In this document: piece after piece, positions 1-45,233 of the stretch
How the letters are laid out: every line of letters begins with the position of its first letter
Position numbering within the stretch: position 1 is the stretch's first letter
Assembly (NCBI GenBank): GCA_947449015.1
Contig: CANFQA010000020.1
Span: forward strand, 1 to 45,233
Reading direction: 5' to 3'
Length of the DNA: 45,233 bases
DNA from: Microthrixaceae bacterium
GTDB taxonomy: Bacteria; Actinomycetota; Acidimicrobiia; Acidimicrobiales; Acidimicrobilacustridaceae
Made by a program: the position numbers and the translations under genes
Notes under the pieces: generated by a model
What the model was told of the DNA's origin: nothing
Seen by the model: only the letters and a program-made list of their open reading frames with translations
Database searches by the model: none

Positions 1-1
1 T

Positions 2-844
2 GCGGTACTGGCCGTGCTGCCGCTATTTCTGGTTGTAGATGCGGGCCGCATGTGGCGATGGGGATGGGCCGATAACGGCGATTATCTCAATGGCGGGATC
101 TCCACCTCGCGAGCGCTTGCTGTCGGCGCCGGCCTCACAGCGGTGTTCGCGCTCTTCCATCTCCCGGTGATGTACGGCCTTTGGGCTGCGGTAAGGCGTC
201 GTGTACGGATTGATCCAGTGCTGTTGGTGTGGTTGGTGGCTTCCGTAGTGGTGCTACCCATCGGTCTGCGATTTTTCGGTCACTACTACCAACAGTTGGT
301 ACCGCCACTGGCGGCCATCACTGGTGTTGCGCTCGCGTTTGCCACGAAAGCGGCTTGGCGAACGGTGGCATCGCTCACTGCAATCTCCTCAGTCGCACTT
401 CTCGTTCTGGCATTCGTGCATCCCGCCGATCTGTCGAACTTCACCGCCGTGGGCCGTTATGTGCAGAGCACCACAACGGGATCGGATCGGATCCTGGTGT
501 GGGGAGCGCTTCCCGATGTGTACGTTTCGGCTGATCGTGCGCCGGCGGGCGTGTTCCTGCACGACGGGTACCTCACCGGGAACTGGGCCAGTCGGGAGTC
601 TGTGCTTGACGCGTCCATCATCAGAGGCGAGCCCTATCGCAGTCGGTGGACGATCTTCATGGGAGACCTTGATCGGAATCCGCCGGCGGTCATCATCGAC
701 GCGGCACGACCCGGTACCGACTGGGCGGGCTATAGCCCCGACCGCTATCCGGTGGGCGCGCTGATGCAACGCTGCTACGAGCGTGTGGCGGTGGTCGATG
801 GATTGCCGGTGTGGCGTCGCGACACTGTTCGCTGTCCCGCCTGA
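2..844 (+). CDS. Membrane glycosyltransferase (GT39/ArnT-like), C-terminal part
   Basis: The reading frame is open to the left edge of the window, so the 5' end of the gene is missing; the GTG at 14 is probably an internal valine. About 280 residues are visible. Hydrophobic helices fill the first half, including the segment around FFGHYYQQLVPPLAA, which resembles the late transmembrane helices of dolichyl-phosphate-mannose-type (GT39/ArnT) glycosyltransferases. The soluble C-terminal half (DRILVWG, then a YLTGNW stretch) matches the periplasmic tail common in actinobacterial members. The family transfers a sugar from a polyprenyl-phosphate carrier to an acceptor outside the membrane; donor and acceptor cannot be told from this fragment. 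The visible part lacks the catalytic N-terminal acidic motif, so the call rests on general resemblance. Confidence 0.6.
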   Translation, partial: AVLAVLPLFLVVDAGRMWRWGWADNGDYLNGGISTSRALAVGAGLTAVFALFHLPVMYGLWAAVRRRVRIDPVLLVWLVASVVVLPIGLRFFGHYYQQLVPPLAAITGVALAFATKAAWRTVASLTAISSVALLVLAFVHPADLSNFTAVGRYVQSTTTGSDRILVWGALPDVYVSADRAPAGVFLHDGYLTGNWASRESVLDASIIRGEPYRSRWTIFMGDLDRNPPAVIIDAARPGTDWAGYSPDRYPVGALMQRCYERVAVVDGLPVWRRDTVRCPA

Positions 845-848
845 ACCG

Positions 849-863
849 GCGCGTGAGACGCGC
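849..863 (+). terminator. GC-rich hairpin just after the glycosyltransferase stop
   Basis: GCGCGT at 849-854 pairs perfectly with ACGCGC at 858-863 across a three-base loop, starting five bases after the stop codon. No T-tract follows, so it would be an atypical (U-less) terminator or an mRNA 3' end stabiliser. Its position between two same-strand genes favours a transcription boundary, but this is inference. Confidence 0.35.
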
Positions 864-939
864 GTACGGCGCAATGATTCATCGTGCTGTCACGTCGTTG
901 TCATCGTGGTGGCATCTCGGGTTGCGACACTTTCTGAAC

Positions 940-1383
940 ATGAACAGACAAAGAGAGAACGGATTTACTGATCCGCAGCGACCACGACTGGCGTTGGTCG
1001 CCCATGACAATAAGAAGCCGGCACTGCTTGAGTGGGCCGAGAGCCATATCCAGGAACTCGCCGGATGCGAACTCTGGGCCACTGGTACCACCGGCGGCAT
1101 GCTGATCGAGGAACTCGGTCTCAACGTCACCCGGCTTCATAGCGGTCCAATGGGTGGTGATCAGCAGATCGGGGCAATGATCGCCGAAGGGCGTATCGAC
1201 ATGCTGGTGTTCTTCTGGGACCCGCTTGAGCCGCAGCCGCATGACCCCGACGTTCGAGCATTGCTGCGCATTGCTGCAGTCTGGGATCTGCCGGTGGCTT
1301 GTAACCGGTCGACCGCGGATCTGTTGATGGCCTCGCCGCTGCTGTCGGAGCGACTCAGTTCGCCGGTGATCGCGTCGCGATAA
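940..1383 (+). CDS. mgsA: Methylglyoxal synthase
   Basis: This cytoplasmic enzyme converts dihydroxyacetone phosphate to methylglyoxal and phosphate, a bypass that frees phosphate when triose phosphates build up. The 147-residue product is close to the 152 residues of E. coli MgsA and collinear with it. VAHDN gives H22 and D23, GPMGGDQQ carries the catalytic aspartate (D74), FFWDPL carries D94, and PHDPDV carries H101 and D104. The phosphate-binding ATGTTG stretch is at 47-52. The ATG at 940 was chosen because conserved sequence begins about 15 residues later; the frame extends further upstream without family similarity. The 3' end overlaps the end of the convergent amidase gene by 29 bases. 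The identification is secure; the start could move slightly. Confidence 0.93.
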   Translation: MNRQRENGFTDPQRPRLALVAHDNKKPALLEWAESHIQELAGCELWATGTTGGMLIEELGLNVTRLHSGPMGGDQQIGAMIAEGRIDMLVFFWDPLEPQPHDPDVRALLRIAAVWDLPVACNRSTADLLMASPLLSERLSSPVIASR

Positions 1384-2794
1384 GCGGCCAGGGTTGCGCC
1401 TGCTCAAGCTGAGCCGCAACCTGCAACAACGTTTGCTCGTCACAATGCCGAGCCATCAACTGAATGCCGACCGGTAGACCGTTCTCATCGAAACCGGCGG
1501 GTACCGAGATAGCGGGTTGCCCGGTTGCATTGGCCAGCGCTGTGAGTGCGGAGAAGGCTCCGCCGCGGGTGAACATCGCCTCGATACTCGAGGTGTCGAG
1601 CCAGCCAAGGGGCGGCACTGGCACGCCCAGCGTGACCGTCAGCCAGAGGTCGTGGTTCTCATAGAAACGGGCGACGTCGCGGCTGGTGATCTCGATCTGT
1701 TGCAGCGCACGGGAGAGGTCAATGCCACTCTTCGCCACAGAACGATCGTGCATCTCGCGGGTGAAGACCTCAAGGTCATCCTCGGCAAGCGGGCGACCGA
1801 GTCGGTCGAGTTGGTCGATGACCTGTCGGGCGCCATTGATGCCCATGGCAGTACTCACTGCGTTTGCAGGCATGCGAGGGTCCCACTCGGGCTTGGCCTC
1901 ATCGAGATGGTGGCCGAGTGCTTCGAGCACCGCAGCAGTGCGTTCGATGGCGGCGATGCCGGCCCCATGGACAGGTTCACCATTCGGCATCACTGCACTG
2001 AACCCGATGCGTAGCGCTCCGGGGGACTGCCCGATTGCGGCGAGGAAACTGCCCGCTTCGGGAGCGGGCGGCGCTGGATAGGGATCGCCGGGCAGTGGTC
2101 CGGAGATGGCGTCGAGAATCGCCGCGCTGTCGCGCACGGTGCGAGTGAGGCAGTTCCCGACGCCGACGGGATAGGCGAATGATGCAGGGATGGGCCAGGT
2201 GGGGGTGCGGCCACGGGTGGGTTTGAGTCCGACCAGTCCGCATTCGGCGGCCGGTATACGGATGGAACCGCCACCGTCGTTGGCATGCGCGGCGGTGACC
2301 ATCCCGCCGGCCACTGCCGCGGCTGAGCCGCCCGAGGAACCACCAGGCGAGTAGTCGAGGTTCCACGGATTATGGGTTGGGCCGTACAACGCGGGCTCGG
2401 TGGACGCGTTCTTACCGAATTCGGGAGTGTTGGTGTTGCCAATAATGATGAGCCCAGCCGCCTTGAACCGAATGGTCAGTTCGCAGTCCTCGCTGGCGAC
2501 AACATCAGCAAAGAGTCGACTGCCGCGCGTGGAGGCAAGGCCAGCGACATCGCAGTTGAGGTCCTTAACCAGGAAGGGAACGCCCGCCAGAGGTGCTGAG
2601 CGATCTACGGCGTCGGCTTCGGCGAGCGCTTCTGTATAGCGGCGGTTGACCACTGCGTTGAGTTCTGAGTTTCGGTCTTCGATGCGACTGATCGATGCTT
2701 CGACGAGCTCGCGCCCGGTGACCTCTCCGGCTCTGACGAGTTCGGCCAGCGCTATGGAGTCGTGCGTGTCGAATAGTGCGTCGATATCGGTCAT
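1355..2794 (-). CDS. Amidase signature family hydrolase
   Basis: The 479-residue protein belongs to the amidase signature family (AmiE/GatA-like), which hydrolyses carboxamides with a Ser-cisSer-Lys triad. All three parts are visible: lysine K77 in PFLVKDLN, the cis-serine near S153 in SPGGSSGGS, and the nucleophile near S177 in [10 protein letters not shown], followed by GLKPTRGR. The length is typical. It is unlikely to be GatA of the tRNA amidotransferase because no gatB or gatC lies nearby and the protein looks like a stand-alone amidase. The ATG at 2794 overlaps the TAA of the upstream sulfotransferase gene by one base, implying translational coupling and a possible shared substrate pathway. 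The natural amide cannot be predicted. Confidence 0.88.
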
Positions 2795-3975
2795 TAGCTC
2801 TCCAGAAACTCGGCGTAGCGAGTGAGATACGGGGCGCAACGTTCCTCGAGTTCGGGGCGTGAGAGGTCCCAGTCCTCAAGTGAATAGGAATGGGTGCCGA
2901 AGCGGTTCTGGCGATGCTCGGCGCTGTGGGCAGCCATCGCTGCTTCTGCGTCTGCGGTGAACGGGTGGTCGAGTGCGTCGTAGAGAGTTGCGACCGTTCC
3001 AAGGGGATCAGCAACCAGGTCCGCATACGCCACATCCACGAAGGCATCGCCGTTGCCGGCGGCGATCTGGGCGTCGCGGAAAGCGTTTTGGCGATCAAGC
3101 AGGGTGGCCACGACCTCGGGCCAGGTGGCGCGGATGTAGTCACGGAAATCTGCGTCGGTGAATGTGCTGGTAAGCGATTGCACCAGTGAACACACCGAGG
3201 CGATGACGTTGACGGGATCGCGATGGGTGAGCACGAACTTGGCATCGGGGTACACCGCAATCAGTGCCGAAGGATCCAAAAGATGCACCGGTGATTTCAA
3301 TTGCCAGCGGCCCGGGCATTGCGACTGCAGAAGTTGCAGCATCATCCGGTGATAGCGATACGCGGGTTCGTGATCGGCCTGCAGAATCCACTGCATGTAG
3401 CCGTCAATGTTGAACGTGGTGGCCAGATGAAGACTGGTGAAGTGTTGACCGAGCGCGGTGGCACATTCCAGCGGCATATCCGGTGGGTCATGGTGAATGG
3501 CCTTGAAGCCGGGATTGATCATGGAAAGCATGTCGGGTGCCTCCATAGCGGCGATGAATCGGGGGTCGCTGCGATAGGTGGCAGTGACGGGAGGCGGCAC
3601 CGACTCGTTGATCTCCCAACCAAGCAATGAACGATTGCCCGGATCTACGGAAAGCAGATGGCTCAGCGCCGTGGTGCCAGTGCGCGGCAGACCAATGAGG
3701 AAGATCGGGGCATCAATGGCGGTTGCTGCCAGTTCAGGATGCGATGCGTGGTAGTCGACCACTCGGAGGCGGTTCATGAGATTTCCCAGCGCCATGCCGG
3801 GCGCGGCTGCGGCTCCAATCTCGGAAAACTGGCCATCAGTGGCCCCAGAGGTGGTGAACACCTCCAGGCCCTCAAGAAAGGTTGGGTCCCCGAAGTCCTC
3901 AAGCCCGCCGGTGGCGGCGATTGCCGCTTCGAGCAGTTCGGTGACGGCTTTGGATGGCGTTGCCTGTGCTGACAT
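2794..3975 (-). CDS. Sulfotransferase family protein (PAPS-dependent type)
   Basis: The 393-residue product has the hallmarks of the Sulfotransferase_3 family. A 5'-phosphosulfate-binding loop, LPRTGTTA, lies at about residues 96-103 after a hydrophobic strand (IFLIG), and a 3'-phosphate-binding region, THRDPVNVIAS, lies in the middle of the protein. These enzymes move sulfate from PAPS to hydroxyl or amine acceptors. Many actinobacterial members of this exact type are uncharacterised, and their acceptors may be lipids or sugars. The ATG at 3975 is preferred over upstream ATGs at 3993 and 4002 because AGGGGG sits at a good distance before it. It lies divergently from the carboxyltransferase gene and is coupled to the downstream amidase by a one-base overlap. 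Confidence 0.82.
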   Translation of the reverse strand: MSAQATPSKAVTELLEAAIAATGGLEDFGDPTFLEGLEVFTTSGATDGQFSEIGAAAAPGMALGNLMNRLRVVDYHASHPELAATAIDAPIFLIGLPRTGTTALSHLLSVDPGNRSLLGWEINESVPPPVTATYRSDPRFIAAMEAPDMLSMINPGFKAIHHDPPDMPLECATALGQHFTSLHLATTFNIDGYMQWILQADHEPAYRYHRMMLQLLQSQCPGRWQLKSPVHLLDPSALIAVYPDAKFVLTHRDPVNVIASVCSLVQSLTSTFTDADFRDYIRATWPEVVATLLDRQNAFRDAQIAAGNGDAFVDVAYADLVADPLGTVATLYDALDHPFTADAEAAMAAHSAEHRQNRFGTHSYSLEDWDLSRPELEERCAPYLTRYAEFLES

Positions 3976-4051
3976 CACGTGTCCCCCTGACATGCCCCCC
4001 ATGGCGGTGTCACGTCGAAATGTATCCTCGTGCCATGCCTAAGGGGACCAG

Positions 4052-5551
4052 ATGACCGATTCAACGGAATTACCCGGCGGCTGGGGTCCCGCGCTCGAAG
4101 ACCTGGCCAATCGGCGCGCGGCTGCGCGGGCCATGGGTGGCGAAGAGCGTCTGGCGAAACGACGAGCGAAGGGTCAACTCGATGCCCGTCAGCGGGTTGA
4201 GTATCTGCTCGACCCGGGCTCGTTCCGCGAGATCGGCACTCTGGTTGGTGATGTACCCGCCGACGGCATCGTGGCCGGTGCCGGCACCATCGATGGTCGA
4301 CCTGTCATGGTTGGCGCCGAGGACTTCACCACGCTCGCCGGTTCCATTGGTTCGGGAAGTACCTCAAAGCGTTGGCGTATCGCCGAGCTCGCACTCGCCG
4401 AGCGGATCCCGCTCATCATGCTGCTCGAAGGTGCGGGCCATCGCGGCGGTGGCGGCGGCGGTCGCACGCCCACTGACCTGCTGATCCAGGCGCAATGCTC
4501 CGGTCGCATTCCGGTGCTCAGTGCCGTCATGGGACCATCGGCCGGACATGGCGCACTTATCGTTCCGATGTCGGATTTCAGTGTGATGACCGCTGATGGC
4601 GCGGTCTTCACCGCTGGTCCACCTGTGGTCAAGGACTCGCTTGGCGAGGACATCACCAAAGAGGATCTCGGCGGCCCATCAGTGGCAGTGCCCAGCGGTC
4701 TCATCCACAACGTTGCCGCTGATGACGCAACAGCACTCGACATGCTGCGTGTGTATCTGCACTTCTTCCCGTCGAGCGCGTGGTCATACCCGCCGCTCGC
4801 ACACGGTGCTGATCAGGGCCCGCGTTCGAGTGAAGAACTGCTGCAGATCATTCCGCGCGATACGCGGCAGGTTTACGACATGCACGATGTGCTCGACGTC
4901 ATCTTCGATGACGGTTCATGGTTCGAGGTGCAACCGGGGTTCGGCCCGGCCATGATCTGTGCGCTGGCGCATCTCGGTGGTGAGGCTGTGGCCGTGATTG
5001 CGAATCAACCCAAAGTTCTGGCTGGGTCGATTGATGCCGATGCTGCCGACAAGGCTGCACATTTCATCACGGTTGCCGATTCATTCCACCTGCCACTTCT
5101 CTTCCTCGCCGACAATCCCGGCATGCTTCCCGGCAGCGTGTCGGAGCGTTCTGGTGTGTTGCGCAGTGGTGCACGGATGTTCGCCGCTCAAACGCAGGCC
5201 ACCAGTCCCAAGATCCACCTCACATTGCGCAAGGCCTACGGCTTTGGCTCGATGGTTATGTCAATGGTGGGGTTCGATAACCAATCAGCCACGTTTGCGT
5301 TTCCCGGCGCCACCCTGGGCGCAATGGGGGCCAGCGCCATGAGCCGCGCCACTGGAGCCGAAGCCGATGAGGCGGCTGAGTTGCGCGAGGCAGAACTTCA
5401 GGCTTCGTATCGCTCAGCAGCGGGACTGGGTTTCGATGAGCTCATCGATCCGCGCGAAACGCGAGCAGTGCTGCTTGATGCGTTGCAACGCGCGCTTTTG
5501 CGTCGTCAGGTTGCGCCGGAACCGGTGCTGCGCGCTGCCATCGTTCCCTGA
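4052..5551 (+). CDS. Acyl-CoA carboxylase carboxyltransferase (beta) subunit
   Basis: The 499-residue protein is a carboxyl-transferase domain protein of the AccD/PccB/MmdA family. In the cytoplasm it would move the carboxyl group from carboxybiotin to an acyl-CoA such as acetyl- or propionyl-CoA. Crotonase-like halves are visible: an N-terminal half with a glycine-rich oxyanion region (EGAGHRGGGGGG near residue 130) and a PSAGHGALIVP segment, and a C-terminal half with ADNPGMLPG and the KAYGFGSMVMSM stretch. The ATG at 4052 follows AAGGGGA at a normal distance. No biotin carboxylase or BCCP gene is adjacent, so its partner must be encoded elsewhere. It might also act with a methylcrotonyl- or geranyl-type carboxylase; the substrate is unknown. 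Confidence 0.87.
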   Translation: MTDSTELPGGWGPALEDLANRRAAARAMGGEERLAKRRAKGQLDARQRVEYLLDPGSFREIGTLVGDVPADGIVAGAGTIDGRPVMVGAEDFTTLAGSIGSGSTSKRWRIAELALAERIPLIMLLEGAGHRGGGGGGRTPTDLLIQAQCSGRIPVLSAVMGPSAGHGALIVPMSDFSVMTADGAVFTAGPPVVKDSLGEDITKEDLGGPSVAVPSGLIHNVAADDATALDMLRVYLHFFPSSAWSYPPLAHGADQGPRSSEELLQIIPRDTRQVYDMHDVLDVIFDDGSWFEVQPGFGPAMICALAHLGGEAVAVIANQPKVLAGSIDADAADKAAHFITVADSFHLPLLFLADNPGMLPGSVSERSGVLRSGARMFAAQTQATSPKIHLTLRKAYGFGSMVMSMVGFDNQSATFAFPGATLGAMGASAMSRATGAEADEAAELREAELQASYRSAAGLGFDELIDPRETRAVLLDALQRALLRRQVAPEPVLRAAIVP

Positions 5552-5711
5552 TTCACCTGTTGTTGCGCAGCGCTGAGGGTAAACGAATTACACCACCGAA
5601 TGACACAGTTTTCGCCGCAGTGCTGACTACTATCTGACAGGTTCGTGCAACACAGCACGGGTATTGCGGCGTTGTCAGTTCGAAGGGCAGCGCCTTCACA
5701 GGAGGAAATTC

Positions 5712-6104
5712 ATGGTTCTCGCAGCGACGTGGGGTGTCGGACAGGTTGTTCTGACCTTCCTTTGGTTCATGCTTCTGTTCATCTGGATCTGGCTGATGAT
5801 CAGCGTCTTCATTGACATCTTCCGCAGCGACGACATGGGTGGCCTTCATAAGGCCATCTGGCTTCTTGCCATTTTGTTGTTCAACCTGCTCGGCGTGCTC
5901 GCCTATCTCATCATTCGTGGCGACAAGATGCGCGTGCACTCGATGAACGCCGCCAAGGCACAGGATGAGGCAATGAAGGATTACATCCGTCAGGCCTCCG
6001 GTAGTGGCAGCGCTGCCGACGAGCTTCATCGTCTGGCTGATCTCAAGGACCGCGGTGTCATCGACGATGCCGAGTTCGCCAAGCTCAAGGCCAAGATCGT
6101 CTGA
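5712..6104 (+). CDS. Small two-helix membrane protein with SHOCT domain
   Basis: This 130-residue protein has two hydrophobic helices, at about 8-36 and 46-66, joined by an acidic turn (RSDD). The arrangement resembles the PLDc_N cardiolipin-synthase N-terminal region. A linker leads to a C-terminal SHOCT motif at about 100-130 (ADELHRLADLKDRGVI, then DAEFAKLKAKI). SHOCT is a short oligomerisation-type motif with no assigned enzymatic role. The start at 5712 is fixed by a strong GGAGGAAATTC ribosome-binding site. It stands alone, ahead of a hairpin at 6112-6131. Its function is unknown; an envelope-stress or membrane-organising role is only a guess. Confidence 0.85.
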   Translation: MVLAATWGVGQVVLTFLWFMLLFIWIWLMISVFIDIFRSDDMGGLHKAIWLLAILLFNLLGVLAYLIIRGDKMRVHSMNAAKAQDEAMKDYIRQASGSGSAADELHRLADLKDRGVIDDAEFAKLKAKIV

Positions 6105-6111
6105 TCTTGAT

Positions 6112-6131
6112 GGGGCCGATGTTTCGGCTCC
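6112..6131 (+). terminator. Terminator-like hairpin after the SHOCT gene
   Basis: GGGGCCGA at 6112-6119 pairs with TCGGCTCC at 6124-6131 around a four-base loop. That gives eight pairs, one of them G-T, starting eight bases after the stop codon. No clear T-run follows, as is common in GC-rich actinobacteria. It probably separates the SHOCT transcript from the downstream flavoenzyme gene. Confidence 0.45.
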
Positions 6132-6267
6132 GACCAGCAGTTCTGCGACGGCCCGGTCCGTGGTGTGTGACGATGTCGGTCACCGCTGCGGCTGGGCCTT
6201 CGTCGTTCTCGACAGATCCAGATGCCGCGATCGTTCGATTGTTGGATTGCATGAGGGGGAGTCGCTG

Positions 6268-8412
6268 ATGGCCACAAGGGAACGACGTCCGGCGAAAGCC
6301 TCAGCCGCACCGGTGCGACGGCTGCTCGAGCCGGGTCGAATCGGCCCGATGGAACTGCGCAACCGCATCGTGATGCCGGCGATGGATCAGAACACCTGCG
6401 CGGACGGTGCGATCAGTGATCTCACCATCGCCCATTACGAGGCCCGAGCCCGCGGCGGCGTGGGTCTGCTCATTCTCGAGACCTCCGCAGTGGCCTGGCC
6501 GGTCGGCGCCACCTCGATTCATCAACCAGCGCTCTCTGACGATCGGTTCATTCCCGGTCTCACTCGGCTGGCCGAGACAGCACATGTCCATGGCGCCTGC
6601 ATCGTGGTGCAGGCCTGTCATCACGGCAAGACCGCTGGTGTGGACGCCATGCAGGACCGCGAACAACTGGTTCCCTCGGTGCCGCTGCCCAACGATCCGG
6701 CAGACATCAGTGCCATCACCATGCCGGAGTTGATGAAGATGGCGGCGCTCACTGGTGGGAAACGGGCGACACACCGCGAAGCCACCGCAGACGACATTGC
6801 ATGGGTGATTGATCAGTTCGTCGAAGCGGCCGCGCGGGTGCAGCGAGCAGGCTTCGACGGAATTGAGGTGCACGCTGCCCATGGGTATCTGATCTCTACC
6901 TTCCTGTCGCCGCGGTTCAATCGTCGTACTGATGAGTACGGCGGTTCTGCTGAGAATCGCGCTCGTTTGCTGGTTGAGATCGTGCAGGGGATTCGTGCCC
7001 GTTGTGGATCTGGGTTCGCCATCATTGTCCGACTTGATGGACGCGAATACGCCGAGGGTGGGATCGAGCCGCTGCTGGCTGCTGAGTACGCCGCAATGGC
7101 CGAGGAGGCCGGCGCCGATGCGATCCATGTGACTGCCAGTGGACCCGATGCCATGGGTGTGGGCTTCACCAACGGACCCTTGCCCTGGCAGCCCGGTCAG
7201 TATGTCGGTCTCGCTGCGGTGGTGAAGCAGCGGGTTGGCATCCCGGTCATTGCCGTGGGGCGTATTGCGCCGGCGCAGGCTGAGAGCGTTCTGGCCGACG
7301 GTGACTGTGATTTCATCTCAATGGGTCGCCAATTGCTCGCCGATCCAGAACTGCCGGCCAAGTTGCTCGCTGGTCGTCCTGACGCGGTGCGCACCTGCAT
7401 CAACTGCTATCTGTGCGTGGCCCAAAACTTCTGGGACGGCACGCCGATCTGCGCAGTCAATGCCGAGTTGGGTCATTACGACGAGGGAACAATTGAGCGG
7501 GCCGACGCAGTGCGCACAATTGCTGTGATCGGTGGCGGACCTGGTGGCATGGAAGCAGCTCGGGTGGCGGCGTTGCGCGGCCACCGCGTTGTGCTGTTCG
7601 AGCAAAGCAAAGATCTCGGTGGCACCGCTCGATTCTCCTCACTCACCACGCCAATGAACGCGGAGTTGGTGCGGTACCTGTCGACAATGATGGCCGATCT
7701 TGATGTTGACCTGCGGCTGGACTCTGCCGCCACGACCGAGGCTCTTCGAGCCGTTGCACCTGATGTCGTGGTGGTGGCCACCGGTGCGCGCCGCGACCGA
7801 CTACCAGTTCCTGGAGCGGATCTCCCGCATGTTCTCTCCGGCGACGATCTTCGGGCCATGCTCACTGGCGACGACCCGAAGGTCATGGCGCGCCTGCCCT
7901 TGGCGAAGCGGCTCATCGTGTCTGCCGGTCGAAAGCTCGGCCTGCTCTCCACGCTTGATCGGGTTCGACACTGGTCCACGCGCTGGATGCCGATTGGCCG
8001 TGATGTGGTTGTGGTCGGAGGTGGGCTCGTGGGTGTTGAACTCGCAGAGTTCCTCGCCGAGCGCAGGCGTCGCGTAGTGGTGCTCGAGGAGGGCGACAAG
8101 CTGGCGGTGGAGATGGCTCATCCCCGTCGGGCCCGTGCGCTGCATGAGGCTCGATCCCATGGGGTGGAGTTCATCACCGGGGCATCATTGCGTTCGATCG
8201 GTCGCGACAGCGTTGAGTACGTGCTTGCCGATGAGATCCGCAGCGCGAAGGCATCACAGGTCATCATTGCCAGTGGTGTCGAACCAGATCACGCGCTGGC
8301 CGATAGGTTGCGCGCCGAAGGGTTCGAGGTGCGAGTTGTGGGCGATGCCGAGCGCGTTGGTTACATCGAGGGTGCCGTGCGCAGCGGATATGTCACTGCC
8401 CGTCAACTGTGA
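6268..8412 (+). CDS. FMN/Fe-S/FAD oxidoreductase, 2,4-dienoyl-CoA reductase (FadH) family
   Basis: The 714-residue protein has the three-part layout of FadH and trimethylamine dehydrogenase. An old-yellow-enzyme TIM barrel covers about residues 18-370 and includes HAAHGYLISTFLSP and the RTDEYGGS motif. Four cysteines follow for a 4Fe-4S cluster (C377, C380, C383, C395). Last come FAD- and NAD(P)H-binding Rossmann folds, with GGGPGGMEAA near 417 and GGGLVGVELA near 580. The C-x2-C-x2-C spacing is closer to trimethylamine dehydrogenase than to E. coli FadH. The family reduces enoyl double bonds or demethylates amines. The start at 6268 follows a GAGGGGGAG ribosome-binding site; the frame is open further upstream but without similarity. 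The exact substrate is uncertain. Confidence 0.88.
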   Translation: MATRERRPAKASAAPVRRLLEPGRIGPMELRNRIVMPAMDQNTCADGAISDLTIAHYEARARGGVGLLILETSAVAWPVGATSIHQPALSDDRFIPGLTRLAETAHVHGACIVVQACHHGKTAGVDAMQDREQLVPSVPLPNDPADISAITMPELMKMAALTGGKRATHREATADDIAWVIDQFVEAAARVQRAGFDGIEVHAAHGYLISTFLSPRFNRRTDEYGGSAENRARLLVEIVQGIRARCGSGFAIIVRLDGREYAEGGIEPLLAAEYAAMAEEAGADAIHVTASGPDAMGVGFTNGPLPWQPGQYVGLAAVVKQRVGIPVIAVGRIAPAQAESVLADGDCDFISMGRQLLADPELPAKLLAGRPDAVRTCINCYLCVAQNFWDGTPICAVNAELGHYDEGTIERADAVRTIAVIGGGPGGMEAARVAALRGHRVVLFEQSKDLGGTARFSSLTTPMNAELVRYLSTMMADLDVDLRLDSAATTEALRAVAPDVVVVATGARRDRLPVPGADLPHVLSGDDLRAMLTGDDPKVMARLPLAKRLIVSAGRKLGLLSTLDRVRHWSTRWMPIGRDVVVVGGGLVGVELAEFLAERRRRVVVLEEGDKLAVEMAHPRRARALHEARSHGVEFITGASLRSIGRDSVEYVLADEIRSAKASQVIIASGVEPDHALADRLRAEGFEVRVVGDAERVGYIEGAVRSGYVTARQL

Positions 8413-8417
8413 ACTGC

Positions 8418-8453
8418 CGGGCGATGACTGACGGGCGATGACTGACGGGCAAT
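8418..8453. repeat. 14-bp tandem repeat between convergent genes
   Basis: The unit CGGGCGATGACTGA occurs twice in a row (8418-8431 and 8432-8445), followed by a partial third copy, CGGGCAAT. It fills most of the 48-base spacer between the flavoenzyme stop and the peroxiredoxin stop. It probably arose by local slippage, and no strong hairpin is evident. Confidence 0.7.
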
Positions 8454-8460
8454 ACGTGGC

Positions 8461-8943
8461 TTACAGGCGGCCGAGCACTGCGGAGCAGGAGCTGACCTCG
8501 ACGCCGCCGGTCTCATCAATATCGAGGCTCGCGATGACGCCGTTGTCGATGATTGCCGCGTAGCGCTTGGAGCGGATGCCGAGACCGAAGCCCGAACCGT
8601 CCATCACGTGACCCATGGCTTCGGTGAAGGCGCCGTTGCCGTCAGCGAGCATGACGATGGACTCGCCCACGCCCTGATCGGCGCCCCAGGCGCCCATGAC
8701 GAAGGCATCGTTTACCGAAACGCACACGATGCGGTCGACGCCCTTGTCGGTGACGTCCTGGGCCTGCTGCACGAAACCGGGCAGATGCACACGCGAGCAA
8801 CCGGGGGTGAAGGCGCCGGGAACGGCGAACAGCACCACCTTGCCGGTGCCGAGGAGTTCGCCGGTCGAAACCTTCTGGGGGCCTTCGGCTCCCATGACGA
8901 ACAGTTCAATATCAGGAATGTTGTCTCCGATGGAAAGTGCCAT
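8461..8943 (-). CDS. Peroxiredoxin, Prx5 type
   Basis: This 160-residue thiol peroxidase reduces hydrogen peroxide and organic hydroperoxides in the cytoplasm. The Prx5 active site VPGAFTPGCS places the peroxidatic cysteine at C49. The family-typical VSVNDAFVMGAW follows C74, and an unusual extra cysteine, C153, sits near the C-terminus (VSSCSAVL) where many homologues have alanine. Length and domain fit Prx5/PrxII. The ATG at 8943 was chosen because MALSIGDNIP is the conserved start; the frame continues upstream without support. It lies 59 bases downstream of gatD on the same strand and may be read through from that operon. Confidence 0.9.
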   Translation of the reverse strand: MALSIGDNIPDIELFVMGAEGPQKVSTGELLGTGKVVLFAVPGAFTPGCSRVHLPGFVQQAQDVTDKGVDRIVCVSVNDAFVMGAWGADQGVGESIVMLADGNGAFTEAMGHVMDGSGFGLGIRSKRYAAIIDNGVIASLDIDETGGVEVSSCSAVLGRL

Positions 8944-9002
8944 GGGCCGATAGTAGGCGAGCGGCACAAGGCGCGATCGGGTTGAAGCGGGCGAGCCTCG
9001 GG

Positions 9003-9794
9003 TCAGGAGCCGCGGAGTCGATCGCGCCAGGTACGACGAGGTGCCAGTTCATGCTGGCGTGCTGCGGCGATGCGCGTCTGTCGCAACGCCTCAACATCGG
9101 TGTCATCGAGTTCGCTCAGCGTGTCGACCTGCAGAACCCAACGAAGGAGGGCATCGGCAAGGAGCGGATTTCGGGCGAGTGCGGGACCATGGAGGTAGGT
9201 ACCGAGGACCCGGCCGTTGACGACGCCTTCGGAACCGTCGCCGTTACCTTCGCCGATTTCGACCCGGCCGAGCGCGGTGGCACTGGGACCCGGAACCGTT
9301 CGTCCGCCGTGGTTCTCGAACCCTGTGAGCGTGCCCAGAGATGTCACCTCTCCGCCGGAACCGGTCACGGTGGCGTCATATGTGAGCAGTTCGCCGACGG
9401 CCCGGGGGCGGTCAACGCGCATGGTGATGCAATCAAGCAGTCCGAGGCCGGGCTGATCGATGCCATGTCGATCTGGGAACCGTTCGCCGAGGATCTGCAT
9501 TCCCGCGCACACTGCAAACACAACCGCACCTGCGTCGACTGCCCGATGCAGCGCACCACTTGCAGCTAGTCCTCGTGCTGCTTGGGTTTGTGGCCCATCC
9601 TCGCCGCCGCCTACCAGATACAGGTCGCAGGAATCGGGGACGCTTTCCCCAGATTCAACCGAAACGAGATCGACGCCGATTCCGCGCCATGCAAGACGCT
9701 GGGCCAGCACGGTGGCATTCCCGCCGTCGCCGTAGGTGCCGAGCAGATCGGGATACAGCACGCACAGACGCACCAGCGATTCACGCGCCGTCAT
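9003..9794 (-). CDS. gatD: Lipid II isoglutaminyl synthase, glutaminase subunit
   Basis: GatD supplies ammonia from glutamine to MurT, which amidates the alpha-carboxyl of D-glutamate in lipid II on the inner membrane face. The 263-residue protein is a CobB/CobQ-type class I amidotransferase. It has an early YPDLLGTYGDGGN region, an LVGGGEDGPQ turn, the catalytic cysteine C96 in FAVCAGMQILG, and the catalytic histidine H202 in GTYLHGPALARNP. There is no C-terminal glutamate directly after the histidine, as expected for the GatD dyad. The ATG overlaps the murT stop by four bases (ATGA). That neighbour separates it clearly from cobalamin-biosynthesis CobQ. Confidence 0.94.
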   Translation of the reverse strand: MTARESLVRLCVLYPDLLGTYGDGGNATVLAQRLAWRGIGVDLVSVESGESVPDSCDLYLVGGGEDGPQTQAARGLAASGALHRAVDAGAVVFAVCAGMQILGERFPDRHGIDQPGLGLLDCITMRVDRPRAVGELLTYDATVTGSGGEVTSLGTLTGFENHGGRTVPGPSATALGRVEIGEGNGDGSEGVVNGRVLGTYLHGPALARNPLLADALLRWVLQVDTLSELDDTDVEALRQTRIAAARQHELAPRRTWRDRLRGS

Positions 9795-11068
9795 GAGTAG
9801 TCACTCATTCGTTCGTGGTACTGCTGGAACGCGGTGTAATTGGCGGCGATATCGATGGTGTCGCCGGCTCGATGTTCTGGCCGGCCGGCAGCGACACGAA
9901 CGGCTTCGTCGATGGACTCGGCCACGACATGATCAACCCCGGCGTAACGCAATCGGACGGCGAGATCATGCTGGCGCTCGCCGGTGACAACCACGAAGCG
10001 AGAACGAAGACGTTCGAACTCGACATCCCATAACCATGAGGGATCATGGCCATCCGCGATCCGAGCGTTAATTGCCACGATCACCGGGGCCGGCGGTGCG
10101 GCGATCAACTCGAGTGCTTCATGCCAACCAGCAGGATTCTTCGCCAGCAGCAGACGAACACTTCGTCCGTTGAATGAGGCGACGCGGTATCGACCAGCGA
10201 CCTCGCGAACCGATTCGATACCCTCGACCGCTGTGGGAATGCCAACCCCCACTGAGCGGGCTGCGGCAAGCGCGAACGCAGCGTTCACTCGATTGATATG
10301 ACCGGGTAGGCCCATGGCGATAGCGGTTCGTGTGCCGTCAATGACAATCGCGGTGTCATCAACCGAGACCTGCGTCTCGGGGCGGGCAAGTCCGCAGTCG
10401 GTGCAGCGCCAGGTGTTCGGACCAAAGGTGATGCGACCCGAACACTCCGGACATCCGGCAGCATCGGCATGCCAACTGAGTCCGGTGGCAACCCAGATGA
10501 CAGTGGGAGCAACGCCCGCAGCCCAGGCCACCAGTGGGTCATCGGCGTTGGCGACAACGGTGGTGGGGGGAGTTTCGAGGAGACAGGAACGCCAGGCCTC
10601 GGCGAGGTGGCGGACCTCTTGGGAGCGATCGAGTTGGTCACGACTGAGATTAAGCAACACCACAGTCCCGGCCTGGGTGCTGCGCAGCACGCCGGGTACC
10701 CAGCGTTCGTCGACCTCGAGAACTGCGGTGGCTGCAGGCTCGGCAGTTCCGAGCGCGGCAGCAATACCGGCTTCCATGTTGGCGCCGAGAGAGTTGGAGA
10801 CAACCGGTCGATCGCCGGCCAACGCCGCAGAGATGAGACGTGTTGTTGTTGTCTTGCCATTGGTTGCGCTCACGATGATGACGTCTCGTGAGGCGGTGAG
10901 TTCCCGCAAGAGGCCGGGATGCACCATGAGCGACGCACGCCCGCCGATCACGCTGCCCGATCCGAGGTTGACCGTCCGCGATGCGGTGGCCACTACCGAA
11001 CCGAGCGCGACCGCGGCACGGGCACGAAGGCCGGGGCCACCGGCATGGGAAGGGGAGGAGGAGCTCAC
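9791..11068 (-). CDS. murT: Lipid II isoglutaminyl synthase, Mur-ligase subunit
   Basis: MurT activates the D-Glu carboxyl of lipid II with ATP and uses ammonia delivered by GatD. The 425-residue product carries the Mur-ligase P-loop SATNGKTTTT at about 67-76. It also has the MurT-specific four-cysteine zinc ribbon, CPEC (C205, C208) and CTDC (C221, C224), inserted in the central domain, and a C-terminal DUF1727 region. Start is GTG at 11068 with no strong ribosome-binding site; no better in-frame start lies nearby. It follows the low-molecular-weight phosphatase gene by 27 bases and overlaps gatD by four, forming a cell-wall operon. This pair is typical of Gram-positive walls. Confidence 0.94.
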   Translation of the reverse strand: MSSSSPSHAGGPGLRARAAVALGSVVATASRTVNLGSGSVIGGRASLMVHPGLLRELTASRDVIIVSATNGKTTTTRLISAALAGDRPVVSNSLGANMEAGIAAALGTAEPAATAVLEVDERWVPGVLRSTQAGTVVLLNLSRDQLDRSQEVRHLAEAWRSCLLETPPTTVVANADDPLVAWAAGVAPTVIWVATGLSWHADAAGCPECSGRITFGPNTWRCTDCGLARPETQVSVDDTAIVIDGTRTAIAMGLPGHINRVNAAFALAAARSVGVGIPTAVEGIESVREVAGRYRVASFNGRSVRLLLAKNPAGWHEALELIAAPPAPVIVAINARIADGHDPSWLWDVEFERLRSRFVVVTGERQHDLAVRLRYAGVDHVVAESIDEAVRVAAGRPEHRAGDTIDIAANYTAFQQYHERMSDYS

Positions 11069-11095
11069 AACAATGGTGATGCTACCGGTGCAGGC

Positions 11096-11650
11096 TCAGG
11101 CGAGATCGGTACGCAGGTTGGTGCGAATGTGGTCAAGGAGGCCTACACATGCTGCCTCGATCAGGTCATAGACCTCGGCGAACCCTTCCTCGCCACCCGC
11201 CCACGGGTCGGGAACAGCACCATCGTGGGAATCATCTGGTTGCAGCGCGGGGTCGAAGGAGCGCAACAGAACGATTCGCTCTTGCAGATGGGGCTCAGGG
11301 TTGAGGTCGTGCAGGTCGCGGAGATTGGAGTGGTCCATGGCCAGCACGAGGTCGTAGGTGTGGGCATCGCCGGCATGAAAGCTGCTGGCCCGCGACTGCA
11401 ACTCGACGCCGCGTCGTGCCGCTTCGGCTTGGGCACGGGGATCGGGAAGTTCGCCCCGATGCCAGGACGCCGTACCGGCGCTGTCGACCTCAATCTGCCC
11501 ATCGAGCCCTGCCTGGGCCACCTGTGCGCGCATGATGCCCTCAGCGGTTGGTGATCGGCAGATATTGCCAAGACAGACAAAGCAGATCCTGAATGGTTCG
11601 CGCTGGTTCACCCGTGCAGTCTTATGCCAGTTGTCGGCCTCAAAGCGCAT
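11096..11650 (-). CDS. Low-molecular-weight protein tyrosine phosphatase
   Basis: This cytoplasmic phosphatase hydrolyses phosphotyrosine through a cysteinyl-phosphate. The 184-residue protein has the CX5R P-loop CLGNICRS (C26 to R32) near the N-terminus and the general-acid aspartate D148 in VPDPWAGG, the classic order for LMW-PTPs. The first 20 residues are an extension without similarity, so the GTG at 11611 is an alternative start; I give the ATG at 11650. The gene lies directly upstream of murT-gatD on the same strand, suggesting a link to cell-wall or polysaccharide control. Arsenate reductase of the same fold is less likely because the region around the active site follows PTP rather than ArsC. 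Confidence 0.9.
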   Translation of the reverse strand: MRFEADNWHKTARVNQREPFRICFVCLGNICRSPTAEGIMRAQVAQAGLDGQIEVDSAGTASWHRGELPDPRAQAEAARRGVELQSRASSFHAGDAHTYDLVLAMDHSNLRDLHDLNPEPHLQERIVLLRSFDPALQPDDSHDGAVPDPWAGGEEGFAEVYDLIEAACVGLLDHIRTNLRTDLA

Positions 11651-11662
11651 GAGGTGATGCTC

Positions 11663-11739
11663 GCGAGTGCGTGGCGAGCGCATGGCGAGCGCATGGCGAG
11701 CGCATGGCGGATGCATGGTGAGCACATGGCGAGTGCATG
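11663..11739. repeat. Seven tandem 11-bp repeats in a divergent promoter region
   Basis: Seven head-to-tail 11-base units fill 11663-11739. Units 2, 3 and 4 are identical (GCGAGCGCATG). Unit 1 ends GCGTG, unit 5 is GCGGATGCATG, unit 6 is GTGAGCACATG and unit 7 is GCGAGTGCATG. The array lies between the divergently transcribed phosphatase gene (start 11650, minus) and SDR gene (start 11805, plus). The 11-base period places each unit on nearly the same face of the helix, which suits cooperative protein binding. The period is not a multiple of three, arguing against a coding repeat. Slippage alone could also explain it. Confidence 0.85.
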
Positions 11740-11804
11740 AGGTGGCGCCCGTGTGGCGACTCGGGGGAGGATACGGGCCTGATCCGCGTGCTGCAGGAGG
11801 ACGA

Positions 11805-12575
11805 GTGGACGATTTCGCTGGACGTACAGGAGCGGTACTGGTCACCGGTGGCAGCGGTGGCATTGGCGCGGCGATCTGTCGCATGTTCGCCGAGCGTGGC
11901 AGCGATGTCATGTTCACGTTCCGCAACAACGTTGACGCCGCGCGGGCACTCGAAGCCGAAATCGCAGCGCTTGGTCGTCGCGCCAAGTCGCTCTCGGTCG
12001 ACCTTGCCGATGAAGCTGCTGCCGCTGGGGCGGTGGCCGCCACAGTCGAGACCTTTGGCGGGATGCATGCACTTGTCCATGCTGCAGGTCCCCATGTCAC
12101 CCAGATACATCTGAGTCGCGTGGAACCCTCCGCGTATCGTGCCCAGCTTGAGGGCGAAGCGGTGGCGTTTTTCAATGTGCTGCAGCCCGCACTGGCCCAC
12201 CTTCGTGTCGCAGGTGGAAGCGTCGTGGCGGTTACCACCGCAGCGACACGTCGCTATCCGGTTCGCGATGGATTGTCATCGGGAACCAAAGGTGCAGTCG
12301 AGGCAGTAGTGCGCGCCATCGCTGCCGAAGAAGGACGCTTCGGCATCCGAGCCAACTGTGTGGGGCCGGGCATGCTGACCGATGGCATGGCGGCGCGACT
12401 TATGGCCTCTGGCGACCTTGATGAGGCAGCGCTTGAGGTCACGATGCGAAACATCCCGCTTCGCAGGTTTGGCGACGCAGTCGACATTGCCGAAGCAGTG
12501 TGTTTCCTCGCATCGGATCGGGCTGATTTCATCACCGGACAGATGATTGATGTCGACGGCGGCTACGGAGTCTGA
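11805..12575 (+). CDS. Short-chain dehydrogenase/reductase with altered active site
   Basis: The 256-residue protein has an SDR Rossmann fold: the cofactor motif TGGSGGIG near the N-terminus, a strand ending HAAGPH, and the C-terminal GQMIDVDGG typical of FabG-like members. However, the usual Y-x3-K is replaced: the lysine is present in LSSGTKGA, but serine stands where tyrosine is expected, and the catalytic serine position reads TT. Classical dehydrogenase chemistry is therefore doubtful, and it may be an atypical reductase or a non-catalytic homologue. The start is GTG 11805, four bases after a perfect AGGAGG; the frame runs further upstream through the 11-bp repeats, which is not credible coding. 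It ends directly against the convergent MpaB gene. Confidence 0.85.
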   Translation: MDDFAGRTGAVLVTGGSGGIGAAICRMFAERGSDVMFTFRNNVDAARALEAEIAALGRRAKSLSVDLADEAAAAGAVAATVETFGGMHALVHAAGPHVTQIHLSRVEPSAYRAQLEGEAVAFFNVLQPALAHLRVAGGSVVAVTTAATRRYPVRDGLSSGTKGAVEAVVRAIAAEEGRFGIRANCVGPGMLTDGMAARLMASGDLDEAALEVTMRNIPLRRFGDAVDIAEAVCFLASDRADFITGQMIDVDGGYGV

Positions 12576-13547
12576 CTACGCCGCTTCGGGATCGGCAGCG
12601 TCATTGCCGCTCGACAGTTTCTCGGCGTACTCGTGCTCGGCCAGACCGGTGATTGCCCACCCCAGCGTGCGCACGATTGCTCGGGCGGCGGGTTGGACCA
12701 CCAATGGGTCGATGCCCGGCAGGACTGGAAGCCGCAGAGCCCGACGGGCTTCGGTGGGCAGCAGTGCAATAGCAGCAGGTGCAAGGACGCCATAGGCCGG
12801 ACGAACCGCAACCGGAATCGGAGGGAACAGCAGCCAACGCGCAGCATCGCGGCCCTGCTTGCCGACGGTGAGTTCTGGACGCATGCGCTCAAAGTACGCA
12901 CGCAGTTCAGCGACCGAATGTGCTGGCGGTTCACCATCGAGCAGTTCGTTGATGATCGCCATCTCGTCGACGTACTGATCAGCCTCCGCTGCGGTGAGCG
13001 GCGTGGCGCCATAGCGTTGGTAGGCGGTGAGAAAGCTGTCGACTTCGGCGTGGTGGACCCAGGAGATGAGGTGGGGGTCTGAGGCGCTATAGGAGCGACC
13101 ATCCGGTGCGGTGCCCACGACCTTGGTGTGGACGCGCTTGACGATGGCGGCTGCCTGGTGAGCCTGCTCGGTAGTGCCGAAGGTCGTGGTGGCCACAAAC
13201 TGGCTGGTGCGGGCCAATCGCGCCTCGGGATGGTGGCGATAATCGGAATGGTCAGCCACGCCAGCCATGGCCAGTGGGTGCATGATCTGCAGCAGTAGGG
13301 CACGGATGCCGGCGATCAGCATTGAGCCGTCGCTATGAACTCGCCAGGTCACGCTGTCGGGACCGAACAGGCCCGGGTCGCCCTCGATGGGGCCGACCAG
13401 ATCGCGAATTGGCTCGCCGTCTCCGGCGATGAATCCACGCAGGCCACGGCCCAACTGCACCCGGAACTGCTGGACCACCGCATCGATGGCTTCCCCAACA
13501 GCCGGCGCCGTCGACGGGGACGATGATCCTGACAGTGGGGAACTCAT
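12576..13547 (-). CDS. Oxygenase MpaB family protein (DUF2236)
   Basis: The 323-residue protein is a member of the DUF2236 family, which includes fungal MpaB and latex-clearing rubber oxygenases, thought to be b-type haem proteins. It shows the family order: DSVTWRVHSDGSMLIAGIRALLLQ-type text near 70-90, the RLARTSQFVATTTFG region containing the conserved Arg and Thr, and SWVHHAEVDSF with the likely haem histidine. No signal peptide is visible, so it is probably cytoplasmic. The ATG at 13547 is used; a TTG two codons earlier is possible. A GACCG-TT-CGGTC inverted repeat lies 14 bases upstream. Substrate unknown. Confidence 0.85.
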   Translation of the reverse strand: MSSPLSGSSSPSTAPAVGEAIDAVVQQFRVQLGRGLRGFIAGDGEPIRDLVGPIEGDPGLFGPDSVTWRVHSDGSMLIAGIRALLLQIMHPLAMAGVADHSDYRHHPEARLARTSQFVATTTFGTTEQAHQAAAIVKRVHTKVVGTAPDGRSYSASDPHLISWVHHAEVDSFLTAYQRYGATPLTAAEADQYVDEMAIINELLDGEPPAHSVAELRAYFERMRPELTVGKQGRDAARWLLFPPIPVAVRPAYGVLAPAAIALLPTEARRALRLPVLPGIDPLVVQPAARAIVRTLGWAITGLAEHEYAEKLSSGNDAADPEAA

Positions 13548-13560
13548 GGTCAAAGGTTAG

Positions 13561-13572
13561 GACCGTTCGGTC
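13561..13572. promoter_or_regulatory. Inverted repeat upstream of the MpaB-family gene
   Basis: GACCG and CGGTC form perfect arms around a two-base centre, 14 bases before the ATG of the minus-strand oxygenase gene. The place and symmetry suit a dimeric repressor operator. There is one copy only, and no regulator is identified. Confidence 0.3.
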
Positions 13573-13639
13573 GAGATCCCCCGGTCGGGCGGGTTTGAGC
13601 AGACACCGCTCGGCGCGTAGGGCAGCGGAGTAGTGTCAG

Positions 13640-13775
13640 GACACAACTCAACTCCTCGCTGTGGGGGAAGCCGGTCGAACTCCGGCGCTGACCCGCAACC
13701 GTAGGCACAGACCCCAACGACAGGTTGCTGGGGCACTGGCGAGCCGGACTGCCCGCTGCGAGGTGGTGCTCCACT
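13640..13775 (+). promoter_or_regulatory. Cobalamin (AdoCbl-type) riboswitch
   Basis: The core matches the B12 riboswitch. GGGGAAGCCGGT starts near 13664, followed by a paired ACTCCGGC and the highly conserved box CTGACCCGCAACCGT at about 13688-13702. A GGGGCACTGG segment and the GCGAGCCGGACTGCC junction lie at about 13738-13753. CCTCGC at 13654-13659 pairs perfectly with GCGAGG at 13758-13763 to close the element. A TAGTGT at 13631-13636 could be a -10 box, with no clear -35. It sits about 110 bases before a cobalamin-uptake-type operon, fitting feedback control by the imported vitamin. The exact boundaries and the cobalamin form recognised are inferred. Confidence 0.92.
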
Positions 13776-13842
13776 GTCAACCGTCGTCGGATTACGGGAG
13801 GTGGGGCTCGGTTCCCTGCGGAGGACGTTTCCCCGTCGTGGT

Positions 13843-13875
13843 CTCGGGTCCATCTGCTGACCGACCCCCGAGGAA
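13843..13875 (+). promoter_or_regulatory. Hairpin covering the Shine-Dalgarno of the B12 operon
   Basis: CTCGGG at 13843-13848 can pair perfectly with CCCGAG at 13867-13872. The second arm overlaps the Shine-Dalgarno sequence GAGGAA (13870-13875), which lies six bases before the GTG at 13882. With no T-tract in the leader, this suggests that the riboswitch acts on translation by hiding the ribosome-binding site. The alternative pairing that would free it has not been worked out. Confidence 0.5.
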
Positions 13876-13881
13876 CCGCTC

Positions 13882-14796
13882 GTGCCCCACACCAACGATC
13901 CGACCACCATCGCTGCGGTCACCGATCACCGCAGATCGGTGTTGTCACGGTGTCGCGCCTGGTCGGTGTTGGTTGGTTCGTTGCTGATGCTGGTTGCATC
14001 GTCGATGGTGCCGCCGTCGGCATCGGCTTCGGTGACGAGCTGCGCTGCAGCCACGGCCGGATTGGCTCGCGTCGTTGTGGTGGTCGACCGGGGCGAGGGC
14101 GATGTTTCTGTGGTCTGTGTCGTGGTGCCCCGTGGGTCCACCGGTTCGCAGGTACTTGCTGCACGCGCCGCGCAGTTGGGTGCGGCGGTCCCCTCACATG
14201 CCGGTAGTGGCCTGCTGTGCACCATTGATTCGTTCCCCTCCTCAGGCTGCGCCGAGACGGCCAGCGGGTCCTACTGGGCCAACTTTTCCGGCACCACTGG
14301 CGAGTGGGCCTACAGCAACTACAACCCGTTCATCCGCCGGGTGTGCGACGGTGATGTGGAGGGTTGGCGCTACGTCGTGCATGGCAGTGGATCCGCCGTT
14401 GATGCTTTGCCCCGCATCAACGCCGATTCGGTCGCTGTGGCCAATGCGTGGGGATGCAACGAGCCAGAAGATTCGCGGAGTGCTGGCACTGGTTCTGATG
14501 CGGCCTCGTCATCGGCGGTTGGTGCTGACACTGACACAACAATCCTCCCGACGCAGGTGGTGCCCGAGAGCGAAAACGTTGATGGTTCCGGTGTCGTCGG
14601 AACTGACGGTCGGCCCAGCGCCGATGCAGGAGCGAACGTTGACGGTGCGTACGCCGGCAACGCTGTGGTGGTCCCGACCGGAACTGTGCCGCCGTCTCAG
14701 TCGGCCTCGACGTCATGGATCGGAGTCCTCAGCGCAGGTGTGCTGATCACCGCACTCGGTACCGCGGCGTTCGTGCGATCACGGCGGGCCTCATGA
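13882..14796 (+). CDS. Secreted membrane-anchored protein resembling the transcobalamin C-terminal domain (DUF4430-like)
   Basis: The 304-residue protein begins with a signal peptide (hydrophobic about 28-46, possible cleavage after PPSASA near 50). It continues with a globular domain at about 50-200 and a Ser/Thr/Pro/Val-rich linker, and ends in a membrane helix (about 278-297) with an RSRRAS tail. It should stand outside the cell, fixed to the membrane. The domain has a VVVVVDRGEG strand, GSTGSQVL, LLCTIDSFPSSGC, SYWANF and DGDVEGWRY. That order resembles DUF4430, the transcobalamin C-terminal-like domain; six cysteines may form disulfides. The riboswitch and ECF genes suggest that it binds cobalamin or passes it to the transporter. 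The alpha-barrel half of true transcobalamin is absent. It overlaps ecfT by ATGA. Confidence 0.7.
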   Translation: MPHTNDPTTIAAVTDHRRSVLSRCRAWSVLVGSLLMLVASSMVPPSASASVTSCAAATAGLARVVVVVDRGEGDVSVVCVVVPRGSTGSQVLAARAAQLGAAVPSHAGSGLLCTIDSFPSSGCAETASGSYWANFSGTTGEWAYSNYNPFIRRVCDGDVEGWRYVVHGSGSAVDALPRINADSVAVANAWGCNEPEDSRSAGTGSDAASSSAVGADTDTTILPTQVVPESENVDGSGVVGTDGRPSADAGANVDGAYAGNAVVVPTGTVPPSQSASTSWIGVLSAGVLITALGTAAFVRSRRAS

Positions 14797-15944
14797 CGGT
14801 TCTGCACCAGCAGAGTGCAGCGAGGCGCAGACGCGAGGCTCGACCGCGACGCATGCTTCATCCCGGGGCATGGTGGATTTGGGCGACGACGTTGGCCGCG
14901 GCTGCATTGCGAACCACGAATCCTTTGCTGCTTGGACTCATCGTCGCCGTGGTGGCGTTTGTTGTTGCGTCCCGACGCACCGACGCACCGTGGTCCCGCT
15001 CGTTCGGGAGTTTCTTGCGCATCGGTGCGTTCGTGATCACCATCCGGGTCGTCTTTCAGATGTTGTTCGGCGTGCGTCTCGATGGAACCACGCTTTTCAC
15101 CCTTCCGTCAGTCACGCTTCCATCTTGGGCTGCTGGGGTGAGCCTCGGTGGTCCGGTCACGCTCGAGGCGCTTGTGGGCGCCGCCTATCAGGGACTGCGC
15201 CTTGCGGTTGTCATCGCCTGCTTCGGGGCGGCATCTTCGCTGTGCAGTCCCTATCGGATGCTGCGGGCCCTTCCTTCAGCGCTCTATGAGGCTGGTGTCG
15301 CCATCACGGTTGCGCTCACCTTTGCCCCGCAGGCCATGATCGCGTCCCGACAGGTACGCGATGCCCGACGGCTTCGTGGCCGGGCCGAGCGCGGTCCGCG
15401 GGCGTGGGTCGGTTCCGCGATGCCTGTGCTCGAAGGGGCACTCGAACGATCAGTGGCGCTGGCTGCATCGATGGATGCACGCGGGTACGGCCGCCGCGGC
15501 GCTATTTCGGTGCGCACACGTCGAGGTGTTTCGATGCTGATGCTCATCGGTCTCGGAGCGGTTGCCGTTGGCTCCTATGGCCTGCTCGATGAGTCAGCGC
15601 CGTCGATCCTTCGCATGCCGCCCTTTGCGTTCGGCGCGGTTGCTCTGGCGCTCGCGCTCTACCTCAGCGGTCGAGGCGCGGAGCGCACCCGATATCGCGC
15701 GGATCGATGGCTTGCGCCGGAGTGGCTGGTCTCGCTAAGTGGCCTTGCTGCGCTTGGTGCCATGGTTGTGGCCGGTCGACATGGTGCTGCACTTGACCCG
15801 TCGATCTATCCCTTGGCTGTTCCGGCACTGGTGCCGGTGCCTGCCATCGGCATTGCGGTGGCAATGCTCCCGGCCTGGTGTGCACCCCGTCCACCTGCAC
15901 TCGCGTCACTCGAGACAATCACGCATTTCGAGGTGGCCGCATGA
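14793..15944 (+). CDS. ecfT: ECF transporter transmembrane coupling protein (EcfT/CbiQ family)
   Basis: EcfT couples ATP hydrolysis in the EcfA domains to movement of the substrate-binding S component. The 383-residue protein has several hydrophobic helices (about 20-70, 85-110, 130-165 and 245 onward) and a cytoplasmic coupling region. That region carries two Ala-Arg-Gly-type motifs, DARRLRG near 190-200 and MDARGYGRRG near 225-235, the hallmark contact sites for the ATPases. Extra C-terminal helices make it longer than a minimal CbiQ. Start ATG 14793 overlaps the previous stop (ATGA), and the stop overlaps the next start in the same way. Cobalamin is the likely cargo from the riboswitch; other corrinoids are possible. 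Confidence 0.88.
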   Translation: MTVLHQQSAARRRREARPRRMLHPGAWWIWATTLAAAALRTTNPLLLGLIVAVVAFVVASRRTDAPWSRSFGSFLRIGAFVITIRVVFQMLFGVRLDGTTLFTLPSVTLPSWAAGVSLGGPVTLEALVGAAYQGLRLAVVIACFGAASSLCSPYRMLRALPSALYEAGVAITVALTFAPQAMIASRQVRDARRLRGRAERGPRAWVGSAMPVLEGALERSVALAASMDARGYGRRGAISVRTRRGVSMLMLIGLGAVAVGSYGLLDESAPSILRMPPFAFGAVALALALYLSGRGAERTRYRADRWLAPEWLVSLSGLAALGAMVVAGRHGAALDPSIYPLAVPALVPVPAIGIAVAMLPAWCAPRPPALASLETITHFEVAA

Positions 15945-17566
15945 TCCGCTTCGATCACGTTTCATTCACCTATCCCGACGCAGATGTCCCCACTCTCATC
16001 GATGTCGATTTCATCGTTCCCGAGGGTGAGTTGTGTCTCGTCGTCGGAGAGACCGGTTCGGGCAAGTCCACGCTTCTGCGAGCAGTCAACGGTCTGGTCC
16101 CGCGTTTCTCCGGCGGTCTGCTCACGGGTGTGGTCACCGTGGGTGGTCGCAGCACCGCACAGGTGCCACCGCGCGAACTAGCCGATGTGGTGGGAATGGT
16201 GGGGCAGGATCCAGCTGCAGGTTTCGTGACTGATGTGGTTGAGGACGAGCTTGCCCACGTCATGGAAAATCTCGGCGTCGCTCCCGATGTGATGCGACGC
16301 CGGGTCGAAGATGTCCTTGATCTGCTGGGCCTCCACGAACTGCGCAACCGACCGCTGTCCACGCTCTCGGGCGGTCAGCAACAGCGTGTGGCCATTGGTT
16401 CGGTGCTTACCGCCGGGCCCCGAGTGCTGGTCCTCGACGAGCCCACCTCGGCGCTCGATCCTGCCGCAGCAGAAGAAGTCCTGGCCGCAGTCACCCGCCT
16501 CGTGCACGATCTCGGTATCACGGTGCTTGTTGCTGAGCACCGTCTTGAACGAGTCGTGCAATATGCCGATTCGGTGGTGTTCGTTCCCGGTGATGGTTCG
16601 CCAGTGGTCATTGGTGATCCCAGTGCGGTGCTCTCTGGATCCCCCGTGGTGCCGCCGGTGATCGAGCTCGGACGTCTCGCAGGATGGTCACCGATGCCGC
16701 TGTCGGTGCGCGACGCTCGCCGCGCATCGGCCCCGCTGCGTGAGCGCCTCGCCCCCTTGCGACCTCCGCAGCCCGCCGAGGCTGCTGCGGGCGATCTTGT
16801 GGCTCAGGTCAGTGGATTGCAGGCCACCTACGGGTCTCTCACGGCGCTCTCGGGGGTCAATCTCGAGGTGCGCGCCGGCGAAGTCGTCGCTCTCATGGGT
16901 CGCAACGGAGCGGGAAAGTCAACGCTGCTCAACCATCTCGTTGGCCTTCGCGCTCCCCAGCGCGGCACCGTACGCGTCTGCGGCGCGGAGCCCCATCGGC
17001 AGTCCGCTCGGGACGTCATCCGGTCAGTCGGTCTTGTTCCCCAGGACAACGGAGTGCTGCTTTATCACGACACTGTGGCCGCCGAATGCGTCGCCGCTGA
17101 CCGTGACGGCGATCTCGCTGCCGGCACCACCCGGGCAGTCCTCGATCGTCTTGTACCGGGCATCGATCAGCGTTCCCATCCGCGTGATCTCTCCGAGGGG
17201 CAGAGGTTGGCGCTCGCACTGGCCATTGTTCTCGGGGCCGAGCCGGCGCTCGTGCTGCTCGACGAACCCACGCGCGGACTCGACTATGCGGCCAAGCAGC
17301 GACTTATCGCCATGCTGCAGATGCTTGCATCAGAGGGTCGATCCGTACTGCTCGCCACACATGATGTTGAGGTTGTGGCCTCGGTTGCTCATCGCGCCAT
17401 CGTGCTGGCCGAGGGTGAGGTCGTCGCCGATGGTGTCGCCCGCGATGTCGTTGTTCACTCACCGGTCTTCGCCCCACAGATAGCCAAGGTGCTCGCGCCC
17501 GAGACCTGGATGAACGTGGACGAAGTGCGTGCCGCGCTTGCCACCCTCGAAGGTCCGTCGCAATGA
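15941..17566 (+). CDS. ecfA: ECF transporter ATPase, two fused EcfA domains
   Basis: The 541-residue cytoplasmic protein contains two complete ABC ATPase domains in one chain. The first has Walker A GETGSGKST (G36-T44), signature LSGGQQQR and Walker B VLVLDEPTSALD. The second has GRNGAGKST, signature LSEGQR and LVLLDEPTRGLD. It replaces the separate EcfA1 and EcfA2 subunits and would power the neighbouring EcfT and S component. The altered second signature (LSEGQ) suggests the two sites may not be equal. Start ATG 15941 overlaps the ecfT stop, and its stop overlaps the S-component start, so the proteins are made in step. Confidence 0.93.
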   Translation: MIRFDHVSFTYPDADVPTLIDVDFIVPEGELCLVVGETGSGKSTLLRAVNGLVPRFSGGLLTGVVTVGGRSTAQVPPRELADVVGMVGQDPAAGFVTDVVEDELAHVMENLGVAPDVMRRRVEDVLDLLGLHELRNRPLSTLSGGQQQRVAIGSVLTAGPRVLVLDEPTSALDPAAAEEVLAAVTRLVHDLGITVLVAEHRLERVVQYADSVVFVPGDGSPVVIGDPSAVLSGSPVVPPVIELGRLAGWSPMPLSVRDARRASAPLRERLAPLRPPQPAEAAAGDLVAQVSGLQATYGSLTALSGVNLEVRAGEVVALMGRNGAGKSTLLNHLVGLRAPQRGTVRVCGAEPHRQSARDVIRSVGLVPQDNGVLLYHDTVAAECVAADRDGDLAAGTTRAVLDRLVPGIDQRSHPRDLSEGQRLALALAIVLGAEPALVLLDEPTRGLDYAAKQRLIAMLQMLASEGRSVLLATHDVEVVASVAHRAIVLAEGEVVADGVARDVVVHSPVFAPQIAKVLAPETWMNVDEVRAALATLEGPSQ

Positions 17567-18417
17567 CGACGTCGATCGAAACGCGCGTCAGTCCTCGCTC
17601 TGGTACCGGTGTCGTTCCGTTACGTCGTCGTGCCACAGCACTTCTGCTCGCCGCATCCGCCCTCGGAGTGGTGGCATTTGGTTGGCCGTTGTTCGCGAGC
17701 CGCTCCAGCGCCGTTGATCTCGCTCATTCTGGCGATGCGCCATGGATCTTTGTGCTTTTGGTCCCGCTCCTGCTGGGTGTACTGCTCGCCGAACTCGCTG
17801 ATGGGGCACTCGATGCCAAGGCCATCGCCTTGCTTGGCGTGCTTGCGGCATGTGGAGCGGCGCTACGCCTTCCCAGTGGTGGGGTCGCCGGTTTCGAGCC
17901 GGTGTTCTTCCTGCTCGTGCCCGCCGGCAGGGTTCTGGGCCGTGGCTTCGGGTTCGTACTCGGTGCACTCACCTTGTTCGTCTCGGCGCTGCTCACCGGA
18001 GGTGTCGGGCCATGGCTGCCGTTCCAAATGTTCGGGGCGGCATGGATCGGGTTTTTCGCCGGCTGCCTGCCACCGCTGCGCGGTCGGGCTGAAGTCATCA
18101 TGGTCGCTCTGTACGGCGCCATCGCAGCACTGGCCTACGGGCTGGTGCTCAATCTGTGGTTCTGGCCATTCGCCACCGGCACATCATCATCGGTCTCGTT
18201 CGTTCCCGGTGCTGGTCTGCTCGACAATCTCAGCCGGTTCTGGGCATTTCATCTCACGACCTCGCTGGGTTTCGATCTTCCTCGGGCGGTGTTCACTGCG
18301 CTGTTCCTTCTGGTGGCGGGCCGTCCCATCCTCGGTGCCCTGCGTCGGGTGTCACGTCGCGCCGCGTTCGGTGCTGCCGTCGTGTTCGAACCAGCGAGGG
18401 AGCCAACGCCATTATGA
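17563..18417 (+). CDS. ECF transporter substrate-binding (S) component, probable cobalamin type
   Basis: The 284-residue protein is very hydrophobic, with about six membrane helices (near 25-45, 60-80, 85-105, 115-145, 150-205 and 220-255). The segment GRGFGFVLGALTLFVSALLT followed by GGVGPWLPFQMFGAAW is characteristic of actinobacterial ECF S components found with cobalamin riboswitches. It would bind the vitamin and toggle in the membrane with EcfT. A long N-terminal arm with arginines precedes helix 1. Start ATG 17563 overlaps the EcfA stop (ATGA). Cobalamin specificity comes from the riboswitch and neighbours, not from identified binding residues; cobinamide or another corrinoid is possible. 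Confidence 0.82.
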   Translation: MTTSIETRVSPRSGTGVVPLRRRATALLLAASALGVVAFGWPLFASRSSAVDLAHSGDAPWIFVLLVPLLLGVLLAELADGALDAKAIALLGVLAACGAALRLPSGGVAGFEPVFFLLVPAGRVLGRGFGFVLGALTLFVSALLTGGVGPWLPFQMFGAAWIGFFAGCLPPLRGRAEVIMVALYGAIAALAYGLVLNLWFWPFATGTSSSVSFVPGAGLLDNLSRFWAFHLTTSLGFDLPRAVFTALFLLVAGRPILGALRRVSRRAAFGAAVVFEPAREPTPL

Positions 18418-19388
18418 ACGCCGATGTGTTTGTCACCCGTCCGCTGCCGGAGCCAGGCGTGAGCCTGCTCGAAGCTGCTGGATTCACGACACAGGTCAAT
18501 CCTCAGGATCGACCCATCACGGCAGATGAACTCTTTGCTGGCGTCGCATCTGCTCGAGCGTTGCTGTGCATGCTGACCGATCGAGTCGACGCTGAACTGC
18601 TCGATGCAGCACCGAACCTGCGGGTCATCGCCAATTACGCAGTTGGCTTCGACAACATCGATATCGCTGAAGCGCGCAGTCGCGGCATCGAAGTCACGAC
18701 TACCCCCGATGTGCTCACTGAGGCCACCGCGGACCTCACATGGGCGCTGCTGTTAAGCGCCGCCCGACAGATCGGCGCCGGGGAACGCCTCATCCGCAGT
18801 GGGCAATGGCATGGCTGGGGCCCCACGCAGCTGCTCGGGCAACCGGTTGCTGGTCGGGTGCTTGGCATTGTTGGCATGGGGGCTATTGGCCAGGCGGTTG
18901 CCCGTCGGGCGCAAGGCTTTGGTATGGCCATTTGTTATTTCAATCGAAGCCGACTTGATCCGGCACTCGAATCCTCGCTGGGCGCTCGCTATGTGTCGCT
19001 GGAAGAACTGCTCATGATCTCCGATGTGGTCAGCCTGCACGCGCCGCGCAATGCCGAGAGCCATCACCTCATCAATGCGGAGGCGCTTGCACAGATGAAG
19101 CCCACCGCAATTCTGGTGAACACCGGACGCGGAACCCTGATCGACGAGATTGCATTGGTCGAAGCATTGCGCAATGGCGTGATTTCTGCGGCAGGACTCG
19201 ATGTGTTCGAACGTGAACCTGAACTCAGTGCTGGTCTCATCGAACTCGACAATGTTGTCCTCGCACCGCACCTTGGCTCGGCGAGTGTTGATGCCCGAGC
19301 GTCCATGGTGCGCCTCTGCACCGAGAACATCATCGAAGTGCTCGCAGGGCGACCAGCGATCACTCCGGCGCCCAGCGTTACTCGCTGA
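18414..19388 (+). CDS. D-2-hydroxyacid dehydrogenase (glyoxylate/hydroxypyruvate reductase-like)
   Basis: The 324-residue protein reduces 2-keto acids such as glyoxylate or hydroxypyruvate with NAD(P)H. The catalytic domain halves flank a Rossmann domain with GIVGMGAIGQAVARR near 147-161. The conserved arginine is in NTGRGTLID, the acidic residue lies in FEREPEL, and the catalytic histidine is in APHLGSAS. The order and length fit the GyaR/GhrB group. The ATG at 18414 overlaps the S-component stop (ATGA), so it is translated as the last gene of the B12-riboswitch operon, an unusual place for this enzyme. Its 3' end overlaps the convergent SDR gene by 11 bases. Confidence 0.9.
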   Translation: MNADVFVTRPLPEPGVSLLEAAGFTTQVNPQDRPITADELFAGVASARALLCMLTDRVDAELLDAAPNLRVIANYAVGFDNIDIAEARSRGIEVTTTPDVLTEATADLTWALLLSAARQIGAGERLIRSGQWHGWGPTQLLGQPVAGRVLGIVGMGAIGQAVARRAQGFGMAICYFNRSRLDPALESSLGARYVSLEELLMISDVVSLHAPRNAESHHLINAEALAQMKPTAILVNTGRGTLIDEIALVEALRNGVISAAGLDVFEREPELSAGLIELDNVVLAPHLGSASVDARASMVRLCTENIIEVLAGRPAITPAPSVTR

Positions 19389-20358
19389 GGTACGCCGAGG
19401 TTCGTTCCTCGCACCAGGACCACAGCCGGTAACGCTCCCCGGCCGGCGTGTTGGTCCACGGGAAGCGACTGGTACTGCGTCGGCGCCGGTCGAGCCAGAG
19501 ACCGCCGCTGGCGCCAAGATCGGTTGCCGGTGCGCCGGCCAACCACAAAATCGTGTCCGCGCCCGCGGCCGCATCGCGCAGAAGGGGTCGGGTGAAGCGA
19601 TGGAATGTGGGGAGTGAGTCGACCACGCCGGGAGTGTCGGCCCAACCCGGATGCATGGTGTGGAACGCCAGTGACGGCCCGATGCGGCGAGACCATTCGG
19701 CGGCCAGTTCAACCTGCGCCCGTTTGGCCCGGGCGTAGGCGCGCACCCCGTTGTAGTTCTCCGCTCCCATTTCGAGATCGGCCACCGAGAGCCGCTCGGC
19801 GTACATGCCGCCACTGGTCACGGTGATCACCCGACCGCCATGGGTTGATGCTCGCAGAGGATCCAGCAACAACTGGGTGAGCAGGAACGGACCAAGTACC
19901 TGCGCTGCCACGGTGATCTCGTATCCCTGAGCCGACAAGGTGTACTGGTTGGAAAGAGCACCAGCGTTGTGGACCAGTACGTCGATTGTGTCGTGGTTAA
20001 CACGGATCTCTTGGGCGAGCCGGGACACGTCATCGAGGTTCGAGAGATCAGCGATGCTCGCAGTTGCATCGATTGAGACAGCCTGGAGTTGCTCGAGAAC
20101 CTTTGCGACCCGGTCGGGATTGCGGCCGACAAGATGCAGCGTGGCCCCGAGTTCGCCCATCCGCGTGGCGGCTGCGAGACCGATCCCGGAGGTGAATCCG
20201 GTGAGCACGATCACATGCCCATCGAGACGTGGCATTTCTGCTTGGTCCCAGCCCATCAGGTTGCGTCGGATATCGAAACCGATCCGACTCCAGCTCGGGG
20301 CAACGGTCAGTTCGAGAATGGAGTCAACGGCGTTGGCGAGCGGGGATCGCTCGCTCAC
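19378..20358 (-). CDS. Short-chain dehydrogenase/reductase
   Basis: The 326-residue protein is an SDR of the extended/WW-oxidoreductase-like kind. A 40-residue N-terminal extension (including WSRIGFDIRRNLMGW) precedes the NAD(P) motif TGFTSGIG. NAGAL follows, then the catalytic serine in VTSGGMYAE and the YARAK active site (Y-x3-K). Such proteins act on lipid-like or retinol-like alcohols and ketones; the substrate is unknown. Start is GTG 20358, overlapping the stop of the upstream B12-binding regulator by four bases (GTGA). The two are thus co-translated, and the SDR is a candidate output of that regulator. Residues for catalysis appear intact. Confidence 0.85.
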   Translation of the reverse strand: MSERSPLANAVDSILELTVAPSWSRIGFDIRRNLMGWDQAEMPRLDGHVIVLTGFTSGIGLAAATRMGELGATLHLVGRNPDRVAKVLEQLQAVSIDATASIADLSNLDDVSRLAQEIRVNHDTIDVLVHNAGALSNQYTLSAQGYEITVAAQVLGPFLLTQLLLDPLRASTHGGRVITVTSGGMYAERLSVADLEMGAENYNGVRAYARAKRAQVELAAEWSRRIGPSLAFHTMHPGWADTPGVVDSLPTFHRFTRPLLRDAAAGADTILWLAGAPATDLGASGGLWLDRRRRSTSRFPWTNTPAGERYRLWSWCEERTSAYLSE

Positions 20359-21191
20359 GACCGTGTCCGAAGAGGTTTGACCGACAGTTCCTCAAATGCT
20401 TCGAGCATCGAAGCGGAACTGAGAGACACAACATCGGCACCGCAGGCACGACTCTCGGGGCCAACGGCGCCCCCGCCGAGGACGACTGCGCAGCCGACAT
20501 CGGTGTGGATGAGTTCAATGGTGTCCTCAATGGCAGCTTCATTCTCGCTGCGTGTGACACAGATGCCCGCACCGACGAGATCATCGGCGGTTCCAAGCGC
20601 ATCAAGGAACGACTGCGGCGGAGAGTTGGCACCGAGGTCGATGACGTTGAATCCCCGACCGCGCAGGAGATCGCCGGCCATTGCGCTGGGCACCGAATGG
20701 TGATCGCCCTGGGGTGCGCCGATGACGATGGTTCCGCGTTTGCGTCCGGGACGATTGAATCGTGGGCCGAGACGGCCGATGATGCGTTGGGTGACCACCG
20801 ATGCGCGGTGCTCCTCGGCCACAGTGACGCGACCTTGAGCCCATTCGCTGCCGATGTGGGCAAGGGCGGGTGCGAGGACCTGCAGATAGATATCCCCGGG
20901 CTCTGTGCCGGAACTGAGGGCGGATTCGATGACGCTCCATGCCCCGTTCTCGTCGCCCACCATGAGTCGATCCTCAATGCGCTGGTGATAGGGCGCCCTT
21001 GGGGTGCGTCCCGCCGGCGCAGGCGCACTGGCAGCAGACATGAACGCCGCGAGATCAGCTGATGACAATCGCCATTCGCCGCCAACCTTGATCGCATCGA
21101 GTCGCCCAGTGCGGACATAGCGATAGGCAGTCATGTAGTGAACGCCGAGTTTCTCGGCAGCTTCGTTGAGGGTGATCGACTCGCCAGCCAT
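20355..21191 (-). CDS. B12-binding transcriptional regulator, CarH-like light sensor with excisionase-type HTH
   Basis: The 278-residue protein has three parts. Residues about 6-51 form an excisionase/BldC-like helix-turn-helix (LNEAAEKLGVHYMTAYRYV, then GGEWRLSSADL). Residues about 68-148 form a four-helix bundle of the B12-binding-2 type. Residues about 153-270 form a Rossmann B12-binding domain. In the bundle, W117 is followed after nine residues by E127-H128, the W-x9-EH signature of CarH-type photoreceptors. GDHH at 162-165 aligns with the E-x-H lower-ligand motif. The family holds AdoCbl in the dark as a DNA-bound tetramer that light breaks apart. Start ATG 21191 follows GAGGTGAC. The MerR-type DNA-binding head of classical CarH is absent. 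Confidence 0.85.
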   Translation of the reverse strand: MAGESITLNEAAEKLGVHYMTAYRYVRTGRLDAIKVGGEWRLSSADLAAFMSAASAPAPAGRTPRAPYHQRIEDRLMVGDENGAWSVIESALSSGTEPGDIYLQVLAPALAHIGSEWAQGRVTVAEEHRASVVTQRIIGRLGPRFNRPGRKRGTIVIGAPQGDHHSVPSAMAGDLLRGRGFNVIDLGANSPPQSFLDALGTADDLVGAGICVTRSENEAAIEDTIELIHTDVGCAVVLGGGAVGPESRACGADVVSLSSASMLEAFEELSVKPLRTRS

Positions 21192-21258
21192 GTCACCTCG
21201 CTTCCAGCCGGGGGGAATGATGCTGCAGGGAACGTAGCCCCGCACCCGCCCCGAGGCC

Positions 21259-21963
21259 CTATCGGGCGGACAAGTCGCTGAAATGGGGGTTTTCGCCGGG
21301 TCGGAGGCGGTTGAGGACCGCCGGTACCGACGACAGCACATCCACGTCGAGATGTGCCTCGAGCCAGTCCCGATTACGACGATGAAGATCCTCGGCGGGA
21401 TCGAACCGGTTCAGCACAACGATTGGGGTGGCGACATGCGAGCCCCGGTCGATGGCCTCAAGACTCAGTCGGACGGAGTTGATCGTGCCGAGGCCGGCAT
21501 CGGCTACAAGCAGCACGAGATCGGGCTGGAGCTCTTCAATGAGTGAGATGGCATCTCCGTCGACGGCATGGGGGGAGCGAACCCCGCCTGCGCACTCGAC
21601 CATGGCGATATCGGGAGCGGGCAGTGGCCAGGAGATCTCAGCGGCGAGCTCGGCGATGGTGAATGGTGCTCTGCCGAGCGCATCAGCGGCCATGGGCGGG
21701 GCCATCGGGATGGGGAACCATCGATGCCGTGGACACACGTCGGTGACTTCTTCCCCGGTGGCATTGCTCAGGTGGTGTGCATCAGTGGCGGAGTCATCGG
21801 GAGAGAACGACTGCGCGGGTTTGCGCGCGGCAACGCTGAACCCCTCGGCCCGAAGTTCGCGCAGTAGCCGGGAGGCCACCCAGGTCTTGCCGATTTCAGT
21901 CGCAGTGCCGACGACGACAATGAGGCGGCGAGGACGGGACGGAGAGTACGGAGATGCAGACAT
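21259..21963 (-). CDS. bioD: Dethiobiotin synthetase
   Basis: BioD closes the ureido ring of dethiobiotin from 7,8-diaminopelargonate, CO2 and ATP. The 234-residue protein has the P-loop GTATEIGKT near 19-27, the KPAQSF segment that binds substrate, a VECAGG motif, and VLNRF late in the fold. The second glycine-rich region is normal. The ATG at 21963 shares one base with the bioF stop, and the gene is third in an A-F-D row. bioB, the final sulfur-insertion step, is not in the window. Confidence 0.93.
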   Translation of the reverse strand: MSASPYSPSRPRRLIVVVGTATEIGKTWVASRLLRELRAEGFSVAARKPAQSFSPDDSATDAHHLSNATGEEVTDVCPRHRWFPIPMAPPMAADALGRAPFTIAELAAEISWPLPAPDIAMVECAGGVRSPHAVDGDAISLIEELQPDLVLLVADAGLGTINSVRLSLEAIDRGSHVATPIVVLNRFDPAEDLHRRNRDWLEAHLDVDVLSSVPAVLNRLRPGENPHFSDLSAR

Positions 21964-23123
21964 CAGGGATCCCTTCTGAGGCTGAGACCGAGGTCGAGCT
22001 CATCAAGTGCGGTGGCGAGCTGATCGATCTGCTCGTCAGTATGGATCGCGCTCAGGGCGATGCGAAGTCGGCTGGCACCGGTGGGCACTGATGGTGGACG
22101 AATGGCGGGAACGAGAAGGCCGCGTTCGAGGAGTTGTTGTGATGCGTTGACTGCAGTGCGTTCGTCACCGAGCACTACCGCAATGATGGGAGTTGGATGT
22201 CCCGGTCGGATGCGATCGATATGGGAACGGAGTCGACGCTGAAGTGCAGTTCCCTCGTCAGAATCGACGATTGCAACTGCGGCGAGTGCTGCCGCCGCAT
22301 CCGCGGGGCTCACCGCGGTGGTGAAGATGTACGAGCGAGCGCGATTTACCAGCAGGTCGATCATGGCGCGTGGGCCGGCGACGAACCCGCCGACGGAACC
22401 GAGCGTCTTGGAGAGCGTGCCCACCTGCAGTACCTGAGCAGTTGATCGGTGGAGGTCGGGAATCTCCTGCAGGACTGAATGAGCTTCATCGAGCACGAGC
22501 AGGGCATCGTGGCGAGCACAGAGTTCGACCAGTTCGGGGACAGATGCCACATCGCCGTCCATGGAGAAGGCACCATCGGTGACCACGATGCACGGGTGGT
22601 CGCGGTGGGCGTGCAGATTGCGGTCAAGTTCCTCAAGATCGAGGTGCGCAAAGATATGAGTCTCGGCACCGTTGGCTCGAGCCAGTCGGCATCCGTCGAC
22701 GATCGAGGCATGGTTCAGCTCATCGGAAAAAATGTGGACGCCGCGCTGTCCGAATGTGGAAAGCACGCCAAGGTTCGCCGAGAACCCAGTGGGGAACACA
22801 ATGGCGGCTTCGGTGCAGCGCCATGTAGCCAGTGCCTGTTCGAGTTCGTGATGGACGGGTCGGGATCCGACCACGAGGCGCGATGCGCCGCTGCCCGAAC
22901 CCCAGCGATTGATGGCATCAATGGCCGCGGCGCGCACCGCCGGATGCTGCGTGAGTCCGAGATAGTCATTGGACGCGAATGAAACGACTGATTGTTGCGA
23001 AGCAACCAGCATGCCGCTGGGGCCAGCGGCATCAAATGATCGTGGGCTGCGCCATTGATCGGCGGCGTGGATGTGAGCAGTCTGCTGCTGGGTCCATTGA
23101 TGCCATCGACCGGCGTCGGTCAT
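21963..23123 (-). CDS. bioF: 8-amino-7-oxononanoate synthase
   Basis: BioF is a PLP enzyme that condenses pimeloyl-thioester with L-alanine to make 8-amino-7-oxononanoate. The 386-residue product shows ASNDYLGLTQHP near 50, GSGSGASRLVVGS near 75-90, the PLP-contact strand LLVLDEAHS, and the Schiff-base lysine in GTLSKTLGSVGG. Length and order are standard for BioF. KBL is a close paralogue, but the bioA and bioD neighbours settle the call. The ATG at 23123 overlaps the bioA stop (ATGA). Confidence 0.93.
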   Translation of the reverse strand: MTDAGRWHQWTQQQTAHIHAADQWRSPRSFDAAGPSGMLVASQQSVVSFASNDYLGLTQHPAVRAAAIDAINRWGSGSGASRLVVGSRPVHHELEQALATWRCTEAAIVFPTGFSANLGVLSTFGQRGVHIFSDELNHASIVDGCRLARANGAETHIFAHLDLEELDRNLHAHRDHPCIVVTDGAFSMDGDVASVPELVELCARHDALLVLDEAHSVLQEIPDLHRSTAQVLQVGTLSKTLGSVGGFVAGPRAMIDLLVNRARSYIFTTAVSPADAAAALAAVAIVDSDEGTALQRRLRSHIDRIRPGHPTPIIAVVLGDERTAVNASQQLLERGLLVPAIRPPSVPTGASRLRIALSAIHTDEQIDQLATALDELDLGLSLRRDP

Positions 23124-24433
23124 GGCCCACAGACCTCGTCAATAGCTTCGCCGAGCACGCTGACGATGCGTTCGATCTCCTCTGCGGTGGTGGTGAGGAT
23201 GGGCATGAGTACGACCACATCGCCCAGCGGCCGCAGCAGTACCCCGCGACGCACCGAGGCTGCGCAGATTTTTCGGCCCCAGCGCAGGTCATCGGCTGGT
23301 GGATTCATTTCGACGCCGACCATGAGGCCGCGCTGACGGATATGCCCGATAGATCCACGGTTGGCAGCCATGGTGCCGAGGGCTTGGCTTAGCTGTGCGG
23401 CTCGATCGCGAACGTTGGCAAGCACTTCGAGTTCATCGAACAGTTGCAGGTGGCGAAGAGCGACCGCGGCTGCCAATGCATTCCCAGAGAACGAATGGCC
23501 GTGATAGAGCGTCATCTCGCTGAGATCGGGTCCGAGGAATGCTTGGTACACGCGGCGGGAGGCCACGGTGGCGGCCATTGCGAGATATCCGCCGGTGAGT
23601 CCCTTGCCAATGCACATGAGGTCGGGCCGGATGCGGCACTGATCGGAGGCGAACAATGTGCCGGTGCGACCGAAGCCGGTAGCAACCTCATCGGCGATGA
23701 GAAGCACGTCGTGTTCGCGACAGGCCTCCGCGACTCGCGCAACTGACTCAGGGTTGGTGACCCACATGCCGACAGCACCTTGCACCAAAGGCTCGATGAC
23801 GACTGCGGCCAGTTCATGTGCGTGGGTGGCAATCATCGCGACCGCGATATCGGCCCAGCCTGGATCGTCGTATCCCGGAGCGCGCAGCACGGGGAATCGA
23901 AGTGGGTCGAACATGTCGGTTCCGAACCCGCCGGCACCGACCGAGATCGAACCGATGGTGTCACCGTGGTACGCGCCACCAAGTGCCAGATAGCGAGTTC
24001 GTGTGGTGATGCCCTGATTGGTCCAGAACTGGAATGCGATCTTGAGTGCTTGTTCAACGGCGGCAGCACCATCGGAAGCGAATAGGAAGTGCGGCTCACT
24101 CACTGGTACCCGCGGAGCAAGCGCTTCGGCGAGAACGATGGTGGCCATGTTCCCGTTGCCGAGCATGGTTGAGTGGGCGACTCGGTCGAGTTGTTCCCGC
24201 GCCGCCTGGTCGAGTTCAGGGACACGGTGACCGAGCGTGGTGACCCACAGCGATGAGATCGCGTCGAGATAGCGCCGGCCGTCGACGTCGATGAGTTCAC
24301 GGCCTTCGGCAGATTCCACGATGATCGGTGCGTTGTCGACGTAGGCCGACATTTGTGTGAAGCCGTGCCAGACCACCGCAGCATCGCGGGCGGCCCACAG
24401 ATCGTGGCGGGAGGTCAGCTGGGGGTCGGTCAC
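23120..24433 (-). CDS. bioA: Adenosylmethionine-8-amino-7-oxononanoate aminotransferase
   Basis: BioA moves an amino group from S-adenosylmethionine to 8-amino-7-oxononanoate, giving 7,8-diaminopelargonate. The 437-residue class III aminotransferase has the substrate-binding SSLWVTTLGH region near 60, FASDGAAAVEQALK, GGAYHGDTIGS, the PLP-contact LLIADEVATGFGRTG, and the lysine in GKGLTGGYLAM. Start GTG 24433 overlaps the UbiB-like gene's stop (GTGA). Together with bioF and bioD it forms most of the late biotin pathway. Biotin made here would serve carboxylases such as the acyl-CoA carboxylase whose beta subunit is at 4052-5551. Confidence 0.94.
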   Translation of the reverse strand: MTDPQLTSRHDLWAARDAAVVWHGFTQMSAYVDNAPIIVESAEGRELIDVDGRRYLDAISSLWVTTLGHRVPELDQAAREQLDRVAHSTMLGNGNMATIVLAEALAPRVPVSEPHFLFASDGAAAVEQALKIAFQFWTNQGITTRTRYLALGGAYHGDTIGSISVGAGGFGTDMFDPLRFPVLRAPGYDDPGWADIAVAMIATHAHELAAVVIEPLVQGAVGMWVTNPESVARVAEACREHDVLLIADEVATGFGRTGTLFASDQCRIRPDLMCIGKGLTGGYLAMAATVASRRVYQAFLGPDLSEMTLYHGHSFSGNALAAAVALRHLQLFDELEVLANVRDRAAQLSQALGTMAANRGSIGHIRQRGLMVGVEMNPPADDLRWGRKICAASVRRGVLLRPLGDVVVLMPILTTTAEEIERIVSVLGEAIDEVCGP

Positions 24434-25932
24434 CCGGGAAGTTTCGCACTCCGGGCACCTGTCGGGCGACGGCGGCGCCAGCGCTCGATTTCAAGGCCCA
24501 TCGGCGTGGAAGGTGGGCCGGCGACGAACGGCCAGATCTCCTCAGCCAGACGACGCCAGTTCCCGGTAGCCATCAGTTCACCGAACATGGCATACAGCCC
24601 CAGGTTGATCCGCTGAATGATGACGAAACTGGGCGGGACGTTCGCTGCCTTCTGGATCGTGGCGAAAGGACCGCTGGTATCGAAGATCCGCCTGACGGTC
24701 TCTGAGCTGAAGTCGGGGGTAATCGTGTAGATGCCGTCCTGCTCAACGAAGTCGTAGAAATGTCGGAGATAGTCGAAGACTTCGTCATCGGTGACGTCGA
24801 GACCCACCGGAAGCAATCCGAGTCGCTCGACGGTGGCGCGGAACCGGGCTGGGACGGGATCGATCACGATGTGCTTGATCATCTCGCCGAAATCTTCGAG
24901 CTCCTCAGGGGTGAATCGTTTCACCAGCCCAAAATCGAGGAAGGTGATCTGACCGCCGGGGCGGAAGATGTAGTTGCCCGGATGCGGATCGCCATTGAAC
25001 GCGGCCAATCCGAAAAGACTTCCGAAGGCGAATCGGTACAACGTCTCGGCGGTGAGGTTTTTCTCTTCCTGTGACCAGGTGAGTGCTTCCGCCCAGTCGA
25101 CACCGTCAGCGAGTTCGGTGGTGAGCACGGTGGCTCCCGAGAGTTCGTAGAAGACCTCGGGCACGTGGATGTAGGGATGACCGAGATAACACTGCCGGAA
25201 CAGATCCTGATTGCGTGCTTCCTGTTCGTAGTCGAGTTCCTCGATGAGGCGTTCGCGCAGCTCCGCGACGATGGAGCGATGTTCGAGACCCGGGAACAGT
25301 TGGCCCAGTCCGGCGAACAGAAGGCCTGCGTTGTCAAGGTCGGCTGCGATTGCCGTGGCGATCCCCGGGTACTGCACCTTGACGGCAACCGCATGACCAT
25401 CGTGGGTCATCGCTCGATGGACCTGACCAATGGATGCGGACGCGATTGGAACCGGATCCCACTGGGCGAACACGAGGTTGGGGTCATCGCCAAGTTCATC
25501 TCGAATGACACCAGCAGCGAGCTCCGCGCTCATAGGCGGAGCGTTCTGCTGCAACTGGGCCAGCACAGTGCGCACGTGGTCGGGCAGGCCTTGGTCGAGA
25601 TAGCTGGCCATCTGCCCGACCTTCATCAGGGCGCCCTTCATATGGCCGAGTGTCTCGGCGATCTGCTCGGCGGTGCGCATCTCGAATTCGGTGTCGAGTC
25701 GGGGCCGCTGTCCAGCATCGGCAAACACCCTTCGTGCGCGATGACGAGCGTAGGAACCACCAGTGCGAAGGCCAAGCAGCGCCAGCCTTGCGTTGCGGCT
25801 GGCACGCGCTCCGTGACGCACCGGTCCCTTGTCATCACGAGGGAAACGTTTGGGGAGCCATCGGGCCGCAGCAACGACAAGCCCCGCGCAGGCCGATGCA
25901 ATCAGGATGCGGAGCGCTCGTGTGCGGGTCAC
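24430..25932 (-). CDS. ABC1/UbiB-family atypical kinase
   Basis: The 500-residue protein belongs to the AarF/UbiB/ABC1 group of protein-kinase-like ATPases linked to quinone and lipid traffic. An N-terminal hydrophobic segment (LRILIASACAGLVVAAA) may anchor it. The family marker KVGQMAS lies near 100. IASASIGQVHRA is the alanine-rich nucleotide loop, VAVKVQYPG carries the lysine, NGDPHPGNYI is the catalytic loop and FLDFGLVK is the metal-binding site. It is GTG-initiated at 25932, with a stop overlapping bioA, so it heads the biotin operon. Its job there is not known; the link may be transcriptional only. No quinone-biosynthesis gene is adjacent. Confidence 0.88.
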   Translation of the reverse strand: MTRTRALRILIASACAGLVVAAARWLPKRFPRDDKGPVRHGARASRNARLALLGLRTGGSYARHRARRVFADAGQRPRLDTEFEMRTAEQIAETLGHMKGALMKVGQMASYLDQGLPDHVRTVLAQLQQNAPPMSAELAAGVIRDELGDDPNLVFAQWDPVPIASASIGQVHRAMTHDGHAVAVKVQYPGIATAIAADLDNAGLLFAGLGQLFPGLEHRSIVAELRERLIEELDYEQEARNQDLFRQCYLGHPYIHVPEVFYELSGATVLTTELADGVDWAEALTWSQEEKNLTAETLYRFAFGSLFGLAAFNGDPHPGNYIFRPGGQITFLDFGLVKRFTPEELEDFGEMIKHIVIDPVPARFRATVERLGLLPVGLDVTDDEVFDYLRHFYDFVEQDGIYTITPDFSSETVRRIFDTSGPFATIQKAANVPPSFVIIQRINLGLYAMFGELMATGNWRRLAEEIWPFVAGPPSTPMGLEIERWRRRRPTGARSAKLPG

Positions 25933-26013
25933 ATCTGCACGCTACGGGCCGCAGGTGGCCCGGGGTGCAGTCGGGCCATGAGCGGTAGCGTGTGGTCCCG
26001 GAGGAATGACCAC

Positions 26014-27528
26014 ATGATCGTGAACACCGCGCAGGGCCAGATCGAGGGCATCGAGCGCAAAGGGATCTGGCAATTCAGGGGTATTCCCTATGCCGCCGCG
26101 CCGGTGGGAGAGCGTCGATTCCTGCCGCCCGCGCCGCCGTTGCCCTGGGAAGGCGTGCGCTCCGGGGCCACCTTTGGTGCCTCATCTTGGGCTGAACCAG
26201 GCGGCGTGACAGCACTGCTGGGTGACAAGGGTGTGGGTTTCGACGAGGACTGCCTGCACCTCAATGTGTTCACCCCGGGCCGTGAGGATGCCGCTCGGCC
26301 CGTGATGGTCTGGATCCATGGCGGCAGTTTCACCGGTGGTTCGGGTTCGACGCCTTGGTACGACGGCACGAAGTTGGCAACGCTTGGTGATGTTGTGGTT
26401 GTCACCATCAACTACCGCCTCGCGGCGCTGGGATTCCTGTGGCTTGGTGATCTCGATGATCGCTACCGCTCGAGTGGCATGAACGGAATTCTCGACCAAG
26501 CTGCTGCGCTTGCTTGGGTGCGCGCAAACATCGCCGGCTTCGGTGGCGATCCCAACAACGTCACCATCTTCGGCGAATCGGCCGGCGCCATGAGCGTCTC
26601 CACGTTGCTGGCCACACCGGCAGCACGGGGACTGTTCCACCGGGCTATCGCTCAGAGCGGCGCTGCCGAACATGTGTCATCGACGCAGGTTGCCGCAGGG
26701 GTGACCGAAGCGGTCATGGCCGATCTCGGCGTGTCCACCATCGAGGAACTTCTTGGCGTATCGCCCGAGGTATTGGTCGAGGCCGGCAACCGGGTCGACG
26801 GCTTGGTCCATTCCGAGCCGGGCCGCGGCGCACACCGCACTGGTGCCGCGGCGATGGTGTTCCAACCGGTCATCGATGGCGAGTGGCTTCCTGAGGATCC
26901 GCTGGTGGCGGTGGCGCAGGGTCGGGCCGCCGATGTGCCATTACTCATTGGCACGAATCTCGATGAGTGGCACCTGTTCCGGCTCATGGGCTCCGATGTG
27001 CTTGATCACGAGGAACTGCTCAGTCGAATGACCCGCGTGTTCGGTGATGGCGAGCGAGCCCACGAGCACTACCTCGCCACTCGGCCAGGCGCGACTCCAT
27101 CGGACCTCTGGAGTGCGGTGCTCACCGATGCCATCTTCCGCATCCCTGCCATCAGATTGATCGAGGCCCGCGAGAACGCAACCAGTGAGACCTATCAGTA
27201 CCTGTTCTCGTGGCCCAGCTCAGCGTTCGACGGTGTCCTCGGTTCCTGTCACGCCCTCGAGATCCCGTTTGTGTTCGGCGCGCTCGAGAATTCAGGAGCC
27301 GAGTTGATCTTCGGTGCATCGGCTGGGCCCGAACTTGAGGAGCTGTCGTTGCAGATGCAGCGCGCATGGCTTGCGTTCGCCCGAACTGGCGACCCCAGTC
27401 ACGACGGTCTGCCGCACTGGCCAGTAGCCAACAGCGCCGACCGACCAGCGATGCGATTCGATCTCACCCGTGAACTCCTGCACGATCACGATGGTGATCA
27501 GCGGGCGCTTTGGGAGGGAATCCTCTGA
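26014..27528 (+). CDS. Type B carboxylesterase
   Basis: The 504-residue enzyme is an alpha/beta hydrolase of the carboxylesterase/cholinesterase class. [12 protein letters not shown] opens the fold, EDCLHLNVF carries the conserved cysteine, [10 protein letters not shown] forms the oxyanion hole, and GESAGAMS holds the nucleophile near S189. The histidine lies in [13 protein letters not shown]. No signal peptide is seen, so it is probably cytoplasmic. The ATG at 26014 follows GGAGG nine bases upstream; the frame runs far upstream against the UbiB gene, which is not credible. Its stop overlaps the queC start by one base. Substrate is unknown; short-chain or aryl esters are usual. Confidence 0.92.
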
Positions 27529-28235
27529 TGGCAGATGTGTCGACGCCCGGGAACCCAGCGATTGTTCTGTTCTCCGGCGGGCTCGACTCCACCACCTGTC
27601 TGGCTATTGCCCGGGCTGAGGGGTTCACGCCCATTGCGTTGAGCTTCCGATACGGCCAGCGTCACACCGTCGAACTGGAATGCGCCGCGGCATTGGCTGC
27701 TGGCGCCGGAGTCGAACACCTCATCTCCGACATCGACCTCGCGGCGTTCGGAGGTTCTGCACTTGTCGATGCGTCCATCGACGTACCCAAACACGCGCAG
27801 CTCGATGAGTCCTCGGTCGGTGTCCCGATCACCTATGTGCCGGCCCGCAACACGATCTTTTTGAGCATCGCCATGGCAGTTGCCGAAGTGCGCGGGTCCG
27901 ATGACATCTTCATCGGGGTGAACGCCGTTGACTATTCCGGCTATCCCGACTGCCGTCCGGAGTTCATTGAGGCCTTCGCCTCCATGGCGGCACTGGCCAC
28001 TCGTCGTGGCATCGAGGGCTCAGCTCTTCGCATTCACACGCCATTGATTTCGCTCACCAAGGGCGAGATCATCGAACGCGGTCTCGCCCTAGGTGTCGAC
28101 TACAGCCTGACCTCCACCTGTTACGACCCGGGTGCCGATGGGGGAGCCTGCGGTTCCTGTGAGGCCTGTCTGCTGCGAGCGCGCGGCTTTTCCGACGCAG
28201 GTGTCGCTGACCCGACGCGCTACACGAACAACTGA
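27528..28235 (+). CDS. queC: 7-cyano-7-deazaguanine synthase
   Basis: QueC turns 7-carboxy-7-deazaguanine into preQ0 with ammonia and ATP, a step toward queuosine or deazaguanine DNA marks. The 235-residue protein has the ATP-pyrophosphatase loop [11 protein letters not shown] near 14-24, a YGQRH segment, [11 protein letters not shown], and a zinc site made from STCYDP and CGSCEAC. The ATG at 27528 shares a base with the esterase stop and follows GGGAGGG. No queD, queE, folE or tgt is present, so its partners are elsewhere or it uses an imported precursor. It ends two bases from the convergent bcp stop. Confidence 0.95.
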
Positions 28236-28236
28236 G

Positions 28237-28707
28237 TCAGGCGCTTGCTCCGGCGATGACCGCAAGCGCTTCGTCGATGTGCTTTTTGGGTGCGAACTGT
28301 GAGGAGAACCGGCGACGGATGACTCCTTCGGGATCGATCACATAGGTGACTCGACCGGGGATGACCCCCAGCGTGCGGCCTACGCCCCACTGCTTGCGCA
28401 CGGCGCCACCGGTATCGGTGAGCAGGGTGAATGGCAGGTTGTACTTCTCGGCGAACGCCTTATGGGACTCCACTGAATCCGAGCTGATGCCGACGACCTT
28501 GGCGCCAGCATCAATGAACGCCTCATGGCTGTCACGGAATGAGCAGGATTCCGCGGTGCACCCAGGAGTGTCGTCCTTTGGGTAGAAGTACACGATCGCC
28601 CAGTTCCCCCGGAGCTCAGAGAGGGCGACGGTGGTGCCGTGTTGATCCTGAAGTGAGAAATCGGGTGCAGTGCTTCCTTCGGTAGCTGTCATAGGGGAAG
28701 TATGCAT
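28237..28707 (-). CDS. bcp: Thioredoxin-dependent peroxiredoxin Q (Bcp)
   Basis: This cytoplasmic thiol peroxidase detoxifies hydroperoxides. The active-site segment DTPGCTAESCSFRD contains the peroxidatic cysteine and, five residues on, the resolving cysteine, marking the two-cysteine Bcp form. The rest (FSLQDQHG, YFYPKDD, RVTYVIDPEG) is standard. With the ATG at 28707 it has 156 residues, equal to E. coli Bcp. An ATG at 28692 would give a product five residues shorter but lacks a ribosome-binding site, whereas GAGAG lies before 28707. It is divergent from the parA gene, whose promoter it must share. Confidence 0.92.
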   Translation of the reverse strand: MHTSPMTATEGSTAPDFSLQDQHGTTVALSELRGNWAIVYFYPKDDTPGCTAESCSFRDSHEAFIDAGAKVVGISSDSVESHKAFAEKYNLPFTLLTDTGGAVRKQWGVGRTLGVIPGRVTYVIDPEGVIRRRFSSQFAPKKHIDEALAVIAGASA

Positions 28708-28779
28708 CTTCTCGGTGCTCTCTCTTCCGATCTTTCGAACATTTGTCACCCTTGGCCGGCACAGGGGTACCGTGTCCGG

Positions 28780-29580
28780 ATGCCGGTTGTAGCGCTCGTG
28801 AACCAGAAGGGCGGGGTGGGTAAGACCACTGTGGCGCTCGGTCTTGCCTCAGCGGCCGCGGCCCGAGGGGTCTCCGTGCTCGTCATCGACCTCGATCCCC
28901 AGGCCAATGCCACCAGTGGGCTCGGTGTATGGGACTGCGCCACCACGGTTGATGATGCTCTCGTCGAGGACCGGCCCGGGTCAATCAGTTCGCTCGTTGT
29001 GGCGTCATCCTGGGCGATTGATGGGGGATCAGTCCCCGATGTCGTGGCCGGCACAGATGCACTGGCCAACAGAGAGCCGATGCTGGCTAACGATCCCATC
29101 GGCGCGCAGGATCGTCTCGCCGTAGCCCTTGAGGGACACGGTCGTGACATGGTCATCATTGACTGCCCACCCTCGCTGGGTCTGCTCACGATCAACGGCC
29201 TGTTTGCTGCTGATCGCGCCCTCATTGTCACTGAGCCTGGCGCTTGGGCATCCGATGGTGTGGGTCAGATTCAGCGCACCATCGCTCGTATCGCGGCGCG
29301 TCGGGGTGATGCATTGACGCTCGCGGGAATCGCAGTCAACCGGTTGGGCCGTACCCGCGACGCGCACTACTGGCACACACAACTTCTCGAGCAGTACGGC
29401 GATCAGGTGCACCCACCTGTGCATCTGCGTGCCGCCATCGCTGAAGCATCAGCGCAGGCGCTGCCCATCCATGCAGTAGGCAACCGTTCAGGTGCTGCTG
29501 AAGCCGCCCGCGAGTTCGACACGCTGCTGAGCGCGATCGCTCCGGAACTCGGCGCACTCGGTGAAGCCAGGAGCAACTGA
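28780..29580 (+). CDS. ParA-family ATPase
   Basis: The 266-residue protein is a ParA/Soj-type deviant Walker ATPase. QKGGVGKTT at about 9-17 has the signature lysine, DLDPQANATSGLG is the switch region, and VIIDCPPSLGLLT is Walker B. Such ATPases move DNA or cell machines by patterned binding to the nucleoid. No parB follows. Instead, a 101-residue tail-anchored protein is coupled by a one-base stop-start overlap, hinting at a role in placing something at the membrane rather than in chromosome segregation. The ATG at 28780 was chosen because VVALVNQKGG is the conserved first strand. Confidence 0.9.
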   Translation: MPVVALVNQKGGVGKTTVALGLASAAAARGVSVLVIDLDPQANATSGLGVWDCATTVDDALVEDRPGSISSLVVASSWAIDGGSVPDVVAGTDALANREPMLANDPIGAQDRLAVALEGHGRDMVIIDCPPSLGLLTINGLFAADRALIVTEPGAWASDGVGQIQRTIARIAARRGDALTLAGIAVNRLGRTRDAHYWHTQLLEQYGDQVHPPVHLRAAIAEASAQALPIHAVGNRSGAAEAAREFDTLLSAIAPELGALGEARSN

Positions 29581-29885
29581 TGGCTGGATACAACCCGCAA
29601 CGGACCCGCCCTCGACCCACGGTGGCCGCCGATTCACCTGCACCGGTCGATGTGCTGCTGGGTGCACCAGAGGTCTTGACCGAGACAGTTGCTGATGCGA
29701 TCTCGGAGCCCACAACTGCACCAGTTCCCGACCCGGTGCCCTCGGCTCCTTATGTACCCAGCGCACCCTCAGCTGCGCAACGCTCACGGTCACGGCTGAT
29801 CATGCTGGGAGCGCTTTCGGCCACTGCGGCTGTGGCGCTTGTCGTGCTTCGTCTCCGTCGACGTCGCTCGATCAGTCCTCGCTAA
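29580..29885 (+). CDS. Small proline-rich tail-anchored protein next to ParA
   Basis: I do not recognise a family. The 101 residues comprise a basic start (RTRPRP), an acidic Pro/Ala-rich middle (about 18-65), one membrane helix near 73-92 (IMLGALSATAAVALVVL) and a highly basic end (RLRRRRSISPR). The topology puts the long N-terminal part on one side and a short basic tail on the other. The start at 29580 overlaps the parA stop by one base and follows CCAGGAGC, so the two are co-made. It may be the membrane receptor or cargo adaptor for the ParA ATPase; this is inference from context. Confidence 0.72.
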   Translation: MAGYNPQRTRPRPTVAADSPAPVDVLLGAPEVLTETVADAISEPTTAPVPDPVPSAPYVPSAPSAAQRSRSRLIMLGALSATAAVALVVLRLRRRRSISPR

Positions 29886-29932
29886 AACGATTCAACGCGC
29901 GAGCAGCAATTGGCCCCGCAGTGGGCGTTGCT

Positions 29933-30739
29933 TCAGCTCAGCAGGTTGTGATTGATGGCCTCGATGGCCTCGGCACTGACACCGATGCTGCGCACGTACC
30001 CGAGCACTGAACCGTGCAGTTCGCGCACGTGGGCGAGGAATCCGGTCATGGCTTCGGGAGGAGTCTTCATGTACGGCGAAGGCTGGTTGGTCATCGCCGT
30101 CCATGCTTCTGGTCGTTCGGTGGCTAAACGTTCCATGAGCGCTTCCATCGAGACTGCGGTCCGGTGGTAGTCGGCGACGATGATTGACTCATCGACGCCC
30201 AGTAGTGACAGCACGATGGCCGCAAGCACGCCGGTTCGGTCCTTGCCGGCGGCACAGTGGAACACGGCGGGAAGGCGCTGGGATTCGGCGAGTGTGTCGA
30301 GCGCAGCGGCAAGCGCCGGAGCGCCGACGGTGAGCATGTCGATGTAGAGATCCCCGAGCACTTTGGCGGCATCAGCAGTGGGATCGAGATCCTCGGGCTC
30401 CCACACCAGGCCGAGCACGGGCATATGGAAGTGGGTGATACCGAGATGGTCGGCGTCAATCCGACCTTCATCGAGTTCGGATTGGGTACGAAGATCAAGC
30501 ACAGAACGAACACCGAGGTCCTGTAGTTCGGCGAGTTCCTCGATATCCATGCGATGCAATGCATCGGCCCGAAACAGTGTGCGCCAACGCACGGTCTGTC
30601 CAGCGCGGGCTCGATAGCCGCCGAGATCGCGGAAGTTGAATGTGCCACGGAAATGCAGTTGGCGATCGGGGTGATCGGCGGTGGCGTCGTCGGTGGGTTC
30701 GGTCACTCGATGCAGGCTAGGGGTGAGGGTGGGGTTCAT
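29933..30739 (-). CDS. Tyrosine/phosphoinositide phosphatase, PtpB-like (Y_phosphatase3)
   Basis: The 268-residue protein matches the MptpB/SptP-like phosphatases. NFRDLGG near 35-41 is the family opener, RSVLDLRT follows, and the P-loop HCAAGKDRTG contains the catalytic C162 and R168 (CX5R). The lysine in the loop is typical of the PtpB type that also acts on phosphoinositides. No signal peptide is visible. The ATG at 30739 is the frame's first start; its ribosome-binding site is weak, so it may begin a little later. It lies downstream of a GAAC/GTTC-rich spacer and the universal stress gene on the same strand. Substrate is unknown. Confidence 0.88.
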   Translation of the reverse strand: MNPTLTPSLHRVTEPTDDATADHPDRQLHFRGTFNFRDLGGYRARAGQTVRWRTLFRADALHRMDIEELAELQDLGVRSVLDLRTQSELDEGRIDADHLGITHFHMPVLGLVWEPEDLDPTADAAKVLGDLYIDMLTVGAPALAAALDTLAESQRLPAVFHCAAGKDRTGVLAAIVLSLLGVDESIIVADYHRTAVSMEALMERLATERPEAWTAMTNQPSPYMKTPPEAMTGFLAHVRELHGSVLGYVRSIGVSAEAIEAINHNLLS

Positions 30740-30793
30740 CGCAAACCATGCTCCGGTCGAGAAATGGAATACGACCAGTGTGCGCGATCGAGA

Positions 30794-30853
30794 CGCGAAC
30801 GCAGCGTGTTCGCGGTAATGGTTCGGTGAACATCAGGCGAACTTTTGGTTCAC
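30794..30853. promoter_or_regulatory. Cluster of GAAC/GTTC inverted half-sites before the phosphatase gene
   Basis: CGCGAAC at 30794-30800 and GTTCGCG at 30808-30814 form a perfect seven-base inverted repeat. GTGAAC at 30826-30831 and GTTCAC at 30848-30853 form another. GTTC and GAAC also recur at 30821-30824 and near 30838-30842, giving six such words in about 60 bases. The region is the 169-base space between the stress-protein stop and the phosphatase start, so it may be an operator set or a folded leader or terminator. The spacings do not match the actinobacterial LexA box. Confidence 0.45.
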
Positions 30854-30908
30854 GCGCCAACTGCGAGATCGCGGGCCGAAGAGCTCCGCCCGTGAGCCGG
30901 CGCATGAG

Positions 30909-31691
30909 TTACGACTTGCTTCGCTCGACGATCACGGGGCAGCCTCCGGTGTGCACAACCTTCATCGTCGTACTGCCCAGCGTTGTTCGACCGATGCCGC
31001 CACGACCGTGGGTCGACATGGCAATGAGTGCGGCGGGTAGTTGCTCGGCGAGCGCCGTGATCGATGCGACAACGTCGGTGCCGATCAGATGCTGGTGGCT
31101 GGCATCGCTGCCCTCGCTAAGGAAGAACCCAACTGCCGCAGCCGCTGCTCGTTCGAGTTCATCGGCCTCGTCCCCGCCGGGTCCGCCGACCGTGACGACC
31201 ACAACCTGTAACTGCAGAGCTTTGGCAAAGCGCGCTGCGGTGGGGAGGATCATCGCTGAACGTGGTGAGCCATCGGTGGTGACGATTAGGGTGCCGCCAC
31301 CGATCGGCGTCATCCCGGTGGCCTTCGGGCCGATGAGAACAACGGTGTTGGTGGTGTTTCTGAGGACGTCTTCGGCGACTGAGCCGAGCAGCGCCCGTCC
31401 GATTCCTGAACGACCATGGGTGGCCATGACCACGATGTCCTGAGGTGTGGTGACCGAATTGGCGATAGCGGTGGCGGGGAACGTGTCAGGCACGATCAGG
31501 GTGGTGCAGGGTCCGTCCAGCATCGCGGCATTGGCGCTCAGATAGCTCTCGAGATCACCAACGGTGCTGCCCCAACCTGAGGTGAGCAGGGTGATCGGTC
31601 CGCCGAGTCCACTGCTGAGTTGTTCGGCGACGGGAAGTGCAGATTCTGAGAGGTCGGATCCGTCGAGTGGGACGATCACGGCAGCGTTCAT
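30909..31691 (-). CDS. Universal stress protein with two UspA domains
   Basis: The 260-residue protein is two UspA folds in tandem. Each has the opening strand (VIVPLDGSDLS; LIVTTDGSPRS) and the ATP-binding end (THGRSGIGRALLGS; THGRGGIGRTTLGS). Each keeps G-x9-GS but lacks the first glycine of the full G-x2-G-x9-GS motif, a common change in 'ATHG/STHG' members. The family binds ATP or cAMP and supports survival under stress or dormancy. The ATG at 31691 follows GAGGAG at a good distance. It stands between the two-component genes and the phosphatase. Its own regulation is unclear. Confidence 0.92.
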   Translation of the reverse strand: MNAAVIVPLDGSDLSESALPVAEQLSSGLGGPITLLTSGWGSTVGDLESYLSANAAMLDGPCTTLIVPDTFPATAIANSVTTPQDIVVMATHGRSGIGRALLGSVAEDVLRNTTNTVVLIGPKATGMTPIGGGTLIVTTDGSPRSAMILPTAARFAKALQLQVVVVTVGGPGGDEADELERAAAAAVGFFLSEGSDASHQHLIGTDVVASITALAEQLPAALIAMSTHGRGGIGRTTLGSTTMKVVHTGGCPVIVERSKS

Positions 31692-31818
31692 GGGGACTCC
31701 TCGGGAGATGCATCGATATCGGGACGTTCCCACGGTGCTGGACGCCAGTCAATCTCCCGGAGCTGATCAGCCCCGCGGGGTGACCTGCCGGTACGCAGTG
31801 GGATCGCAATGGTGCGGG

Positions 31819-33201
31819 TCAGATCGGCAGAAGGACCACGGCGTCAATGCCTCCGCCGGGCGCCGTCCGCAACTCGGCGAGGCCACCGTCAGCCTCGGCC
31901 AGCTTCATGACAATGGCGAGACCGAGACCGCTTCCACCGAGTTCGCTGCGGGTCGCGCTCGCTCTCCAGAAACGATCGAACGCATGCGAGCGTTGTTCAT
32001 CGGACATGCCTGGTCCTTGGTCGATCACATGAATTGCCGCAAAGCGATCAGATCCGCGAATCTCGATCTCGGCTCGCACGAACAGCGAGCTGTCCGCGGG
32101 GGCGACCTCGAGTGCGTTGGCGATGTAGTTATCGAGGATCTGGCTGAGGTGGTCCGAATCGGTGAGTGCCACCAGTGACGTCGGGGTGGCAATGAGCTTG
32201 ACGGAGCGCTCGTCTGCGATGTGTTCCCAGATCGAGAGTCGTTCGGCGATAACTGGCTCGATTTCAGTGGGAGCGAGGATTACGCGTTCAGTTCGCTCTG
32301 CGCGTGTGAGAGCGAGGAGTCCGTCGACGAGTCGCGACATGCGCAACACCTCAGAATGCGCGGCATCAATGTCCTCGGCGACAGAACCTTCGACCTCAGT
32401 CTCGATCATTTCGAGGCGGAGTCGAAGTGCGGTAAGCGGGGTGCGAAGTTGGTGGGACGCATCGGCGACGAATTGCTCCTGGGCCACGAGGAGTTCCTCG
32501 AGACGACCTGCGGTGGTATTGAACGAAGAAGCCAGGGTGCGCACTTCGGGTGGCCCGTGGTTGGTATCGGCCCGGGCATCGAGATCGCCTCCTCCAATCT
32601 GGAGTGCGGCATCACGAAGGCCGTTGAGCGGGCGTGTGACCCAGCGGGCAAGAAGAACACCCACGCCTGCAGCCACCATGAGCGTGACCGCTCCAGCGAG
32701 AGCCAACAGCCACCAGTAGCGGTGGACGCGATCATCGACCTGCTGGGTGGAGTAGCTGAGGCGGACCACTCCGACGACACGATTCCCTTGCGACACCGGG
32801 ACCGCGACGTAGATGAGCCCGGTCTTGAGCGATTGTGAGTACCGAGTACCACTCGCCACCTTCTCTTCAAGAGCAGCAGCAACTTCAGGGCGGCTGGCAA
32901 AGTTCTGAATGCCATCACGCAAGGGGTCGGTGTCGGCGAGTACATCGCCACTGGCAGCGATGATGACCACACGTCCCTTTGTCTCGACGCTGTAGTTGTA
33001 GGCGATGGTCGAAAGTTCCGCGCTGTCAGGCTGATCGAGCTTGTTTTGGACATAGGAGGCAAGCACGAACGCGTCACGCTCAAGCCCGTTACGAAGTTCG
33101 GTGAGCTGCCGATCGCGGTAATTCACCGCAAGCGGTACCTCAAGCGCAACAAGGACGAACAAGGTCAGGAGCAGGAAAGCCCCGAGGAGCCGCAGTCTCA
33201 C
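31819..33201 (-). CDS. Sensor histidine kinase
   Basis: The 460-residue membrane kinase has helix 1 at about 3-22, an extracytoplasmic sensor of about 140 residues, and helix 2 near 163-185. A HAMP linker follows, then the phospho-accepting H250 in DASHQLRTPLTALR and an ATPase domain ending in SGLGLAIV. The sensor domain has no recognised family; it contains a short SGTRYSQS region. Start GTG 33201 overlaps the response-regulator stop (GTGA), so the pair is one unit. The genes diverge from the flavin-transfer set at 33991, which is a likely target. The signal is unknown. Confidence 0.93.
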   Translation of the reverse strand: MRLRLLGAFLLLTLFVLVALEVPLAVNYRDRQLTELRNGLERDAFVLASYVQNKLDQPDSAELSTIAYNYSVETKGRVVIIAASGDVLADTDPLRDGIQNFASRPEVAAALEEKVASGTRYSQSLKTGLIYVAVPVSQGNRVVGVVRLSYSTQQVDDRVHRYWWLLALAGAVTLMVAAGVGVLLARWVTRPLNGLRDAALQIGGGDLDARADTNHGPPEVRTLASSFNTTAGRLEELLVAQEQFVADASHQLRTPLTALRLRLEMIETEVEGSVAEDIDAAHSEVLRMSRLVDGLLALTRAERTERVILAPTEIEPVIAERLSIWEHIADERSVKLIATPTSLVALTDSDHLSQILDNYIANALEVAPADSSLFVRAEIEIRGSDRFAAIHVIDQGPGMSDEQRSHAFDRFWRASATRSELGGSGLGLAIVMKLAEADGGLAELRTAPGGGIDAVVLLPI

Positions 33202-33896
33202 GAGTCAGTTCGGAGAACCGGCTCGTCGGCCCGGAGGCGGAATCCCACGCCACGGACTGTTTCAACGAGATCAGGGTCGCCCACCTTCTTGCGCAAGGAG
33301 GCGACATGTACATCGAGAGTTTTGGTGGGGCCGTACCAGTGCGAGTCCCAAACCTGCTCAAGGATCTCCTCACGGGTGAAGGTTGCCCCGGGATCAGTGG
33401 CAAGCAGCGCCAGAAGATCAAACTCCTTGCGGGTGAGCACGATCTCGGTGCCTTCGCGGGTGAGTCGACGAGTGCGGTTGTCAACCACGAAGCCACCGCT
33501 GAGTGGGACGATTGGCTCTTCGGGTTCATCCTTGGCTCCGACGCGTCGTGTCACAGCGTTGATGCGGGCCACGAGCTCGCGGAATCCGAATGGCTTCACC
33601 ATGTAGTCGTCGGCTCCAAGTTCGAGCCCAAGAACACGGTCAATCTCCTCGCCGCGCGCCGTGATCACGATGATTGGCACCGATGATGTGGATCTGATGC
33701 GTCGGCAGACCTCGTAGCCGTCGATATCGGGTAGGCCGAGGTCGAGCAAGATGATGTTGGGCGAGGGTGTCCCTGCGGCTGCCGAAACCGCTCCGAGGCC
33801 GGTGGATTCCCGGTGGACAGTGAAATTCTGGCGCTCGAGGCCCTTCCCGAGCGGTGCGGCAATGGCGTCATCGTCCTCTACGAGCAGTACGTGCAT
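33198..33896 (-). CDS. OmpR/PhoB-family response regulator
   Basis: The 232-residue protein has a receiver domain (acidic pair in VEDDDAI, phosphorylation site D52 in LLDLGLPDIDG, lysine in MVKPFGF). A winged-helix DNA-binding domain follows (LTRKEFDLLALL, then WYGPTKTLDVHVASLRKKVG). It would be phosphorylated by the kinase encoded immediately downstream. The ATG at 33896 lies 94 bases from the start of the divergent secreted-protein gene, so the shared promoter is a natural binding site. No repeated box was obvious in that gap. Confidence 0.94.
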   Translation of the reverse strand: MHVLLVEDDDAIAAPLGKGLERQNFTVHRESTGLGAVSAAAGTPSPNIILLDLGLPDIDGYEVCRRIRSTSSVPIIVITARGEEIDRVLGLELGADDYMVKPFGFRELVARINAVTRRVGAKDEPEEPIVPLSGGFVVDNRTRRLTREGTEIVLTRKEFDLLALLATDPGATFTREEILEQVWDSHWYGPTKTLDVHVASLRKKVGDPDLVETVRGVGFRLRADEPVLRTDS

Positions 33897-33990
33897 GACC
33901 TACAGGGTGTCACGTTCTGGGGAGGAGTCCCGAGGATTTGGAGGAACCTTTACCATTCTCGTCTTCCCCCCTAGAGAGGGTGTCCCTACC

Positions 33991-34500
33991 ATGAGGGACA
34001 TGAAACGACGACTCGCCCTCACTGTCGCTGGATCCTCCGCACTTGTGGCTATCACTGCTGGTGCAGCGATAGCTGCCAATCTCGGCATCCTCACGGCGAG
34101 CTCAAGTTCCAACGTCGGTCAGCTTGATGCCACCAAGGTCGCGGAGCTCGCTGTCGCTACGCCGGCGTCGATTGATGCACGTCGTGCGCCACTTCCGGTG
34201 GTGGATCCTGCGCCTGACGCTCCGGTTGTGGTGTCACAGCCAAGCGCAATCTCCACGCCCTCGACCCCTGCCCCGGCATGGGCAGCAACGCAGGATGTGT
34301 CGGCCTCGGAGGCTCCGGCCGTCACCACGCCGTCTGTAGAGCCGGTGACCGCTCCGCCCGTACCGAGCACCCAGGTGAGTGAGTCCGATGAAACGGACCA
34401 TGTTGAAGGTTCTCTTGATGAACCGGCGCAGGATGATGCGTTCGCCATTGAGACTCCCCATCACGTCGAAGCAGTGACGGTTTCCGAAAAGGACAACTAG
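33991..34500 (+). CDS. Exported low-complexity protein
   Basis: I do not recognise a family. The 169-residue product has a signal peptide or anchor (RRLALTVAGSSALVAITAG, then AAIAANLG, about 5-30), followed by a Ser/Pro/Val/Thr-rich chain that turns acidic at the end (SESDETDHVEGSLDEP). No domain or cysteine pattern is visible. The start ATG 33991 is favoured by GAGAGGG ten bases upstream; an ATG at 34000 has its motif too close. It is first in the set with 34503, apbE and the cytochrome-like gene, and is divergent from the two-component system. It could be a disordered carrier or wall-spanning linker. Confidence 0.75.
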   Translation: MRDMKRRLALTVAGSSALVAITAGAAIAANLGILTASSSSNVGQLDATKVAELAVATPASIDARRAPLPVVDPAPDAPVVVSQPSAISTPSTPAPAWAATQDVSASEAPAVTTPSVEPVTAPPVPSTQVSESDETDHVEGSLDEPAQDDAFAIETPHHVEAVTVSEKDN

Positions 34501-34502
34501 TC

Positions 34503-35003
34503 ATGGCCTCCGACTCCCCCCAGTCGGCGGACAATCCCTCCCGAGTGCCGCAACAACCGGGGCAAGCGCGCAGCCCTCGCACATCGGCAGCACCGGCATC
34601 GCGTGCATTCGCCGTGGGTCTCAGCTTGGCGGCTACGTGTTCGATCATTGCCGCACTCGCCCTAGAGCAGCCGCCGCAGAGCACCTCCGCGGTTCCGGCT
34701 GCGACGAACACTGGTGCACCCGTCGCCGTTGCGCCGACCGTGGCTGTTGATCCTGGGGCCGCACCGCCGGTCGCAACTGATGCGCTTGCTCCCGCCGCCG
34801 AGCCAGTGGCGAGCCCGAACCAGCGCGTCTCGAGCCCATCTGCTGGTTCAGCGGTTGGAGCGGCATCGACACAGGCGCCTGTGTCCTCGCCGGCACCCGT
34901 ATCGTCACCCACGCCCACGCCCACGGTTGCGCCGGCACCGACACCGACTTCACCCCCGCCCACCACGCCGCCGACGACGGTCGCTGTGACTCGCTCCAGC
35001 TGA
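34503..35003 (+). CDS. Membrane-anchored Pro/Ala/Thr-rich protein
   Basis: No family recognised. The 166 residues begin with a basic, disordered arm. One membrane helix follows near 34-53 (AFAVGLSLAATCSIIAALAL), then an external chain of about 110 residues, nearly all Pro, Ala, Val, Thr and Ser, ending in a PPTTPPTT run. It has no FMN-binding domain and no clear flavinylation motif. The gene starts two bases after the previous stop, with AAGGAC ahead of it, and ends six bases before apbE. It is likely a cell-wall-spanning spacer or partner for the electron-transfer proteins made from the same transcript; this is inference. Confidence 0.72.
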   Translation: MASDSPQSADNPSRVPQQPGQARSPRTSAAPASRAFAVGLSLAATCSIIAALALEQPPQSTSAVPAATNTGAPVAVAPTVAVDPGAAPPVATDALAPAAEPVASPNQRVSSPSAGSAVGAASTQAPVSSPAPVSSPTPTPTVAPAPTPTSPPPTTPPTTVAVTRSS

Positions 35004-35009
35004 GCACTC

Positions 35010-35957
35010 ATGATTGAGGCGGTGCGGTCGTTCGGCGCGATGGGAAGTGACTGCACGCTCACGATCACCGTCGACGACCGCAGTCTCGGGGATCGCCTCG
35101 CGTCACGTGCTGAGGCACTGGTGCGCCAACTGGAGTCGTTGTGGACACGGTTCCGTGCCGACAGCGAACTCATGGTGCTCAATGATCATGCCGGTGAGGA
35201 CTGGGGAGTCAGTCCCGATACGTTCGCGCTCATTGGCGCCGCCATTCACGCACACCAGATCACCAATGGCATCTTCGATCCGACTCTGCTCGATGCACTC
35301 ATTGCTGCTGGGTATAACCGCAGCTTCGAGCAACTCGGCAGCGGTCTCATCGCCGCGGCACCCCTCGGGCGCGGGGCATCGCCGGTCAACGCGATCGAAC
35401 TCGATGCCGAGCGCAATTTCGTCACCCTTCCTGTTGGGGTTCACCTCGACCTCGGTGGCATTGCCAAAGGACGCGCCGCAGACCTCGTTGCCCAACTGTT
35501 GGAGAACGGCGGCGCCATCGGTGCCTGCGTCGATCTTGGCGGGGATATTGCGGTGTTCGGCGATCGCATCGACGATCAGCGGTGGGCAATCGCCGTTGAT
35601 GATCCCGCGCAGCCCGGAGTGGACCTTGCGGTTCTGGTGCTTGATCGCGGTGCGGTGGCTACCAGCTCGCGGGTCAAACGCCAGTGGCAAACCTCTGAAG
35701 GCTCCGCACACCATCTTGTCGATCCCCGAACCGGCCGACCAGCCGTCACTGACCTCCTTGCAGTTTCGGTTGTGGCAGCGGACGCGATGTGGGCCGAGGT
35801 GTACGCAAAGGGGGCACTCATTGCCGGGTCGACCGCAGGCGCAACACTGTTGGAAGGCGCCGGACTCTCGGCCCTGTTGATCACTGAACTCGGCGAGGTG
35901 CGCTCGATCGGAGCTATCGATCAATTCCTCGTCCAAACCACCACGGGGCACCCATGA
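35010..35957 (+). CDS. apbE: FAD:protein FMN transferase
   Basis: ApbE attaches FMN from FAD to a Thr or Ser of an acceptor protein, using magnesium. The 315-residue protein shows the family order: FGAMGSDC near the start, LWTRFRADSEL, LDLGGIAKGRAADL near 147-160, VDLGGDIAVFG, AHHLVDPRTGRPA, and the metal-site AADAMWAEVYAKGA. No lipobox or signal peptide is seen, so it may act in the cytoplasm before export. The ATG at 35010 gives a family-typical length, and the stop overlaps the next start (ATGA). A flavin acceptor is not obvious in the window. Confidence 0.93.
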   Translation: MIEAVRSFGAMGSDCTLTITVDDRSLGDRLASRAEALVRQLESLWTRFRADSELMVLNDHAGEDWGVSPDTFALIGAAIHAHQITNGIFDPTLLDALIAAGYNRSFEQLGSGLIAAAPLGRGASPVNAIELDAERNFVTLPVGVHLDLGGIAKGRAADLVAQLLENGGAIGACVDLGGDIAVFGDRIDDQRWAIAVDDPAQPGVDLAVLVLDRGAVATSSRVKRQWQTSEGSAHHLVDPRTGRPAVTDLLAVSVVAADAMWAEVYAKGALIAGSTAGATLLEGAGLSALLITELGEVRSIGAIDQFLVQTTTGHP

Positions 35958-36577
35958 CCTTTATCCTCGCCAGTACCAAGTTGTGGTGGTACGTCTCCCG
36001 CTCGGCCGGCATTGTGGGCTGGGCGCTGTGTGCCGCCTCGGTCCTGTGGGGTTTGGCGCTGGCCACACGGGCGCTTGGTCGCAAACCATCGGCGCCATGG
36101 CTGCTCGATCTCCACCGATTCCTGGGTGGACTCGCCGTCACGTTCGTCGGCATTCACATGCTGTCGCTGATGCTGGACCCGTTCGTACGCTTCGGATTCG
36201 GTGATCTTCTTGTTCCCTTTGCATCTTCGCAATACAAACCCGGTGCGGTGGCCTGGGGAATCGTGGCGATGTACCTGTTGGTCGCGGTTGAGGTCACCTC
36301 GCTGCTGAAGAAACGAATTCCGCTGAAACTTTGGCGCGGCGTGCACCTCACCAGCTACGTGCTCTATGGGTTTGCCACGGTGCATCTGCTCACCGCCGGC
36401 ACTGATCGCTTCAATCCGGCGCTTCGGTGGTGTGTGCTTGTGAGTGTTGGCGCGGTGGTGTTCTTCAGTGCGTACCGACTTGTTGGGCCGGGGCGCGCGG
36501 CAAGTATTCGCTCTGCGAAACGAGCTAGATCCGCTCCGGTGTCACCGGTGGAACACTCTGATGGTGAGGCGTCCTAG
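35954..36577 (+). CDS. Ferric-reductase-like transmembrane cytochrome b-type protein
   Basis: The 207-residue membrane protein has about five to six helices (near 14-36, 52-70, 95-112, 128-147 and 155-172). It contains four histidines in two pairs: LDLHRFLGG and FVGIHMLSL on one helix, and WRGVHLTSY and ATVHLLTAG on another. This is the ferric-reductase/YedZ-like pattern for one or two b haems that pass electrons across the membrane. There is no FAD or NAD domain, so a partner must supply electrons. The ATG at 35954 overlaps the apbE stop, linking the protein to flavin transfer. The C-terminus is a basic tail. Confidence 0.85.
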   Translation: MTFILASTKLWWYVSRSAGIVGWALCAASVLWGLALATRALGRKPSAPWLLDLHRFLGGLAVTFVGIHMLSLMLDPFVRFGFGDLLVPFASSQYKPGAVAWGIVAMYLLVAVEVTSLLKKRIPLKLWRGVHLTSYVLYGFATVHLLTAGTDRFNPALRWCVLVSVGAVVFFSAYRLVGPGRAASIRSAKRARSAPVSPVEHSDGEAS

Positions 36578-36595
36578 GCGCAGCTGACGGCCTGT

Positions 36596-37309
36596 CTACT
36601 GAGCGGGGAGTTCCACCACGAAGCTGGCGATGTCTTGTTCAAGCTTCGATGCGATGAGTGCCGCCGCGGTGCCACGACAGTTGCGACGAGTGGCGATGAA
36701 TGCACCACTGCGCAGGCGTTCGGCGAGCTCGGCGGCATAGGCAACGGAGGTCTCGACGACCTCTTCAGCAGGCACAATCTCATTGAGATATCCAGCGGTG
36801 ACCGCACCAGCGGGGTCGTACACCTGCGCATGGTTGATGGCCACGGTGAACGCGGCGGTGGTGAGACATTCACGAGCTAGTTCGACAGCAAAGCTGGGAA
36901 CCGGCATGCCAATAGCCACCTCGTTGAGCCCGATTTTGAAGGAACCTTCGGCCCCGATGCGATAGTCGGCGGCAAGCAGCAAGATGGCGCCCATGGCCAG
37001 CGCGTGCCCGGTGGACGCGATGACGACTGGCATCGGGAACTCGAAGATCTCCGTTGCCACTTCGGCTCCTGCGCGCAGAAGATTGCGGGCACCTTCGGCA
37101 CTGGCGGTCATCACTGCAAGGTCGAAACCAGCGGAGAAGCGACCGGGGCGGCCGGCAATGACCACAGCGCCTGCTTCGGTGCGAGCGCGGGCAAGTCCGC
37201 TACGGAGACCATCGGCAAGTTCATGGGTGACGGCATTGGCCTTGCCGTCGTCGATGGTGATGACCGCAACGCGGCCACGGAGTTCATAGGAAACCACTGA
37301 GTCGGACAT
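36596..37309 (-). CDS. Enoyl-CoA hydratase/isomerase family protein
   Basis: The 237-residue crotonase-fold protein has the first oxyanion element RPGRFSAGFDL near 54-64, the second, STGHALAMGAIL, near 100, and FKIGLNEVAIGMPVP, which keeps the glutamate of the first catalytic position. The usual PGxGGTQRL segment is replaced by PVPSFAVELARE, so the second glutamate is not in its normal place and hydratase activity is not certain. It may be an isomerase or a specialised hydratase. The ATG at 37309 is the conserved start (SYELRGRVAVITID). It lies convergent to the ferric-reductase gene, 18 bases away. Confidence 0.87.
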   Translation of the reverse strand: MSDSVVSYELRGRVAVITIDDGKANAVTHELADGLRSGLARARTEAGAVVIAGRPGRFSAGFDLAVMTASAEGARNLLRAGAEVATEIFEFPMPVVIASTGHALAMGAILLLAADYRIGAEGSFKIGLNEVAIGMPVPSFAVELARECLTTAAFTVAINHAQVYDPAGAVTAGYLNEIVPAEEVVETSVAYAAELAERLRSGAFIATRRNCRGTAAALIASKLEQDIASFVVELPAQ

Positions 37310-37384
37310 AGGAAGAACGCTACCCGCGTGGCCGGACCGCGGAGGTCGCCGAACCGGCTGCTGGCGATGACGCGGTGGAAGTTC

Positions 37385-38218
37385 TCAGGTGGGTTCGGTG
37401 ACGAAGTCGATCAACTGCTCGACTGCCCCAATGAGAGCTGGTTCAAGATCGTTCCAGCTCGACACGGAGTTGAGGATCCGTTTCCAAAACAGTCGGGGAT
37501 CGTCGACGCCGAGTGCGGCGCAGACACCGTCTTTCCATGACTGACCTTTGGGAACCTCGGGCCAGCGTTCAATGCCGATGACCGATGGTTTCACTGCAGC
37601 CCAGATATCGACGAAGGGGTGGCCACTGATGAGCACGTCTGGGTGATCAATGCCGGAGGCGATCCGGCTTTCCTTGGAGTTGTCAACGAGGTGGTCAAGC
37701 AGGATCCCGAGACGACGACCGGGACGAGGACCGAATCCGTGCACGATCTCGCCGAGGTTGTCAGCGCCGTCGAGTAATTCGACAACGATGCCCTCGACCC
37801 GAAGGTCGTCGCCCCAGACCTTCTCGACCAGTTCGGCATCATGGACACCCTCGACCAGAAGCCGGCTGGCGCGGGCGATGCGTGCCGACGCGCCGGCCAC
37901 AGCAACCGAACCTGAAGCGGTGCGGGATGCTTCGGCAGTGGTAGTTGCTTTGGGGCGTATAAGCGTGACCTGCTTGCCCTGCACGTCGAAGGCGCCATCG
38001 CGCAGACGCACTTTGTGGTCGCGTCCCATTCGATCGCGAATGGTGACAATGGAAGCCTCACAGTTGACGACGACTCCGAACAGCGGTGTGCCGCGAACTT
38101 CCACCTCGAGCCCGGCGACCGCAGCAATGCGAGCGGGAGGCTTGCGCACCCTTGGAGCGTCTCCGTCGAGATCGAGCGGCTCGGAGAGGATGCCCTTCCG
38201 ATACGGCGTATCAGCCAC
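37385..38218 (-). CDS. DUF3097 family protein
   Basis: The 277-residue protein resembles the actinobacterial DUF3097 family, which has no assigned function. Recognised stretches include VRKPPARIAAVAGLEVEVRG, SRLLVEGVHDAELVEKVWGD, VHGFGPRPGRRLGILLDHLV, and ISGHPFVDIWAAVKP. The middle part, with VEGVHDAEL, DGADNL and LDHLVDNSKE, recalls a Toprim-like acidic layout, but I cannot confirm it. It starts with GTG at 38218, one base after the stop of the ABC ATPase gene, and is the last gene of that operon; the long upstream frame is a shadow. Its link to the ABC proteins is unknown. Confidence 0.82.
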   Translation of the reverse strand: MADTPYRKGILSEPLDLDGDAPRVRKPPARIAAVAGLEVEVRGTPLFGVVVNCEASIVTIRDRMGRDHKVRLRDGAFDVQGKQVTLIRPKATTTAEASRTASGSVAVAGASARIARASRLLVEGVHDAELVEKVWGDDLRVEGIVVELLDGADNLGEIVHGFGPRPGRRLGILLDHLVDNSKESRIASGIDHPDVLISGHPFVDIWAAVKPSVIGIERWPEVPKGQSWKDGVCAALGVDDPRLFWKRILNSVSSWNDLEPALIGAVEQLIDFVTEPT

Positions 38219-38219
38219 C

Positions 38220-38963
38220 TCAGGCGCCGACGAGTTCGCGAATCTTTGCTTCGGTGGCAGGGCCGTCGTAGGCGAGTTCCCCGTCGCGCAGACCAATGCA
38301 TCGTGTGGCGCTGGGAACGAGGTCGAGCTGATGAGTGGAGCACACAATGGTGGCGCCCTGGGCCACCACATCGCTCATGATCTGCACCAGTGTCTCCTGG
38401 CCGGGTGTGTCGAGACCCACGAAGGGTTCATCAACCAGCATCACCCGGAACGGGCGGATGAGACCGAGGATCAGTCCGGTCTTCTGCTTGAGACCACGGC
38501 TGAAACGAGACGGGAGATCATCAACGCGTTCAGACAGGCCGAACATGTCGACCAGATCATCGGCGTATTCCTCCCACTCAACGGTCTGATGAAGTCGGGC
38601 GACGTATTCGATGTGCTCGGACAGGCTGAGATCGTCGTAGAGCACGGGATTGTCTGGGAGATAGGACAGCGCAGCGCGCGCCTCAACGGTGCCCGCTGGG
38701 TGGCCTTGGACGAACGCCCAACCGGTGGTGGCTTCGAGCATCCCTGAGGCCAGACCGAGGAACGTCGACTTTCCGGCGCCATTGGGGCCGACCAGCATGA
38801 CGAGTTCGCCGGCACCGATCTTGATGTCGAGCGCGGTGGTGAGTCCCATGCCATCGCCGTAATCCTTGGCGAGGTCGAGGGTTTGGAGCGCGGCCGCCGG
38901 ATCGAGACGGGGCTCGGTGGCAGTAGTGGGCGGTTGCTTGGGGAGTTTGAACGCTGAGGTCAC
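38220..38963 (-). CDS. ABC transporter ATP-binding protein
   Basis: The 247-residue ATPase has Walker A GPNGAGKST, a signature that departs from LSGGQ (SRGLKQKTGL), Walker B VMLVDEPFVGLD, and the switch histidine in CSTHQLDL. A 25-residue Pro/Thr-rich arm precedes the domain. The signature resembles ABC-2 exporter ATPases. The GTG at 38963 overlaps the permease stop (GTGA), so the two are partners. The cargo is not predictable; antibiotic, lipid or polysaccharide export are options. Confidence 0.9.
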   Translation of the reverse strand: MTSAFKLPKQPPTTATEPRLDPAAALQTLDLAKDYGDGMGLTTALDIKIGAGELVMLVGPNGAGKSTFLGLASGMLEATTGWAFVQGHPAGTVEARAALSYLPDNPVLYDDLSLSEHIEYVARLHQTVEWEEYADDLVDMFGLSERVDDLPSRFSRGLKQKTGLILGLIRPFRVMLVDEPFVGLDTPGQETLVQIMSDVVAQGATIVCSTHQLDLVPSATRCIGLRDGELAYDGPATEAKIRELVGA

Positions 38964-40555
38964 AGGTGTTTCGGCTTCCGTGTGCGGAGATAGAGGATGG
39001 CCGCTCCGACAGCGAACAATGCGTAGACGGTTGCGTTGCCCACCTTGGTGGTGTTCAGCGCGCCCGGGTCGGATCCGGCGTTCAGCATGGGTAGCAAGGC
39101 AATGACGACGATGATCGGCGGGATGACGAGGCGGGCGAGCATGACCCAACCCATCATGTCGGGACCAAGGCCAGACAGGCCGGCAACATCAGGAGCACCC
39201 ATTGCCGTGCTGATGGTGGCGGCTACTGCGGCGGCCAGCGACACCGGAATGATGAGAATCAGTCCGATCTGCCAGACCACGGTGAACGGGACAAGCACGG
39301 TGGCGGCGGCCCCAGCGACGACACCCATGAGCACCATGATCGCGAACGCGGCGGCGAGGTGCTGGAGCAAGAACGCGCCCGGCGCATCGGGATAACTCTC
39401 CCATCGGGTGGGATGGTCGACTTCTTGTGCAGTCGGTTCGGCGGCGTCATAGGCCACGATGTAGAGCGCGAATCCGGCGATGAGAATGGCAGGGATGGTG
39501 CCTCGCCACACTGCGCCGATGGCGAGCCCACCGGCGGCGGCCATGAGCACCATGCGGGCCAGACGGGGGAGTGGGAAGCGCAGGTAGCTCTGCCAGTCGC
39601 GTTTCCAGACCGGAGGGATGAACGATCGTCGCTTGGCCCGACCGATGCGGATCCAAGGTCGGAGACGAGGATTCTCCTGAGACAGCTGGCGACGCAGCAG
39701 CACCACGGTTCGGACATCCTGAAGTGTCACGGCGAACCGGAGCTGGGCGACGAGCCCAGCGCGTCGAAGCGCGTGCTCGATGGACAGGTCGCCAATACGA
39801 CTGAGTGCCAGCACCACAATGCCGAGCACGAGAACCACCGGAACGACGGCGAGGATGCGGAAGGTGATGGGCCAAAACGCGATGTCGGCCAGCAGTGTCA
39901 TTGGTGAGGTCTGATGCTTGGTGACCACGTCGATGGCTGACCACAACACGATCACCAGCGCCAAGCCGTTGGCGGGCCACCAGCGGACCCTTCGACCAGA
40001 GACAGCCATGGCAGTGGCCGACGCAAGTACGCCGGCCAGTGCGAAGGCGACGGCAGTGCACACGATGGAGGCAACAGGATTGACCGGGAGCCGGCGGGCG
40101 GCGAGTTCACCGATGATGGCGCCCACCACCGCGCCAGAGAACGCGAGGAAACGGAGTTGCTTGATGGCCGGGCCGCGCACAACTTCCGAGCGTGGGACCG
40201 GGGCACTTAACTCGTGCATCACCACTGGTGCCTCGAGCACGAGCGGGCCGCCGCGGCCGCCTGAGCGCAGCCCCACCCCGACAGCGACAGCAAAAGCGAG
40301 GCCGAGCCACATCGGCGCCTGATTGGCGAAGTCGGCGGCTTCGGTGACGCTGAGGCGATTGGTCGGCAGTTGGCTCGAAGCGAACATCACGAAGATGACT
40401 GTGGCGAGACCAACCATGTAGACGCGATAGAGCGCATCGATCCAGTGCACTTCGGAGAGACGGTTATGGCGACGGGTTCGGCGCAGCTCATGGAGCGCAG
40501 CGGTTGTCGCCTCGAGATCGATCACAAATGAGGAATCTACCGGCATGGCGGTCAC
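38960..40555 (-). CDS. ABC transporter permease-type membrane protein
   Basis: The 531-residue protein has about twelve hydrophobic segments, from YRVYMVGLATVIFVMFA near 45 to ATVYALFAVGAAILYL near the C-terminus. A soluble loop lies mid-protein (RLRPWIRIGRAKRRSF). It ends in a basic RTRKPKHL tail. I see no specific family motif, but it is linked at both ends by four-base overlaps, to the ABC-F gene upstream and the ABC ATPase gene downstream, which implies an ABC-2 type permease. GTG 40555 is used because it forms the GTGA overlap; an ATG at 40546 is possible. Confidence 0.8.
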   Translation of the reverse strand: MTAMPVDSSFVIDLEATTAALHELRRTRRHNRLSEVHWIDALYRVYMVGLATVIFVMFASSQLPTNRLSVTEAADFANQAPMWLGLAFAVAVGVGLRSGGRGGPLVLEAPVVMHELSAPVPRSEVVRGPAIKQLRFLAFSGAVVGAIIGELAARRLPVNPVASIVCTAVAFALAGVLASATAMAVSGRRVRWWPANGLALVIVLWSAIDVVTKHQTSPMTLLADIAFWPITFRILAVVPVVLVLGIVVLALSRIGDLSIEHALRRAGLVAQLRFAVTLQDVRTVVLLRRQLSQENPRLRPWIRIGRAKRRSFIPPVWKRDWQSYLRFPLPRLARMVLMAAAGGLAIGAVWRGTIPAILIAGFALYIVAYDAAEPTAQEVDHPTRWESYPDAPGAFLLQHLAAAFAIMVLMGVVAGAAATVLVPFTVVWQIGLILIIPVSLAAAVAATISTAMGAPDVAGLSGLGPDMMGWVMLARLVIPPIIVVIALLPMLNAGSDPGALNTTKVGNATVYALFAVGAAILYLRTRKPKHL

Positions 40556-42345
40556 TGGCCTGAGCCGCCCCGTTCGGCTTCATCGGCGAGGGCCAGCCAG
40601 GACTCCTCGGCGGAGGCAAGTTCGCCGGTGACAGCTGCGAACCGAGCGCCAAGTTCGGCGAGCTCTGTATGAGATGCCGATGTTGCCCGTTCGGCCATTT
40701 CTGCCTCAAGTGCATCGCGTTTCTTTGTCAGCCGGAGGACCAACTTGTCGGCTTCTTTGATGAGATGTCGTAGGGTGCTGGCGCTGCGGGGTGCGTTGGT
40801 AGGTTTCGATTTTCGGGTTGATGATGGTGTCGGTGTGGGTGACGACCGACGGGCGGGGGCGGAGGTGGCCCGACCTCGCACGCGGTTTGCGCGGCGCTCG
40901 TCCTCCCACTTGGCATAGCCACCCGGTCGGCGGCCGGGTCTGGCGACACCGTCGATCACCATCACATCGGCGACGGTGCGCTCAAGGAAGGCGCGGTCGT
41001 GACTCACGACGATCAATGCGCCGGGCCAGTCGTCGAGGAATTCCTCGAGAACGCGCAACGTGTCAACGTCGAGATCGTTCGTAGGTTCGTCGAGCAGCAG
41101 CACATTGGGCTTGGCGGCGAGCACCAGCAGCAGCTGCAGGCGGCGGCGCTCTCCACCCGAGAGAAGTTCGATCGGTGCCCACTGTGCATCGCCGTCGAAC
41201 CAAAATGATTCGAGCAGCGCGGCGTCCTGCCAGTCGGGGATTCGGTGGCCGCCAGTCACGGCATCACGCACCCGCATGCTTGGATCAAGCGTGACTCCTA
41301 CCTGGTCGTAGTAGCCGATGCGCACTGTGCTTCCGTGTTCGACCGTGCCGGCCTGGGGCTGAAGGCGACCGGCGATCAGGTCCAGCAATGTCGACTTTCC
41401 CACACCGTTGGGACCGACCAGTCCGAGTCGTTCGCGTGGATCCAGCGCGAGGTCGACGCCGGTGAACAGGGGGGCGTCAGGATCGTGGCCGAAGGCGACG
41501 CCTTCGAGTTCGACGACCCGATCACCGAGGCGGGGCGTGCCGAACCACAGATCGGGGATACCAGTGCGCGCCGCGGGTTCGGCCCGTGTCTCAATCAGCG
41601 CTGTGGCCGCATCGATTCGCGCTTTCGGTTTGCTGGTTCGGGCCGGAGCACCGCGCTGCAGCCAGGCCAACTCCTTGCGGGCCAGATTGCGACGGGTGGC
41701 TTCATCGCTAGCGGCACGGTCCTCACGTTCGGCGCGGCCCTCGAGATAGGAGGCGTAGCCGCCTTCGTGGGTGTAGCCACGGCCCCGATCGATCTCGAGC
41801 ACCCGCGTGGTGACACGGTCGAGTACGTGGCGGTCGTGGGTGACCATGACGAGCCCTCCGCGATATGCGGCGAGTCGTTCTTCGAGCCAGGCAATCGCGT
41901 CAATGTCGAGGTGATTGGTGGGCTCATCGAGGACGAGGAGATCGCTCTCAGCCACCAAGGCCCGTGCGAGCGCAACCCGCTTGGCCTGTCCGCCTGAGAG
42001 CCTGGTGATGTCGGCATTGAGCAGTGGGGACATTCCGAGGTGATCGAGCACCGCAGCTGCCTCCCATGGCTGCTCAGCGGCAGCCTCGACCGCGGCGAGC
42101 ACGGTCCCGGCGGGTAGTTCGGGCCGTTGGGCCAGCGCGGCGATGCGCACACTCCGGCCCCTGCGGACCGCACCGCTCTCGGGTTCCTGCTCGCCGATGA
42201 GAACCGAAAGCAACGTGGATTTACCGCATCCGTTGAGGCCAACGATGCCGATGCGGTCGCCAGTGGACACCGTGAGAGAGAGATCGCTGAACAGGGGTCG
42301 TCCCGGTCGACTCATCGTCACTGTTTCGAGGTCGACCAAAATCAC
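40552..42345 (-). CDS. ABC-F ATPase, Uup-like
   Basis: ABC-F proteins bind the ribosome and have no membrane part. The 597-residue product has two ABC domains: Walker A GLNGCGKST and GPNGVGKST, signatures LSGGQAKR and LSGGERRR, and Walker B LLVLDEPTNHLD and VLLLDEPTNDLD. A basic P-site-tRNA-like linker separates them. A C-terminal coiled coil of about 70 residues (LRHLIKEADKLVLRLTKK) follows a Ser/Pro/Arg-rich stretch, as in Uup. The GTG at 42345 begins a conserved strand; the stop overlaps the permease start. Either translation rescue or antibiotic protection would fit, and the permease coupling makes the second attractive. Confidence 0.92.
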   Translation of the reverse strand: MILVDLETVTMSRPGRPLFSDLSLTVSTGDRIGIVGLNGCGKSTLLSVLIGEQEPESGAVRRGRSVRIAALAQRPELPAGTVLAAVEAAAEQPWEAAAVLDHLGMSPLLNADITRLSGGQAKRVALARALVAESDLLVLDEPTNHLDIDAIAWLEERLAAYRGGLVMVTHDRHVLDRVTTRVLEIDRGRGYTHEGGYASYLEGRAEREDRAASDEATRRNLARKELAWLQRGAPARTSKPKARIDAATALIETRAEPAARTGIPDLWFGTPRLGDRVVELEGVAFGHDPDAPLFTGVDLALDPRERLGLVGPNGVGKSTLLDLIAGRLQPQAGTVEHGSTVRIGYYDQVGVTLDPSMRVRDAVTGGHRIPDWQDAALLESFWFDGDAQWAPIELLSGGERRRLQLLLVLAAKPNVLLLDEPTNDLDVDTLRVLEEFLDDWPGALIVVSHDRAFLERTVADVMVIDGVARPGRRPGGYAKWEDERRANRVRGRATSAPARRSSPTPTPSSTRKSKPTNAPRSASTLRHLIKEADKLVLRLTKKRDALEAEMAERATSASHTELAELGARFAAVTGELASAEESWLALADEAERGGSGQ

Positions 42346-42436
42346 AGTGCTGAGGCTAGGTCGCCCATGCGTCGCCGCCGTACGGGAGGCCCACTAGCGT
42401 TCTTCACGCCCACTCCCGGGGCCGGTGGAGCCCACG

Positions 42437-43705
42437 ATGACTGAGATGATCGAGCGACCAGACACACCGGCAGCGAGCGCACCAACACGACGTTCACCGA
42501 ACGATCCGCCAACTGTTCCCAACCACCCTGCTGGACCGGGTCGGCTCTGGGTACCACTCGCCATGTTCTTCGCTGTCGCGGTTCTTGTGTGGATCGCGAT
42601 TTGGTACGGCAACACGCACTTCACCCACGATGCCTTTTTCCCCTCGCGTCCTGGAATCGCTGGTGGAAACTGGTTCGAAGGATGGCAGCGATGGGACGCG
42701 TATTGGTACCGAACCATTGCGCGTGAGGGCTACGTCTACTACCCCGGGGTGCAGTCCTCGGTGGCCTACTGGCCCTCGTATCCGATCTTGGTCCGCGCGC
42801 TGAGCTGGGCGTTCCCGAGCATCTTCATCACTGGTTCAATCGTCACGCTCTGCAGCGGTGCCGCAGCCGCAGTGCTGTTGCGTCGATGGGCTGGTGTGTT
42901 CCTGCCTCGGGCCGCGGCGGTGACCACGGTGGCTCTGTTCATTGTCTATCCCTACGGCTACTACCAGTACGGCGCGATCTATGCCGATGCGTTATTCGTC
43001 GCCGTCACCATTGCGGCATTCCTGCTGGTTGAACGCGACCGCCTGTTCTGGGCTGGAGTGGTCGGCATTGTGGCCACCGCGGCGCGACCTGCGGGTGTGA
43101 TCGTGGCTGTCGCGCTTGTCCTGCGCGTCATTGAACGACGCAACCTTGCCCGCGCCAGCACCGCGGAGCAGAGCATCAGTTTCTGGAAGCGCTTTGATCC
43201 TCGGGTGCTGGGTTGGCGCGAGTCTCCAGTGCTGCTCGCGTTTGGCGGCATCGGGGCATGGTCGGTGTTTCTGTGGGTGCGTTTTGGCGACCCACTGCTG
43301 TTCGCCACAGTCGAGTCAAGCTGGGGCCAAGGCGCTGGCCCATCGACCTGGTTCAAGTTCCGGATCTTCGAGGAACTGCGTGATCGTCCCCTCGCAGCCG
43401 GAACTGCCGGACATCTCGTCCAAGGGCTGCTGCTGTTCGGCGCGCTGGCGCTTGTGCCCCGAATTGTTCGCCGATTCGGCTGGTCCTATGCGCTGTTCAC
43501 CATGGGAGTCATTGGCCTGGCGTTGGTGGGCACCAAAGATTTCCAGAGTTCCGGTCGCTATCTGATCGGTGCGTTCCCCTGCTTCGCCGTGTTGGCGGAG
43601 CCGCTCGTGGCGCGACCACCGCTGCGGGCGCTGATCCTGATCGCCTCGTTGCTTGCTCTGATCGTTATGGCGGCGGCATACGGCCGCGGTACGTATCTCG
43701 CCTGA
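42437..43705 (+). CDS. PIG-V-like membrane mannosyltransferase
   Basis: The 422-residue protein has a 40-residue Pro/Thr-rich cytoplasmic arm and then about nine to ten membrane helices. The first external loop carries WQRWDAYWYRTIAREGY, which matches the WD-x-x-W/H-Y-x-x-IA-x-x-GY motif of PIG-V-type GPI mannosyltransferase homologues and contains the catalytic acidic residue. A SSGRYLIGAFPCFAVLA motif near the end is also typical. The donor would be a polyprenyl-phosphate mannose; the acceptor is probably a wall or lipid glycan. The ATG at 42437 is preferred over the GTG at 42425 because GGTGGAG precedes it at normal spacing. Confidence 0.88.
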   Translation: MTEMIERPDTPAASAPTRRSPNDPPTVPNHPAGPGRLWVPLAMFFAVAVLVWIAIWYGNTHFTHDAFFPSRPGIAGGNWFEGWQRWDAYWYRTIAREGYVYYPGVQSSVAYWPSYPILVRALSWAFPSIFITGSIVTLCSGAAAAVLLRRWAGVFLPRAAAVTTVALFIVYPYGYYQYGAIYADALFVAVTIAAFLLVERDRLFWAGVVGIVATAARPAGVIVAVALVLRVIERRNLARASTAEQSISFWKRFDPRVLGWRESPVLLAFGGIGAWSVFLWVRFGDPLLFATVESSWGQGAGPSTWFKFRIFEELRDRPLAAGTAGHLVQGLLLFGALALVPRIVRRFGWSYALFTMGVIGLALVGTKDFQSSGRYLIGAFPCFAVLAEPLVARPPLRALILIASLLALIVMAAAYGRGTYLA

Positions 43706-43760
43706 TCGGGCGGTAGCGTCAGGACTCGGCCCGAGGCGTGTCTCGGATCGGAAACTGCTC

Positions 43761-43772
43761 GCACACGTGTGC
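43761..43772. promoter_or_regulatory. Perfect 12-bp palindrome before nfuA
   Basis: GCACACGTGTGC is identical to its reverse complement and lies 20 bases before the nfuA start, just ahead of the GGAGGG ribosome-binding site. The place and symmetry suit an operator for a dimeric repressor, perhaps one sensing iron or Fe-S status. No regulator gene is nearby to support this. Confidence 0.45.
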
Positions 43773-43791
43773 AATCCCCGGAGGGAATCCC

Positions 43792-44442
43792 ATGACCGTC
43801 GACGCCGATGCCACCGAGGTTGTTCTCGATGACGAGTCTCGCTTCGTGCTCACGGTGACCCCGGAGGCCATCGAACGCGTCTCGGAGATCCGCGACTCCG
43901 AAGAGGACCCGGGCTCGCTGGCTCTGCGGGTCGAGATCATTGGGGTCTCCGGCACCGACTACAGCTACGACCTTGCGTTCGCCCCTATCGCAGAGATGGA
44001 CGAGAACGACGATCTCTCTGTGCAGGGCGGCCTATCGATCGTCGTTGCCGCGGAAAGCATCGATCGCATGCGCGGCGCCACGCTGGATCTGCCCAGTAAC
44101 GCCGGACAGGGCGGCCTCATCATTCGCAATCCGAACCGAGCCGACCCGCTGGCCGGTCTCGACTTGTCGGTCACCGGCGATGTTGCCGAAAAAGTATCGA
44201 TGCTGCTCGAGCATGTTGTGAACCCTCAGCTTGCGGCCCATGGCGGATTCGCAGCCCTTGTTGGCGTTGATGATTCGAAGGCCTACCTGACCATGGGTGG
44301 AGGCTGTCAGGGCTGCGCAGCCAGTGCTCAGACTCTGCAGATGGGCATTCGCGAGCAGATCCTCGAGGCGATCCCTGAGATCACCGAGGTCATTGATGTC
44401 ACCGATCACACCGCTGGTGACAATCCCTTTTATACGCAGTAG
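43792..44442 (+). CDS. nfuA: NfuA-type Fe-S cluster carrier (HesB-like + NifU-like)
   Basis: The 216-residue cytoplasmic protein delivers 4Fe-4S clusters. Its N-terminal half (VTPEAIERVSEIRD, then ALRVEIIGVSGTDYSYDLAF) has an A-type carrier fold without the usual cysteines, as in NfuA. The C-terminal NifU-like domain holds the paired cysteines C172 and C175 in GGGCQGCAAS, where two monomers would share a cluster. The ATG at 43792 follows GGAGGG. The gene is apart from suf genes, which are not in the window. The cluster could serve Fe-S enzymes such as the flavoenzyme at 6268, but this link is general. Confidence 0.93.
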   Translation: MTVDADATEVVLDDESRFVLTVTPEAIERVSEIRDSEEDPGSLALRVEIIGVSGTDYSYDLAFAPIAEMDENDDLSVQGGLSIVVAAESIDRMRGATLDLPSNAGQGGLIIRNPNRADPLAGLDLSVTGDVAEKVSMLLEHVVNPQLAAHGGFAALVGVDDSKAYLTMGGGCQGCAASAQTLQMGIREQILEAIPEITEVIDVTDHTAGDNPFYTQ

Positions 44443-44515
44443 GGGAGTGCCGGTCTTTGCGTGCAGGTCGCGGAAAATGCTTGCGCAAAAATTGATCAGC
44501 AGCGTCAACTAATCT

Positions 44516-44574
44516 AGGTTCGCCGAGGCGTCACGGGAAAACTTCTGCCCGTGGCCGGTCCGTCGCACGAACCT
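44516..44574 (+). promoter_or_regulatory. Nested hairpins in the leader of the DUF35 gene
   Basis: AGGTTCG at 44516-44522 pairs with CGAACCT at 44568-44574. Inside it, CACGGG at 44532-44537 pairs with CCCGTG at 44548-44553. A TAATCT at 44510-44515 could be a -10 box just before it, so the transcript might begin with this folded segment, ending 36 bases before the ATG. It may also be a chance pairing in GC-rich DNA. Confidence 0.35.
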
Positions 44575-44610
44575 GTACAGCACCAGAAAACAGCAACAGA
44601 AAGAGGAACA

Positions 44611-45233
44611 ATGCCCGACGTTGTCCGTGAGTCCGTCTTCAACCTGCAGTTTCCGTTCACGCGGTCACTCGGGTCGACGCTGAGTACATTTTTCTCAGCG
44701 CTCGCACAGGGGCAGATCATCGGTGTGCGCACCGCTGGTCGTGTCATCGCCCCGCCGCTCGAGTACGACCCCGATACCGCTGCCGACTCGGGCACCGACT
44801 ACGTCAAGGTCGGCCCCAAGGGCACCGTGTCCACCTGGACATGGGTTCCCGAGCCCACCCATCTGCACACGGTGAAGCACCCCTTCGCCTTTGCCTTCAT
44901 CACGCTCGATGGTGCCGACACGCCGATGATCCACGTTGTCGACGCCGGATCAGAAAGCGCAATGGCGCCGGGTATGCGTGTCGAAGCCACGTTCAAGCCC
45001 GCCGATGAGCGAGTCGGTCGCATCGACGACATCGTCGCTTTCGTGCCGGCCGCTGATCCCTCGCCGAGTGCCGGCGCTGGCGATCCCTTCGTTGCTCCCG
45101 CTGAGAACGACATCACCATGCTCGATTCCTTCTGCGATCTGACCTATGTCGACAACACGTCGGCCTCCACGCTTTTGTGGATGGAGAGCCTGCTGAAGGG
45201 TCAGATCATCGGCCAGGTGTGCCCGATGTGTAA
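44611..45233 (+). CDS. Tandem DUF35 (OB-fold, acyl-CoA-associated) protein, 3' end missing
   Basis: The frame is open to the right edge; 207 codons are visible and the stop lies beyond the window. Two copies of the DUF35 start motif appear: LSTFFSALAQGQIIGVRTAGR near 24-44, and LLWMESLLKGQIIGQVCPMC near the end of the visible part. The second copy has the CxxC half of a zinc ribbon. In the first, the cysteines are replaced, followed by an OB-fold-like region (FKPADERVGRIDDIVAF). DUF35 proteins pair with thiolase-fold or acyl-CoA enzymes. The ATG at 44611 follows AGAGGAACA. A partner enzyme gene would be expected downstream. Confidence 0.82.
   Translation, partial: MPDVVRESVFNLQFPFTRSLGSTLSTFFSALAQGQIIGVRTAGRVIAPPLEYDPDTAADSGTDYVKVGPKGTVSTWTWVPEPTHLHTVKHPFAFAFITLDGADTPMIHVVDAGSESAMAPGMRVEATFKPADERVGRIDDIVAFVPAADPSPSAGAGDPFVAPAENDITMLDSFCDLTYVDNTSASTLLWMESLLKGQIIGQVCPMC

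Follow-up and report, generated by a model that had tools for sequence, protein, structure and literature searches.

The 45,233-nt stretch of DNA analysed here (hereafter the window), taken from contig CANFQA010000020.1 of a Microthrixaceae bacterium, probably carries one of the two halves of a transcobalamin-like system for acquiring B12, which is split between loci and supplies an ECF transporter; we assign this reading a probability of roughly 70%. The reading draws on predicted folds, two riboswitch matches, gene order, co-occurrence, fusions elsewhere and the B12 enzymes of the host, all of them computed here.

The window operon and the B12 context of its host

The initial annotation described a row of ATGA-overlapped genes led by a cobalamin riboswitch and encoding a membrane-anchored first protein, EcfT, a fused EcfA and an S component, and each of these elements was recovered in our searches (Table 1). 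The RF00174 match is the sole gathering-level Rfam match within the window, and ATGA start/stop overlaps join all four operon genes. The gene for a 2-hydroxyacid dehydrogenase shares such an overlap with the S gene, near relatives have a homologue next to the S gene in 12 loci, and it is possible that this gene also belongs to the operon.

Table 1. Features of the window operon and the barrel gene encoded elsewhere in the same genome (G000)
Feature	Position	Strand	Basis
Cobalamin riboswitch aptamer (RF00174)	13642..13774	+	36.2 bits vs gathering score 31.5
Transcobalamin beta-domain-like extracellular protein	13882..14796	+	Predicted fold; hydropathy; SCO2322_fam in two swapped pieces
EcfT, transmembrane coupling subunit	14793..15944	+	CbiQ PF02361 below cut-off; position kept in relatives
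Fused EcfA, two ABC ATPase domains	15941..17566	+	PF00005 twice; TIGR04521/TIGR04520 best, below cut-off
ECF S component, predicted substrate-binding membrane subunit	17563..18417	+	Assigned via PF12822 matches of relatives
2-Hydroxyacid dehydrogenase	18414..19388	+	PF02826, 2.8e-60; ATGA overlap with S gene
Secreted alpha/alpha-barrel protein	G000:C5:54164-55324 (another contig)		Match E=4.2e-83

The make-up of an ECF transporter is present, with EcfT, two EcfA domains and an S component in a conserved order, EcfT and EcfA both scoring below curated cut-offs. EcfT matches the CbiQ family at E=2.4e-4 and 21.2 bits (cut-off 25), and EcfA matches ABC_tran over two stretches, its best NCBIfam model being ECF_ATPase_2 at 295 bits (cut-off 330). 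The window S protein has by itself no Pfam or NCBIfam match, and no solved S component, CbrT included, was among its sequence matches at E<=10. Relatives of the S component reach 89-90% identity; among the 16 aligned members, ten match PF12822 (ECF_trnsprt; best 5.4e-11), the window member not being one of them, and five match the riboflavin S family PF07155 (best 2.1e-10).

Riboswitches are known to control cobalt ECF importers, and the weak CbiQ-likeness of EcfT would fit a CbiMNQO-like cobalt importer feeding B12 synthesis, which would explain the riboswitch. We put this idea aside as very improbable because CbiC (PF02570), which acts in making corrins de novo, was not found in the window genome; in addition, the families listed for the S members do not include CbiM, and a cobalt importer would leave the transcobalamin-type domain of the first protein unexplained. 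That another vitamin or metabolite is imported, with B12 merely regulating, seems scarcely credible: the specificity of the S component is not readable from its sequence and the PF07155 matches could point this way, whereas a cobalamin-riboswitch match lies upstream of the first operon gene in 35 of the 40 named loci checked (none in the other five; the 40 were picked from 80 loci for upstream room, and matches were assigned by coordinates and strand), the first protein has a predicted transcobalamin beta fold, and the genome encodes MetH with no profile match to MetE (PF08267) or to a FecCD-type permease (PF01032). Both MetH and methylmalonyl-CoA mutase score above cut-off in the window genome, which thus encodes B12-using enzymes.

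Predicted folds of the two extracellular proteins

The first protein of the operon is laid out as a signal peptide, a beta domain at about aa 56-184, a linker and a C-terminal hydrophobic anchor. Its N-terminal hydrophobic segment has a highest 19-residue hydropathy of 1.75, and its C-terminal segment, with a hydropathy of 2.08, is followed by RSRRAS. The AF2 model of aa 48-192 (mean pLDDT 89.4) bears out the earlier suggestion of a resemblance to the C-terminal domain of transcobalamin. When this model was compared with the PDB, rows 1-14 were all beta domains of transcobalamin, haptocorrin or intrinsic factor (Z 12.2-12.9, rmsd 1.8-2.2, 98-102 residues aligned), row 15 was the DUF4430 protein 3u7z of Ruminococcus gnavus (Z 11.4), and the first unrelated row reached only Z 6.6. 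Foldseek gave a best E of 5.6e-4, with the remaining transcobalamin rows at 1.9e-3 to 3.9e-2. According to the model, the first protein is thus a carrier of the transcobalamin beta-domain fold. The initial annotation had also named DUF4430 for comparison, and here the likeness stands by fold and not by sequence: no PF14478 match is listed for the window protein, none of 30 beta domains (sample A3, drawn from 50 listed canonical ones) matched PF14478 at E<=0.1, and a PDB sequence-profile search returned eight chance-level matches with no transcobalamin among them. Membership of the DUF4430 sequence family was therefore rejected, the link being visible by fold comparison only, and the likeness to transcobalamin likewise rests on the predicted fold.

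The same annotation held that only the C-terminal half of a transcobalamin appears, which is true for the window and not for the genome, as a gene for an alpha/alpha-barrel protein lies on another contig behind a second riboswitch match. This barrel protein has a signal peptide, and no C-terminal hydrophobic anchor was seen in it. A joint alignment of alpha and beta parts set barrel C-termini against beta domains, and the barrel was therefore modelled alone, using a relative (L072) in place of the protein of the window genome. The model is a toroid (pLDDT 92.1) of a generic fold, for which the closest structures are squalene-hopene cyclases (Z 26.8). Foldseek placed transcobalamin at rank 27 (E=1.9e-5), while transcobalamin was absent from the best 50 VIA rows, which we did not count as an exclusion. 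By sequence profile, the barrel found squalene cyclases and complement C3d in the PDB, with no transcobalamin among the best 60 of 78 matches. Judged from the model, the barrel appears to be the counterpart of the N-terminal half of transcobalamin.

Two other assignments were considered for the barrel in a sample of 22 canonical sequences (A2). Membership of the Cobalamin_bind sequence family (PF01122) found no significant match, with two of the 22 barrels matched and a best E of 0.047. DxDD is the motif of class II terpene cyclases; none of the 22 rows has it intact, which led us to drop the idea that the barrel is an active terpene cyclase.

Two riboswitch loci and the proposed pairing of barrel and beta domain

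Across the 2.38 Mb assembly, only two RF00174 matches were found at E<=0.001, namely that of the window and that lying just upstream of the barrel gene. The latter scores 30.8 bits on RF00174, below the gathering score of 31.5, and 43.8 bits on the AdoCbl family RF01482, below 50; the barrel match begins 241 bases past it. In 7 of the 11 beta-positive genomes examined, the barrel lies apart from the beta-ECF operon (G000, which is the window genome, G053, G155, G180, G095, G127 and G192). A riboswitch match is located upstream of the beta gene in all seven and upstream of the barrel in six, the seventh barrel (G155) running into a contig end so that its upstream region is cut off. G000, G053, G127 and G180 have no riboswitch match besides these two, and four of the six barrel-locus riboswitch matches score under the RF00174 gathering score. 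Two further genomes, G072 and G167, contain barrel and beta domain with no riboswitch match, and were not counted as split because other beta copies adjoin the barrel or sit at a contig end facing it; G022, with barrel and beta domain on separate contigs, lies outside the riboswitch-searched set.

Gene order points to the same pairing. Among the 59 named loci in which more than 1.1 kb of DNA precedes EcfT (drawn from 80 loci, the short loci L001-L043 being replaced by 16-kb regions), 56 have a beta domain in that position, and, together with the upstream riboswitch matches described above, this supports the conserved association of the protein with B12-riboswitch ECF operons. A barrel gene occurs within the same locus in 36 of the 59; none was seen in 23, some of which have little upstream DNA. 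In Kribbella, too, the beta gene has no barrel gene next to it. Barrel and beta domain are even encoded on one ORF in five loci (L061, L089, L097, L131 and L135), with beta preceding alpha in L089 and L135 and an anchor-like stretch between alpha and beta in L131, whereas in the window genome they are separate genes and not one polypeptide. In an order-wide survey of 198 genomes, the beta domain was found in 30 (threshold E 1e-3) and the barrel in 24 (E 1e-20), and all 24 barrel genomes were also beta-positive (Fisher p=1.2e-25 counting genomes and 8.8e-19 counting genera, with no correction for phylogeny); no barrel match at E<=1e-20 was present in 6 of the 30 beta genomes.

It is conceivable, if rather unlikely, that the beta protein alone acts as an anchored B12 chaperone of a B12 ECF importer and that the barrel, a distinct surface protein regulated by B12, serves another purpose, for example in wall attachment or as an enzyme. 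Such a division would agree with the separation of the two genes in the family of the window, with the loci and beta genomes in which no barrel was seen, and with a barrel fold nearest to terpene cyclases. However, the presence of a beta domain in every barrel genome, the riboswitch matches that accompany both halves in all six split genomes that could be assessed, the existence of fused barrel-beta ORFs and the lack of DxDD in the barrel rows all argue against it.

A possible route of capture and its relation to known carriers

In the usual view, the membrane S component alone catches the substrate of an ECF transporter. In animal transcobalamin, one cobalamin is gripped between the two domains. 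For the split system favoured here, we infer B12 as the ligand, a complex between alpha and beta, a hand-off and a direction of regulation. The two cobalamin riboswitches would control the secreted barrel gene and the window operon, both expected to be off when B12 is plentiful. The window operon would supply the membrane-anchored beta domain and the dedicated ECF transporter, and the other contig the barrel. Given that no C-terminal anchor was seen in the barrel, this protein could serve as a soluble collector and dock on the beta domain at the membrane. Barrel and beta domain might then close around one cobalamin, as in animal transcobalamin, and hand it to the S component to be imported at the expense of ATP. 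Tentatively, and with less confidence, we speculate that Actinobacteria have true two-domain B12 binders of the transcobalamin type, either ancestral relatives of the animal transcobalamin/intrinsic factor family or its source; in the family of the window they would be split, with the secreted barrel as a diffusible collector docking on the anchored beta domain that feeds the ECF transporter. A soluble carrier and receptor logic for ECF transporters was not found in the literature searched.

With animal transcobalamin, intrinsic factor and haptocorrin, the bacterial system shares the predicted beta-domain fold, an alpha/alpha-barrel partner (fused to it on one ORF in five loci) and a predicted extracellular location. 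In contrast to them, the window genome encodes the two parts separately and anchors the beta part, the bacterial domains have no significant sequence-family match, the barrel is nearer to squalene cyclases, and the system has riboswitch control and an ECF pump.

The ECF-CbrT transporter of Lactobacillus delbrueckii, encoded in an nrdJ-cbrS-cbrT-pduO cluster according to the available part of PMC5997447, is likewise an ECF transporter for B12, the substrate that we propose for the window system. Unlike it, the window encodes an EcfT-EcfA-S set of its own, whose operon includes a transcobalamin-like protein, and its S component has no sequence match among solved S components. The same part of that paper reports cobalamin/cobinamide promiscuity for CbrT, BtuF and human carriers, which would allow for the uptake of cobinamide or mixed corrinoids in place of cobalamin, a variant that we hold to be quite improbable. 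In L. rhamnosus, a DUF4430 gene adjoins rtpR, and a table in the same source lists a protein named 'Additional lipoprotein component of putative cobalamin ECF transporter' (PMC9963975, available part); the two are presumably proteins of one kind. DUF4430 proteins of lactobacilli and R. gnavus resemble the window beta domain in fold, as seen with 3u7z, and differ from the actinobacterial proteins in that the latter have no PF14478 match and that no barrel partner figures in the available portions of the published descriptions.

If correct, our reading would add a receptor layer to ECF transporters, in the form of a conserved, B12-riboswitched extracellular pair with the animal transcobalamin fold, and would give the human B12 carriers a counterpart in bacteria, through which their origin becomes testable. 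The location of the two halves at two loci of one organism, each behind a riboswitch match, offers a route to a genetic test. It would also suggest a role for the NCBI families SCO2321 and SCO2322, which represent Streptomyces-like lineages in which both domains are circularly permuted. On the SCO2321_fam (NF053823) and SCO2322_fam (NF040672) models, the Streptomyces atratus barrel and beta domain score 555 and 232 bits, above cut-off, and those of the window genome 88 and 52 bits, below it; SCO2322_fam matches the window beta protein in two pieces with their order swapped. The window form has the domain order of transcobalamin, and the two models represent the circularly permuted form. The permutation states of barrel and beta domain agree in all 43 loci scorable for both (43 of 100 rows, made up of the window and 99 loci; in the other 57 the barrel, the beta domain or both were incomplete or missing). 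As to tandem duplication as a joint cause, no simple single event yields alpha(C-N)-beta(B-A). The joint circular permutation of both domains within one lineage is an unusual evolutionary case.

The riboswitch-led operon and its surface protein

The initial annotation had read a cobalamin riboswitch at the head of a row of ATGA-overlapped genes, and this was borne out, as RF00174 is matched above its gathering score and ATGA overlaps connect the four genes 3' of it, encoding an extracellular protein, EcfT, a fused EcfA and an S component. PF12822 was matched by 10 of the 16 aligned S-component members, and the window S protein by itself gave no family match. We infer that its substrate is cobalamin.

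Coordinates of the features in the window and of the barrel locus on contig C5 of the same genome
Feature	Position (strand)	Remark
MpaB/rubber-oxygenase-like protein	12576-13553 (-)	PF09995, 5.3e-62
Cobalamin riboswitch	13642-13774	RF00174, 36.2 bits, gathering 31.5
Extracellular protein, 304 aa	13882-14796	first operon gene
EcfT	14793-15944	family match below curated cut-off
Fused EcfA	15941-17566	family match below curated cut-off
S component	17563-18417	assigned via aligned members, PF12822
2-Hydroxyacid dehydrogenase	18414-19388 (+)	ATGA-overlapped with S gene
Regulator	20355-21341 (-)	PF02310 above cut-off
Second riboswitch hit	C5:53887-54013	30.8 bits RF00174, 43.8 bits AdoCbl RF01482
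Barrel	C5:54254-55243	E=4.2e-83, barrel profile search

The 304-aa protein carries, by hydropathy, a hydrophobic segment at its N-terminus and another at its C-terminus, the latter followed by RSRRAS. A Pfam search listed nothing for it, and NCBIfam SCO2322 matched in two pieces of swapped order (model 7-62 at window 14269-14439, model 62-142 at 14032-14259). Residues 48-192 were modelled with AlphaFold2 from 30 aligned relatives (mean pLDDT 89.4), and the top PDB rows in Foldseek were mostly transcobalamin; haptocorrin, the transcobalamin beta domain by itself and Ruminococcus gnavus 3u7z also appeared among them. In a second structure comparison, rows 1-14 went to transcobalamin, haptocorrin and intrinsic factor (Z 12.2-12.9 over 98-102 residues at rmsd 1.8-2.2) and row 15 was 3u7z (Z 11.4), whereas the first unrelated structure, in row 16, reached Z 6.6. 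The resemblance to the C-terminal domain of transcobalamin, proposed from short motifs, stands as a predicted fold, hereafter the beta domain.

Three neighbouring genes may be mentioned. The dehydrogenase gene lies beside the S gene in 12 near-relative loci and has no obvious link to B12; the MpaB-like gene, divergent from the operon, has homologues at nine relative loci. The regulator combines an excisionase-type DNA-binding domain with a B12-binding domain, its score with the CarH family model (56.7 bits) being far under the cut-off of 400; as its homologues lie close to the operon in 11 other loci, a B12-sensing regulator may be part of the neighbourhood.

The barrel and the case for a split receptor

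The N-terminal domain of transcobalamin is an alpha/alpha-toroid. A search of relatives showed that many Actinobacteria have, upstream of the beta gene, a gene for an alpha/alpha-toroid protein, here called the barrel. PF13243 was matched by 17 of 22 aligned barrels, and all six barrel-only proteins tested gave weak to clear matches to squalene-cyclase or prenyltransferase families. It had been claimed that only the C-terminal half appears here, but the same genome encodes a barrel on contig C5, with a riboswitch hit 241 bases ahead of the barrel match. This hit and that of the window are the only two for RF00174 in the genome at E<=0.001; it falls slightly under both gathering scores, and its core is well preserved. 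Hydropathy shows a hydrophobic segment at the N-terminus of the barrel protein and none at its C-terminus. A tandem glycine riboswitch (L044, the window genome's other contig, 6731-6953, minus strand) was seen roughly 1 kb away from the barrel locus. Surface anchors vary among barrel proteins (L062 9275-10840, L061 4454-7282, L063 8084-9592, L119 3943-5181) and comprise S-layer homology domains, cell-wall-binding repeats and weak LPXTG and LAVTG sortase-type motifs.

The best account of these data is a split transcobalamin-like receptor, which would pass cobalamin to the ECF importer. Against it, the modelled barrel of a relative (L072, 36% identical to that of the window genome) has squalene-hopene cyclases as its nearest predicted folds (Z 26.8); transcobalamin is placed 27th by Foldseek (E=1.9e-5) and is absent from the best 50 VIA rows. 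Also against it, neither the beta-domain nor the barrel profile had transcobalamin among the matches listed from PDB sequences, and PF01122 matched two of 22 barrels, at best with E=0.047. The likeness of both domains to transcobalamin might reflect convergence on a common architecture.

MetH and methylmalonyl-CoA mutase were above cut-off in the window genome, and at 96.9% completeness MetE, CbiC and FecCD (the permease family of BtuC) gave no hit. On these families, the host looks like a B12 user dependent on import without a BtuCD-type route.

Among the papers searched, none describes the barrel/beta pair, although an earlier prediction in Rodionov et al. 2009 is possible; excerpts of PMC2667541 make no mention of proteins of this type. 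Excerpts of other papers describe ECF-CbrT as a B12 transporter with the cluster nrdJ-cbrS-cbrT-pduO (PMC5997447), a DUF4430 gene adjoining rtpR together with a tabulated protein called 'Additional lipoprotein component of putative cobalamin ECF transporter' (both PMC9963975), and short Tcn-like teleost proteins consisting of DUF4430 (PMC4350170).

Co-occurrence, permutation and fusion

The barrel was present in all 11 beta-domain genomes examined for it, and in seven (G000, the window's own, and G053, G155, G180, G095, G127 and G192) it lies apart from the beta-ECF operon. In all seven a riboswitch hit precedes the beta gene, and in six another precedes the barrel, at 169-241 bases from the barrel match (two of six above gathering score); the seventh barrel, in G155, reaches the end of a 7917-base contig. 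G072 and G167 have both domains and no riboswitch hit. Across 198 genomes of the order (barrel E<=1e-20, beta domain E<=0.001), the barrel occurs in 24 and the beta domain in 30, which include all 24; the remaining six had no barrel hit at that threshold. Fisher's test gave p=1.2e-25 when genomes were counted and 8.8e-19 when genera were, with no correction for phylogeny.

Conservation of gene order in named genomes was assessed on 80 loci from an S-component scan of genome contigs, of which the 59 that include over 1.1 kb of sequence ahead of EcfT were scored. The beta domain is present at 56 of these 59 loci, and the barrel was within the locus at 36. Of 40 among the 80 loci that were checked for cobalamin riboswitches, 35 have a correctly stranded hit preceding the first domain. 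At L101, L103 and L139, ECF loci with upstream room, the beta domain was not found.

In Streptomyces, Nanopelagicales and others, both domains are circularly permuted: the beta domain begins with its second half, and the barrel covers first the model from position ~100-120 onwards to its end, followed by the beginning of the model up to ~118-135. Among 43 loci scorable for both domains, 20 have both permuted, 23 neither and none is mixed. By a quick method, beta order requires three changes on the S-component tree, with well-supported branches forcing no more than one. The permuted forms correspond to two NCBI families, as seen with Streptomyces atratus proteins, of which the barrel scores 555 bits on SCO2321 and the beta protein 232 bits on SCO2322. 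Eight loci of a Kribbella-type S clade (L100, L105, L109, L118, L120, L123, L124, L133) have a permuted beta gene and no barrel seen within the locus.

Both domains share a single ORF at five loci, alpha preceding beta in L061, L097 and L131 and beta preceding alpha in L089 and L135. Because of that reversed order, and because L131 has an anchor-like stretch between the domains, L097 is the cleanest transcobalamin-like fusion.
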